Shown here: one piece after another, positions 1-64,000 of the stretch | Numbering within the stretch: the stretch's first letter is position 1 | How the letters are laid out: each line of letters starts with the position of its first letter | From: Sclerodactyla briareus | Lineage: Eukaryota > Echinodermata > Holothuroidea > Dendrochirotida > Sclerodactylidae | Assembly (NCBI GenBank): GCA_026419785.1 | Contig: JAODTK010002810.1 | Span: 1 to 64,000 of the forward strand | Direction: 5' to 3' | DNA length: 64,000 nucleotides | Position numbers and translations under genes: made by a program | The notes under the pieces: generated by a model | What the model was told of the DNA's origin: nothing | The model's input: the letters and a program-made list of their open reading frames with translations, nothing else | Database searches by the model: none

Positions 1-1937
1 ACCAAGCTTGGGAATTTTATGATCACAATTTTTGACGACCTCTGGCCACATTTTTAACATACGGCTCATAGAGCTAATGTCACTGGGTTCCTGAGTTCTC
101 CGGGAAGATCGAAAAAACCCCCACATGATCCACGCAAAACGCGTGGCGAGGGATGATAATGGAGCGGTGTCTATATGTTTTTGATTAAAAAAAGAGGTCG
201 AGTGTGGTTGATCATGCAATGATTGTTGTGTGTGATTGACGTAAAAATTTAGTCCTTACACAGTAAACTGACGCCTGAAAGAACATGAATATCATTTGGA
301 TCTATTCAGTGTCTAGTTGCCAAATGTTTGTTATTGAGAAGGAGCTGGCAGAGGAAGTCCTGTAACTATCATAGCAGGTTTATTTCAAGCCAATACCTAT
401 CCTACACAATCTATAGCCCACCTAATTTTATAAAACTACATTTGGAAGAAAATACCTTTTATTCTTGGCACGCATACTGGATTGAAGATCATTTTTTGTT
501 ACTTAGAAACTGAACTTCTGTGGAATTGTGTCTCCTGTAAAGGTGCCCTGGTAATTTTTCTAACGGCCCATCATTCCTGATTTGAAATTGCCAAAAGTTG
601 ATTCGAAGTGTTTCACGCGTTGAACATGAAAATACATGACTTGATCAATTTGCAATCTACATTCATGCAGACGAAATGTTTATTGATTTTACATACGGCC
701 TAGCCTGCCTACAGTCTCAATTCTGGGGCCTCGTCCACCGGCGCGTAAGTGGCAAATTTTTTGCACAAATGGCAATTCTGATGCAATTGACAAAAAATTG
801 GAATACTCTTAGGGTCCTCATTTGGGTTGGAATATTTTTGATTAGTCCGGATTCCTCACAAAACAACATCTTCGTCTGAGTTTGAACATTTTGTGTCCAG
901 TTGATTGGAACCCTAAGGTACCTGTTGTTTTTTTTTTTTTTTTTTTTTTCCAAAAAATCCGACTGGTCACAAGATTTTCCAACTGTTCTTAATCTCGATC
1001 ACTTATTTTTGGAGGGGGTGAGACACCCCTCCACACCCCCCCCCCCTCCTTCGCATGCTGATCTTTGATCTGAGTACATACATGCTATGGGCATATCATA
1101 TTTTACAAGCTCTCGCAGGCAGAACATAGCTACAACCGGGGCCTCATAAACAGTCCGAAAAAACTATCTTTTTTAGATTCCAGGAGGAAAATAGAAAACA
1201 TCTCCGTTATTATTACCACCTCTAGTGGACGAATCCTTCAAATGACCAATAATTGCAGCTACCCGATCGACGTCTTGGATTACTCTTTTCGAAGCCACAT
1301 CCAAATTACCCGTCTTTTGAATCTACGGTAGTGAGTCGATTGCCTGCCCATAGAGACTAATCTGAGTAATCTACCCCTCATTTACTCACTGATCGAAGTA
1401 CGGGCCTAAATTGCACTTGAGTACTCAGGCCTCACCTTGCTCACCTCCACTACCTGGGTACTTGTGAAGCTGAGTCAGCCATGAACTATATGATTGTCAC
1501 TCACAGCCAGGCCATATTCCTGGTCCTCCGGAGTCTGTTTTGCCAGAACCTGGTGATACCAATCGTCCCCGAGAGGCGCGCCAAAATGCCCCCCACAGTT
1601 GACGATCCCTAGTCCGGGACCCCCAGACATTGGACAAACGGCCCTGTCAGGCGGTAAGCCAAAGGTGCAACGAAATTTAGATAGTCGACAGTGAGCGGCT
1701 ATAGCTCTCTAAAATCTAACATGGCTGAAAGCACAAACGGCCATTTATATAGAGCAAAAACCCACAGGCCTATAGTCTTATTTATAGGGTGACGTGATCG
1801 CCAATCGCCATCATCACGAAAACGGAAAATGTCGGGGCGGTAAACGGCATACGTATATATACTACCCCCGCAGTCCCTCTTTTCAAGAATTTGGGGAACA
1901 TAAACCGACAATTTCGTAGAAAGAACGCAACCTGTTC
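1..1937. other. Intergenic, no gene seen
   Basis: No reading frame here looks like protein. The stretch holds a T run near 930-950 and a C run near 1037-1048. Nothing recognisable as a transposon end was seen before the repeat arm that begins near 1938. Confidence 0.6.
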
Positions 1938-3625
1938 ACCCCATGACCACCCGACAGAGGTCAAATTCAGATCAAAGGTCACCCCACATGCAGGTCACAT
2001 TATATAGCAATGGTGAACCATCCAGCCTTCGCAGATATTCATTCTCCGATTCTAGCCAAAAAAACGTTTTTGACCCCTAAGTGACCTCGAATGACCTTTA
2101 ATTATTTGACAGTTTTTATGAAATTGTTACTTCTGCATGTGAGACATCCACTCCTATAAGCATTTTTGGCATTCTGATGAACACAACCCAGTGCTATTCC
2201 AGAAAAGACTAAAATCAGTTTTTGACACCCTAAGTGACCTTTAATGACCTTCAAATGACATGGCGTTTTTAAAAAAATTGTTACCTCCTGTGATGCATCC
2301 AATTCCTAGTCGCATATTGCATTCCAATTACATGTCCAGGTTATTGCGAACAGGTATACAATTGAACTTGACCCTTATAACTACCAAAGTGTGTCCGATC
2401 GAAGGCGGAGTTGTTCCTCCATAAAGCACACAACGCTCTTCACATATCCAAAATACCAGTTTCTATTTTATTTTTTTGCCCGTAACTCCTTACATAACAC
2501 CATTTAATATTCAGATCGACCTTTAAACCACATGACCACCCGACAGAGGTCAAATTCCAGTCAGAGGTAACACAGCTGCAGGTCAACAATTATATCCCCA
2601 TGGTGAACCATCCAGCCTTCGCAGATATTCATTCTCGCTTATAGCCAACAAAAACATTGTTTTGACCCCTAAGTGACCTCGAATGACCTTTATGATATGA
2701 CATTTTTTATGAGAGTTACTCTCTCCATTTGATACATTCCCACTCTAGGGGCATTTTGCATTCTGATAACACACCCATGCTATTGCCGAAAAGTAACTAC
2801 AATCAGTTTGACCCCTAAGTGACCTTTAATAACCTTCCATTGACATGCGGTTTTGTTTAGTAAAAAATTTTACACTCCATGTGGCTTCTCCACTCCTAGA
2901 AGCCATATTGCATTCCCAATGAATCAGGTCAATGTTATTGCGAAAAATTATTAAACTCATCATTTTGACTGATCAGACACTAAATGCAAATTAGTCCCAC
3001 GCATTTACCCTCCAGTGATGCTATTGAATAAATTTTATATTCAGGACTGAGTAGTTCCTATCCCACAACGTTTCGTCAAACTCTAAAATTGAGAAATACT
3101 TTCATTAATTATTCTAATTATGCTAACGAATATGTAATTACACACCCGTACTGAACCTTCCGATCTTTCAACGCAATTGAATATTCTCGGGACTGTTTTA
3201 GAAGGTCCTACTCACCAAGTTTCATGAAAATCCACTCAACTTTGAATATCACATACATTAGGCTAATTAGGCTACTGGCTAAAAGAAATGCAACTTGACT
3301 CGCATGACGCTGGATAATTTGTTGCCATGTTTTTCGGCTCCAACAACTCCCCACAACCGCCACGTTTCATGTAAATCGCACAAAACTTGAAAATTTTTTG
3401 CAGAAACCGCAAAATTAGGGCAGCAAATATACAATATAGCCCATTTCGAACTTCCGATATTTTACTCATACCGAATTTTACTCTACGGACATGTGTACAA
3501 AGTTTTTGTGTCAATCGATAAAGTGGTGAGACTGAGAGTCACTAACCGGCCTAAAGTTTCCGGCGGCGGCGGCGAGACGGCGGCGGCGGAGACGGCGGCG
3601 GCGGCGGCCGGGAGACGCGTTACAA
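1938..3625 (+). repeat. Left inverted arm of the foldback-like element
   Basis: The outer unit starts near 1938 with 'ATGACCACCCGACAGAGGTC' and the second unit near 2528 with almost the same sequence. Both carry the block around 'GGTGAACCATCCAGCCTTCG' (near 2012 and 2600). The inner part (about 3000-3560) is not tandem. The arm ends in a GGCGGC-rich tract at 3560-3612. AGGTCA/TGACCT hexamers recur throughout. Confidence 0.75.
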
Positions 3626-6429
3626 CGGTCAAACCAATAATATCTCCGTACCTTATCATGTTGCGGGATATATGACAACAGGCCTTTGCCCGAGACGTCC
3701 CACTGACTTCATACTCGCTTGACACGGACCACTGACGACACTGCCCTTATCCCACAGTAAACACATACACCAAAATTCGAGTCGAAAGCTTGGGGAACTC
3801 AATGGAGGCACAAGTAGCCCTCACCGAAACTAGGCCTGAACAGAGTCAGGGTCTATCGCTAGGTCCGCAACATCATCACCTGATTCTTTTGAACGAAGTA
3901 CCGCCCGTACGAGCCTCATAATCCCCAGGTCTCTCCCGCACTCAAAAGCATTTCATCAGTCAATACCGTCGTTTTTGGGCCTCCTGGACGCATGGCAACG
4001 TTTCCAATATGGGCGCCGCACTGAATGCCTTGTGACAGAGCTTTTTTTAAACTGACGCGCCTAACATTGGGACTTGACTTGACCTATAACTCAACCGCCC
4101 ACCCAGAAGTCTGCTCTCCTTAATCCACTTTTTTGTGGGTTGAGGTCAGGATTTGGACTATCTACCTCGGGATTTCGCATTTGTATTCAAACCTTCCAAC
4201 GTCTGCCTTGAGGGCCGTCCATACTATAACGATTTTTTATAGTTCTGCTGCCCTATCCCTTCAATTCCAGTCTGAACAGAAGAAGTGCCTTCGTGGTAGG
4301 GAACTGTCATAAATTTGTACCATCACAATCTCTTCTCATAATCGGAAGTCTTGAAGCAAACCATTTCCTCACGTGACGTCAATATCGAGAACGATAACAA
4401 TCGTGAATCGTTCAGCTCAACGATGAATAAGGATATGTTTTTAAAGAAGAACAAAAAGGTAGAAAAAGCTATTCTACGTCGGATTGTTGGACAATGCGAG
4501 TCCTATTAAAATTGTTGCGGGGTGTTAAGCCGTCATGTTTTGGTCTAGTTTGTTCGGCCTCTAACCTGCAATTGGATCGTGAACGACACGATTCGTTGTA
4601 GTCGACCGGCCTTTATATTTCCGTATCAAAACATCATTCGAATAAATGTAACGAGCACGGAGAATAGGCAAACGCACTGCGCGTACCAATGCTGCAGTTG
4701 CATTCACGGCAACTGATTTCATAAAATATATTTTCGTCATATAGTTGTAACTTTCCTCTGTCATTATTGCTGGATAATAAGTTTCCTCATTTTCTATCTT
4801 ACAATACAGTCCCCTCTAAAAATAAGAAAGAAAAAAATCATTCTCCCTCCCAAAACTGAGATTTTAAAATCCTTCCCGTACGCTACATTCGCACCTATGA
4901 ATCCTGATTCCTAAGCCAAGCTGTATCGATGTGGCCAACTTCTGGGCACTGGTCACTCATTTGGACTTAATTTTCCCATCCTTTAATCACTATACAGTCA
5001 AGTAGAACAGTACACAGTCTCATGTGAATTCCTTAATTATCCATGAACACGACACCGAGGCTACGACTAAGAAAAAACAAATGTGAGAAAAATACACAAC
5101 AGCTGTGGAGATACGCCCTTATCCTGCGCGATAGGAATGACACCAATGTTAGTGAGCCCATCTTACGCAAGAGTTTGTGTAACTGTCCACAACATTCGTT
5201 TAACTGGGAGCAACCGATACTGAGTGTTTCATTACGACTGTACGCCTTGTCTCCACTGCGCCGTGGCGTTACGGCACTGCCATGAACCCCTCAAAATAGG
5301 ATCTCGCTGAGTATTGGAGAGCAAAAAACATTTGTATCGATCATATTTATATTGGTACGAAATTTAATGACATAACCATCAATTCTATATAGATATATCT
5401 GCCCAAACAAATTGAATAATTAGCGACTATTTTGCTTTTGAATTATCTCCGCTCATCTGAATCTAATTACCAAGTCCGTTCCCTTGATTGTTCATCTAAT
5501 CATTCCTAGCGGAACGGGTACACATTTTTCCAGCTTATCTCTACACAACATCGTGTAGCGTTAGAAAACTGTTGTTACAACTATCATAGTTATACAGGTG
5601 TTGTGTAGAAAGGTCCACACATTTCCATCCCGATTGAGACCAAGTGACCTCTAAGTCACGAGTGATAGCAGTAAAGCACCCAGCAGGCTTGATTGAGCCA
5701 TCTATAACCCACTTGGAACAACAAAACAACACTACCGAACTGTGAAAGTGCTCACTCAGGACCGCGTGGATTTCTTTTACCTGTCCTACCGAAGGAATGA
5801 GGAAACTATACCCCGCTCATGAACTCTGCTAATCACAGCACCAAACCCTAGCTAGTGGTAGATTTAGTCATCATCTCCTTCTCTGATCACCTTCTCTAGG
5901 CGGATCCCCTCAGAAAAAGGCTGCCAGGCTGATGTCGAGTTTCAAAGTTCTCATGCTCATTGACAGGTATAGATTTGGTATCTACATGTAGCGATGGATT
6001 GTTCCAGGCCAAACGGAACCGTCCCCCGTTAGGTTAGCCTGCCTTCGCCAAGAAGAGAGCGGAGAACGATTCCTCGCACCGCCAGCACAGCGCCACATGC
6101 GAGATCTTCATGGGGATTGTGTGCGCCGACCGTCAATGAGCGACATGTCAGGAAACTGTCCACAAGCAAAATATCTAAGTCCATATCGAAAGTGAAAGAA
6201 CGTGGTGGCATTGATGATCCGGACTGAGAAGAGATGTCATCCCCCTTTTCGGCGAAGAAACCTGAGCAACAGCGATCTGTTCGTACCCTCATTGTGTCCA
6301 CCCACTGAAAAGGATCAGCATCACTCACTTGGTGGTTAGTACCAAACGACCAGTCAGAGGACCATTATGGCTAGAATCCACTTGACTGACACAGTCATTA
6401 TATCCCGCAAACCCTGAAGTGTTCGGGGT
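3626..6429. other. Interior of the foldback-like element, no identified gene
   Basis: This is the spacer between the inverted arms. The longest frame is minus-strand 6029-6328 (99 codons, acidic and Ser/Asp-rich). It resembles no transposase family I know and may be chance. Around 4370-4520 a short stretch with repeated 'CGATAACGAT'-like motifs also occurs near 55340-55430, suggesting a small dispersed repeat. Confidence 0.4.
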
Positions 6430-8140
6430 ATTATGGTTTTGGCCGTGTGCCCGCCGTCTCCGCCGCCGCTCGCCGCCGCCGCCGCCGCCGCCCGCCCCCG
6501 CCGGAACCTTTAGGCGTTAGCGCTCATCATTCCTTTAACACTTTCTCGATTGACCCAAAACTTGGTACATATGTCCGTATGAGTATATCTCTCGATAAAT
6601 TTCGAAAATGGGCTATATCGTAATTTTGTTGCCTCTATCTGGCGGGTTTTTCGCAAATTTTCAAGTTTTGTGCGATTCTACACGAAACGGGGTGGTTGTG
6701 GTAGTTGTTGGAGCCGATAAACAGGGCGAACATTTTTCAAGGTCTCCGAGGTCGTTTTGCATTTCTTTGGCCAGTTCCTAATTCTGCCATAAATGTATGT
6801 GATATTTTCAACTCGTGGATTTTCAGACCCTTGTGTAGTAGACCTTCTACATCCCCGATGCAGTTATTCCATTGCGTTGAAATCACTGAATGTTTACGTG
6901 TGTTTAATTTACTTCGGTTAAGGCATAATTAAGAATAATTAATGCAATATTTTCTCAACGTTTAGAGATTTTGACGAACTTTTGTTGATAGTACTACTAC
7001 CATCCTGCTAAATTTATTCATAGCTCACTGAGGGTACAGTCGTGGGACTACATTTGCATATTATTCCTGATCAGTCCAAAATAGAGTTTGTATTTTTTTC
7101 GCAATAACATTGAACCCAATGTTCATGGATGCAATATGCTTTCTGGCGTGGATGCATCACATGGTGAGTGTAACATTTTCATAAAAACCGCCATGTCTGA
7201 GTCCTAAAGGTCACTTAGGGGTCCAAAACTGATTTTAGAACTTTTCCGGCAATTCACTGGGGGTGGTTCATCAGAATGCAAAATGCTCCTGGGAGTGGAT
7301 GTATACATGAGAGTAACAATTCTCATAAAAGCTGTCGTATCATTAAAGGTCCATTCGCGGTCCTAGGGGTCAAAACTGTTTTTTGGCTATAATCGAAGAT
7401 TGAATATCGCGAAGCGGCATGTTACCATTGTGATAATTGGTTGCCTGCATGTGGTGACCTCTGACCGATGTGACCTCTGTCGTGTGGTCATGTGGTTAAA
7501 GGTCGAATCTTGATAAATGTGCTTATTTAATGAGTTACGGCCAAAAATAGCAACTGGTTATTTTGGGATATGTGTTAGATCTTTGGTTGTGTGCTTTATG
7601 GAGAAACACTCCCCTTCGACGGCCCTTACTTTGGTATACAAGGGTCAAGATTCAGTTTTTACTTTTTTTTTGGCAATCACATTGGACATGTTCATGGAAT
7701 GCACTATGCTTCTAGAGTGGATGCTCACATGGCTTTTAACAATTTTCATAAAAACCGCCAGTCATTGAAGGTCATTAAGGTCCTTAGGGGTCCCAAACTG
7801 ATTTTGTACTTTTTTCGGCAATCGCACTGGGTGTGGTCATCAGAACTGCAAAATGCTCCCTAGGAGTGGATGTATCACATGAGGAGTAACCATTATCATA
7901 AAAACTGTCCTATTCATTAAGGTCATCCGAGTTCACTAGGGGTTCCAAGAACTTTTTTGGCTATAATCGGAGAATGAAATATCTGCGAAGGCTGATTGGT
8001 TCACCATTGTTGATATATTGATTTGACCTGCATTTTGTGTGACCTCTGACCTGAATTTGACCTCTGGCCTGAATTTGACCTCCTGTCGTGGTGGCCGGGT
8101 TAACGGTCCGAATCTTGAATAAATGTTCTTATTTAAGGAC
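6430..8140 (-). repeat. Right inverted arm of the foldback-like element
   Basis: Reverse complement of the left arm. The (GCC)n-rich tract at 6442-6500 mirrors 3560-3612. The two tandem units have their outer boundaries near 7510 and 8110. The sequence matching 'CAGCCTTCGCAGATATT' lies near 7990. Divergence from the left arm is by scattered substitutions and indels. Confidence 0.75.
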
Positions 8141-9344
8141 GCACCTTGCCCGGGCCGTAGGGGTTTCCTCCTAACAATAACAATTCATTATGGAAACCCA
8201 TGTTACCACCCATGCCACGTTTGTCGCTCAAAAGTCCATAAAGTATTCTTTCCACTCCAACGAATAGTGCCGGTTTCATGCTGCACACAATTTCTTGATA
8301 GATATGCTGGGATATAACTCGGCGTTTACCACAGCCGCCCGACATTTTCTAGTTTCATCTTACCATCGATATCGTTCAGTGCAACTTAAAAATCGCGTGT
8401 ACTCCCTAACAGTGAACAAGCAAGTAACCCGAACATCATGTAAGAAAAGAATACTACCTCTAATAATCCTGAGAAATAAGAGTTACCTTCGCCAACGAGC
8501 CTATAAAAAAAACCCGTTTTTTTTTTCTCTCCTCATGAACTACTGGGGATCTACCTGTGGACACAATTTATACATCCACGATGTTCAACAACGACGCTCT
8601 CCTGCGAACTTTTATCGAAAGCTAACTCAGGCTAAAAGCTAGGAAAATAATAACGTTACAAAAAATACCGTCTTCAGTGCCTTTTGTGACGTCTTCCCAT
8701 GCGCATGATATAGTTCCAACTTGGAAGATAAATATCCGTCAGACCCATTACGGCTATACGGGCCCCCCCCCCCCCCCCCCCACCCCCCCCCCCTACCGGC
8801 CTCAAGTTGTCATTTGAATTACACGAAGCATATTATTTTCATGATCCCATAATTGAACCGAAAGGAAACTCCATTTGGAGGCTTCTGCGATTGTCCAAAC
8901 ACAACAACACTTGATATGAAAGTCAACACTCACACATCTCGGTTTAGTTTATTTAATAATGAAATTGAAAGAAACCAGAGATGCCAATGCATATACCAGT
9001 ATTTTCGTTTCTGTATCACCCAGATGGTAAGCCTAGGGGTCCCATGAACTTTGGTGAGTAACAATTGAAGGTATGTTGTGCTCAGCTCCACGACGGTGCC
9101 CCGCATTCCGACATTCTTTCTGGTCCCACACAATTTCGAATGGATGTCGTTTCCTCCAAGTTTTGTGGGATTCCAATGAAGTAACCGGCCTTGATGGGAA
9201 TAATTCTAAGAGAACAATTCTAGAGAATAGTTAGGACGTTATTTTCGCAATACAGTCAAAATATTGAAGTAGTATTCTTCCCTCTGGGTTGGATATGGGA
9301 AGCCTCATACAGATGTATTATACAGCAGGACCATGAAACCTGGC
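8141..9344. other. Intergenic, oligo-C tract, no gene seen
   Basis: A frame of 115 codons at 8295-8642 (+) has no recognisable domain and an unremarkable composition. A C tract of about 30 bases, broken by one A, lies at 8763-8793. No transposon boundary was identified. Confidence 0.45.
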
Positions 9345-9348
9345 CTAC

Positions 9349-9601
9349 GTTATGACCACAGTTGAAATTGGTGGAATCCCATCGTAGATCTCTGCCAATG
9401 GTTTTTTGTGAATCGCGCCATTTTCCGTTCTGTACTCTCTGTAGACGACGTGTGTAGGTTCCATCCGCTCGATCTTCTTGGTCCGTTTTTCATAGTCATA
9501 GTCTGCCGTATAGGCGAATGCTTTCAGCACAAGCTCGGAAGAAAAGCCAGGGCCCTTCAAAAGTAGCTGGTCACCGGCGGTAAATCGCCGCCTAGATAAG
9601 C
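9349..9601 (-). CDS. Possible exon of an unknown gene
   Basis: I do not recognise this protein. On the minus strand an open stretch of about 84 codons runs from a 'TTATCTAG' acceptor-like site at 9601 to a 'GTAGGC' donor-like site near 9349. It lies inside a longer open frame (9345-9791) whose upstream part looks like intron: it is less protein-like and AT-rich. The peptide is hydrophilic and coding-like in composition. It contains 'ADYDYEKRTKKIERMEPTH', then 'VVYREYRTENG' and 'KKPLAEIYDGIPP'. There is no signal peptide, membrane segment or zinc-binding pattern. No convincing partner exon was found downstream on the minus strand. It could be one exon of a host gene, a captured gene fragment, or chance. 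The support is composition and flanking splice-like dinucleotides only. Confidence 0.35.
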
Positions 9602-9804
9602 ATTTTTGCAGCCGCCTACGTTTACTAAATGAAAAATAATTTACTAATATTCCCCGTTTATGTGGAAATCCAAATCGCATATGAGTGTCAAAATGTGTGT
9701 CATCAAAGAGCATAAGGCTCCTGTTCCTGACGTGAATTTTCACACTAAATGAGTCACGAATGACGCTATTCGTAGAGAGGTGACACCCCATTTCAAAGGG
9801 TTTT

Positions 9805-10755
9805 TAAATTCATAAGTCCGTTTGTCATAAGGCCTTTTATAATAGGCCTTTTGTTCATAAGGCCCGTTATTCATAATAATGGGTCCTAAAAGTTCCTTTA
9901 TTCATAGGTCCGAATTCATAATCACAACAGAATGTCCGATCTCCATAATAGTAAAAACGGTCCGTGATTCATAATATATAATAGTGAAAAGGTCCGTTAT
10001 TCATAATAGGAAAAGGTCCGTTATTCATAATAGGAAAAAGGGTCCGTTATTCATCATGAGAGAAAGGTCCCGATATTCATAATGGGAAAAAGAGTCCGAT
10101 ATTCATAATAGGAAAAAAGTCCGTTGTTCATAATAGTAAAAAAGGGTCGATATTCATGAATAGGAAAAAGGTCCGTTATTCATAATAGGAAAACAAACAC
10201 CGATCGGGGATCTTCCATGGGATCGCAGCTACCGAACGGTGCCGTTTTGGGGTTGGCATCCTTGCCGGACCTCCACAGGTATAATCATCTGCTTGGCAAG
10301 GTATATCATGAAAAGAAACTGATTTGATAACGGACTTTTCGCGAATTTGAATATCGAACCTCTTTTCTATTATGAATACGGGCCCTTTTTCACTATTATA
10401 ATACGGGCCTTTTTTGCGTTATGACTACGGACCTCTTTTGCTATATGAATAACGGTCCCCTTTCGATTTTATGAATTAACGACCCTTTCGCCATTAATGA
10501 ATAACGGACCTTTTTACTTTTATTGATTCGGCACTTGTTGCTCTGTTATGAATAACAGACCCTTTTGAAATTAAATGAAAACGTCCTTTTTGGTCATATG
10601 AATACGGACTTATGAACAAAGACCCCTTTTTATTATGAAGATCGGACCTTCTGGTCATTATGACTAACGACCCTTTTTCCGAAAATTTGGCACGTTATGA
10701 TACGGGCCTTATGAACAAAAGGAGGCCTTATGAATAAAAAGGCCTTCTGAACATC
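9805..10755. mobile_element. Compact foldback palindrome built of ~24 bp units
   Basis: The left half (about 9805-10200) is a run of imperfect copies of a ~24 bp unit around 'GGTCCGTTATTCATAATAGG'. The right half (about 10330-10750) is the same unit in reverse complement. A unique loop of about 130 bp separates them. The outermost parts also mirror each other: 'GGCCTTTTGTTCATAAGGCC' near 9845 against 'GGCCTTATGAACAAAAGG' near 10708. No protein is encoded. The layout is that of a small foldback transposon, and a transcript would fold into one long hairpin. Target duplications were not resolved. Confidence 0.7.
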
Positions 10756-10942
10756 GGGCGGTCCCCTGTAGAGAAACCAAGCTGTACGATCTTAGATGGT
10801 ATCAACCGCGGCCGCTACTCCCGCTACTCCAGGGATTTACACGACGTGAGATGGAGAACAGGTCTATGCACACTGCCCCACTGATATTGATACTTTGCAC
10901 TAACTAACAGAACGTCTTGACTATAAAAGGCAGGTGCGCCGA

Positions 10943-11093
10943 TCAGGCCTGGTAATTTGGCCCGGGCGTCCGCCCGTCCCGCCTCGCAGTTGAAAAACAG
11001 TTTCAGGCGGCGACGAATCGCCGCCCCATTTCGTTGATCAAAACTTGTGCCCGTCCTCTTAGCGTTCGCGATGCCCGGGCAGATTGCCCTGTA
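10943..11093. mobile_element. Possible ~150 bp inverted-repeat MITE
   Basis: A left end near 'GGTAATTTGGCCCGGGCGTC' is roughly mirrored by a right end near 'GATGCCCGGGCAGATTGCCC'. A GC hairpin ('GGCGGCGACGAATCGCCGCC') lies between them. The inverted ends are imperfect and no target duplication is clear, so the call is weak. Confidence 0.3.
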
Positions 11094-11754
11094 CCAGCAG
11101 TAAAAACTACTCGCACAATTGATTTCTTAGAAAAGAGAATCAAACATCTTCAATTCGAAATTCCCTTCAACGTCTGAACGTCCTGAAGCCGTACCGTGGC
11201 TGCGCCTACACTCTCTCTCTCTCCAGTCAACTTCGCGAGCTGTCGACTTAACGACCGTCCGGCCGTATCGTTTGTTCATAAAAAAAAAAAAAAAAATCCA
11301 AAAAACAACCGCAATGCATGTGACCATGCTGTATATCGAGGCAGAATACCTTGTACAACCTACACACTCTTCCAAATGTAACAAAGCGCAGCCCCACGAA
11401 ACAGTCGCTAGTCCTAAACCAGTTAAGCCTCTACGTAACTGTGATTATTTTAAATCAAGGAACCTCCAGCAAAAGCCTGCCAGGCACGATCTAAATTAGT
11501 TGTAACATCACCATTCGGATGCTAAACCTTCATTTTTTTGGTTTTATAAACACCTGCCTAATTAATCCACGTTTTGTTCATATTTTCCCTCTGAAAAAAC
11601 AATATTGTAGGGCCTAAGCAAATTAATATTGCGGTCTCGCTGATCGAACGAATCGGTAAATCCACTCAATCATAGAGGTCATTGAAAATTTCTATTGGAA
11701 GTTAAGTGCGTGCGAGAGGTTCGTTGCCGTTCGGTCTGTAGACGGTTTCAAGAC
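11094..11754. other. Intergenic, no gene seen
   Basis: Holds a short CT run (near 11210-11222) and an A run (11280-11296). The overlapping short frames on both strands have no recognisable protein features. Confidence 0.5.
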
Positions 11755-12015
11755 GTTTCGCCCCCATTCCATTTCGCCCCATTACCTTCGCCCCTTTCAC
11801 TACAAGTTCGCCCATATGCAAAGTTCGCGCCAAACACATTCTTCATTACAGTTCGCGCCCAACACTACGAGTTCGCACCCCTACAGATCGCCCCTAACGA
11901 GGTCGCCCCCATAGCAAGTTCGCCCCACCCCAGTCGCGCCCCCATCACAAGTTCGCCCACTACATTTTCGTCCCATTGTAGTTCGCGCCCCACTCAGTTT
12001 TGCCCCATTTGGAGT
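11755..12015 (-). repeat. Degenerate ~17 bp minisatellite arm, inverted relative to the 15.1-16.8 kb array
   Basis: About 15 imperfect units with the core 'AGTTCGCCCC' at a spacing near 17 bp. This is the reverse complement of the 'GGGGCGAACT' core of the large array 3 kb downstream. The inner flanks of the two arrays also look related ('GCCCCATTTGGAGTGTGGC' here against 'GCCCCATTACGAGTGGCAC' on the other arm's minus strand). A 116-codon frame spans the array, but it is just the translated repeat. Confidence 0.7.
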
Positions 12016-13797
12016 GTGGCGGGCCTGGTATCTCCACACTCTTGAAAAAATTCCTCGTAGGATGGTACTTAGAGGATCATTGGGGCTTCAAGGAAATCGT
12101 TCAAATCTGATTAGGGTTCAAATATCAGGTTGGGTCAGTGTTCGGGCATTCATCTCGCTCTTTCATAATCCGGGCCTCAGGTAAAAATATGTCCCCAAAA
12201 GGTTTGTTTGAAAAATATTCAAAACAATGCATAACTGCATAAAGGTAAAATTGGGAGTCCCTAAAACCCCTAGGACAGTAGGCCTGGTGCGATGCCCGCT
12301 GCCAATCCTGAAGAAAACTCGCGCGCGGCAGTCACAGTAATAGCCAATACGGAAAATGTCCGTGTCGGTAATTCATCTTCGACCTCGAATATTAGTTGGG
12401 ATAAAAGGATATTCCTCGTGGTTGTGACTGGGTGATTGAGGGGTCGTTCTGTATTTGTTGCAATTGATTTAAAGGGTTTGTCGTACTCTACCCCGATGAC
12501 GGCCCGTGTTATAAGCTAGAGAGCATGAGTCGCTGTATCAAGGATCAACTTCGAATGTTTTCAGATAGACGGGCGAGGAGCACTCGAAAAAGGGGGAAAA
12601 ACGTGGGTCAGGGCGGGAAGCAAGATACGTTTGATTCGATCACTGAGAAAGGTCCAAGATCCGAAATTAACAACACTAGATTAGTGCAAAATGTATATGC
12701 CTGTATATGGTTGTACAAGTAGTTGCGATATATATATGAGTAAAGTCGAAGCAGGGTGATGGCGGATATTACTTAACATCCACGAGGAAAAAAATATTTT
12801 TATGATTTACAGTGTGTGCATTTACAAAACTACGTGCGGACATGTCAAATGATTTTTGTTATGGGCCCAACTTAAAAGTAAGTATGGGGGCGCCAAAGCG
12901 ATGACCCTTTGGCTAGCCTAAATCCCTTTTTTTTCAATTGTAGTCGCTTTCATATGGGGAATACAATGCCAGTACAGTCTTATACTGGAATAAACAAAAG
13001 GCCGTCCAGTTAATTTGCCGGGATTACTGATTATAGTAAAGTTCTGCACATTTGAGCTTTGTCAGTATTAGGGAGCTTAGATCACGATCGGCGATGGCAT
13101 CGACGCCCCTTTGACTAATGTTTTTCCACGTTGTAGACCAGGAAGCCGTCCCGCAGTGCGGGCGCTTTGATTTACGACTGTGTCAAGTGCTGGTTGCGTA
13201 AATGCTAAGTGTCGCGCGGGTTGAGTATGACCGTGAACATTCCCGAATCCATTTGTGGAATGCGACATCAACGCCGCATTAAGTGGTTATTCTGCCAACG
13301 TGGTGCTCGTTCTATTCTATGTGGAATAATTTGCCCCCGTGGAACTCAGCTCCATCTATGCATCGAAAAGCCTTCTGGCGGATAACGGCGCTAATAAGTT
13401 TTCATATTATGATCATTATTTATTATGCATACAAGCGCACTTTCACCCAGCTAGGCAGTCTGACTTTTTTTGCACTCTTTTTCAAAACCATATTCGCCAG
13501 AAATTCGTTAAGTCGGGAGGGAGGGGGGACGGAAGTAACTGTTTGCTACTTAATCAGTGACACAACTTCACACGTCAGCAGCAAAACAACAACCGCTACA
13601 CGATAATATTATCGATCCTATGGCATTCCCGACTCGTTGCCTGTTTACACCCAGTATTATGCGCCACTTAACCAAAACTCCTGTATTGTTCACGGTACCG
13701 AAAAACTCACTTGCGGGAGTTTGTTGTGGAATGGCTCTCCCATTACTTACAGTCCGATATCCAATACGTGAATAATTGCATTCTGTTAGTGCAACAC
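12016..13797. other. Spacer between minisatellite arms, no identified gene
   Basis: Several short frames exist (for example 13283-13606 +, 107 codons), but none has recognisable domains or coding-like composition. The sequence is of mixed composition with no transposon ends seen. Confidence 0.45.
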
Positions 13798-13891
13798 CTC
13801 CAACAATTAGCACAATGATTGTGGTATGATTCCCAACAGGGTTGGCGCCACAGGCATACATCCCATCACTACACAAGAACACTTGGCCCAA
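13798..13891 (-). CDS. Immunoglobulin-like exon fragment (F-G strands)
   Basis: The minus strand reads 'SDGMYACGANPVGN' followed by a run of alternating hydrophobic residues ending in Gly-Gly. This is the usual D-x-G-x-Y-x-C pattern of an Ig-domain F strand plus a G strand. A donor-like 'GAG|GTGTTG' follows directly at 13797. A second, weaker F-strand-like segment ('LNEARD', then 'GKYV') lies 60-90 bp upstream at 13930-13990, interrupted by a stop and an oligo-C tract, so the exon is degraded or is only the end of a decayed domain. No Trp or first Cys was found in the adjoining sequence. It may belong with the Ig-like scrap at 17784-17939 on the same strand, which would place the large minisatellite in an intron; that link is inference. 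Confidence 0.35.
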
Positions 13892-15030
13892 TCAGTTTTC
13901 CATTCCAAATATGGGGGGGGGGGCAGGGTTATGGCAGTAGGCAGTACATACTTTCCCTCGGAATCTCAGTCTCTAGCTTCATTTAGGGTCATCACTGGAA
14001 AAGTGTTAGTGCTGCACTGTTATTAGGTGGTGGAAAAGTACTGGTATTTAGGAATTGCATGAACACTGATGTAAAACACTTGAGGTATTTTAATACTTCT
14101 GCGATATGCCCATACTTTCAGCATGCCTATACCAAACGTGCTGGACATGTAACACTATCGACTATGAGGCCCCTACTTCTAGCAATAAAAACGCAGTTAC
14201 GTTTAGCCAACTTGACGCGTTCAGGGGTTTAAGCGTTTTTCATGAAGTAATGGCTAAATAACGTTTAGTTCTTATACACTGATTTTAGAGTGTTAAGTCT
14301 GGTGTTGGTGTCGGGACCCGTTGGTGTCGCTTGTTTGGTGTGGGCTCATAGTTCCGCATGGTGTGGAGTTGCCTAGTGGTGCCGGTGTCGGACGCAACAC
14401 ACCCATCATACAATATACTTTTTCTTAGTGATGTTGTAGTTAAGTATTATTCATCAACCCCCTGATTGTGGTTTACTCTGTTATCGCAATTACCTACACA
14501 ATCTACTTTGACTTAGGCCTATCGCCTAGGCATATCGCGCTAACTTCTGGTAAAAATTTCATCTGACTTGTTCAGCTAGTTGATCGAATAAAAACTTATA
14601 TCGCCTTCCCTGACCAACGTTTTCTCCCTTTTGTTACCCTGAGTATCCTCGCCCGTCTATCGGTTATAAACATTACGGAGTTGATTCCTCAATACTTCGG
14701 CTCTGCGCGTAGCTATAAACAAGGGCTACGGGGATTAACGTTCAAGACTCCTTTAGAAGTTAATAGCCAAAAAACCCAATATCCCCCTCAATCATCTAGT
14801 TCCACCTCCTAAACCCATACCATCCTACTCCTGATCCCAACTATCTGCTCTCGGGTCTGCCATTATATATTTTCATGACACCGACGCGTTTTCGTTACAA
14901 CACTCATATTGACTGTGTCACCGTGCGACTCTCAATTTCTCCAATTCAGGGTCCCCGGCCATACTTAATAACGCTCCAATTAATACCCAGCTAATGTGAC
15001 TGCCACCATAAGCCACCCAGCCAGTGCCAC
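13892..15030. other. Spacer, no gene seen; GGTGTCG-rich patch
   Basis: A loose 'GGTGT(C/T)G' repeat patch occupies about 14295-14400, and a G run lies near 13913-13923. No other structure was recognised. Confidence 0.45.
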
Positions 15031-15122
15031 TCGTAATGGGGCGAAGTTGTAGTGTAGGGAATATGAATTGGGGGGGGGCGAATTTGTAGTTGGTGGCGAA
15101 CTTTGTGGGGCTAAAAGTGTGT
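15031..15122 (+). repeat. Degenerate border units of the 17 bp array
   Basis: Five or so variant units with the core 'GGGGCGAA' followed by 'GTTGTAGTG'-type ends precede the perfect array. They resemble the degenerate arm at 11755-12015 more than they resemble the homogeneous units. They are probably the ancestral unit type. Confidence 0.65.
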
Positions 15123-16803
15123 GGGGCGAACTCGCATATGGGGCGAACTCGCATATGGGGCGAACTCGCATATGGGGCGAACTCGCATATGGGGCGAACT
15201 CGCATATGGGGCGAACTCGCATATGGGGCGAACTCGCATATGGGGCGAACTCGCATATGGGGCGAACTCGCATATGGGGCGAACTCGCATATGGGGCGAA
15301 CTCGCATATGGGGCGAACTCGCATATGGGGCGAACTCGCATATGGGGCGAACTCGCATATGGGGCGAACTCGCATATGGGGCGAACTCGCATATGGGGCG
15401 AACTCGCATATGGGGCGAACTCGCATATGGGGCGAACTCGCATATGGGGCGAACTCGCATATGGGGCGAACTCGCATATGGGGCGAACTCGCATATGGGG
15501 CGAACTCGCATATGGGGCGAACTCGCATATGGGGCGAACTCGCATATGGGGCGAACTCGCATATGGGGCGAACTCGCATATGGGGCGAACTCGCATATGG
15601 GGCGAACTCGCATATGGGGCGAACTCGCATATGGGGCGAACTCGCATATGGGGCGAACTCGCATATGGGGCGAACTCGCATATGGGGCGAACTCGCATAT
15701 GGGGCGAACTCGCATATGGGGCGAACTCGCATATGGGGCGAACTCGCATATGGGGCGAACTCGCATATGGGGCGAACTCGCATATGGGGCGAACTCGCAT
15801 ATGGGGCGAACTCGCATATGGGGCGAACTCGCATATGGGGCGAACTCGCATATGGGGCGAACTCGCATATGGGGCGAACTCGCATATGGGGCGAACTCGC
15901 ATATGGGGCGAACTCGCATATGGGGCGAACTCGCATATGGGGCGAACTCGCATATGGGGCGAACTCGCATATGGGGCGAACTCGCATATGGGGCGAACTC
16001 GCATATGGGGCGAACTCGCATATGGGGCGAACTCGCATATGGGGCGAACTCGCATATGGGGCGAACTCGCATATGGGGCGAACTCGCATATGGGGCGAAC
16101 TCGCATATGGGGCGAACTCGCATATGGGGCGAACTCGCATATGGGGCGAACTCGCATATGGGGCGAACTCGCATATGGGGCGAACTCGCATATGGGGCGA
16201 ACTCGCATATGGGGCGAACTCGCATATGGGGCGAACTCGCATATGGGGCGAACTCGCATATGGGGCGAACTCGCATATGGGGCGAACTCGCATATGGGGC
16301 GAACTCGCATATGGGGCGAACTCGCATATGGGGCGAACTCGCATATGGGGCGAACTCGCATATGGGGCGAACTCGCATATGGGGCGAACTCGCATATGGG
16401 GCGAACTCGCATATGGGGCGAACTCGCATATGGGGCGAACTCGCATATGGGGCGAACTCGCATATGGGGCGAACTCGCATATGGGGCGAACTCGCATATG
16501 GGGCGAACTCGCATATGGGGCGAACTCGCATATGGGGCGAACTCGCATATGGGGCGAACTCGCATATGGGGCGAACTCGCATATGGGGCGAACTCGCATA
16601 TGGGGCGAACTCGCATATGGGGCGAACTCGCATATGGGGCGAACTCGCATATGGGGCGAACTCGCATATGGGGCGAACTCGCATATGGGGCGAACTCGCA
16701 TATGGGGCGAACTCGCATATGGGGCGAACTCGCATATGGGGCGAACTCGCATATGGGGCGAACTCGCATATGGGGCGAACTCGCATATGGGGCGAACTCG
16801 CAT
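15123..16803 (+). repeat. 17 bp minisatellite, 98.9 perfect copies
   Basis: The unit GGGGCGAACTCGCATAT repeats head to tail without any difference that I could see: 98 full units plus 15 bases of the next. The unit contains the palindrome CATATG and no stop codon in any frame of either strand. Because 17 is not a multiple of three, all three frames of one strand read the same 17-residue peptide in rotation: 'GELAYGANSHMGRTRIW' on plus, 'SSPHMRVRPICEFAPYA' on minus. The long frames of 560-680 codons here (both strands, 14918-16966) are by-products of this and are not treated as genes. Perfect identity means recent expansion, strong homogenisation, or an assembly collapse or expansion artefact. 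Confidence 0.97.
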
Positions 16804-17783
16804 TGCCAACACATCGTTTAAGTGCAGGACATGGGAGAAACACTGTTACTATGGGTACTACATTCCAGACCGTATTAACCAGCAATGTGACTGCATGTTG
16901 GTACTGGGTATTATGATGAGCAACAAGTGATTCCGTTGACATTCCACAAAACTGGCACAGGTACAAAGTCTATTATGACCATGTGCTCTTGTAGCAATCA
17001 CTGTAAAATAACGTACTGAACAACTGCAATCTGTTTTTTTTTTTCAAATACCATTACATGGTGGAACAACTAACAAGACTGTAGACTGGTTATATTAATC
17101 ATTTTCATCAAAGTCTGAAGCACATTATCATTCACGAGGTGTCTTCAGACAGTGGATTTTAGACTTTAGGCTGAACTGGGCTCATGTAACAAAGTGGTAA
17201 CAAATTCAACAGCATAGTCCAACCCTCTGGCGATGGTATTCACGATTTCTTTCTTTCTTCAAGGGATACCATTAGTTATTATGTAGATGTGGCTTCAATT
17301 GCTTCCCGGTAAACACTATCAAATGTTTTTGGAACCAACACGAGGTATGCACTCTTTCTGGGATATTTCAGCTCTTCAATTCGAGGTGTGGTGGATCTAC
17401 CGTTGCGGAGCCCTTTCTAGTTCCTACTGATGGATTCGTCGATATGGGGGATGGGAATACTGTTGCTGGAGCTGGTTGTTATATAGGTTGAGGCTAGTGG
17501 CTCGGACAGTGTTATTCTAGGTAGGTTGAGGGCAGAGTAAGGTTTCTCGGTAGCGGAATGGAAAATGAAGGTTTCGGCAGAGCAGTATTCATTGTTCCCT
17601 CCCACCACATGGCCCTCTTAAAAAAAAAAAAAATCATTTTATCAAATATGTCAATGATATTTATGTACAAATATGACAACACCTAAAGTAGATATACTTT
17701 TTTTTTCCAATGTGGTTCTTACTGTGAAAACGATCTAACCATTTAACAAACCAAAAAATGACAGAAAGACCCCGCAATCCCAT
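16804..17783. other. Intergenic, no certain gene
   Basis: Unique-looking sequence after the array. A minus-strand frame continues to 16966 upstream of the array but shows no clear domain. An A run lies near 17621-17632. Confidence 0.4.
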
Positions 17784-17939
17784 ACCACCGATCAGCCACG
17801 TGCGAGAGACCACATGTTGTCCTAACTCGAATGTAGGCCATTGTACTACACTATTCAGTTCGAAGTTGCACGTGACTGCACACCGCCATCCAAACGAGAC
17901 TATCGCAAATATCCCGTAACAAACCCCAGTGATCACAAA
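17784..17939 (-). CDS. Possible immunoglobulin-like fragment (A-C strands)
   Basis: Inside an open minus-strand frame (17661-18098), the residues 'IVSFGWRCAVTCNFELNSV' lead to a Trp ten residues after the second Cys. This is the spacing expected between the B-strand Cys and the C-strand Trp of an Ig domain. The F-strand Y-x-C is absent from this frame. A matching F strand lies on the same strand at 13798-13891. No clear splice sites were located, and the resemblance is short, so chance is possible. I see no membrane anchor or signal peptide that would identify the protein. Confidence 0.25.
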
Positions 17940-18417
17940 AGGTTCTTGATTCAGCGGAACTATGGAGCGAAGACCAAGACCTCTCCCATTGCACTGCAAG
18001 TACAGCCCCTTATAGTGAAAAAAAAGTTCGGTGACTGACTGGATTCCGAACCCGGAATAATTGCTTGCAGAACGTCCCTGACAACCGCTCCTGCCCATCT
18101 TCCGATCTAGGTCTGTGTTTTTAATTGAATTGATTTATTCATAAATAGAATTGTATCTGAAATATGGTACTCCTGAATGAATGCAAGTAGCCACTTTCTC
18201 ATCACAGTCTCCTATTGCCGTTCCCCGCGAGAACGTCGCGGGCCCGATCCCGAACCCGATCCGAATCGCGGCGCGGATCGGATCGCTAGCTCAGAGAAAA
18301 TGTCCTAGGCTAGCGCATTCATGCCGTGTTCGGAGAGGCATCCTCCAAGCAACGCCCGTTTCCCTCCTGACCATGTTCAACTCTGTTCTTCGGTTTCGTG
18401 TCATAATTGCGTACAGG
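17940..18417. other. Intergenic, no gene seen
   Basis: Contains a GC-rich patch at about 18225-18290 with repeated 'CCGATCC'/'GGATCGG' words that can pair with each other. No gene was recognised. Confidence 0.4.
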
Positions 18418-18504
18418 CAAAAGCACCGATTCGTAGGATTTTTTTTTTTCTCAGACATACTATTTCTGCAGTCTGGAGCTCTACCGACTGAGCTATCCAC
18501 CTCC
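18418..18504 (-). mobile_element. tRNA-derived SINE head or tRNA pseudogene
   Basis: The minus strand from 18504 begins 'GGAGGTGGATAGCTCAGTCGG' minus its last base, with a near-perfect RNA polymerase III A box (TAGCTCAGTCGGTAGAG). A Cys-like GCA triplet sits in the anticodon position. The T arm is poor ('CCTACGAATC' instead of GGTTCGAATCC), and an A run replaces the variable region. A functional tRNA is therefore unlikely. Confidence 0.45.
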
Positions 18505-18840
18505 ATAAATTAAGTAGGTAAGCAGTATCGCACTTAACGAAGATGTTGCAAATAACGCATGAGGCCAGGGATAAGGAGGAAACAGAAACAATTGAAAACT
18601 GGTAATAGATAAAGTATCGCCATAATTAGTTTTGTCATTCATGTGCTATTTTATACGATCTCGATTTAACCTCCGTCAAAAGGGAGCAGAGGCCCAATAC
18701 TACAATGTGACTTATACAATTAAAAAAGTACTATAATATCATGAATTGCTTAACACATCTTGTTCACCCAGTCTTCCCCCTCTAAATAAATCATGTAAGC
18801 TGCGATCCAATCCCACATGCTATTAATCGTGTGTTGACCA

Positions 18841-20790
18841 GCTACTGTCTCCAATCACTGACATCATAAATGCATTCCTCTCTGAGAGCCATGTTCAGGC
18901 CAAATTCAAATCAGCCTTTGTGACACTCATCTAAAGAATCAGGCTGGACCAGACACCTCAATAACTACAGACCCATATCGAATCTGCCCTACATCTCAAA
19001 ACTGACGATGACTGCCGTTGACTTCCGCCTAGAGGCACATCTTGCTGAAAACAACCTCCAGGAGCCACGAGATCCAGGAGCAAAGAGCCGGGGTTCGAGT
19101 CCCACCGCGGTGTGTCTCTTGACAGGGCACTTTATCTCGTACGCCTACCAAGTTGCTAATTTGGTACCTGTGAGGGATGGCTTGTCTTACGCGCTGATCT
19201 CGATCTGCTGCAAACCCACGCATGTGTGGGGGATGAGCATACCAATGACCAGGGGTAATGTTGGGAAGCGCCTTGAGGCCTTGGCACAAGGCACTATATA
19301 AATCTTCACATTACTGTTTCAATCAGCCTATCGCAGATGCCACTCGTCTAGACGGCATTGCTCAAGTGCAAGATTACTTTTCAAGGCTCTGGATAGAGAT
19401 GTGTCTGTGCATTGTATTGCTTGATTTACCTGGCAGCATTTAATACACTCGACCACGACACTATGCTGCGTAGACTTGAGAGACAATTCGCAGTTACGGA
19501 CAGTGCCCTTGCCTGGATGTCGGCGTACCTACATAACCGTAAACAAGGCCGTTACCATTGGCGAATCGAAATCCGACCCGACTATTCTAAAGCAAGCGTT
19601 CCTCAAGGTTCCGTGTGGGCTCCAAACTTTACACCCTCTACCATCACCACTTGGGGCATCATTCGCGCGTCACGGCTCGTATCCCTTCTATGCTGAATGA
19701 CACTCAGTTGTATGTATCATTTAACCCTACTGACCAGCTTTCTCAGCAAGAAGCTCGTAGATCGAGTGTCATATTGTCTGAATGATATCGAAGGGTGGTT
19801 GTCTACAAACAAGCTGAAGCTGAATACAAGTAAAACAAAGGTGTCGTTTTACTTCAAGCGTAATGAAAACTGCATTGACCATCTTTCCTTCAGAATCGGA
19901 AACTCCACCATCACCCCAGCGGTATAAGCAAAAAGTCTTGGGGTAACACTTGACCGAGACCTCGACATGTCTCAGCAGATCAACACCGTCTGTAGATCCG
20001 GATATGCTGCTCTCCGGAACATCGGTCATATACGTCGTTACCTCACATAGATGCTGCAAAGTCTCCTGTCAATGGTCTGGTAACATCCCGGATCGATTAC
20101 TGTAACTCCCTGTTGATTGGTGTTCCTCAGACGATGAAGAAAAAGTTACAGAGAGACTTCAGAATACAGCCGCACGCATAATCACCAGATCATCACGGTA
20201 TACGCATATCACCCCTCTACTCCAAGACTTACACTGGCTTCCAGTTGACCGGCGTGTGCATTCAAAGTCCTTGTACTTGCATACAAATGTATCCACGGCC
20301 AGGCCCCTGGTTACCTCAGCGAGGTGATCGAGATACACCGACCCTGCCGAGCTCTACGATCAGCAAATGCTCTTTCATTGGCCGTCCCAAGAGTACACAC
20401 AGCCAGATACGGCGAGAGACATTTCAGCTTCTCAGCAATAAACTCTGGAATTCACTTCCAAACAACATTCGCAATGCCAATTCATTAGCCATATTCGCAA
20501 ACATCTCAAAACGCATCTATCCTTATAATCTTTTCATAATTCAGCAATTTTGCTTAGTTACATTTGCCTATACTCGTCCTCGTCTTTTATAGTAGTTTTA
20601 TATCTCTATTATTTTATTGGCTGCCACTTTTAGCCCTTACATCATGTATTTCTGTATCCATCTTAATTCTTTGTTGTATTTCTAATGTTGATTGTTTTCA
20701 TCCCTATTAAGCGCCCCTGAACGAATTTCTCATTTTAAAGTGGCGCTATATCCATACGGTTTATAATTAATAATAAAAATAATACATTTT
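18841..20790 (+). mobile_element. CR1/L2-type LINE, 3' part, broken
   Basis: This is the reverse transcriptase and C-terminal region of an APE-type non-LTR retrotransposon. Visible blocks in order: 'NNYRPISNLPYISK' (RT motif 1, near 18960), 'AAFNTLDHD' (motif 3, near 19435), 'VPQGSVWAP' (motif 4, near 19598), a 'FYAE' remnant in the YADD position (near 19690) and 'LKLNTSKTK' (near 19820). The C-terminal block 'AYKCIHGQAPGYLSEVI' follows near 20280. Many stops and frame changes interrupt it, and the catalytic YADD is lost, so it is dead. The 5' end, including the endonuclease, is missing. A SINE interrupts it at about 19068-19318. It ends in an A/T-rich tail next to another LINE in the same direction. 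Confidence 0.85.
19068..19318 (+). mobile_element. tRNA-derived SINE inserted in the LINE
   Basis: A B box ('GGTTCGAGTCCCACC', near 19092) is followed by a SINE body. The 3' end is 'GGGAAGCGCCTTGAGG' then 'GGCACTATATAAAT', the stem-and-tail style common in marine invertebrate SINEs. LINE homology stops at 'ENNLQEP' before it and resumes after it, just upstream of the next RT block. The 5' tRNA half is mostly missing. The insertion is younger than the host LINE. Confidence 0.65.
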
Positions 20791-20795
20791 ATTAT

Positions 20796-22043
20796 ATTTA
20801 TGACGGTCGGCGTGAACAAAGGGTACAAGTACCTTGGTATTCTACAGGGCATGGAGAACATCCAAGAACAAGTGAAGGCCAATGCTACCAAGACCTACAC
20901 CAAGTCCTGAATCCTTGTAAGACAAGCTAAACGCAAACTCAGCCCCGATGCATATGCCATGCCGGTACTGAGCTACACCGCAGAATATTAGACTGGACAC
21001 AAAGCGATTTGGCGGAGCTCGACCGAAAAACTCGCAACTCCTCAATATCCACAGTGGGCTCCATCCAAGAGCGGACATCTACAGACTCTACTTACCGAGG
21101 GCGAAGGGGTGGCAGGGTCGAAAGACAGTGGAGGCACGATAACTGAGGAAACGTGCGGGGCTCATCGAGAACCTGGCAATGAAGAAAGAGGAAGAACCTC
21201 TACTGGAAGCAGCATGGCAATCCGGGAGCCACCGGGAAGCTGAATGAAAAGGAAAGGTTGAATGGAAAGCAGAATGGACACAGCAATATGAGAGAAATGG
21301 AAGACCAACATAACTCCGGCCAATATCCTCGGCACAAGACCAAGCACTGAATACGAAGAACGACCAGGTCTCATGAGAGTGTCCGACTGACAGCAGTGCA
21401 GCTGTGCAATGGGAGATGAGACAGTAACCACCTCATATCGCTTTTCAGAAGCTGGCCGGGACAGAGTATCTGAAGAGACACAACAGCTTAGCAACAGCTC
21501 TACACTGGTCCAGTAATCAGTGGCACCACCGTATACCAGCTGCTACACACCCATGGCTACACAGACCAGACGCAGTACTGGGAGACAAAACAAACCAAAA
21601 TACTCTGGGCCTTCGAGGTGAGGACAGATAGGATAATCACAGCAAGAAGACCTGTTATCATCGTAATGGACAAGCAGGAGAAAGAGCAGCAGTAACGATG
21701 TGGGATCCCACGCATGAACATCGCAAGTAAGAACAAGAGAAGACCATGAAGTCCGGAGACCTGAAGTTGGAGATTCAAAGCCTGTGGGATTGGAAGGCAG
21801 AGGTGGTTCTAGTAGTGAAAAAAAAATCGGTGCGCTAGGTGGCATTGAAGCTCCAACCTGGGTGGTCACCTGCTAAGAATTCAAGGAAGGCACAACCTGA
21901 AGCAGTTGGTCAAACAAGCTATCCTTGAAGTGCACCCTCACAATCATCAGAAGAAGTCCTAGACCTCCAGAATCCGGGTAGGAATCCAGGTACGACAGTT
22001 GTAAATGTTACATACTCCAAACAATGGCAAGTTGTGAGAAGTA
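20796..22043 (+). mobile_element. LINE of the restriction-like-endonuclease group, 3' end
   Basis: The C-terminal part of a non-LTR retrotransposon outside the APE class. Blocks seen: 'GYKYLGILQGMENIQEQVKA' (near 20825), 'MPVLSYTAEY' (near 20958), a degraded 'DRLYLPR'-type segment (near 21070), and 'KILWAFEVRTDRIITARRP' followed by 'VIIVMDK' (21598-21675). The last matches the PD..D-x-K-like restriction-type endonuclease domain used by NeSL/Hero/R4-like elements. The Pro-Asp of the usual RRPD motif reads Pro-Val here, and stops are frequent, so it is inactive. The element ends in the (TAA)n tract. The clade assignment is from memory of the motif style. Confidence 0.65.
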
Positions 22044-22182
22044 GAATAATAATAATTAATATATTAATAATAATAATAATAATAATAAAATAATAATATA
22101 ATATAATAAAATAATAATAATATAATAATAATAATAATAATAATTAATAATAATAAAATAATACATTAATAATAATAATAGC
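22044..22182 (+). repeat. (TAA)n microsatellite, LINE 3' tail
   Basis: Imperfect TAA/AAT repeat of about 140 bp directly after the LINE C-terminus. It is probably the expanded 3' tail of that element. Confidence 0.85.
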
Positions 22183-22720
22183 TACATTCAATCTAGATTT
22201 GGAAATAGCCACAGTGTGATATCGAAGTGCGTACTGCATGTGGATCAATGACTGTATTCCCTAGCATGATTCGAGTAATCTGGACCTATAGTCAGTTAAC
22301 GTGACCAGAGGCTTTTCAGTAGAGCTCTTGGAAAAGACTTGTGAAGTGGGCCTCGCTACTTTTAAAGTGGAATCTGTGAGGTACTTGCATAGAAGTGAGT
22401 CGGTATTCGCCCGGCCTATTGATGAAAACCATCCGGGCATATTTTTTTCATGTATCATGTGAACAGCCATGAGATAGTGGTGTATAGTACGAGTGAGACA
22501 CTCACTGATGATCCGGATGATATCCAAGAGCGCTTTGAGTGTGCCTTTCCATCTAAAGAAACACAATTGTTAATGTATTGACAGTGGGTGTTTTCTATTT
22601 ACTTTTTATGACCAATTAGCAACGTTTCGATTGATTTTTTTTCTGTGAGGCCGATGGCAAAGGGATCTATGCAGTCATCCAGATTGTATATGTGTAGGGG
22701 CGTGGGTATGTGACGCTCCT
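22183..22720. other. Intergenic, no gene seen
   Basis: A 101-codon minus-strand frame (22261-22566) has no recognisable domain. Nothing else was identified. Confidence 0.4.
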
Positions 22721-23250
22721 TTTAAGCACGATATCTGGAGACCGCAAGCCTCAATTAAGTTTTAATTGGACATGTAGGTTACAGTTTAAAGAGGAGGAAC
22801 CCATTGTTCTAGGGTAGGCTAGTTCCCTGGACCGAGTTCGAACGAACTTGTAAGCACGATAACGTGCGACGGAACGATTAGAGAGTTTCATATATACCTG
22901 GCATGAAGGGTTGGCTATGTGAATAATTTACTCCCTATTTATTGTCTTGGGGCCGGTCCTAATATCGACAAGGTCAAGTCTAAAACATGTTAGCACGAGA
23001 ACTGTGAAACGAAATAAATGTAGTCGAGCTCGTACTTGTGGCGGAGTTTGTCATGTGGTTGTAGATGATCCCTATTGTTTCGAGTGAGTTCCAAAGTCAC
23101 TGAAGGTCGACACAACGTCAAAGTCTGAAAACTTGGCCCTGTCTGCGCACTATCTGGTCTCTCATTCTTAAGACATTACAACGGCAAAGGGATCACTGAG
23201 TTCTTGGGTTCTTGTTCTTTCCAGTTTTTAGTGCTCCGTGGAGTTCCCTT
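22721..23250 (+). repeat. Tandem repeat of ~130-140 bp, three to four diverged units
   Basis: Units restart around 'AGCACGATAAC' (near 22728, 22855 and 22992) and contain 'CCCATTGTT'/'CCCTATTGTTT' and 'GTCAAAGTCTGAAAAC' words. The same words occur at 27283-27880 and 55716-55880, so this is a dispersed family. Confidence 0.5.
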
Positions 23251-26200
23251 TGTTACTGACTCCTCATCTTTTCAATATTTCAAGCATTAGTTTAGTTAGA
23301 ACTTGCGTACCCCAATAGCATGGGTACAAAAAAAACACAAAACAAAAAACAAAGACCCACCCCAACCAAACCGCGAGAATGGAGAGGATATATATTCCCC
23401 GCTTCTTGGCGATTCTCCCATTGACTCTGACCATTTCCACACAGTAATTCTGGTTTAAAGGCCCATCCCCCCCTCGCGCACCCAACCCCCAACACCACAT
23501 TCTTTTTTTCACAGGGATGTGCTCCTAAGGTAAGGTAAGGTAAGTAGGTAAAACGTTTAATCGATCAAACGGTAATTCATGTACTCGCACGTACGGATAC
23601 GAAATGAAGAATAACCTTGTTACAAATATTTACTATATATACGATAAGACTATCAAATATGAAACGTTAAGAAATTAGCGCACCAATCTATCATTATAAC
23701 TTTATTGCACGCGGGGACGGAAGAATTGCGTGCCTGTTCGTTTCAAGACAGGGATCTTAACCTTCCATGCCTCTCTGTATTTGTCTGTCCGTAAAAGTTC
23801 GTGTAGGGATACTTGTGTCCGGTCCGATGGTGTCAAGTTGACTCGACGAGACAATGGGTAATTGAGTCGACCGCTGTCGGAATCTTCCCAACCACATCAC
23901 TTGCTTCATTTATGATACCGTTAATACGATTATTTTCCATTTACCAGTCACATTGGCACCCCAGCAGATCAAAAAGAACGCAGGACTCCTCTCTTATAGC
24001 GCTATAAAAGATATCTAAAATCTCTTGGCGAACATTCGAAGTGACGCTGACGCTCTCTTGTATACAGCCTATCATAGATAACATTAGGGCCTCGTAACTT
24101 CACATAATTTGGCTTCCACAATTCCTCTCAGGCACTAATTTCATGTAGGGCCAGACAGAGTGAATCACCTGGATGGTGCGCGGAGGCATTCGGAACGGCA
24201 CTTCGAGGCTTGGTAGGTTAATCTGATAGAGACTCATTAGGAATAGGAAATGATGAACGAATAATAGTGTATCATTGAAATTGTATTGACGATGGACTGC
24301 ATGAGTGGTGTATTTTTTAAAACGTTTTATGCGGGTCATCTCAAGGCAGGTCGCTGTATTGTCGCTGTATTGCGAGCCCTATTGTGGTGGGGGGCGTGTT
24401 AATTGGGCTTTAGAGAATTGCTAATACGTTTTTGTAGGAATTCATTTAATTAATATAATAAGGATTCGAGCAGATTTTGGCAAAGGCACTTTAGAGGGAG
24501 CTCAAAACGTGTACCAGTATGGCGTGAAATGTCACGCTGTGAAGCGTACGCGCATGACCCATTTTTTGCGGCCAAACATTCCAGAGGAGAGTACATAAGG
24601 TTTGAGCTGGCTCACCCTTTCATATTAAAGCTTTTCAATTGCTTTACTTTTAAAGGTGATCTAGTTTTATACTTGGGCTGGCCAAAGCATTCTCCATTTC
24701 TGCGTACGATGTGACAGTAAATGCTCGTTCCCCACCAACTGTCTAGAAGTCATTGGTAGTAGTAGTTGGGTCGGTTGTTTGGTATTGATAGATGCAAATA
24801 CGACTTGAAACCAATGTTAAAGTGTATACCTCCATGCCTTTCTACTGATAAAAAATTTAAGAAAATGTGATTTCCGCTTTTTTCGCTCTGTTATACCTAG
24901 TCGAGTTGATTGTTTTTCAACAGGTTAGCAAGGTTTGAAAGGCGGTCGTAGTTATCTACCGGATATTGCGATTTTTAAATTTTATAGTTAAAACGCGGTG
25001 TAACTGATAAAGTATTGCCTGCTTGGCACGGGGGATCGTCTGGAAACAAGCTCCAGATCACTACTACCCATCCTGGGAGGGAGACTATGCCTGGAAGGCA
25101 CCTAGCCGTATCCAACACGATTGCCTCCAATCGCCCACAGGCTCCTCCGGGATGCGACCCAGGCCTGGGTCGGCTGACCCTCTCCCCTCCCCACTCTATG
25201 ACTTACCCTAGAAGCTAAGCTGTTACTACCATGAGCCACGGGGCGTTCTGGAGGTCGGCCCCAAAACCCCGGATGCCGGTCAACACAAGACACGGTGGAG
25301 CAGAGGATTGTTCGCCGGAAGGCGCGACATATGCCCGAAAAAACGCCAGTGGCGATCACGGAAGCAGGTAGCATCTTAACATTCCCCGTGTCCCAGAGAA
25401 CCCTGGCATTGAATAAGTGATCCTGCCGGCGGCAATCGAGGGGATGCGATGAAGTGAGGGTAGTAAAAAGGGAATTCAATCGCCGTTATAGCCCGCAGGA
25501 GCGTCTAGGCCTCACTTAGAATATAGCAAGAATGGAGGGCAATAGAGAGCTTCGTTCTTTTGCTCAATATAACGCGACCTCCACATACCACTATCCAGTG
25601 ATTCTCATGAATCCAATGCCCAGTCCAAGGCGTTCTACCGACCGCGGGCTAGCAACAAGAGCAGAGTCACCAATGATACTGCCGAGGTAAACGAATAACT
25701 TGGTAACTTCCACGTTCTCGCCAACACCTGGACAGAACCGCAGCACTGCAAAGATCCCACAAAAGACGGATCTTGACTAGACTGGGAAATGGTTATGGGG
25801 CCCGAAGGCCAACGGAGGATTAGCCTCCCGATACCGGAGCGTTCCAAACTTCCAAGGGCATCAAACCAGAATTGAAAGTTTATATATATATTTCTGAGGC
25901 TTCCCTTGACTGACATTGCATCGATTAAGAGAGTAAATCGAAACGCGACCTACATGTTTTTGGGGAGGGGGAGAGGGGGAAGGGGGGGGGGGGCTTTGAT
26001 CGGAGGGGCGAAAAACAAGACCTTTCAGGGCAACGCCGATGCAACATTTACCTTTTCAACTATCGCCCGAAGAATGGTGAGGTCGGTTTTCCAATGAAAA
26101 TTCACGGGAAATTAATGTTGAGAACGTATAGATGCCAACATCATTTGACTATTGAGAAGAAATTAGCTTTTAAATTCCCACTTATGGAGGGATAAAACTT

Positions 26201-27282
26201 CAGCAATTATTGTTAAACCTCAATAACAACTTTATTTTTTTTGCCGTTCCTACATGACCTATCAGGACTGGGATATTGATCCTGGGAATCAGGATTATAA
26301 AAATCGCCCTCTTTCTTTTACGTGAGATCGAAGCCATTCGCTCAAAAATAAAAATAAAAATGAGTACACCACTTCCACGAACCTCTACCACTCAGCCACG
26401 CTTGGGAAATGAGAACAGGGGTAATGATCCTAACCCAAAAAATGTTGGGACAAACCTTTTGATTAGCTAATTCACACGGTTTCTGAATATCGCACACCCC
26501 ACACTCTGATGCTTTTCAGGAAGTAAAAACCATGACTCATGGGAGCACATGCGTTGATGACAAATAGCGCATCCCCCACAGCTCTCTGAGGTTCACTCGA
26601 AACTGCGCCAACCATGTGCTGCGGGCGTACTTGCGGGCGGCCCAGTCCAATGGTTCCATTAATTACAGGCCGCAGCGGACATGTCGTTCCCGATAGTCGC
26701 GTCATTGCTCGGAGTACCATAGTGCCAATCAGGCAAGACTCTCACCCCCACCCCCCGCGCCTACGATAAACATGAACACCAGACACACTGATCTGCCAGC
26801 GATAGCCAAGAAAGTGGCGAGGTGGAAAAAGCAGGGGGGGGGGAGGGGGGAGTTTCTCTCTGCGTCATGCCCAGCAGAAGCGTCCACGCGTATGTATTCC
26901 CTCCGCCCGAGAACATCGTGACCGCCACACCTCACAGTCGTGACTACAGAATCCGCCGGCCGGAGGCGTCTGCTCCCGTCGAACTCGCACGAAACAGAGT
27001 CACTAATGACTGTCAAGGATACAAAAAACTCAACAGATCTGTCAGATAACCAGCCAAAAGATTGGGTGTCGGTCTTTCGAGTGATGCTTCCCACTGCTCG
27101 AGGGCGTGTCCCCACTAAGAACCACACCTGTCAAACAAATGAAAGTGCAATTAATAGTCCCTCTCCACAATACAGTCCCTACAAGTGTTGAAGTTTAAGT
27201 GTTCTGTATACCCCTGCCTCACAGCCCACCCGACAACAACATGGGAAAAATCAGCGAGCGCCCACCGGCACACTTCCACAGT
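23251..27282. other. Four kilobases without a recognised gene
   Basis: No domain was recognised in any frame. Small features: a (GGTAA)n run at about 23527-23550, an oligo-G run near 25985-25993, another near 26837-26850, and a GC-rich patch at 25010-25480. The minus-strand frame 24100-24339 has a hydrophobic start but no family resemblance. Frames at 25102-25479 and 26729-27127 (minus) are Arg/Gly/Ser-rich, as expected of chance frames in GC-rich DNA. Confidence 0.4.
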
Positions 27283-27880
27283 CTCACTATCCACCTGATG
27301 GATGAAACTCAATACTTGGTATGTGTGTTCCCCATGATGAGTATATGAACCCTGTTGGTTTTGGGGTCAGGTCAGTGGTCACTCTGATGTCACCACAGTC
27401 AAAGTCTGACAACCTTTTAAACACGATAAATCCAGATTGTTGTTCCGATCATTTTTTTTGACTTCGGTGTATTGCTTCCATTGGGAAGTACAGGAACCCC
27501 ATTCTTTTTGGTTTCGGGTCCGGTGAATTGTTGTCAAAACAGGAAAATTGTGGCAAAGTCGAAATTTTGGCCATGTTGGATTGTTGAACCGATCTCGACT
27601 CCACCTGGATGGTGGGAGCTCATACTTGGTATGTGTGTTCCCAAGATAAACATGAACCACATTGTTTAAGGGTCAGGTCAGATGTCATCTAAGTCACCAC
27701 CGAGGTCAAAAGTATGAAAACCTCGAATTTAGGGTGTAGCTTTCTTATCAAGAGTACAGAACCCTATTGGTTGGTTTGAGAGATTGGGGAAATTCGTCGG
27801 ACGTTATGTATGTTGCCCATAATGAGCTGGTGCATCCCCATTTGTTTATTGGGCTGGCTATAGGTTGTCAAAAGAGGCAA
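27283..27880 (+). repeat. ~150 bp tandem repeat, four diverged units
   Basis: Units begin near 27283, 27440, 27590 and 27740. Recurrent words are 'CTCATACTTGGTATGTGTG', 'GAACCCTATTGG', 'GGTCAGGTCA' and 'GTCAAAGTCTGA'. AGGTCA hexamers recur. Same family as 22721-23250 and 55716-55880. Confidence 0.65.
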
Positions 27881-27939
27881 GGAATCACTAGCCCTTTGGC
27901 TTTCCTTATTCTTTCGGAAACGTTACCCCCACCCCACAC

Positions 27940-28770
27940 GTACGAAATTGTTATCTGGAGTAGTCGAGGTGCTGTCAGTTTCCCCCGCGTAGGTGGGTGT
28001 CATTATTGATCCCATTTCTTTCTTCGTTTGCTTCTGAAACGACCCAACTTGGGTACCCATTGTTAAAAGGGCTTCCTGATGTGACCCATCTCCTCCAACC
28101 GCCGTGGCACCCCTCTCGCTGATAACAGTGTCCTCTCGGTGAACAAGTTCTGATCAAACACTGAGAATTGTGCACCAGAGGGTGGTGGGAATCGATCGAA
28201 GATAGTTGGTCGGTGTGCGTAGGCTTTCTGTACACGGAATGTTTTCAGGTTACCTTCATTGGTGAGATACTTTACAAAAAGGAAGGGTAATGACCGAGTG
28301 ATTGAACACTTTCTCTTGCGTGGATTCAATATTGGGCTCGAGTTGTATAGAGAAAACTGCCTCAGATTCATCTTCATCAATACGACGAACGTGTCATCTA
28401 CATACCATACCCCAGCCTTGGGGGTTTGCCAGGATAACTGTTCAAAACACGTTGTTCGAAGGCTTACATGTTACGGGTTGACGACGATAGGCGAGCCCAT
28501 CGCACAACCGAATCGCTGGAATATATGCGGCTCTAGTGTAGGGAGAAGTATTTAGTTTTAAGGCACATTGAAACAAGCTCACAATTTTCCAGTTCCCCCC
28601 CCCGGTTACCATCATTTCTCATGACAAGCTTTCCTACGCATGCGAGGAGATTCTGGCCGCCTATCACGTGGACCATTCCAGTCCAACTGGTTTGGAAACC
28701 AACGTCGATTTCGTCAAGTGAGTCCAGATTTATCTCGTCTTTTATGACAGTTACTGGATGAATCATTTAC
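27940..28770 (-). mobile_element. Penelope-like retroelement fragment
   Basis: The minus strand shows the conserved blocks of a Penelope-like reverse transcriptase in the expected order. A 'CLKTKYF' block lies near 28565, an RT catalytic region near 28385, and the C-terminal 'YRKPTHTDQ' and 'DSHHPLVH' blocks near 28170-28235. 'NNGYP' follows near 28060. No GIY-YIG endonuclease or terminal repeat was found in the window. The copy is partial and broken in several places, hence an old fossil. The family call rests on the RKPTHTDQ block, which is highly characteristic of these elements. Confidence 0.75.
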
Positions 28771-29159
28771 ATTTTTGATCAGCTTTGGCCTCGTTTTCCC
28801 TGACCGGTTATATATGTAATAATCGGCATGAAAAAAAACATTTACAAAGTTGAACGTAATCTAATTTTCCTCCTCTCTTCATCTCCAACAAATGCATAGA
28901 ACGATTAGTTTGTTGTCTGTAAATTCTATGCACGAATGATACACTGAACAACTCACTTTGACAACACGAATACCCAGGCACCGGTAACACATCGTTCCCG
29001 TTAAGAGAACTGTCTTGGAAATCTTTCTCCCATCTGGCTACCTTTTTACAACGACATGGCTCACAATTTTATCGATGAATTGTTTATAAACTAAATCAGA
29101 CTTTAACTTATCAGTACATAATTATATCACAATCGGAACCGATAACGTAGAAGCGTACT
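28771..29159. other. Intergenic, no gene seen
   Basis: AT-rich sequence without recognised structure. Confidence 0.45.
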
Positions 29160-29235
29160 GATAAAATGTTTAAGAGTCATTGGCGTCCAACCGGTGAGCC
29201 GTGAGGCCATTACCCCCCTCCCCCCACTTTCAAAG
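29160..29235 (-). repeat. Possible short copy of the oligo-G/GGCGC hairpin repeat
   Basis: On the minus strand a G-rich run is followed by 'GGCTCACCGGTTGGACGCC'. This resembles the core of the copies at 29915-30065, 35459-35690, 49725-49905 and 57043-57290. It is short and diverged. Confidence 0.35.
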
Positions 29236-29914
29236 GTAGGGGGATGTTGTATCACTCTAAACTTATTCTTTTTTGCTAACCAAACAATAATGCGTTGAAA
29301 TGTTCCACCTCATTCCAGGTGCGGACCCCAGGTGAAGATCTGGACCCAACTAGGGTCGAAGTGGAAGTATTACCCATGTTTCGCGAATTTTAAATAAATC
29401 GTTCCTCTTGTAGCTGTTGTAGGCTAATATGCGATGTAGTGCTTCGAATTATTTTGTTCACCTAATTAATTTCAGAAGCTTGGGGCAGACTGCCTCCCCC
29501 CCCTCCCCTCCCTTTTTCCTGAGATGAAAAATTCGGCGAAATTCGTGGGGAATTTGAGAGAAAAAAGCAAAGTGAAACAAAATGCTGAATTTTTTGCGAA
29601 ACTATTTGGATGAATGCCCGACATGCTTTTTTTTTCGCGCGCTAGCCCCTCGCGCTGCCGGTAGTTTCCAATGAGTGACTTGTAAATTCGGGTACAAATT
29701 TTTGCTCCCCAATTGGAGTGATCCCGTGCGCCTATGGACTTTTTTCCCTTCGATCCACCAGAGACCGTTCGGTAGACCCTCCGGAGCCCACGCAAACGAG
29801 GCCAGAGTAGAAAGGTAATAAAAAAAATACATGTTTGATACACGGTAAATATCATCTGTAATGCACAATGACACTTGTCTGTCTTTAATCATCCACCTCT
29901 AGATGAGGGCTATT
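29236..29914. other. Intergenic, no gene seen
   Basis: Contains C/T-rich runs near 29490-29515 and a 'CGCGCGCTAGCCCCTCGCGC' patch near 29636, probably repeat-derived. Short minus-strand frames have no recognisable domain. Confidence 0.4.
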
Positions 29915-30065
29915 GAGCCTGGCAAGTGCCGTTCGCCGTCGATCTGGAGGGTATAAAATCTTAAATTTTCTATTGGTGACGCGTTGGCGTCAACCGATGG
30001 TGCGCTCCGCTTAGATGCTAATATTGCATTTCCGGTAGCCCCCCCCCCCCCACTTTTCAAAACGG
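29915..30065 (-). repeat. Oligo-G/GGCGC hairpin repeat, copy 1
   Basis: On the minus strand: a run of about 14 G near 30040, then after about 35 bp 'AGCGGAGCGCACCATCGG' and 'TTGACGCCAACGCGTC', then an A-rich 'AAATTTAAGATTTT' and 'CCTCCAGATCG'. The order matches the three plus-strand copies. Confidence 0.55.
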
Positions 30066-30817
30066 TCCGACGGCCTAGTGTAAGTCTACTGAATTATCGC
30101 CAATGGGAGATCACGAGAACTTTTGATGACACACGACGCACGGTAAAGCAGTGATGAAACACTGGATTGAACACGATTTATTTATCAACGCTATTTTTGA
30201 CATCATGTTCAAAGTTCCATGCAGCCGTTATTTCATGTCTTCTTTTTTCCAGCTAACCCATACGTGGTGATCTATTGCATTGACTGATATATAAAGCTAC
30301 ATTTGAAAAACAAATCTCTTAAAACGATATAGTATTATGTCAATTTGTAATTTCGGGGATAGTACCGTGGCAACGACTACAAGTTGTTACGGGTTGCTCG
30401 GCCGGCCGACCTTCCTTAAAATTCGCTGAATGATCACCATTTAAAGAAATTCCCAAATTTGTTCTCTGTTCTGCCTAAAATCCACACTTTGGGTACTTTT
30501 GGCTGATTGCATGGTAAGCTTGTAACTTGTGCCTTTTCACTTGCTCCCAATTCACATTATTCAGCCTATTGAATCAGCAGTTAGCTCGAGGATGGTTAAA
30601 AATGGATAGAAGAAAACTCGCCCCAATATGGTGTTTTTTGCCGTCCGCATTTCACAATTTTTGATAATTTTCCGCCTAATTTGTGAAATATGAGTGGAGA
30701 TTTTTGCGAAAAACCATATAAACTGACGCAAACGCACACACACTTCCACCCTAAGACAACCGCACCAGCAAACGGACAGTTGCAAGTTGCCCTTCAATGC
30801 TGAATCATTCAGCACCA
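30066..30817. other. Intergenic, no gene seen
   Basis: No domain was recognised. The minus-strand frame 30561-30818 (85 codons) has no family resemblance. Confidence 0.4.
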
Positions 30818-30908
30818 ATGGTACTTACTCCACCAATGGTGGTACCCCTCATGGACAGTTTCTTAACGCACTATAATATTGTTACCATGCAACCGTTGCT
30901 ATGGCAAC
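30818..30908. promoter_or_regulatory. CCAAT pair plus two RFX X-box motifs
   Basis: Two CACCAATGG words (near 30817 and 30832) are followed by GTTACCATGCAAC (30881-30893) and GTTGCTATGGCAAC (30895-30908). The second is a perfect palindromic RFX X-box and the first a one-sided variant. CCAAT (NF-Y) and X-box sites often work together in promoters, including ciliary gene promoters. No recognisable gene starts on either side within the window, so a promoter role is unproven. The X-box could also sit in an exon or an enhancer. Confidence 0.4.
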
Positions 30909-33154
30909 CACAACATTATTAATAGGTGAGAAATTGTGCAACGACCTACAGTTCTCATCTGGCCTTTCGGGACAGATGAATAATAATGAAAAATCGTGGG
31001 ATACCCGTGGGAAAGAACGAGGTTCCTTGGCTCTACACGACTCTCGAACTCTTGATCGAGGTTTACGCAGTCCGAGGGCTCAGCAAAAACAAATGAGCGG
31101 AGCAAGTGTGGGAGGCGGGGGGGTGGGATAGTCATTTGTGATACGAATCAGAGTATAGGCGTCCTCGGTTAGGTCAGTGGCGATAGTTTGCCGTCATTTC
31201 CATCAGCATATATCACAACCTGAATGGGGCTACTGAGTATTCCTACATGAAAAACTATATGGATATACTACATGTAATCGCTTGAATATCTATCTAAACA
31301 CCCTGTAGGGCGATAGATTCTTCCGAACAACGTAGCCATTCATATAAGATTTTCATGTGGTTTAAGTCACAATTTTCCATCGAACATTGGGAAGACAAAA
31401 ATGGATTTACACCATATATGCAATAAAAAAGTGGATAAATTCAACTGGATTTTGAAAAAAGTGGATGTTTTTGCGATCCTTTTTGACTACCTCACTTCGC
31501 CGCAACCTCGGTTACCGCTGCAGGACTAATGCCAGGGTTCTCGGGGAGGCGGGAATGGTGAAGGTTAACTGCCTAATTTGCGATCGCGGGCACTGCGTCC
31601 TTTGGGAATATGGCGACGCGCCCACTGCGTCCTGTGTGAACGGGATCCGTTGGGTTGGGGGCCGGACTCGCAGGGACGCCCCAGTAGCTTATGTTTGGTC
31701 GCAGGGGGCTTCGTGGGTACCTCAGGGGGTTGGAGGGGGGGGGGGGGGCGATTGGACGACGCGGCAGAAGGCGGCTGGGTGCTTTAGAGACATGTGCTCC
31801 CATGAGTGGTGAATGATGGTGAGTATGGAATTACCGAGCTATGAACTGCTCATGAAGAGATGGTCTGATGTTTTGTTCACGTCACTCGAAAAACAGCTGC
31901 CTAGCCGGTTAAACAGAACTTGCGAGTTGCTTCCATTGTCGTGAATCTCACTCATTCATTCAACCAGCCAAAGTGAAGATAAATTTATTATTCTACAATT
32001 GTTTTGAAATCCCATGTGAAAAGCGACATGTTTTGAACCACTAATTTCATCGACGCTCATTCTACAAAGTCGCCACAAAACACTACGAAAATCTTGCATT
32101 TTGGTCCAAGCGACTACCGTCACAAACGATTCCATCGCTCGGATCTGTAAACGCGAATTTTCATCGCTGGTGAACAAAGAACAGCTTTTAAAATAATCGC
32201 CATCTTTATGGGGAGTTGTTCAAGAACCCGCTCACGGACAACTGGGTATACCTGCCTCCGGTTTTCTAAACCAGATGCTACGCACTACATCCTCTCGATG
32301 AAATAGTGAACATAAAGGGATGATCGATTTTGGAAGGGTGGGCACGTGATTAATAATGCCGTGTGCATTGAGGAGTTTCGACTTTGAGGTAGGTGACCTT
32401 TAATCATAAGGGCCTCAAAGTCATAAGGATTGGTGATACATGTATACTTTTGCCCTATGTCGAGAGGTCGTTCCTTAAGGTCAAACTTGACAGGTCGTTG
32501 TGCAGACACGCAAACCGCTCAGTGTAGAGGTCAACACGTACGCGCGCGTACTATGTACGCAACAGAGAGAAGACTGCCTGCATACCGATCTTCAAGGAAA
32601 CCCTGCTGATTATACCAGAATGATGTAAATTAACATTTTCTCACAATGCCGTGGATCGTTGTGACACTTACCATAGATGGAAAGAGCGTCCTACTATTTT
32701 TCTAAGAATTCTGTGAATTTTTATTCAAATCAGGTTCCCCATTCTCGTGTGACAGAGTGTGTTAAAAATTCAATTTTGCATCAATTGTGCTTTGTAAATA
32801 GGTTTGAAATGTTGCAATAAATGAGGAAACAACAATTGACATACTCCGGTTGAAAACATAACAGTACACCGACCCGTATAGGGGCCTAACCTTACTTGTG
32901 ATCCGCTTTTTTCGGGCCGTTTTATGATTTGGGTATGATTGGCTCACATAGAGTGAACACGAAACGTTATCTTTAGCTGAAACATAAATTAGTACTTTAG
33001 CCTGTGCTCAATGTGCTTAATTCCCCACTGTGTATTTAATTCACGATTCGGCCCTGATAGAGGTGACTGGCAAACACAAAAACCAAAACTACGGAAAACT
33101 CATAGGACTACAGTAGGCCTATAAACAGGCCACGTATCGCGCATCTTGCCTAAC
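30909..33154. other. Intergenic, no gene seen
   Basis: Includes a GC-rich patch at 31500-31800 with a 115-codon plus-strand frame (31465-31812, Gly/Arg/Trp-rich, no domain) and an oligo-G run at 31733-31749. 'CCATCGCTCGG' near 32132 resembles words in the tandem repeat at 34335-35045. Confidence 0.4.
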
Positions 33155-33395
33155 ATTGAAATAAATTTACAAAAATATCCTTAGGCCTACATTGAAATAA
33201 ATTACAAAAAAAAAGGTTCCGGTATAGGAAGACACGGAGCCTACCCTGCATAAAATCCTAAAAAAATAGTAAAAGCACATTCAGAAGACAATAAGTCTTC
33301 CTCAAGGACCGGGGAAAAAACAGATCCGGCGCGGGATTTCGAACCCGGCCGCGTACGTCAACGCTCAAGGAGTGCACTGCTATACTACGGGAAAT
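33155..33395 (-). mobile_element. tRNA-derived SINE
   Basis: On the minus strand 'AGTATAGCAGTGCACTCC' (A-box-like) is followed 35 bp later by 'GCCGGGTTCGAAATCCCGC', a B box with one extra A. A SINE body and an A-rich tail with a repeated 'CATTGAAATAAATT' segment follow near 33155-33205. A functional tRNA is excluded by the poor acceptor stem. Confidence 0.55.
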
Positions 33396-34334
33396 GGAAC
33401 CCACGTACTCGTAGCATTGGTGGTTTCAAGTACTTTGGCTTACAACCCAATCGCTGCATGTCTTTTATCTTTGCAAAGTTGTAAAATTGGTTTACTATAA
33501 TAGGTTACACTACAATTGTAATCGCTTGGAAAGCTACCTGTCTAACCCCGACCACGCCAATATCGTTGTCACAGCAAGCATGCAGCCGCCGCAGCTGAAG
33601 GCCTCCCTTCGGCCTAACCTCACATTAAGCCCCTGTTGAATTGAAAATCGCTCATGCCCTAGGCACTAACCCCAGAGGACTGGTGTTCCTCCGCCAGCCC
33701 AAGTTACCCTTCAAAAAATAGAAAAAATAGTCCCCCAGATTACATTGGAGTGCACTTAAGAGTCAATTTCCCGAAACCTGCTGGGTCCAGTGTTTGCCTG
33801 TAGTGACAGGCCAGATCAGGTCCACTTAGTCAGTTTTGGGGCTATTTGGGCCAATTTCCGACCATTTTCTGAATTGACACTTGGATGTCTGGAAAAATCT
33901 GATTTTTCCGCTGGCAGCCCCGATCGGAATACCCTAAAAAGACACAGGCAACCCTGGAGAGAAATCTAAAAGGTGAAGGTATGGTAATTGAAATTGCCAT
34001 GACAGGTATGAAGGTCAGCTTTAAAATGGTGGTGGCTCATCCCATCCCTGGAAGTATGTTTCTGTTTGGGTTCAGCACTTGTGGAACGTAGTCAGTTTAG
34101 TGTGTAAGTCATTGGGACGGCTATATGTGGTTTGCCCCCGTATCAGTCTATCCTCACAGGGGCTTGTAACGTTTAACGCATTTGTATTATACGTATGTAT
34201 AGCTGGCATACGTTCAGTGCAGAAAACCTAGAAAATTGTTCTGTTTATTGCAATGAAACATAGATAATTGTTCGAAACCATATTGTCGACACTATGAATT
34301 TAAATTGTACAGACTCCAAAATTCACGAGACCGA
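33396..34334. other. Intergenic, no gene seen
   Basis: No reading frame or repeat end was recognised. Confidence 0.4.
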
Positions 34335-35045
34335 GTAAATAGCAAGCGATTCATCGCTCGTAAAACTAAAATAAAAGAGTGCAAACTGGTTGCGGTTCAA
34401 ACAGGTTAGGCCCCAACATCCGGCCTTTTTAGATTTAATATTGGCAAGAGCTCCGAAGGTTATATAATGTTTACCGGTCGCTTTGCCCACAAATGCGTGT
34501 CATGTGTAGCAGGAAAGACTAAACATATTTCTTAGATCAAATGTTTTTACTCTTCAGTAAATGGCAATATTTCATTCATCACGTCTGTGAATGTACTTGT
34601 GGAGATAAAGAAACGGTTTACAACATCACGATGAAATCGCCAAAAGCAACTGCATCAAGACTACGAAATGTAACCATCGCAACCAAACACTCCCATAAAG
34701 CGATTTCCATCGCTCCGTAATAAAACCATCTCCTCGCTCGTTGTATGGGCAACAGAGCTTCGAAGTTATATATTGTTTACGTCGCTTTGCCACAATGCTG
34801 TCTTTGTAGCAAGGAAAAGACTAAAAATATTCATCTTAGATCATATGTATTTTACATCTTAAATAAAAAGGAATCTTTTATCACGTCCTGGGATGTACTT
34901 GTGGAGATAAAGAAACGTTTACACCTCCCAGATGAATCGCAAAAGCGCTGCGGTCCAGACTACAGAAATTGTAACTCCTCGCACCAAAAGACTACAATAC
35001 CAGCATTTCATCGCTCGTAATAACCAGTATCTCCTTGCTCGTTGT
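34335..35045 (+). repeat. ~303 bp tandem repeat, two units plus a partial
   Basis: Units at about 34440-34740 and 34744-35043 share 'GTACTTGTGGAGATAAAGAA', 'GGAAAGACTAAA' and 'TTCATCGCTCG' in the same order. A partial copy of the 'CGATTCATCGCTCG' end lies at 34345. The open frame over the second unit (34745-35020) is not conserved in the first. Confidence 0.7.
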
Positions 35046-35458
35046 CGGATGTTAAATCACTGGAGAGCCAAATATGGCTGCGGCGTCGGGTTCTTGCGAA
35101 GAATGGTTTCAAGTTCCCGGAAATGCATTATGCTTTGGGGCAGTGTCCGGTCTATTGAAATCACCGAAATATAAGCCTTGGGCGAACCCTTCAATGGATC
35201 GTGCATGGCCCGAACAGATTCACACATTGTAATAGAGATTTTGAAGTTAACGTTACAACGTTTAGTTTAACATTATAAAGGATTTTGATTTATGGTATAT
35301 ACTCGCCGAGCAGTCACGAGGATGAAGCCCTTTCAAGGCCCACCGAGGTTCGACCTTGTTCCGCATTTATTATCAGCTCAGCTAACCAGTATACGGCACC
35401 AGGCAATGCCCTGGTACCCTACTGAGGGGGTCAAGTGGTAATTTTGTTTGCGGCTTCG
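35046..35458. other. Intergenic, no gene seen
   Basis: No structure was recognised. Confidence 0.4.
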
Positions 35459-35690
35459 AGGGGGGGGGGGGGGGGGGTTGGTGATTGTACGAGCACTAGT
35501 CGTATTGAGAGCGCCACCATTTGGTTGGCGCGTATCGTATCTGATAAATTTGGATTTTAAGACTCTCCGGATGGCCTGAAAGGCCTTGCGGAGTTTTCCT
35601 TAGCTGCTTCACCGCTTTAAAATATGTATTCTCATTCTGGCAATTTCTATTTTAATGAGAAAATCACATCTATAATTTTTTATTGCCTAT
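35459..35690 (+). repeat. Oligo-G/GGCGC hairpin repeat, copy 2
   Basis: A run of 17-19 G is followed about 35 bp later by 'AGAGCGCCACCATTTGG' and 'TTGGCGCGTATCG', which can form a GCGCCA/TGGCGC stem. 'AAATTTGGATTTTAAGAC' and 'CTCCGGATGG' come next. Same order as the other copies. Confidence 0.6.
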
Positions 35691-36050
35691 CCGATGAGTC
35701 GAGATGATACAGAAATCTATCTACCATGCATCATGATCCCCTTTCATCGTTCCATCTGCCTTCTCGTTCCAGTCCAAGTTCCATAATAGCCTTTTACATC
35801 GCAAGTCCCTTCATATCCATACACTGAAATTGACCGTAAGTTCCAAAAACCTGTCAATGTTGCATCCTTACCAATTCTACAATCGTCGCCTTCATTCCTA
35901 CCATGCCTGTAATTCTTAGAGGTATTCCTCTGCCCATAGACCCTTCCATTTGTTACAGTTGCCCCCATTTTTGGAAATTTGCTTGAACCTCACTGCGTGG
36001 AAAATGTGTGCATTTTTCGGGCCTTTCATTTAAAGAGATCTGAGCCAGTC
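35691..36050. other. Intergenic, no gene seen
   Basis: No structure was recognised. The minus-strand frame 35744-35968 has no domain. Confidence 0.4.
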
Positions 36051-36690
36051 AGCAGGAAATTTTGGTCATTTTCACATTTGTTTACTTAATAATTCATTTT
36101 GCCCAAACTTCTGTTCAGTTGTTTGCCCCCCCTCTGCAACTGATGTGCCAAACGTCATCCGTAACCTTCCCCCATACTGATATACACATATGTACACGAT
36201 CTTCTGGTCTGCCAGTTTGTTTTTTTCGCATAATTGCTTTCATCAAACTACACACTTCAGTAATTCTTCTTGCCATCCTACATCGAAGTCGCAATTCTGT
36301 TGTTTGAACCTTAATCTCAAAACTCGCAATTTCGAATTGATTATGGACTCGTCCTCTAGATGTTCCAGTCATGTGTGCAAACCATTTGTAAAGCCGTCCT
36401 GCATGCAATTAGAATGATTGGGAACATCGCCTCCCTACCATCTCGATCAAAGCCCACTACCATGCTGATCCCTGGCTTTTGTCACATCCATGCTGAATTG
36501 CTTGTCCTAATTGCTTGTTATTTTGGTCCTCACTGCACGATCTTATTAACAAGTTTTCCAGCGAGTGCAGAACATTGCTTCTCGTCTTATTCTCTGTGTT
36601 CCTCGTCATGAGCATTTCACTCCACTGCTGTACAGGCTTCAACTGCTCCCAGTAAAGCCAGCCATCCACTAGTTCCGCAGCGAAGGCGCA
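36051..36690 (+). mobile_element. CR1/L2-type LINE C-terminal fragment
   Basis: The plus strand carries the C-terminal blocks of an APE-type LINE after the RT: 'ICKAVLHAIRMIGNI' (near 36370), a 'CHIHAELLVLIACYF'-like segment (near 36480), 'FQRVQNIASRLILCVPRHEH' (near 36555), and 'LQLLPVKPAI' (near 36640), which corresponds to the usual LHWLPV block. The reading frame shifts between blocks. The RT catalytic part is missing. It faces the LINE at 37023-38990, so the two converge at their 3' ends with a GC-rich repeat and a tetranucleotide tract between them. Confidence 0.75.
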
Positions 36691-36925
36691 GCGCAGGCAC
36701 TGGCGCGTCGCGCAGAAACGAAAACCTAGGATTAACAGAAGGCCTCCACGGGTCCGAATGCGCAGCGCATCCCTCCGCCAAATTGTCTCGCGCAGGGAAT
36801 CGATCAGGTGAGAGCGTTTCCTTCTTTCTGCGGACTGCGCACGCCCTGCGAATGGTTGCATGGAGCGCCGAATGGTCACTTCGGACCATCGGGGCAGCGT
36901 AGCGAAGTTACTGGCAGGGACGGCG
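36655..36925 (-). repeat. GC-rich dispersed repeat, copy 1
   Basis: The minus strand ends in 'GCCTGCGCTGCGCCTTCGCT' then 'ACTAGTGGATGGCTGG'. This resembles the plus-strand segment at 39956-40106, which ends 'GACTAGTGGGTGGCTAGC'. 'GCGCAG' words recur inside. The two overlapping minus-strand frames are probably not genes. Confidence 0.45.
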
Positions 36926-36951
36926 CCTGATCTCCAGGGTGGAAGAGATTA

Positions 36952-37022
36952 TTAGATAGATAGATTATATAGATTGGGGTGGGGGAGATAGATAGATCGA
37001 TTAATCGATAGATAGATAGAAT
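36952..37022. repeat. (GATA)n microsatellite
   Basis: Imperfect TAGA/GATA repeat with a central 'ATCGATTAATCGAT' palindrome. It lies at the 3' end of the minus-strand LINE and is probably its tail. Confidence 0.75.
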
Positions 37023-38990
37023 GGATGAATAATAGAACTTTATTAGATCCTCAATAAAAAGGAAATTACAAGTCCGCAGTAAAATAAAAGACGAATACTA
37101 AACCGGGAATAACATTATGAGAACAGGTCATTTGAAATCTAAAAGGCTAAACGAAAAGCGTATGATATTCGCGTAAAACATTTAGCAAAATGTAAAAATT
37201 AAGAGCTGGTGGGTAGGGAGATAAAACTAGCGAGAAACCTGGTAAAATTCTGCATTGTTGAACCAACGGCATTACCTATAATTGAAGAGCGATATCTGTC
37301 AGTTTGAGACACTACCGCCCTCAGTATCCAGTTGGCAATATAATGGATGCCGCGGGTCCTTCCACAGTGATTTCAATTTTGTTCGCACCCACACTCTAGA
37401 GCGAGTAAGACATGGCAGAGCCTCTCAGTACCAATCTTGCCTGCACGACTGATAATGTCATCACTATTTCATGTGAGTTTTTGTCACGTTACCAGCCCAG
37501 ATATCCGAGTCATAAAAGTAGCAAGTAATGTCCTGGATTAACATAAAAAAAAATGCTCAGTTACGTCAGCCTTGCAGACGGGGTTTTAGCCTTTTTTCAA
37601 GTAGCGAACATAATCCTTCCATTTCAGCTCACATATCAATTAACACAACCTAGATGATTTATTTCCGCGACTCTTTCAATTTCATCACTGTTAATTGTAA
37701 CTGGGTCATAGTGCACGGTGACTGCTTCTCAGATGATGATCAAATTTCATTTTGTTTTGGAAACATTTAATTGTAAATGGTTCTGATCACATAATTCACG
37801 AACCGATTTATTTGAGATTAGTACGTAGACTCATCATCATAAACAATGAGCCCAATAATGGCAGTGTCGTTCTTCATATTTCCACAATAAGCAGGAGGAA
37901 TGCCGTAAACGGATGTCATAAGTGTATATGGTAAATAAAAAAGGGTCCAAAAACTGTACCTTGGGGTGCGCCTGTACTTGATTTCACTACCCCAACTGAC
38001 CACACTGTTCCATCGGACCCACTGGGTACGTTCTGTTAGTCCAAGTATCCACCCAATCCATGATGGTGGTATTACATTCATCTCAAATAGTTCCTTTACC
38101 TAAACATGGGTTGAATTGTGTTGAAGGCGGAGAAATCAAAGTACCCATGCGGATTACAACCATTGCTTTGTTGTTTTCGAGATGAGATAGACTTGTCGAT
38201 ACGGAAAATAATCGCATCTTCCTGTCCTTCGGCCGTTGTGTACGCAAATTGAAGGGGTCCATCTCATCAGTGAAGAGATATCCTGATGAAATTTAAAACA
38301 AGCTTCTCAAAAACTTTCAATAACCACTGATGTTAAGCCGACAGAGCGCAAGTCATTCATGCCAGAAGTGGACGACCTTTTGGGACTGGACAATACATGC
38401 TGCTTCCAAATAAGTTGGTATACAACCGGGTAGTGCGTGATAGGTTAGAAATGTAACTGAAACTACTAGCAGTGACTGGAAAAACTTTTGGAGAACACAC
38501 GAGAGCTCAAATCAGGACCTGCAGCTTGCATGGATTCTAATGATCTAACAAACCGGTCGCGAACCAGTTTCAGTTTATGCAGATCGGTTGGGCGACAAAC
38601 TGGCAACTGGTCATGAATACATTCTTTTATCGGGAGAATCAGCAGTTAAAATGATTGTAAAATGCATTCAGCCTGTCCGCATCCATAGTTGTTGTTCATA
38701 TAATTGTGAGTTGAGGAGTATCATTATTGAAACCACTTTTCTGCAGAATACAATGCCAAACAACGTTGCATGTCTTCTCAGTACAGCACTTTTCGAATCT
38801 TATGTTTTGTACCGCTGTTGTTGTCATGATAGCCCTCTTAGTTCACCATGAACCTCTTCCAGTTTATCTTTGTCACTCAACCTAAAAATACCCTTTTCCT
38901 GTTAATAATCTGCTCGATTATCATTAGTTATCGAAGGCTTGTTGTTAGGGTAACTTCACCCTTTTGAAGGGATTATAATTTCCGCGCAAT
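37023..38990 (-). mobile_element. LINE (Rex1/L2-like RT) 3' part, broken
   Basis: The minus strand reads the RT of an APE-type LINE. Blocks include an 'LPGCIPTYLEAACIV' segment (near 38420), 'PLQFAYTTAEGQEDAIIF' (near 38250), 'YFDFSAFNTIQPMF' (near 38130), 'GWILGLTERTQWV' (near 38040), and a 'TLYTYDIRLRHSS' block (near 37920) followed by a 'DTAIIGLI' match (near 37860). The YADD-equivalent segment is present only in fragments and frame changes are frequent, so the copy is inactive. The 5' endonuclease part is absent. 3' sequence continues to the GATA tract at 36952-37022. Confidence 0.8.
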
Positions 38991-39387
38991 ACTCATATAG
39001 ACATTTACAGTGTCTGGGGACAAGTTCCCAGACGGGTGACACACAGCAAGTGCACATCGCCCAGTGCGTAGCCCCTGAATGGACAAGCTAACAACGAGCA
39101 GTTGCCTACGCCCCACCCTCTACATCACAATCTACATGTCACATTTTTAAAGTTGTTTTTAATTTTTCCTTCGTTTCTCTTTCTTCGTGCTTTTATCCCG
39201 ACGATCCTTCATTTTGCTCCCCGACGAGGGCTGCGTTTCCTACTTAGGGTGGGTCAATGGAGGGGGTAGGGAGAGGGGATGTTGCCACAAGACCCCGGTC
39301 GCAGAAAGGTGGGCAAGGATGGCCGAGAATAGTCCGCGGGAAACAATCATATATACGGAAAAAATTATCGTATATACTATCACTATA
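38991..39387. other. Intergenic, no gene seen
   Basis: Directly upstream of a SINE. No structure was recognised. Confidence 0.4.
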
Positions 39388-39580
39388 TATCCGAGTGGCT
39401 GGCATAACGGTAGAGCGTCGGCCAGAATCCCCGGGAGGGAAGGTCGGTTCGAATCCCGGTCAGTCATACCAAAGACTTTTGAAAATGGTACCTGCTGCCT
39501 CTCGCTAGTCGCAGCCTAAGGAGGAGAAGGGGAAAACGAGGGGCAAATTACAAGATGTCGGGCGATTATCCCACCCCCAC
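39388..39580 (+). mobile_element. tRNA-derived SINE, family S, copy 1
   Basis: A box 'TGGCATAACGGTAGAGC' (39398-39415) and B box 'GGTTCGAATCC' (39446-39456) are 30-35 bp apart, as in a tRNA gene. The shared body 'TCATACCAAAGACTTT' and 'GAAAATG' follows, then an 'AACGAGGGGCAAATTACAAG' segment. The copy at 42655-42885 (minus) has all of these in the same order. Confidence 0.75.
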
Positions 39581-39955
39581 AGTAAGGTACGGGGCACGCC
39601 TGTTCCGTGGGGCCTGGTGAAGGATTCGCAGTATCCACGTCTGCACCCTTGTTGGCCCTTGACGGAGCTCGATCCTTCTGTGGCTGAGCAAGTATACCAT
39701 AGAAAAAAAACCCATTATACGGTTGAACGACGGTTCAAAATGTACTGCGTGCGGTACATAGTTCCCTGCCTTGACTTATTTCCCATCAAATGTGAAGTGA
39801 ACTGAATATGTAGAACAGGAAATAGCAGAAACGCTATTATCAAAATTACCAAAATGCGAGACCGAGATCAAAACATGAGCCGCCCGGGCGTACGCGGAGA
39901 AATGGTAATGGGAGGGGGGATGCCATTCTCCCAAGTTTGGTTGTTGTGAAAAGTT
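39581..39955. other. Intergenic, no gene seen
   Basis: No structure was recognised. Confidence 0.4.
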
Positions 39956-40106
39956 CCAAACGTGCCTTCATGGGGGCTCGCTGCGGATCGGGATGACGCA
40001 GTGCTGTGGCGTTGGATGCGTGGATGGCGTCTTATGCGACGGCCTGCGCTGAGCGGGCGCTGCGACTGCGCTGCTGACTAGTGGGTGGCTAGCTTAGGCA
40101 GAGAAT
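39956..40106 (+). repeat. GC-rich dispersed repeat, copy 2
   Basis: GC-rich 'GCCTGCGCTGAGCGGGCGCT' followed by 'GACTAGTGGGTGGCTAGC'. Related in reverse complement to 36655-36925. Confidence 0.45.
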
Positions 40107-40519
40107 TGCTTTCAGTTCCTTCTACTCATAATAAAGCAATCAAACTGCATGGCTCCTAGGTTGATTTCAGAGCTTGCTTATTATTCCCTTTCGCTGCTCT
40201 AATTTTCTTTTCGCTCGTGTAAAGCGGCCGGAGGTTTTTTTCATTAGTTCCTCATATATCAAGTCATTATTATTAAATTATTATTACCGTCGACTTGTGC
40301 AGGCGGGTACACCGCAGACGTGTATATCTCCTCGAGAAATTGCTTCTGTGGACCCCGGTTTAGATAAAGCACATTAGTCCTTTGACCTACGGGTGACTTC
40401 GAAATGCTCCTACCTGTCGGCAGGACCAACTGTATTCCCCCTTCTCCAAGTTCAGGAAAATTGAATACATCATCAAATTCGAACCTCATCCCTGACATGA
40501 ATGATCCTTCCTGTTGTTT
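40107..40519. other. Intergenic, no gene seen
   Basis: Short overlapping frames on both strands without domains. Confidence 0.4.
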
Positions 40520-40975
40520 GTAACAACAGTGTCCCTACCACCAGTTGTCAGTTCAAAATCCGACGAAGTTAGGGAAATCGTGGGAAAAAGACAACCAATT
40601 TTACCTGAATACCCTCTGCGTTTTTTGGGACAACCTTTTTTCTCCTAACCACAACCAGTTTTTGTGTGATCGGACTAACTGGATATTTTGCAAAGAAAAA
40701 AATGACCTCCAGTGACCTTGAAGATTACCGTCAATGTTTTCGTCTCGGGCCCAACTTTTGTCGCCACCTACCGAGTTTCGTGTGATGGGATAACTCTCTA
40801 TTTTCGTGTGAAACCGCAATAGGGGCAGTCAGACAATTCAGTAAAGCCCACTTCGAACTCAGCCTAGTTTCACTAGGAATGACATGTGTCCAGTGGTCCG
40901 TCAATTCGGATAAAGTATTGGAGGATGGTGATTGCGCTGGCGGCGGCGGAGACAGGCAGCCGCGGCTACACCCCA
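40520..40975 (+). repeat. Solo arm fragment of the 1.9-8.1 kb foldback family
   Basis: The stretch from 'GTGAAACCGCAATAGGGGCA' (40809) through 'GCCCACTTCGAACTC' to 'GACATGTGTCCAGTGG' and the 'GGCGGCGGCGGAGAC' tract (40940-40955) follows the order of the inner left arm at 3405-3612. Upstream, 'GACCTCCAGTGACCTTGAAG' (near 40705) carries the same TGACCT words. No opposing arm was seen within the neighbouring few kilobases. Confidence 0.6.
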
Positions 40976-41086
40976 AAACCCTATCTCCCGGACGCTTCCA
41001 GTGTTGGCAGGGATTAATTGATAAGCAGCACAGCCAGGCTGGCAAAGCCAGTCTGTTTATAATCAATAAGGATTCGAATAGACAGA

Positions 41087-41094
41087 CTCTAGCC
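41087..41094. repeat. Left 8 bp target-site duplication of the hAT element
   Basis: CTCTAGCC, identical to 42224-42231. Confidence 0.8.
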
Positions 41095-42223
41095 CAAGGT
41101 TTTCAACCTGGGGGACGCGTCCCCCCCACCGGTGGGACATCTTGTCAATACTGGTGGGACGTGAGCTTGTCCCAAGTCCCACAGGAAAAAGGCAAAATGA
41201 TACATTCTTACTACATTCGATGATTTGAGATCATGACCATAGGGCCGTGTGCCGTGAATGCGTATCAACAAAACACACAATACTAGCGCGCAAGTATAAC
41301 TCGACAATATGGGATGTTTGCATGGGGCGTTTTCCGCCTCACGTCCGTCAACGTGATGACATGGCCGTACGACAGGGTAGGGGGGGGGTGTCAAAACAGA
41401 AACTTCAGCCATTTTGCTTGAAAACCATTAAAGACATAATTCCAGAACCAGCAATGAAGACATCGGTTTCCCAGCGGGAATCATGCGAGCGGCATACCAG
41501 AGTACAAGTGATAGATAGAGGGCAGCCCCCCCCCCCCACATTTTTTTCTTAGATGAAAACTTCAGGCAGGAAACTATCAAACTTTGTCAGAGTGAAGTGA
41601 ACATCTGGTAAGATATATCCTAATGCAAAAGGGGAAGATTGTCTGAAAGTTGTACTGAATGGCCAAAAATTTGATCATTGCCCATTGAAGTTGTCCCAAT
41701 TTAAAACGATTTAACGATATACTCTACTTCATACCCACGAGCTGCAGTGAAAATTGGGCATTGTTTAGGATTCGGCAAAATTTTTCGGTGTTCAAAATTG
41801 AAGGGACCGCGTACGTGGGAGCCGGGTCGAGTGATTACTGAACGTCGCCCATTTTCTGACGTATTGCAACTAGATTGTCAATCTGGGACGTTCTTTCGAT
41901 GTTCACTTTTCCAAAGGGGAGTGGGACACCCCCTTCCCTGTACCCCTCCCCCATATCGGTACCATTGGCCCATATCCCGTCGGCAAAACATAATCTCTAC
42001 CCACCCACCCCCCTCCCCCCATTATCAACCCTTCGCTACGCCCCTGCGTACGAGTGCCTTGCGTGAAACTATAGGGAACGGGCTCGAACAAATCCCAAAC
42101 TGCACCAGTTCAAGTGTTTTGTCTTTTTTTTCTACTCATACGCTTCATTTATTAATTATGGGACTGATACATTCAATGTACGCCAATGTGGGGGACTACA
42201 CCAAAAAAGGTTGAAAACCTCTG
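41095..42223. mobile_element. Non-autonomous hAT (Buster-type) element, 1.13 kb
   Basis: The left terminal repeat CAAGGTTTTCAACC (41095-41108) pairs with the right one, GGTTGAAAACCTCTG (42209-42223). The element is flanked by a perfect 8 bp duplication, CTCTAGCC. The TA at its centre fits the nnnTAnnn target rule of the Buster group of hAT transposases, and the termini resemble the CAGTGGTTCTCAACC type. No BED finger or hAT dimerisation block was recognised inside, so a transposase supplied elsewhere would be needed. An inner C-rich segment (about 41920-42060) may be another insertion. The identical duplications suggest a fairly recent insertion. Confidence 0.8.
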
Positions 42224-42654
42224 CTCTAGCCAATGGTTATGTGCAATGTTAAAAAAATGCCAGTTGGATTCCAGCATTGGAAGGGGGGGGGGGGGCAGCA
42301 TTAATCGTGTCCAAAAACCAAATTCTCCTTGTAGCCGTTCCATATTTCACCGCACTTGTATGGAAAGACGCATAATTTGCTGACGAAGTTATTGTGCATG
42401 GTCCTACTATACTACACATGTAACGGAAAAAGACAGAAAACATCGCGCGCAGCGCAAATTTGTTAGCATTTGGCCTCCTCAACATAAATTTAAGGCAATC
42501 TGATTAGGAATATGTGATAGGCCTTTGTGTTATGGCTGTACTGTACCTGTTGCTCACCCTCATTTTATTCAATTATTTTGGGAGATGCATGCCTGGATCA
42601 TGGGGGGGGGGTGATCACATAGGCCAGCCCCAACAGCAAATATTGGGGATGTAT
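42224..42654. other. Intergenic, no gene seen; begins with the right 8 bp duplication
   Basis: 42224-42231 is the right copy of CTCTAGCC. A run of 14 G lies at 42283-42296. No gene was recognised. Confidence 0.45.
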
Positions 42655-42885
42655 CCCCCCATCCCCCGCGATCTACGCCTATGGCGGGATGTGGGTAATC
42701 ACACGCATCCTGAACCTTGCAAATTGCCTACCCCCTCGTTCCCCTGCCCATCCTTGTGCAGCAAGAAGGCACATGTTTACGCATTTTCAAAGTCTTTGGT
42801 ATGACCCGACCGGGATTCGAACCCGCCGGCTTCTCGGGTGGAGGGCCGACGCTCTCTCTACCAATTATGACAACCATTCGGAAAG
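42655..42885 (-). mobile_element. tRNA-derived SINE, family S, copy 2
   Basis: On the minus strand 'TTGGTAGAGAGAGCGTCGGC' (A box) and 'CGGGTTCGAATCCCGG' (B box) are followed by 'TCATACCAAAGACTTTGAAA' and 'GAACGAGGGGG'. Same family and order as 39388-39580. The inserted 'GAGA' after the A box is a copy-specific difference. Confidence 0.75.
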
Positions 42886-44229
42886 GGATAGCGGGAGTTA
42901 TAAAAAAAAAAACTCTGTCGTTTGAATATACTCTGACTAGCATTTCCCGGATCCACTAACCTACTTATCCCTAACGAGCTACTCCTGTCCGACGTTTTCA
43001 CATCATCATAACGATACATGGCGATTGCTCGTTATACAGATGGTTGGTCATTTACAGATACAGCAGCGCGATACAAATATTTTAGAAAGCAAGTGGGCTA
43101 TATTATGACTCCCCCCTACGAAGCATACCATATCACTTGAATACCGGCTGCGCGAGATAACAAAGAGTTTCCGTGCGACCACAGTTGGTTCCATCTCATG
43201 TCACGCAACTGTAACGCCCGGCCTCTCGACTATCTAGTAAGCACGTGGCACGTTGAACTATCTTCGATTTTGTATCACCAACGTATATGAATACGATACA
43301 ATAATGAGAAAATTTGAATACGAAAAAAGGTGAATATTCCATGAATGTTGAGATAACTTTTTTTACCTAAATTCTTAGAATTCCTTTTTTTTTTTTTGAG
43401 ATACAACCCTTCTCCAAACAATTCACCAAAATATGGAGAATGAAAACATACAACGACATGAAAAAAAGAAAGACAAAGACAGAAAACATAATTCGTTTTG
43501 GAAAAATATCTGTACATTTCCAGAATAATTTTCACTGTGCATGTTTCTTTAGATTACAGTAAAATTCCGTATTCTGTGATTTACACACAACCTACTTGTT
43601 GAATATAGCATAATAGTTTGTTTTTCTTTGGGTGTTACAGCTGACATGTATAACAGCAGCGGTTACCCACACTGATTTATGTCTCCCACATATTTTCCGA
43701 CAGCGTGCATCCTCCCACGCGATGTCGACCATATCTCGCTCGTGGGCGACATAGAGGGGCACGGTGTAATGAGGCGACAAGTAAATTATGTATTTATTCC
43801 ACCCAAAGCATGAATTATTCAACTCGAAACAAATCGAATGTTGAAAACCAGGGAATTATAAGGACATTGACAATATTCATGCATGTCATTAATTCCACGT
43901 GCATGTCTACACCTTGACATGTTGTACTTGAAATCTATAATAATGTATTGCGGATTCCGGTACAGTCCACTGGGCACTGGCAGTTACTTGCCCATGATAG
44001 CAGGAATTGCCATTTTGCCCCCCCCCCCCAAAAAAAAAAAAAACAATGGGGAAAAATAGCCAATGCACAAATGCGCTATGAGAATGTTTAACGAATTGGA
44101 ATACGCTATGTAAGCACTTGATATTGTTTATCACAATAGGCGAGACGTTAGCAATCTCGCTGAGCGGAATGTAACATAATGAGCATTTCAGAATTTCTCA
44201 CTAGTGGCAAACTTCTTTGCGTACTTTTC
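42886..44229. other. Intergenic, no gene seen
   Basis: Includes T/A runs near 43384-43398 and a C run followed by an A run at 44019-44043. Reading frames have no domains. Confidence 0.4.
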
Positions 44230-44840
44230 CAACCGTGAACAGGCCTATCAGGCGGAAGGATCTTCTTATGTGACTAAGAACATTAACGTCACTAGTCCGC
44301 CTAACTAGGAAACACTGCCCATGCATTTGAACCCGACTAGTTACCAGACTAGTTGTAACCTAGTCCAGCATTCAATGACGAGGTTTCGGTTTCGAGTGTA
44401 TAGGTTGTATGGGTTGAGGCTGCCTCCCCTGATTACTATAACGATCGGAGGGTACTCGCCATTTCAAAAACCTCGTTTTCCTCCGTGTGATTTCAAAATC
44501 TCGAAATGGGACTTGGGATTCGGGAAATTCTTTTCTAATGAGAGTATTCAAGTATCAGTTTCATGGTGTGATAAAGCTTGCATGTGGTGAACTGCTGAGA
44601 GACTGTTGTACTTACAACCGTGATCAGGCCTACCAAGGAAGGAGTCCATTCAGTGACTAAGAACATTAACGTGACTAGTCTGCCTGACTATAGAGAACAC
44701 TGCCTATTTGAACCCGACTAGTTACCAGACTAGTTGTAACCTAGTCCAGCTTCCAATGTTGAGGCTTTGGTTTTGAGTGTATAAGTTGTATGGTTTAAGG
44801 CTGCCTCCTCTGGCCTCTCCTGATTATTATAACGATCTAA
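44230..44840 (+). repeat. Tandem duplication, period ~388 bp
   Basis: The segments 44236-44452 and 44620-44836 share 'AAGAACATTAACGT(C/G)ACTAG', 'CCCGACTAGTTACCAGACTA' and 'TATAACGATC' in order. They differ by roughly one base in ten plus small indels. 'ACTAGT' palindromes recur. Confidence 0.75.
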
Positions 44841-44924
44841 TTCGGGGTTCTCAGCATGTTTTAGGAGAAATCGTTCGTGTTCGACTGATCTCTTAGAATT
44901 AATGAAAGTATATAGGCAGTCGAC

Positions 44925-45110
44925 AACGGATTATTAGTTTTAGTGATTGTGATAAATTTTCTTAGACCTCCAAAAGCTTTTGACAAGGTTCCGCATGAGC
45001 GTCTCCAGCTCAATTGAAGAGTTTTGGCATTAAGGGTCTGGCGAGGCAACATCCAATATTCTACGAACATGAACTATAGCTCTCCGGAAAATTAGGGACG
45101 GAATATAAGG
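44925..45110 (+). mobile_element. LINE reverse transcriptase scrap
   Basis: 'KAFDKVPHERLQL' followed by a frame change and 'SFGIKGLARQH' matches RT motif 3 (LDFSKAFDKVPHERLLLKL) and the next block of CR1/jockey-type LINEs. Only about 60 codons remain. No tail or other domains were found. Confidence 0.7.
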
Positions 45111-47144
45111 ATCGGGGGAAATTGTCCTTGTCCCTCTTGGCTGAATACCCCAGATTACGACGCGCCTGTTAACGTGATTAGCAATTGGACACTATCAACT
45201 GAACACACTACGTTTATAAAATTTCTATATCATATGCCATATATATCATCTATCATATTGAACAGATTCCTTGCCGGATTTCGTCTTGCACCAAAGAGCT
45301 CTTCGTAGTGCCCGCTAACACATATAATTTATTCACACACAACTCCCACCTGCATGGGTGATTGCGATCCAACCAATAGCTTCAGTGCAAGATTCTGCAA
45401 CAATCACAAATCTCATTCATCTCTGACATGTCCTGCACTAGGTTTGTATGCTCCTTCGACATTACCGGCCCAACGCTTAGTGTTGCAGTACAAATGTATA
45501 GGAGCGAGAATCCAAAGCCAGCCTTCTTTGTTTAAATTGCAGCAGTTTACATTTAAAAATGCAGTTCGAACTGAATCTCAGCAATTGTATTTGAGAACAA
45601 GAGAGTCTTAGGAAAAGCCCTTTGCAAGTGTGACTCGAAATGGTGGAAAAATCCGGAAATTTGAATCATTCTTTCAATATTATCTTCCTACCAAAGAAAT
45701 CATCTTAGATCGTTGCCCACTTTAAGGGTGACAGCCTGATAGATATGGAACACTTTCCAGCTTAAGGATTTTGTTTGGGGTTTGTGAGTATAGCTTCCGT
45801 CAACTTAAGGTCAACCAGAGTCAGCTTTGTTTGGGGAATGTTTCATAATTTTGATTCAGCATACATGCAACAACACAAACTTCTGCCTAATTTAGGCAGA
45901 ATCTTTTCCCATTTAAATTAGCTATTTCGCATTGTAGAGGAGCTAGAATTTCGAGAAACTGGAGGTTTGCTATAACATTCACAGCGACAGTAGTAACAGA
46001 CTGCGTGAAAATGCGGCTGAAAAGTCCAATCAGCACTCACAATTTTTTCGATAGAAGTTGAGGAATATGAATAAATAATATATTTTAGTACACATTTTCA
46101 CCTACAAATTGGTGTGAAACTTTATTGGTAAGGAATTCGATCACAGATTAGTTACATTTTCGATAATTTGCTCTGACGATTACTCTATTTTCGACTGTCC
46201 TATTCTTTTCACAGGTTAAAGAAATGTCAAGTTTGATACTAGATGACCGATTTGCTTCGCTTTGGTTTTGAGAGATAGCCTCTTGCTCTACATTAATCAT
46301 TCATCCGTCGTAAAATCCATTGTCTAATAGCTCGTCCATTTAATCTAAAAGCAAATGCATTTTCAAGTTGGTTCACTAGAAAAAAAACATCTTATTGACA
46401 TAACCATGTAAGACGTCAGTTTGCTCTGCTAAGTGCGTGTTCGTATTTTGTTAAAGCCTGAAAAGCCTCCATTTATTGCTATTATTGATGGGAAGAAGGA
46501 AGTATGAGAACGTGGTGTCCATTACCATTTGTAGGCGCTATCTAGAACGATATCGTATTTCGTTGAATCTATATATAACTTGTAAAATGTATATCGTTGT
46601 CAAATCGTTGAATTGACAGAAAACAAGGGCCACGGCAATAATGCCTCGAACACGGTGTATGAAAAAGGAAACTGGCGCAGTGTATGCAAGGCATTCAGCA
46701 TTCCATTAGCTAGTTCTAAACAAACCTTTCATCGGGCACCTAGCACATGTTAGTCAAACTTTGAAGTGGATCTCTGTTGATAGGGTATATAGCACGATCG
46801 AGACGAATGATAATTTCATAAGTATGATATAGCAGTATAAACATTTACCAAATATATCAATTTGCATCAAGGATTTTAGAAGATATACCTCAACATTTTT
46901 GGGCTACTTCTGTTAAATACTGTAGGTTACTTGAGGCACCTCAGGCGGTTTGGCGGTGACCATTTGCAATTACCACTCAGCTCGTGCGTGATGAATTGTT
47001 TCAGTCAAACTTACCTCTCATTGATGACTGATGTACGAGTTTCCCATGTCTATTTAATGGACTGTTACAAGCTAATCGTTCGATTTACAACCCACATATA
47101 GGCCTACCTTTCTGCATCCTATTCAATATATTCACCGTAAATAG
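45111..47144. other. Two kilobases without a recognised gene
   Basis: AT-rich. An 85-codon frame at 45354-45611 (+) has no domain. No repeats were identified. Confidence 0.4.
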
Positions 47145-47500
47145 GAAGTCCTCCCATCAGCCCATGAAGAGGAGACTGCAGAATCCCACCATTTAGGCAA
47201 TGCTGATTGGGCAGGCGAACCGAGTATACAGGGGAATGCTATTCTGTCAAGTGGCATTTCCTGAATAAGACAGTACCCATGGCACGCAGTGTCCCTACGT
47301 CGTTAGTAGAGGCGAGTAAACGGTTGCCGTAGAACTTGGTGGATGAGCGAACCGTGACTTTGAGATGTTGCTTGGAAGATGACCTACTAGGATCTGGAAG
47401 CAATTCTCTGCTTTACTGGGAGCCAGTAAAGCCTGCAGAACAGTGGAGTGATATGCTCATGACGCTGATACCATGACGCTCATGTGCTCAGTCTATAAAG
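47145..47500 (-). mobile_element. LINE C-terminal fragment
   Basis: On the minus strand 'EHITPLFCRLYWLPVKQRI' (near 47410-47470) matches the conserved HITPLL-LHWLPVxxRI block downstream of the RT in CR1/L2-type LINEs. The remainder toward 47145 is too degraded to read. Confidence 0.6.
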
Positions 47501-48116
47501 AGATGTGTCGTGGTTTAGTTATTTTCTGATCTTGCAGTTGTTAGTATCAAGTATTACTCATAATGAACTGATAACCTGGTTTAGATTCAGTAGGAGAGGG
47601 CGGGGGGGGGGGGGGTTGAGGAATTGTAAGAACATCCATTATAGGCAAACGAATAATATTTTGATGAGATGAATGATTATCTCCTAAATGTTCTTACGCT
47701 GAGTACCGCATTTGGGGGTATAAGGACCCCTTGCAGGGCAAGAAGAGTCGTTATAGAAAATCCGATCCAGCTTACTAATTGAGAGCTTATAGAGGAAAAA
47801 ATATTTACATAATGGTATGATGACGATAATGCACTATTTGGTGCGGCTCGGAACGAACTAACAGGAATGTTCAATTTTACCTACCACCCCGGCGAATAAT
47901 GGGCGGTGCTGTTTACAAGACGTAACGAAAAAAAAACCCGAATTGGTGTATACCGGGACTGGTTTCTCATTGGCATATCATTGTGACGATATGTTTATAT
48001 ATAAGAATAAACCGGGACGATTTTTGAACGTGAAGTAGTGCAAGCGTCGCCGTCGCTTTTCCGCCAGTTGCTACAAGACTACAATGGCCTCATTAAAGGA
48101 ATTCAGTTTAGGCCCC
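47501..48116. other. Intergenic, oligo-G run, no gene seen
   Basis: A run of about 15 G lies near 47601-47615. It is not followed by the GGCGC hairpin core seen after other G runs. Confidence 0.4.
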
Positions 48117-48169
48117 GCACGAGATCAAAAATAAATAAAAAATAATAATAATAATAAAATAATAATAAT

Positions 48170-48201
<32 letters not shown>

Positions 48202-49720
48202 TAATAATAATAATAATAAATACAACTCACGAACTGACGAAGAACAACATTTTGAAGCGCTTCACGAATTATAATTCAGTAAAGGCCTGATTAAGAGATA
48301 AGGCTTCAGTGGCGACCTAAAAAGAGGGACAGTTGCATAATTTCGGTTAGACAGGGGGAGACAATTCCATTAATGTGAAGCAACTTTACTAAACGACCAG
48401 TCATCATACGATTTGGTACGGGTAGTTGGGACAATAAGGAGATTTTTTAGCAAACTACGGAGACGTCTTAACGGATAGTAGAGACAAAGCATCCCTCTGA
48501 TGTAAAGCCGGGAGCCATTGCTAAGCCGGCATGAAACACATTGGGAGAACTAAACGTAACTTTCTGCTCAACAGGCAGCCAGTGGAGTTGTCGCAGCAAA
48601 GAGCTCATGTTGGAACGAATGGACATGGCAGGTTAATCGGTTATAATCCTAGCCGATAAAATCTGTATGCGCTGCAGTTTCTTTATTTCAGTTTGCGGCA
48701 GTCCACACAGAAGACAATTGCAATAATCAATTTTAGAATAATAAAAAGCATGTACCAGCTGCTCAATTGACTTTGAACTAAGATAAGGACGAATTTTACC
48801 GATGGAGCGCAGATGATAGCCTAATTAGTTTTTCCATCGATGTAGCGTATATATCGACTACAATTCCAAGGTTCTTCGCAGAGGAGAAAGTGGTGTGCCG
48901 AGTGACCTCTGTCTTACCAACCTGTATTGGCATTAAGTTAACTCTACTTGTCATGTTTTTCGATCGCATCAACATGACGATGGTTTTATCTCATTTAGTT
49001 ATTAAGTCTGTTACTACATACATTCAACTCAACTGATGTGTTTGGAGGGGAGTGGCGTTTGGACAGAAACGAGGACAATATCTTCTCGATAGTTATAATC
49101 TACAAATCATTTGTGTAATGTGTAGCCATCATCGTACTGATGTTTCTCAATCCCGTGTTTCCCCTGATAATATTGCAACTACCATACGTGTACATATTGA
49201 ACAACACTGGGCTTAAAACAGAACCCTGGGGTACACCATGACTCAATTAATACGGCAATGATTTATCATACTGATTTTAAAATTTAAACACATTATGCGT
49301 TAGAATTTATTTATTGAACCAATTCAACGCAACTCCAGGAATACCATAAACCTGCGCTATAGTTTGTTGATTAGGATACCATAGTCGATGATATCAAACG
49401 CTGCGGACAATCAAGAAGACAAATGAGCGAGTTCATTGTCATCGGATAGCAGACAGAGTTTGTTTTTGCACATGAATCAGAGCAGTTCCTGTACTATGAT
49501 GAGCCCTCTATTCTGATTGGAACTTCTCGAGGAAGATCATGTTCGTTCAGATATTCTTGGAGTCGGTGGAGTCGGACCTCTACAATTCTTTCAATACTTT
49601 CGAGATAAATTGAAGTGTCGAGGGTGGAGAGAAAAATAGTGAATATTTTCTCACTTTGCAAAAGCAGTAGACGACGCGGAGGCATTATGAAAGTGGAAGG
49701 AGGGCTATCATTGATGCTCC
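48117..49720 (-). mobile_element. CR1/L2-type LINE 3' part with (TAA)n tail
   Basis: Minus-strand blocks in order: 'RLQEYLNEHDLP' (near 49560), the region of the LDLSAAFD motif in degraded form (near 49420), a perfect 'HGVPQGSVLSPVLFNMYTY' (49185-49242), and 'SSLLRQLHWLPVEQKVTF' (near 48560-48610). The element ends in an imperfect (TAA)n tract at 48130-48222. RT motif 4 is intact, but the YADD motif was not found and many stops intervene. It is dead and lacks its 5' part. Confidence 0.85.
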
Positions 49721-49724
49721 CTAC

Positions 49725-49905
49725 TATCCAAGCAGAGCTCCACCATCGGTTGGCGCGGATCGTACTAGGAAATGTTCCGTCTGACAGACCTCCTCAGATC
49801 GCAGGAAAGTCCTTTTCCGTGTGTTTTTGAGGCAGTACAACGCTCCTTCTAAAATTGAGCGTTCCAGAAATTATTCATTTTGAGAGAAAATCACTAAAAT
49901 CGAAT
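49725..49905 (+). repeat. Oligo-G/GGCGC hairpin repeat, copy 3 (no G run)
   Basis: 'AGAGCTCCACCATCGG', 'TTGGCGCGGATCG', 'CTCCTCAGATCGCAGGAAAG' and 'CTAAAATTGAGCG' follow the same order as in copy 4 at 57043. The upstream G run is missing because the neighbouring sequence is LINE. Confidence 0.55.
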
Positions 49906-52044
49906 TGTTCTTGTTCCCCAGGGTAACTCAAGAAATGCCTGAATCTATTAGAAACAGGATTTCGAAGTGGGAAATGATATTTGCTCACAGACTTTAAAGT
50001 TACGGCCCTTTCAAAGTAAGAATGCATAGTGCATACATAATTGGGGATCTGTGAGAAAATGGTACTACACCGAAAGGGCGGTCGAGGCGACAGAACGGTA
50101 TAGGCATAAGTGCCAAGAAAGGGTGCAAGAGGTTCCTGGCTTACAACCATGTATCAACATCTGGTACCATATTTTCACCACGTCCCGGCCTATTTAACGT
50201 GTAGGAAAGTTACTGCACCTGGACTTGAAAAATGCCCTTGGACGGCAGCGTTAAATGTCGACCCAGACTAAGGGATCCTGTTACCTTACTATTTACACTA
50301 TTCGAGAACAAAAGCAAGGATTCGCAGGTTTCTACCCAGTGTTAGCGCTGGGCGGGTTTCCTCTCTCTCTCTCCAGTTTTCTTATTGGGGTGCAATCTGA
50401 CGGGGGTTCTGATCTCAATTTGGTTGTAGGGCTACTTTTGACACCGAAAATATTCATTAGCTTGACACAATTCGAAGCATCTGCCTGTAATGCAGTTTCC
50501 TTTCCGCAGTCTTGCCTTTTCCGCTCCGCCTTTCCGTTTCTTCCCACTAGTTTCCATGGTTATGTACACCGGTCGGAAATGACAGCCTGGCTAGCTACGT
50601 GCACGTCACTCGTACTGCGGGCATCCAGCAGACAAGTAACGGTCCTCATTTCGCATTTCGCAGGTACCTGGGTGCCAGGTAAAGTGAATGATAACCATAG
50701 ACATATTAATAGAGATAGACTGAAGATCGGCTCTGTATTTTGCAGCCAATTGAACGCGCGGTGAATGCTGGGAAATGCACGCGAAAGATCGAAGCCTATG
50801 CAGCAATTACTATTGACTGTGTACTTTAGGCAATGACGGGTCAATTTCATCATCGTTATTTCGGGAAACTCGTATTGAATAGAAATACATTCTGCTTGAA
50901 AAATATGAAAAAAAAAACACACCTGAAGAACGCAATAGTAAGCTTTGGACGGCAAAATTCAGAGTGAAATTGTTTTAAAATGACAAAAACCATTGCCGAC
51001 TGAGCCCTACGTAGCCAGCAAAATGAGGCTGTTAGTAGGCTCACTAGCACAAGGCGTATGTACAATTGTCTGACTGTGCTACGTGTACGACGAACTCAGG
51101 TGGTAAACAGATAATCGGCACCTGTGACTGGGAAAACTTTTGCATTATTCGAAACAGTAAGATGCCTAGCCGCTCAGCCAAACTGCAGAAACAAACACCT
51201 GGTACAGAAAATGCGGCGGGGTTGAGTTTTCACCGGTAAGTAGTGACAAAGCTAGAGGCCTATCCGTTGACAATGATAGCGGGCTGTTTACAAAATAATA
51301 CATTAGGTATCAGGCTTCAGCCTAATTAGGCTAATTTAAGGATTAAGGTGGACTGATCAAACCTCCAAATGATGCTGTTCAGTAGTAATATACAAACAAG
51401 CAATGTGTGCGACGATATGCTTGCCTCCACACAGAGCAGCCTCCCCATGCCCCAGGCACTTGTATTAGCCATATTTCACATGTTAATTGTACTTGAGGAG
51501 ACTGGAGCAAAAGTGTTTTTGATGACCTCTATGAACACATTTTTGACTGTGCTGCTGACTTTTACCATATTTTCGTTTTGATCAAGAAACTGTCATCATG
51601 TTACATCAAACTCAGAATGCATCACCTGGCTAATTCATCAACAGAACAAATCACAGGATCAAAGGTGAGGAAAACGCTAAGCAAATTGTGCTATTCAAAC
51701 ACCAGTGAATCACAAGGTCATAGCCTGTTGTTCAATTATGTCTAACATTCAGCACATGAACAGATTCTCGCTTGAATTTAGATGTATATTCGAGCAGAAC
51801 AACCTTTTAATAGGCCCTTTGTTTTTTGTTTTTCAAAGGAACATGACCCTTTCCTTGTTTTTGGGCATATTCAGTAACTATTAAGAAAATTGACTTTTGC
51901 TATAGGAAAATAGATTTTTCCAAAGGATCTACAAATTATCAATAGGATTTGCTGTTTAAAAAAAAATCCAAGATTATTATTTTTAACCTCTACTTTGATA
52001 GTCCCATCTTCAACATCTATTAATGCAAATTAATAGTACTAGAC
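49906..52044. other. Two kilobases without a recognised gene
   Basis: The longest frame, 50255-50764 (+, 169 codons), starts downstream of nothing recognisable and has no domain. The overlapping minus frame 50560-50955 is similar in that respect. Both are treated as unproven. Confidence 0.4.
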
Positions 52045-52048
52045 TTAA

Positions 52049-53091
52049 AGGGGAACTCCAGGCAAGAGGTATGTTTCCTGCATTTCTAGATATTTTTCAG
52101 ACATTCCTAACGGTGTTTTGATGGTCTTGAAAGACCTCTGTTATCATTGTCACAGTGAGTTCTAGTCCCGCCCTTGGGTGCATAGTCATAACACAGCGCG
52201 GTACAGTGCACAGCGCCAATTTTGCAATTTCAAAATATCCCCCAATATCGGGACGTTGTCAACTACAATCCACCAGCATAGCCTCAGTGTGTGGATGTAC
52301 ATACTAACGTGAGTTAGTGCTCATCGCCCAGAAGTAGCGGAACACCAGTTCATATCATAATTCTTTCAAACAAAGAATACTGTTAATTTGGAACAAATTG
52401 GATGCATAATTACACTGGTGGGGAGCCAACCAACTCATTTCTAGTGAAGTTATGGCCTACAACCGATTAGAAAATACACCAGAAGCCATAAATTGCCCAC
52501 TCGCCAACATCTTTTCGAACTCGCTCGATCCGACGTTACACACAAAGTCAATTATAGATGCTCATTGAGTGAATTGTATGTGAGATTCCCCTGTAACAAA
52601 TTTCCCATAGACCCATAATCTGATTGGTCATTTCAATATGTGACTGCTTGTTTTGGTCAGATTGATTATGTCGGCAAAATCCAGTCATTTGTTCGAAATT
52701 TTCGACAAGAAATTGGGGTGAAAATGCTAATTTAGAAAGGGGAAGGTGTAGTACAGAATTTAAAGTTAGGATGTTTCGAAGAGGCCATGCTGAAACTTCG
52801 ACTGACGTGATCAAATAACAGTTCCTAGTTGGACTGGTATAACTTTGTTATTGTGTTATTCGGTTAAAATAGCCGTCTGGGTCGCCGCTTAAGTCCACAA
52901 TTCCAGGAGGATTCTCCATAGTCCCGCTAAGATGCGCTGTGCCAGTACGCTGTGTTATGGAGCATTCGCCCAAAGGGCGGGAAGTTTGAACTCCGTTGGT
53001 TTTGATCTTGGAGGGGGTCGTTCAAAATACGGATGAATTGTTTTAAAAGATGCAGAACCGTAGGAACATCTCTCTTTCCTGGAGTTCCCCT
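52049..53091. mobile_element. TTAA-flanked inverted-repeat element, 1.04 kb
   Basis: The termini AGGGGAACTCCAGG (52049) and CCTGGAGTTCCCCT (to 53091) are perfect inverted repeats over 14 bp. Related sequence extends inward for about 200 bp, for example 'TCCCGCCCTTGGG' (near 52163) against 'CCAAAGGGCGGGA' (near 52970). TTAA stands on both sides (52045-52048 and 53092-53095), the target duplication of piggyBac-type elements. No transposase frame was found; the 88-codon minus frame 52548-52814 has no domain. It is best read as a non-autonomous piggyBac-like MITE. The near-identical ends suggest moderate age. Confidence 0.75.
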
Positions 53092-53095
53092 TTAA

Positions 53096-54539
53096 CCTTT
53101 ATTTCTCCCATAGTAATTTCCCCACTGTATAATTCATGCAGTGAAATGTCCACCATATTGGTCTAGTAGTGGTTATTATCGTCACTGTACCACTCACTAT
53201 GCTAATCAAGATTTCTTCAATAGTATAACTGCTCATGTATCTGTATAGTTTTATTTATATCTCATCTCTGAGAAAGATGTTAAAATACACTATACCAGAA
53301 ATCACAATAATTTTATTTGCATTTCCTGTATTTATAATCCAAGAAAGTGTGTGTTATCCATCATCTACAATCAACCTTATATAAAGAGGATCACTCACAT
53401 GCTGAAAAAGCAGTTATTCCTGTTTTTAGTGTTTTTAGAGGTCTTTGACTCCCCAGCACTGCTCACAAAGTTCCATGAAATTGCAGCGATATCTTCCATA
53501 GTTCAGACAATTTGGTAAGAGGTGAATTAACATTTTGAACTGACTGATCAAAGGAGAAGGCAGCAAGAAGAGTCCTAACTAAGAAGTGCTTGAAACAGTT
53601 ACAGCCTTCACACAACATTCCTAACCAACTCTGCTCCAGTTTTGATAAATCAATGTTGGGAATTTTTTGGCCTATACTGTGGAATGTTGGGTTTTACTAT
53701 ATGTTGACGTCACATTTTTTTGTGTTTGCCTCCATTACTTCTGAATCAACAATCAATTGCCTAAAACTTCCTCAATTTACTTTCGAATGATTCAGCTTCT
53801 GAGTTATATTCGCTGCCGACAATTAGGTTGCATCAATCCAGGTCTCACCCTTGCTGGGCCTTGATTAGGATTGATCCTCTGCTCGGCAACAATACCATTT
53901 GAAGAAAAAAAATCATGCACTGCTGGCACGGTGTGCAGAATGGGTGTGCCTAAAAGAACTTAGACCTCCAGAAGGAAGACTTAATAATCCTGAAAACCTC
54001 CAAATAGACCCCCAAAAGTTAGTATAAAGACGGAAGATCCTCAAAGCAGCGGCGGCACCATGGATTTGCCCGATGGAGGGTCAGAGTTCCTGCAGCCCTG
54101 ATACTATACCTCACTTGATGGCACTGCCTCCTGCATGACTATCAACAGCATTTTTAGCCTGTTTATTTCCCTGTCCCACAACTTTCATTTCATTTCTGCC
54201 AGTGGTTTGAAAATGTACCTCGTCAGCAATTCATGAAAATGGGGGCGGGGAGGTGGTGTGGGGGGAATGAGAGATAGATCTGAGTGACACGGGGTGTCGC
54301 AGTCTCTGTAAGCGACTTCCTTCCCCGGCACCGCAGCCAACACTCCCTGTAGGTGCTCTGCTGCCCAAGTTTTCGTTTTGCAGTTTTGTTAAGGCCTTCC
54401 TTTTGGGCCGCACCTGTGGGAGTAGACTGGGAATAGCTGGAATTTTCATCGTTTTTGCCACCGCACTACTTATTGGATGGGTATAATCGCAGATCATACC
54501 AATGGTCTATGCAATTTTGCTCTGCTAGAACTTGGTCAA
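53096..54539. other. Intergenic, no gene seen
   Basis: No domain was recognised in the short frames. Oligo-G patches lie near 54240-54265. Confidence 0.4.
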
Positions 54540-54895
54540 TCAGCTCCATTGTGTGCAATGGCGGATTTGATCTCCGTCTGTAGCGCTCCAGACTGATGAT
54601 CTTAAGATCGTGAGTTCGAATCCCACAAAGCCGGAGGAGCTTTTCCGCAGTGCTGTTAGACAAGGCATGTCTCCTCGATTGTCTCACGCTACCCATGTTA
54701 AAGTGGGTACTGTGAAGTAACCTGAAGCACAATCGGCGCTGAGTTAGCAGCTGCCACATACTCTCTGGGATTGTCGGAGTGCGTGCCTGGTTTCAATGAG
54801 CAGGGGTGATAATGTATAGCGCCTTAGATCGTTGCTCCTCTGGAGTTGTATAGAGCGCTATACAAATGTATTATCATTATCATTAATGCATCTTC
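54540..54895 (+). mobile_element. tRNA-derived SINE, family T
   Basis: A good B box ('GAGTTCGAATCCCAC', 54611-54625) follows a weak A box (near 54577). The body contains 'GCTACCCATGTTAAAGTGGG'. The 3' end 'GTATAGAGCGCTATACAAAT' then (ATC/ATT)n is the palindrome-and-tail end typical of marine invertebrate SINEs and their partner LINEs. It resembles the 3' end of the SINE at 19068-19318 in design. Confidence 0.7.
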
Positions 54896-55715
54896 ACTAG
54901 TCCTATTCCACTGACTTGAATATGGGTTTGTGCTAGGTAATTAGGCTACCCTAGATGCAAAAGAGTTTGGTCATGTCTGACATGTCATATCATTCACCTA
55001 GTGTTGTCGAGTATGCCTGCCTATGCAGTTCTTCGCATCGGGCCAGACATTTTTTGTAAAACTTAAAATGGGTAGTTTCACTTCCCGAATTCAAGCGGCC
55101 CAAAATGCCTAGTGTGGCAAAAAAAGTGCGGTGGCTAGAGCCCCCGTCAGCCCCCCCCCCCTCCCGCGGTTCCATACCATTTTTGAATGCCCGGAATCAG
55201 TGGACTATTGTATTCGCATTACTTCTACATAGAGAATCACTGTTGAACTTTCAAATTCCTATAGTATTCTACATTCTTCTAATAATGTGTCTCAATCTTA
55301 TATAGTTAGAGGTACATCCCTGCGAAGTAAGTTATATGGACTGCTCACACGGAAACGATAACGATCAATTTAACGATGAATACTAAGAAAGCCAAAAGGC
55401 TTAGTAATTTGTTTCGGGTTGTCGCATGTCCTGTGCACAGACGAGACCTCTGACCTGTTTTGTATTTCCCCATAAGAAAACCGCCATTATGCTGGATGTC
55501 GTGACCCACGCCATTCAGACCTTCCTTATTTTGGAGTCAGTCAAAGGACATCTAAAGTCAACAGAGGTCAACGTCAGAAAATCCAGAATGATAGTCCGAT
55601 CAAGCTGAAGTTCAACATGCAGTTTTTTTATGGGAAGTATACGGAAGCCTATCCTATGTGGAAATTGAAGGTAATTTTTTGTGTAAAGTGGATAGATAGA
55701 GAAAAAAAAAATTTT
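54896..55715. other. Intergenic, no gene seen
   Basis: Holds a C run near 55150-55160 and, near 55340-55430, words shared with 4370-4520 ('CGATAACGATC', 'AACGATGAATA'). Confidence 0.4.
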
Positions 55716-55880
55716 GGTTTGTAAACACGATTACTCGACCCAGCTGGATAGATCAATCTCATACTTGGTTTGGGCTCCCCACATAAGTGCAATGAACCCT
55801 ATTGTTTTAGAGTCAGGATGAAAATCAACTCAAGGTCAAAAGGTCTGAAGTCGTGTTTCATGTTAAACTCATAACACTGT
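55716..55880 (+). repeat. Single unit of the ~150 bp repeat family
   Basis: 'GTAAACACGATTACTCGACC', 'CTCATACTTGGTTTGGG', 'GAACCCTATTGTTTTAG' and 'GGTCAAAAGGTCTGAAG' match units at 27283-27880. Confidence 0.6.
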
Positions 55881-56198
55881 TTTAAAGGGAGGCCTCATAG
55901 AACAATAATTGACATCCTCGTGCGAGTTTGCAACTATTGAAATGGACACTTCAAATTTGACGGGAAATATTATATCTTGCCGGAATTTCCTTGGGTTAAG
56001 GTTAAATGCAGTTCATGTGTATGTAAACTCGACCATGTTGCCATAACCGGACAATTTTGCGCCTTTATTTCGTTCACACGATCAGAAGGTTGAAGAACTT
56101 AGTAGAAATATCTGGTCAACTTCCTATTCGGCACTATTTCCTGCCAACCTTTGGGCGTTTCGATATCCTGCCCGAATAATCCACCACGAGTAAGGACG
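55881..56198. other. Intergenic, no gene seen
   Basis: No structure was recognised. Confidence 0.4.
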
Positions 56199-56206
56199 CC
56201 CTAGTA

Positions 56207-56466
56207 CAGTGTTCCCAACCAGGGGGAAATTTCCCCCAGGGGGGAAATTTTAAGATTTTAGGGGTTTTCATTTTAAGGTAATCATTTTCGCAGGATTTTT
56301 CGAGTTGTGAATTCGTCTTGTTTATAAACACATTACTTAGCAAGTTGAATCCTTTCCCGCATCGTCTCCCCACCTATCAACCTTCAATTATAATGTTTTC
56401 ATGAGGGGAACGCCTCCAAGCGAAAGGCAAAGGGGGAAATGGGGAGAAAAAGGTTGGGGACCACTG
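56207..56466. mobile_element. hAT MITE (Buster-type), 260 bp
   Basis: Starts CAGTGTTCCCAACC (56207) and ends GGTTGGGGACCACTG (to 56466), which are near-perfect inverted repeats. It is flanked by CCCTAGTA (56199-56206) and CTCTAGTA (56467-56474), an 8 bp duplication with one mismatch and a central TA as expected for Buster hATs. 'GGGGGAAATTTCCCCC'-type palindromes lie just inside the left end. It has no coding capacity. Confidence 0.85.
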
Positions 56467-56474
56467 CTCTAGTA

Positions 56475-57042
56475 CAACGAGACTAGCCTTCCCTCTAAGT
56501 TATTGGAGCGAAGCCGCTCTTGCCGCCGATTGCCTCGGACGATACCGACCAGGGGTGAAGGAGTGCAAGGGAGGGGAGGGGGGGGGAGTGGGGGGCGAAG
56601 GTGTCCTCGCACAGGAACAACGGTGTGTACTACTCATCATTCACCAATATTCCGCTTACAACCACTACCTGGACGGCTGTATATAAGACAAACAGAAGGA
56701 TGTAAAGTGCAGTGAATATATTATAAAATGCACACCGTGATGCAGGACAGTATAAATGTGGCATACGTATAGATTGGCAATAAAAAGTTTAACAGCTACT
56801 TTCTCTTCCGCATAACTAGAGAGTCAATCCTATAAACCAAAATCGACGGCCAACGATACTAATAATAATATCTAACTTTGAAGTGATTCCCAATGGTGAC
56901 TTGTTACGATATTAATCAACCAGGCAAATAAACTGTAATACACAATCATCACAACTCACTGCCTACCTGTCCAACCTGCTATAATATAACGATATAACTG
57001 ATCAATGAATAGCTAGCTAGCAAGTCGATAAACAGCAATGCA
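56475..57042. other. Intergenic, no gene seen
   Basis: A G-rich patch at 56560-56600. No gene was recognised. Confidence 0.4.
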
Positions 57043-57290
57043 CGGGGGGGGGGGGGGGACAAATGAACACTATCTAAGCGGAGCGCCACCACAGGTTGGC
57101 GCGTAGCGTCAAAGAAATTTGGACGTTTGAAGGACCCCCTAGATTGCAGGAACGACACTTCTCGTGCCTTATGGTACAGTTAGCAGCATTCCTAAAATTG
57201 ATAACAAATTTTTTTATTTCAGGAAAGGTTCTCCAAAAACTTATCGCCTTATGGATCAATTTCAAAGTTATGCGTTGGGTGCTGTGAGAT
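57043..57290 (+). repeat. Oligo-G/GGCGC hairpin repeat, copy 4
   Basis: A run of about 16 G (57043-57058), then 'AGCGGAGCGCCACCACAGG' and 'TTGGCGCGTAGCG', 'AAATTTGGACGTTTGAAGGA', 'CCCTAGATTGCAGGAACG', and a 'CCTAAAATTGA' segment with a T-rich stretch. This is the fullest copy of the family. Confidence 0.65.
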
Positions 57291-57644
57291 TCTAAAATAC
57301 GATTGCAAGCAGGAGGGTTTCAGTCATGAAAGGAGCAAAGAAATGGGTCATGCCACCACCAATACGTTCGCGTTCGACATTGCACTGACCTATCACTTAC
57401 GATAGGCCTGAGTTTTTTACTCAAAGATTACGCCCCCCGTTTTATCTTCTTTGCGGACCACAGACGCATGGAGGGACACTTCTTCCTGGAGCCAGACTTG
57501 TGGCCAGATGATATAACACAGAAGTAAAACCGGCCAAAAAGTTTTACACTTTCGGACATTCCCTCGAAAATCAAGGGCAATGTTTGGATATAAAAAAAAA
57601 AACTTATCCCCACCCTAATTTTTATTCATATCTTTGGCACGACG
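57291..57644. other. Intergenic, no gene seen
   Basis: No structure was recognised. Confidence 0.4.
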
Positions 57645-58185
57645 TTGTGGCGTTCTCTGGCTATACTGTGGGGTTTTCCACCCGCACCGTGTGCCGGCCC
57701 CCTTAGTATGTGCACCGTGCACGCAACCAACTTAAAACAAGTGGTCGCACCCATAAATTGATTGCCGAATACTTCATTTTAAATTTGCATATGACCATAT
57801 TTTGCCGAAAAATTCACAGGTCCCGCCAGGTGGTAGACTTACCCCCGTCACTCCAACTTCCTCCCTTCAAAGACAACAATGTTCACACTTTTGGGCATTT
57901 CATCGAGCATTCAGGCAATATTTGGACTTTTGGACAGCTTTTTCTTCACTTGAATTTTGAATCATGTCTTTTTGACAACGCAATTTGTGCGTTCCCTGGC
58001 TGCATTTTCGGTGTCGCACCGTGTGCCCACATGTTATGGTTTTGTGCGCAGTGCACTCAACTCTCAACTAGTGGTCGCGCCAAAAAAAAAAAATCACAGA
58101 TCCCGCCAGAAGCTGTCGCGGTCTCTCAACCCCTTCCCCCTCAAATATACGATTTGTATATGTTTCGTTTGTTTGTGCATTTCAC
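57645..58185 (+). repeat. Tandem duplication, period ~340 bp
   Basis: 'GCGTTCTCTGGCTATACTG', 'GCACCGTGTGCC', 'AAGTGGTCGC', 'CACAGGTCCCGCCAG' in the first unit recur as 'GCGTTCCCTGGCTGCATTTT', 'GCACCGTGTGCCC', 'AGTGGTCGCGCC', 'CACAGATCCCGCCAG' in the second. The two overlapping frames here are translated repeat. Confidence 0.6.
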
Positions 58186-60998
58186 TTGACTGGGTCCCCC
58201 TAACGGGAAATCGACAACGTCCATGAAGGAGAGACACACCAAGCTGCATGGTGAAGCCAGTCTTATGCAAACATAGGGATTGAAGGAGAACCTTTTGTTC
58301 TTGGATAATTAAGAAGACAACCCAGAGTAAATTTCAGGCATTTTCCGTTAAGGAACATCATATGTCTGCACAAGGGACTGAACACTACTGAAAATTTTCG
58401 AAAATGGAACAACAGAATTCCACTCAACTTGATCATTTAGGTCATCATGCATCAATTTGTTTTTGACCACGGTTGCTGCTGGTATGACGGATCAGTGTCA
58501 GCGAAATGCAGTCGGGCTCAAATATTGTGGGGGGGGGGGACAAAATGCATTGCGTCCCCACAACCAAAACATTGGGGGCGCCGTCCCCCGGCCCAACCCC
58601 CCCCCCCCCCCATGATCGCCGCCCTTGGATATGCTCGAAGCTTCCACTCCAATCACCAAGGCCTTCCTGTTATGCAATTCATCACCAAATCGTTGGTCCT
58701 TCGGTACCACGAGACAGCAACAAAATAAACTCCACAACACCCTAATATAAACAATGACCTCATGTCACTACATCGCTCCAAATCTCGTGCACTCCCAAAT
58801 CCACAACGAAATAAATAATACGAAATGCATTATACAATCAACTATACAACAGTGATAACGACAACGGCTAGGCTCACTTGACTTAACCTAATAACCTATA
58901 GCATATACTCAAGATTTATACAACCGCGGGCTTTATATAGGCCACACAGGCCACTACCATCTACACAGGCTAGGCTACGACCATCCTAACAGGCACTTCG
59001 GCAAGCACATGATATGAACGTACAAACGGATGTTCTGCTCTCAAATAAAATCTCACACATATTCACTTATTGATTGATTGAAGAAATAGCGTGGTTATTC
59101 CACGACAAAGTCCGTGATTTTCAGAAAGTTTTTATTTTTTTTTATTTAAACTGTCAATGAGTTACTCAGTTAGCATGTAGCCATCTTCGAGGCCCTAATA
59201 CAAACAACTGTACAACAAAAAAATGATAAAACAATAAAACTATGCATAGCCTATGAAGCGATCAGTTAAATAGACACATGGTAAATAAATAAGGAAATTA
59301 ATAAAGTGCTGAGGGTGCTGAAAACTGCTAATTGGGTGTATTTGGAACAGCCAAATGCAAACGGGATGTACTACCTGACTACCTCTTCCTAGTAATTCCT
59401 AATGTGTGAATAGGCCACAACACAATGTATAGGGGATTCGTCCTCCCCATTGCAGAAGGAATAGGTGGGTGATCAACAATAGCCTATTAAAAAAGAAGCC
59501 GGGGGTTGACACGCACCATTCTATCACGAAAACGAATCTGGAAATAACCGTCTTCTCCCGAATGGCAAAACAAGGTGAAGGTCTCTACAAGCAAGGTCTT
59601 CGTTGAACGCACAAGAAACCCTTAATAGATACAAAACAGAGGATGAATATTTTCAATTTTTCGACTAAGAAATTTAATCAGGAGAATTTGTATAGACTTA
59701 TTCTTGATCGTTGCCGACTGCGTCAAAGTTGACCTCCAGAAGCGAGGGATTGTAATAATAATACCATGATGAAGTTTCTGATTCATTTCCACTCAAATGG
59801 ATTGAAACATACTAAATGTAACAAACAGATTTATGTCATAAATAATATCACAGCAGATTGCTCGAAACTTACATAGATGAAAAGAGCGTATTTCACTAGA
59901 ACCCCTTAATTTCAAAATTAGAGCTTCAAACTCTTATGGTTCCGTGTCATTATGTTGAGGGGGTGATATCGTGTCGCAAAAGCTGCAGAATAATTGGACG
60001 ATTTCTTTTGCATTGGACTACAACCCAGAATGTAGTCCCACCTAATATCGGAACATTTGCATTGACATAGGAGGCTAATGGTGTTTATGGGATGATCAAC
60101 AACTAATGTATTTTCAATAGAGAGATCTTCCTCGGAAAGGATGACTGGCGTCGAAATAGGTATTGCTCTGTGTCGACGAGCAAAGTTAAAGAGCACTCCC
60201 GGAACAAGCGATCAGTATTCTCAATTTCACCATTACAGAAGGTACGAAGGACATCATCAGTTTTCTTCATTGAATACAACAATTTGTTCGTATACCGCTC
60301 TCTCTGTGATAAATGCGAATTTGAAAATGAATCATTTTAATTTCTGTTAAAGCTAAAGGAAGGACTCAATACCTAATCTTCTATTCCATTACGATAAGTC
60401 GAAACAATCATTCCATTCAACTGAAGCCGTAGGGGGAGTCACTGTACAGGAAACAAGCTTCGAGTAGGTTTCTTGAGACTTCAAGGACTTTACCAACACA
60501 CATGTGGATGTCCATGCTCTATAGGAACAACAAATATTGAACCAAAATAGAACGTGGACAGAGGAACATACCCCTGAGTACCTATTACAAAACGAGCTTA
60601 AATTACATAGGAGTATTGTCATCTTAAAAGATTCTTTCACGTTAGCTAGACCCACCCCGCCCCCTGTTAAGGCAGTTCACGCTTCTCGTTAATCTCACTA
60701 TGGCTATTGTTCCATGGCATTTCCCAGCGTAATTATACAAGTTGACTGAAGTTCAGTTCTCCCTAGGGCCGGAACAACAACTCTAATGATGTCATTTATA
60801 AAGTCATGTCCTTAATATTGAAGTTACAACTATGTGAAAGTGCGAATGTCACAATCACATTTCTGCCAGTGTCGGCGTCAAATACCTAATTGACCAACAT
60901 TTAAAACTAATTCAAAGCCTAGAGAGTTTTCTTCGAAGAGCTGTGAGTGAAGGCAATGCCAAGAAATTTGATTTTCCAGAAAGAAGGATCTATGTCAA

Positions 60999-61002
<4 letters not shown>
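58186..61002. other. 2.8 kb without a recognised gene
   Basis: A G/C patch at 58529-58612 ('GGGGGGGGGGACAAAATGCA', 'GGGCGCCGTCCCCC', then a C run) can fold on itself and is probably repeat-derived. No coding feature was recognised. Confidence 0.4.
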
Positions 61003-61052
<50 letters not shown>

Positions 61053-61085
61053 GTACGCAACGCGCGCGCGCGCGCACACACACAT
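61003..61085. repeat. (CA)n-(CG)n-(CA)n microsatellite
   Basis: About 25 CA units to 61052, a short break, seven CG units (about 61061-61074), then CA again. This is an alternating purine-pyrimidine tract. Confidence 0.95.
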
Positions 61086-61854
61086 ACATTGCTCCACAAT
61101 TTTTTGTATTACTATGGGATCTACAACACACCAGTTTCTACTACTACAAGATGATCTTTATCACTTATTCCGAGTGCTAATCTTTCAAACACATGAAATA
61201 CGTCTCACCATTATCCGCTTTCATCAACTCGTTATGTTTTTATCATCTTCGATCACTTTGGTTATCACCTACAAAGACTTGAGGTTAGTAGGGACACATA
61301 ATTGATCAATCGGCAAACTGCACTCCCAGAGACTTCAGTTAACATCAAAGAACAAGTGACCCCAAGGCCGTTTAGTGATTCGATTGACGAAATTTGGACT
61401 CAGTTGCCCGTTCTCGATTTTGTCTCAAACTTTACTTATTATTACCATTACTTTTATTTTCGATGGCAGACTACTCCTCGTAAGCCTTTATTCTCCAATG
61501 GATTTTTGAATGCGCCTGAGTCGTGGGCAGTGCACTTATAATGTTCTTTAATCTTGTCTCTCTGTATTAATCCCGTCTGTAACTTGGAACAGAATACATT
61601 GGAAAACTCTATAAGATCGGATATTTCGAATGAAGGACTATAAAAAACAATATTTAGCCTACCGTCTTTATTAAACCATTCCTCCGTCTGGGATTGTTCA
61701 GTGTAACATTTGTAATCTAAAACTATGAAATAGTCAAAACTATTGCACTCATCAACATGTGCAATATTTTCAAATATCGTCAACTGACCTAAATAGCAGA
61801 ACTGAAGTTGTATGATTCATACTGGTATAACCTAACTATAAGAAATCTACAATG
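61086..61854. other. Intergenic, no gene seen
   Basis: No structure was recognised. The minus frame 61454-61783 (109 codons) has no domain I know. Confidence 0.4.
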
Positions 61855-62905
61855 ATTGACTGTTTTAATCTAATTCAATATCCAAATTCACTCGTGTTGA
61901 GAAATTACCTCTCTTTTTCACACCTGGTATACAACTTGAGAGAAAAAATATATTTTGTGACAAGAGTGCGCAAATTTTATGTGTTCGCTTTTCAATATTT
62001 TTGTACGATATTCTTGTTTAAGGGCGGCTGACGACTTTTCCATAGGCTGAATTGAACATGTGATTCCTGATGGTGCCTGAATGTTTTATATATCTAAACT
62101 ATAAATAAGAATGTATTAACATCTTACACTTGCTAGGTACAACGAATTGTAGCGGGAAACGAGCTATTACTCACCAAGGAAAGCTACAATTTATTCGCCT
62201 AGGTCTAATCTTTCGAATATCACAATTACAACTCTTGGTGTCGAATTCTTGTCTTTTCACACACACCTGGTATCAACTTGAGAGACAAAAATTGTGACAA
62301 GAGTGCGGCAAATTTATGTTCGCCTCTTCAATTTTTTGTACATATTTTTGTTCAATAGAGCGGCCGACGACTCTTTCCATAGCTGAACTAAACAGCACGG
62401 GTGAGTCTGTAGTGCCTGTAATATTGTTTTAAAATACATTAACCTGAAATAAATTTATCACAGCCACATTGCCCCTGATGTGTTTTCTATATCGAAACTA
62501 GAGAATAAGATGTATTCAGTTTAACATTGCTAGGTACGCGAATTGTAGTGGGAATAAGCTATTACTCACCAAGGAAATCTACAAATTACTTGACTGTTTT
62601 AATCTTTCAAGTATCAAAATTACACTCTTGTTGTAGAAATTACCTTTTCTTTTTCACACCCGTTTCAACTTGAAAGAAAAAGTATATTTTGTTACAAGAG
62701 GCGCAAATTTATGTCGCTTTTCATATTTTTTACGAATTTTGTCGGGGGTTCAATGGGGCGTGGTGGGCCTAAATACCTTTCGCTGGGTGGTGCTTAACTG
62801 AACAGGTTATCTGCTGGTGCCTGATTTGTTTCATATATCTAAACTAAAATAAGACTTGATTACCGTTACATTGCTAGTAGGCTAATTGTAGTGGGACCCA
62901 AGCCT
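61855..62905 (+). repeat. ~350-380 bp tandem repeat, three units
   Basis: Units at about 61855-62205, 62206-62590 and 62591-62905 share, in order, 'CAACTTGAGAGA', 'TTTGTGACAAGAGTGCG', 'AAATTTATGTTCGC', 'ATATCTAAACTA', 'TTGCTAGGTACAACG' and 'GCTATTACTCACCAAGGAAA'. The middle unit carries an extra insertion of about 60 bp. The array stops within about 20 bp of the 3' end of the GPCR frame. Confidence 0.8.
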
Positions 62906-62921
62906 AGTACTCATCACTTCC

Positions 62922-64000
62922 TCATACCTCCCCGTCAATGTTCCCCGTACAACTAATCACACGTTGCTTTAGCGCTTTGGTGTCGCAGGGCGGTGCATAT
63001 ATGAACGGGTTCATGCACGTGTTGCATATAGCCAGTACCACGGAAAACTGGTAAGTTCCCCGGAAATCAAGATGGCCGCCTAGTTCGACTGAAAGTACGC
63101 CAGCTGGTTGGGAGACCAGCATATGATGAACATTGCGACAACTACCGGAGTGTAGTCGTGACGGTTACGCCTACGGACGTCGGTAGCCGTTTACTTTTGT
63201 GGTTAGTTGTACGATTAGACAGTCGTTTGAAGGGGCCTTGTGGTCCCCGTTCCGGCGGGGCCGCAGAGTCGTCGTGATCGTGTGGCTTGTAAACGCTTTG
63301 AGCCGTTCTCGGTATTTGAAGTCTCCTGGACCCCGTCGTATCCAACTCACTCTTATCCATCTGAAACGATGATTTTGGCCGCAGCGCCTTTCTGCTGCCC
63401 GCCGCTCAGACTGCCAGCCGGTCCTCCCGTGGGTCGCATCCTGGTTTCGAGAACTCGCCCTCATCGAGCGCCACTTCCAGCGATGCTGCGAACGAAACAA
63501 CATTGACACACGGGGAGTAGGTATCTCCGATAAGAGGATACTCCAACAGAAGCAGGCGCCCACCCAACTACACATATACCCTCCACGAAAGATATCGTCG
63601 TCACAAGACCACATACTGGATCCGGCCAAGAGCCACAGTGCTGCCATGATGAATGTTACTTCCTTCTGTAAATGTTTCGCGTAGGAGTGGGGGGTTGATG
63701 AATGGGACACCACCCACCGCTCACGCGATCGCCGTCAGACTAAGGTCGAGATGCGAAGGAGGCGAAGAGGAGCAGCTCGCTCTTCCAGAAGGTTACCATG
63801 AAATGAATCTTGAGGGAACGATGATCCTAGGCGACCCCGAGGTAGGCGGTGCGAGACGAACTCGTAGATTCGATCAACGATAAGCACTACTTAACTGAAA
63901 CAGGTCAACGAAGCCTGTTGGTGAAAGCAGTTTCGTTTGATTCCGCAACGAGCGGAGGCTCAGGAACACAAACATACCAGCGAATGCCCATGAGGCCAAT
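62922..64000 (-). pseudogene. Class A (rhodopsin-type) GPCR, peptide-receptor-like, frame-broken, 5' end outside window
   Basis: Membrane receptor that would couple ligand binding to G proteins. In order on the minus strand: the TM1 end and first loop with 'FVFLSLRSLRNQTKLL' (63985-63920); the TM3 end with 'LTAIA' then 'ERW' in the DRY position (63740-63711); TM4 'FIMAALWLLAGSSM' (63655-63610); a polar third loop rich in Arg, Ser and Thr (63400-63180); TM6 'VVVAMFIICWSPNQLAYF' with the CWxP motif (63150-63091); TM7 'NTCMNPFIYA' with NPxxY (63050-62995); then a short tail ending 62922. The parts are collinear and uninterrupted by introns, but they lie in different frames, with at least four frame changes and a stop. 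CWSPNQ with NTCMNPFIYA is typical of invertebrate neuropeptide-type receptors; the ligand cannot be named. It could be a recent pseudogene or a gene hit by assembly indels. The perfect 1.7 kb array elsewhere argues weakly for good base accuracy. Confidence 0.75.

Follow-up and report, generated by a model that had tools for sequence, protein, structure and literature searches.

The window, that is, the whole stretch of 64,000 nucleotides of Sclerodactyla briareus DNA that was analysed, contains a tandem array of a 17-bp unit at the right-hand end of a foldback-like element, B, which is nested in a further repeat, A. The features of the locus are the following:

10768–11743, forward strand: left arm of the host repeat A, adjoining the start of B
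~11744–16803, forward strand: foldback-like element B, with its left terminus GGTTTCAAGACGTTTCGCCCC present and its right terminus missing
11756–12016, reverse strand: left TIR array, made of decayed units of the TTCGCCCC type that run opposite to those of the right array
12427–12806, forward strand: inner TIR domain, an inverted match to 14405–14800 at 64–65% identity
13965–15121, forward strand: right half of B ahead of the array, ~69–84% identical to relatives
14405–14800, reverse strand: inner TIR domain, the partner of 12427–12806
15037–15121, forward strand: the right TIR array's inner, decayed units, of which GGGGCTAAAAGTGTG is the last
15122–16803, forward strand: 98.94 perfect copies of TGGGGCGAACTCGCATA, a unit of B's right TIR array in amplified form
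16804–17230, forward strand: right arm of the host repeat A, the core being missing ahead of it

The preliminary description placed a perfect array of about 99 copies at 15123–16803. TRF reports a period of 17, 98.9 copies, 100% match and no indels (score 3364), and an exact-period script finds a maximal periodic run of 1682 bp, or 98.94 copies, without mismatch or indel. Both bear out the array and move only its start, by one base, to 15122. The decayed relatives said to lie beside it are present at 15037–15121 and, in inverted orientation, at 11771–11989. With one mismatch allowed, GGGGCGAACT is matched 113 times in the window, where shuffled sequences would lead one to expect 2.5 matches.

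The exact dimer of the unit has 97 overlapping matches in the 319.5-Mb assembly, all of them in this array, so that neither the many sites nor the very large scale of a satellite was found. A genome search for related pairs spaced by 16 or 17 bases yielded few other places, none with a long array. A genome-wide satellite is ruled out, as the assembly contains no second array of the 17-bp unit. Among the listed matches to the flanks of the array, all at most 87% identical, no allelic copy of the locus was seen; apart from the locus itself, the top-scoring matches reach 82% and 84% for the two flanks. The window has no Rfam match at gathering thresholds, and a tRNA-derived repeat was rejected after ARAGORN (bacterial code) gave no match. 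A repeat search within 14500–17500 found no inverted repeats; the inverted partner sits further left.

B was delimited from a comparison of the window with 38 locus sequences, of which 36 lie elsewhere and two belong to the window itself, and from four longer regions. A search with the left flank of the array (14700–15160), with every one of the 24 first-look candidates scored, returned 62 matches, namely one self-match, 31 inside the array and 30 off contig C2127. These 30, at 69–87% identity on 18 contigs beyond that of the window, show B to be interspersed. Its ends in the window carry the mutually inverted TTCGCCCC and GGGGCGAA arrays together with the inner inverted domain (380 bp at 64%). 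Copies on contigs C2151 and C3065 have the same plan, with inverted arrays at both ends and long TIRs. These measure 277 bp at 75% identity on C2151; on C3065 they span 263 bp at 70%, and an inner stretch adds 334 bp at 65%. In all three copies both TIRs contain short tandem units, mostly of 15–17 bp, and the termini of the clearest copies read GGAAACAGGACGTTTCGCCCC or GGTTGCAAGACGTTTCGCCCC. Runs of ~19–25 C are also found inside the TIR arrays of B on C2151 (locus L051, 2519–2543) and C3147 (locus L068).

Target duplications were judged in six copies in which both ends could be read, with the termini placed by eye. Perfect 8-bp duplications (8/8 bases) flank the copies on C2151 (GGTGTTTT) and C2467 (GTCCTCCT), and 7/8 bases match on C2402; the copies on C3065, C932 and C2966 have no clear duplication. 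In the window the second duplication is missing along with the right end. In none of the three copies analysed is the longest open reading frame in the body of B as long as the longest found in 30 shuffles, and ten ORF pieces from three copies, taken from an assembly that looks rich in indels, have no Pfam match at E 0.1. These pieces gave no transposase domain by which B could be placed in Mutator, P, hAT, Merlin or another named superfamily. B is a foldback-like, apparently non-autonomous and non-coding DNA transposon, and its TIR units, mostly of 15–17 bp, are, by analogy with Galileo, probably transposase-binding repeats.

Short tandem units within the inverted repeats, as in B, are found in the sea urchin and Drosophila FB elements. 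The closest described case found is Tetris of Drosophila virilis with its TIR-220 repeats, which PMC4079207 presents, beside the foldback elements of sea urchin and Drosophila (FB), as a non-autonomous foldback-like element with variable tandem repeats in its TIRs, target duplications of 8–10 bp and internal repeats that were multiplied inside the element to as many as 66 copies. By this description Tetris resembles B in its foldback-like build, the tandem repeats of its TIRs, the size of its target duplications and amplification inside the element. It differs in the size of the unit (~220 bp against 17 bp) and in forming satellite-like arrays, as opposed to the one site here. Galileo, of the P superfamily, is likewise described in PMC3688188 as having long TIRs with tandem repeats, which hold binding sites for the THAP domain of its transposase; no transposase was found for B. 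Tm1, a Mutator/Foldback element of root-knot nematodes (PMC3169594), resembles B in having composite TIRs of variable length like those of Foldback elements. It differs in its 9-bp target duplications, as opposed to 8 bp here, and in its known transposase.

The relatives of B point to the source of the amplified unit. Their TIR arrays have mostly 5–16 units with a match of ~64–88% by TRF, and 139 units of 13–20 bp (108 of them of 15–17 bp) were taken from 18 array regions at 17 loci, pooling both ends of the element and dropping other splits. GCATA occurs in 11 of these 139 units, at ten loci, and the amplified type of unit, GGGGCGAACTYGCATA, is present in one or two copies per relative array. 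The exact 17-base word GCGAACTTGCATATGGG stands at ten places in the genome, none of them in a long array according to TRF of the loci. On C3147 (L068) the exact 16-mer GGGGCGAACTCGCATA occurs once, preceded by a unit ending in AAAGTGTG (plus one base), and the window has the matching order, with GGGGCTAAAAGTGTG, a unit of the same kind, followed by the array. A AAAGTGTG-type unit clearly precedes the seed at three of the ten loci (L014, L021 and L068); at the other seven the preceding unit is different or decayed. After the seed, C3147 continues with ~8 more units and the terminus CGTCCTGTTTCC, none of which is found in the window. The array is thus likely to be one small TIR repeat of B's family, multiplied at a single site by slippage or repair.

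The amplified unit contains GCGA-AC-TCGC and CATATG. Five copies of it, folded as single-stranded DNA, reach -16.4 and -14.1 kcal/mol on the two strands, as compared to -6.8 and -4.3 kcal/mol for five copies of its T variant and 0 to -2.6 kcal/mol for four other common units. Among 177 family units, two fold as strongly when the strands are summed and three on either strand alone. Against shuffles of its own composition the fold is ordinary, as 321 of 1000 are equally strong. The comparison, which was made after the fact, says only that the amplified unit is fold-prone among family units that mostly are not. Hairpin strength as the cause of the amplification was set aside, being suggestive within the family and ordinary against the shuffles.

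The right edge of the array coincides with a loss of sequence. B is nested in repeat A, the arms of which lie on both sides in order and in the same direction. Of the 41 matches to the right flank, which belongs to A, 40 lie elsewhere, a figure to be read as at least 40, as 40 of 145 candidates were scored; many matches to the right arm start only at about query position 126. In eight relatives of A a core of ~525–610 bp stands at the place of B, and this core is missing in the window, which retains the left arm to about GTAGAC and the right arm from about TGCCA. In a ninth relative, at locus L035, the core is gone without B being there. The last array unit, CTCGCAT, runs into TGCCAACACATCG, and GCAT is present at the equivalent place of the junction in seven of eight aligned relatives of A (TCGCAT in two of eight). 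This side lacks about eight outer TIR units and the terminus, along with the second target duplication and A's core, and the lost TIR end, target duplication and core form one stretch that starts at the array. The pattern is that of a deletion whose ends were joined through microhomology, the amplification lying at its border; the four shared bases can be a chance match. Further left, 9778–10767 is occupied by element C, which is nearly one inverted repeat and contains tandem units of 24–26 bp (ATAATAGGAAAAAGGTCCGTTATTC) that point opposite ways in its two halves. It seems to be inserted in A, the left arm of which resumes at 10768, and is possibly a second foldback-like family.

It is probable that one TIR unit of B was amplified by slippage or repair. 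In the specific form that is tentatively put forward, and which may well not be the correct one, a single break-repair event would have turned one hairpin-capable foldback TIR unit into ~99 identical copies and deleted the end of the transposon. A break or stalled fork would arise in the right TIR array of B, slippage-prone repair synthesis would copy one 17-bp unit over and over, and the synthesis would end by microhomology joining into A with the TIR end being deleted. As the copies would be products of repeated copying during repair, they would be identical from the outset. The relatives of B with an unamplified unit, the ten places of exact GCGAACTTGCATATGGG and the context of the seed on C3147 support the amplification of a TIR unit. 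To treat the deletion and the amplification as one event is an inference, however, as the two are separable and L035, without the core of A, lacks B; the perfection of the array within an indel-rich assembly is also suspicious. A probably recent expansion next to decayed relatives, one of the two readings that the preliminary description had offered, is supported by these data. The gene conversion it gave as the other choice is not required, as the relatives have the unit once or twice and the window has it multiplied.

Gradual growth of a minisatellite through unequal crossing-over or gene conversion in the TIR array, with an unrelated deletion, is rather improbable as an account of the locus. 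It overlaps with amplification by slippage or repair in the broad sense, from which it differs in tempo. In favor of slow growth, the authors of PMC4079207 describe a pair of Tetris alleles with a difference of one TIR-220 repeat and regard unequal crossing-over as a possible cause. Also in line with it, L035 shows the loss of the core of A with no B at that place. Against it, stepwise growth of an array usually leaves variant units, of which there are none among the 99, and the end of the array is the start of the deletion.

The artefact that the preliminary description had allowed for is a serious caveat, and it is reinforced by frame changes in conserved genes of the assembly. The genome has conserved actin, HSP70 and histone exons, and nine frame changes were found by our own count in ~750 aligned codons of three actin loci and one histone H3 locus (one in L053, two in L054, three each in L055 and L071), with conserved residues on both sides of each change. 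The actin loci were the three returned of 16 matches and the H3 locus the first of four histone matches; the other three histone matches and three HSP70 loci, one of which has a probable frame change, were left out of the count. Some of the exons counted, among them two of L055, are intact, and it is possible that the frame-changed loci are pseudogenes. Only four histone-fold matches are listed in 319 Mb, and the H3 and actin exons are split among frames. This rate predicts ~7 indels over the 1682 bp, where none is seen; the chance of none is ~0.001. TRF of 59 sources, 255.8 kb in all, gives 52 rows with a minimum of 60 bp and four copies, counting overlapping periods and some loci that overlap, and this array alone among them has a 100% match.

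According to the artefact explanation, consensus building or gap filling over a break between the right TIR of B and the right arm of A produced the array or at least made it so long and so perfect, and the true sequence would have ordinary outer TIR units, a terminus and the core of A. This would account for the loss of the TIR end and of the core and for the short join, as well as for the lack of the predicted indels and the single perfect TRF row. Nevertheless, it seems unlikely. Other tandem arrays are not homogenised, with a match of 64–85% in the 39 further rows listed out of 52 and up to 92–93% for an AAT repeat in the window, which disfavours a general consensus effect, although a 49-bp CA run is perfect. 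These simple repeats are imperfect AAT microsatellites and the one CA run, at 22045–22180, 48134–48219 and 61003–61051. In addition, a k-mer loop of a single unit would, by inference, need words of at most ~11 bases, as neighbouring units differ, and the arms of A are ordered and in the same direction on both sides. Systematic errors would repeat in each unit and leave the period perfect. The perfection of the array reflects either very recent amplification or a partly assembly-made sequence, and as the assembly looks indel-rich, copy number and perfection call for spanning reads.

The absence of stops in all six frames of repeated TGGGGCGAACTCGCATA, which the preliminary description regarded as significant, is confirmed for the array but carries no such meaning. 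Since 17 is not a multiple of 3, a single cyclic peptide of 17 residues, WGELAYGANSHMGRTRI, is read in all three forward frames and a different one, YASSPHMRVRPICEFAP, in all three reverse frames; the claim of one peptide in every frame holds within each strand and fails across strands, two peptides being encoded in all. Six stop-free frames occur by chance in 12% of random 17-mers (44% GC) and in 22% of shuffles of the unit, and 49 of the 139 TIR units of the relatives would have the same property if repeated. The other 90 would not, and stop-freedom is therefore not conserved and hinges on which unit was amplified. Two ORFs were searched against Pfam. The forward ORF has one match above the cut-off, PATR (E 3.9e-10), a sum over repeats in which no single stretch passes, and one below it, T3SS_SCTL (E 0.024); the reverse ORF has none. 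It is therefore very improbable that selection shaped the array as a coding or regulatory repeat and made it free of stops by design, in spite of its six open frames and of ORFs of up to 682 amino acids crossing it, and a coding function is rejected on the chance frequency of stop-free units, the family units and the Pfam results. The open frames are incidental and no coding device, and neither transcription nor translation of the array is needed to explain it.

Perfect arrays in indel-rich assemblies call for proof at the level of reads. What is notable in this array is the small unit, the single site and the visibility of the unamplified and amplified states in one genome. A striking repeat can be tied to one precisely defined unit within the end of a transposon as its source, which bears on the origin of minisatellites and satellites. 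If the single-event reading is true, the locus would represent a satellite at the first step of its birth, with the unamplified state kept in the relatives of the element.
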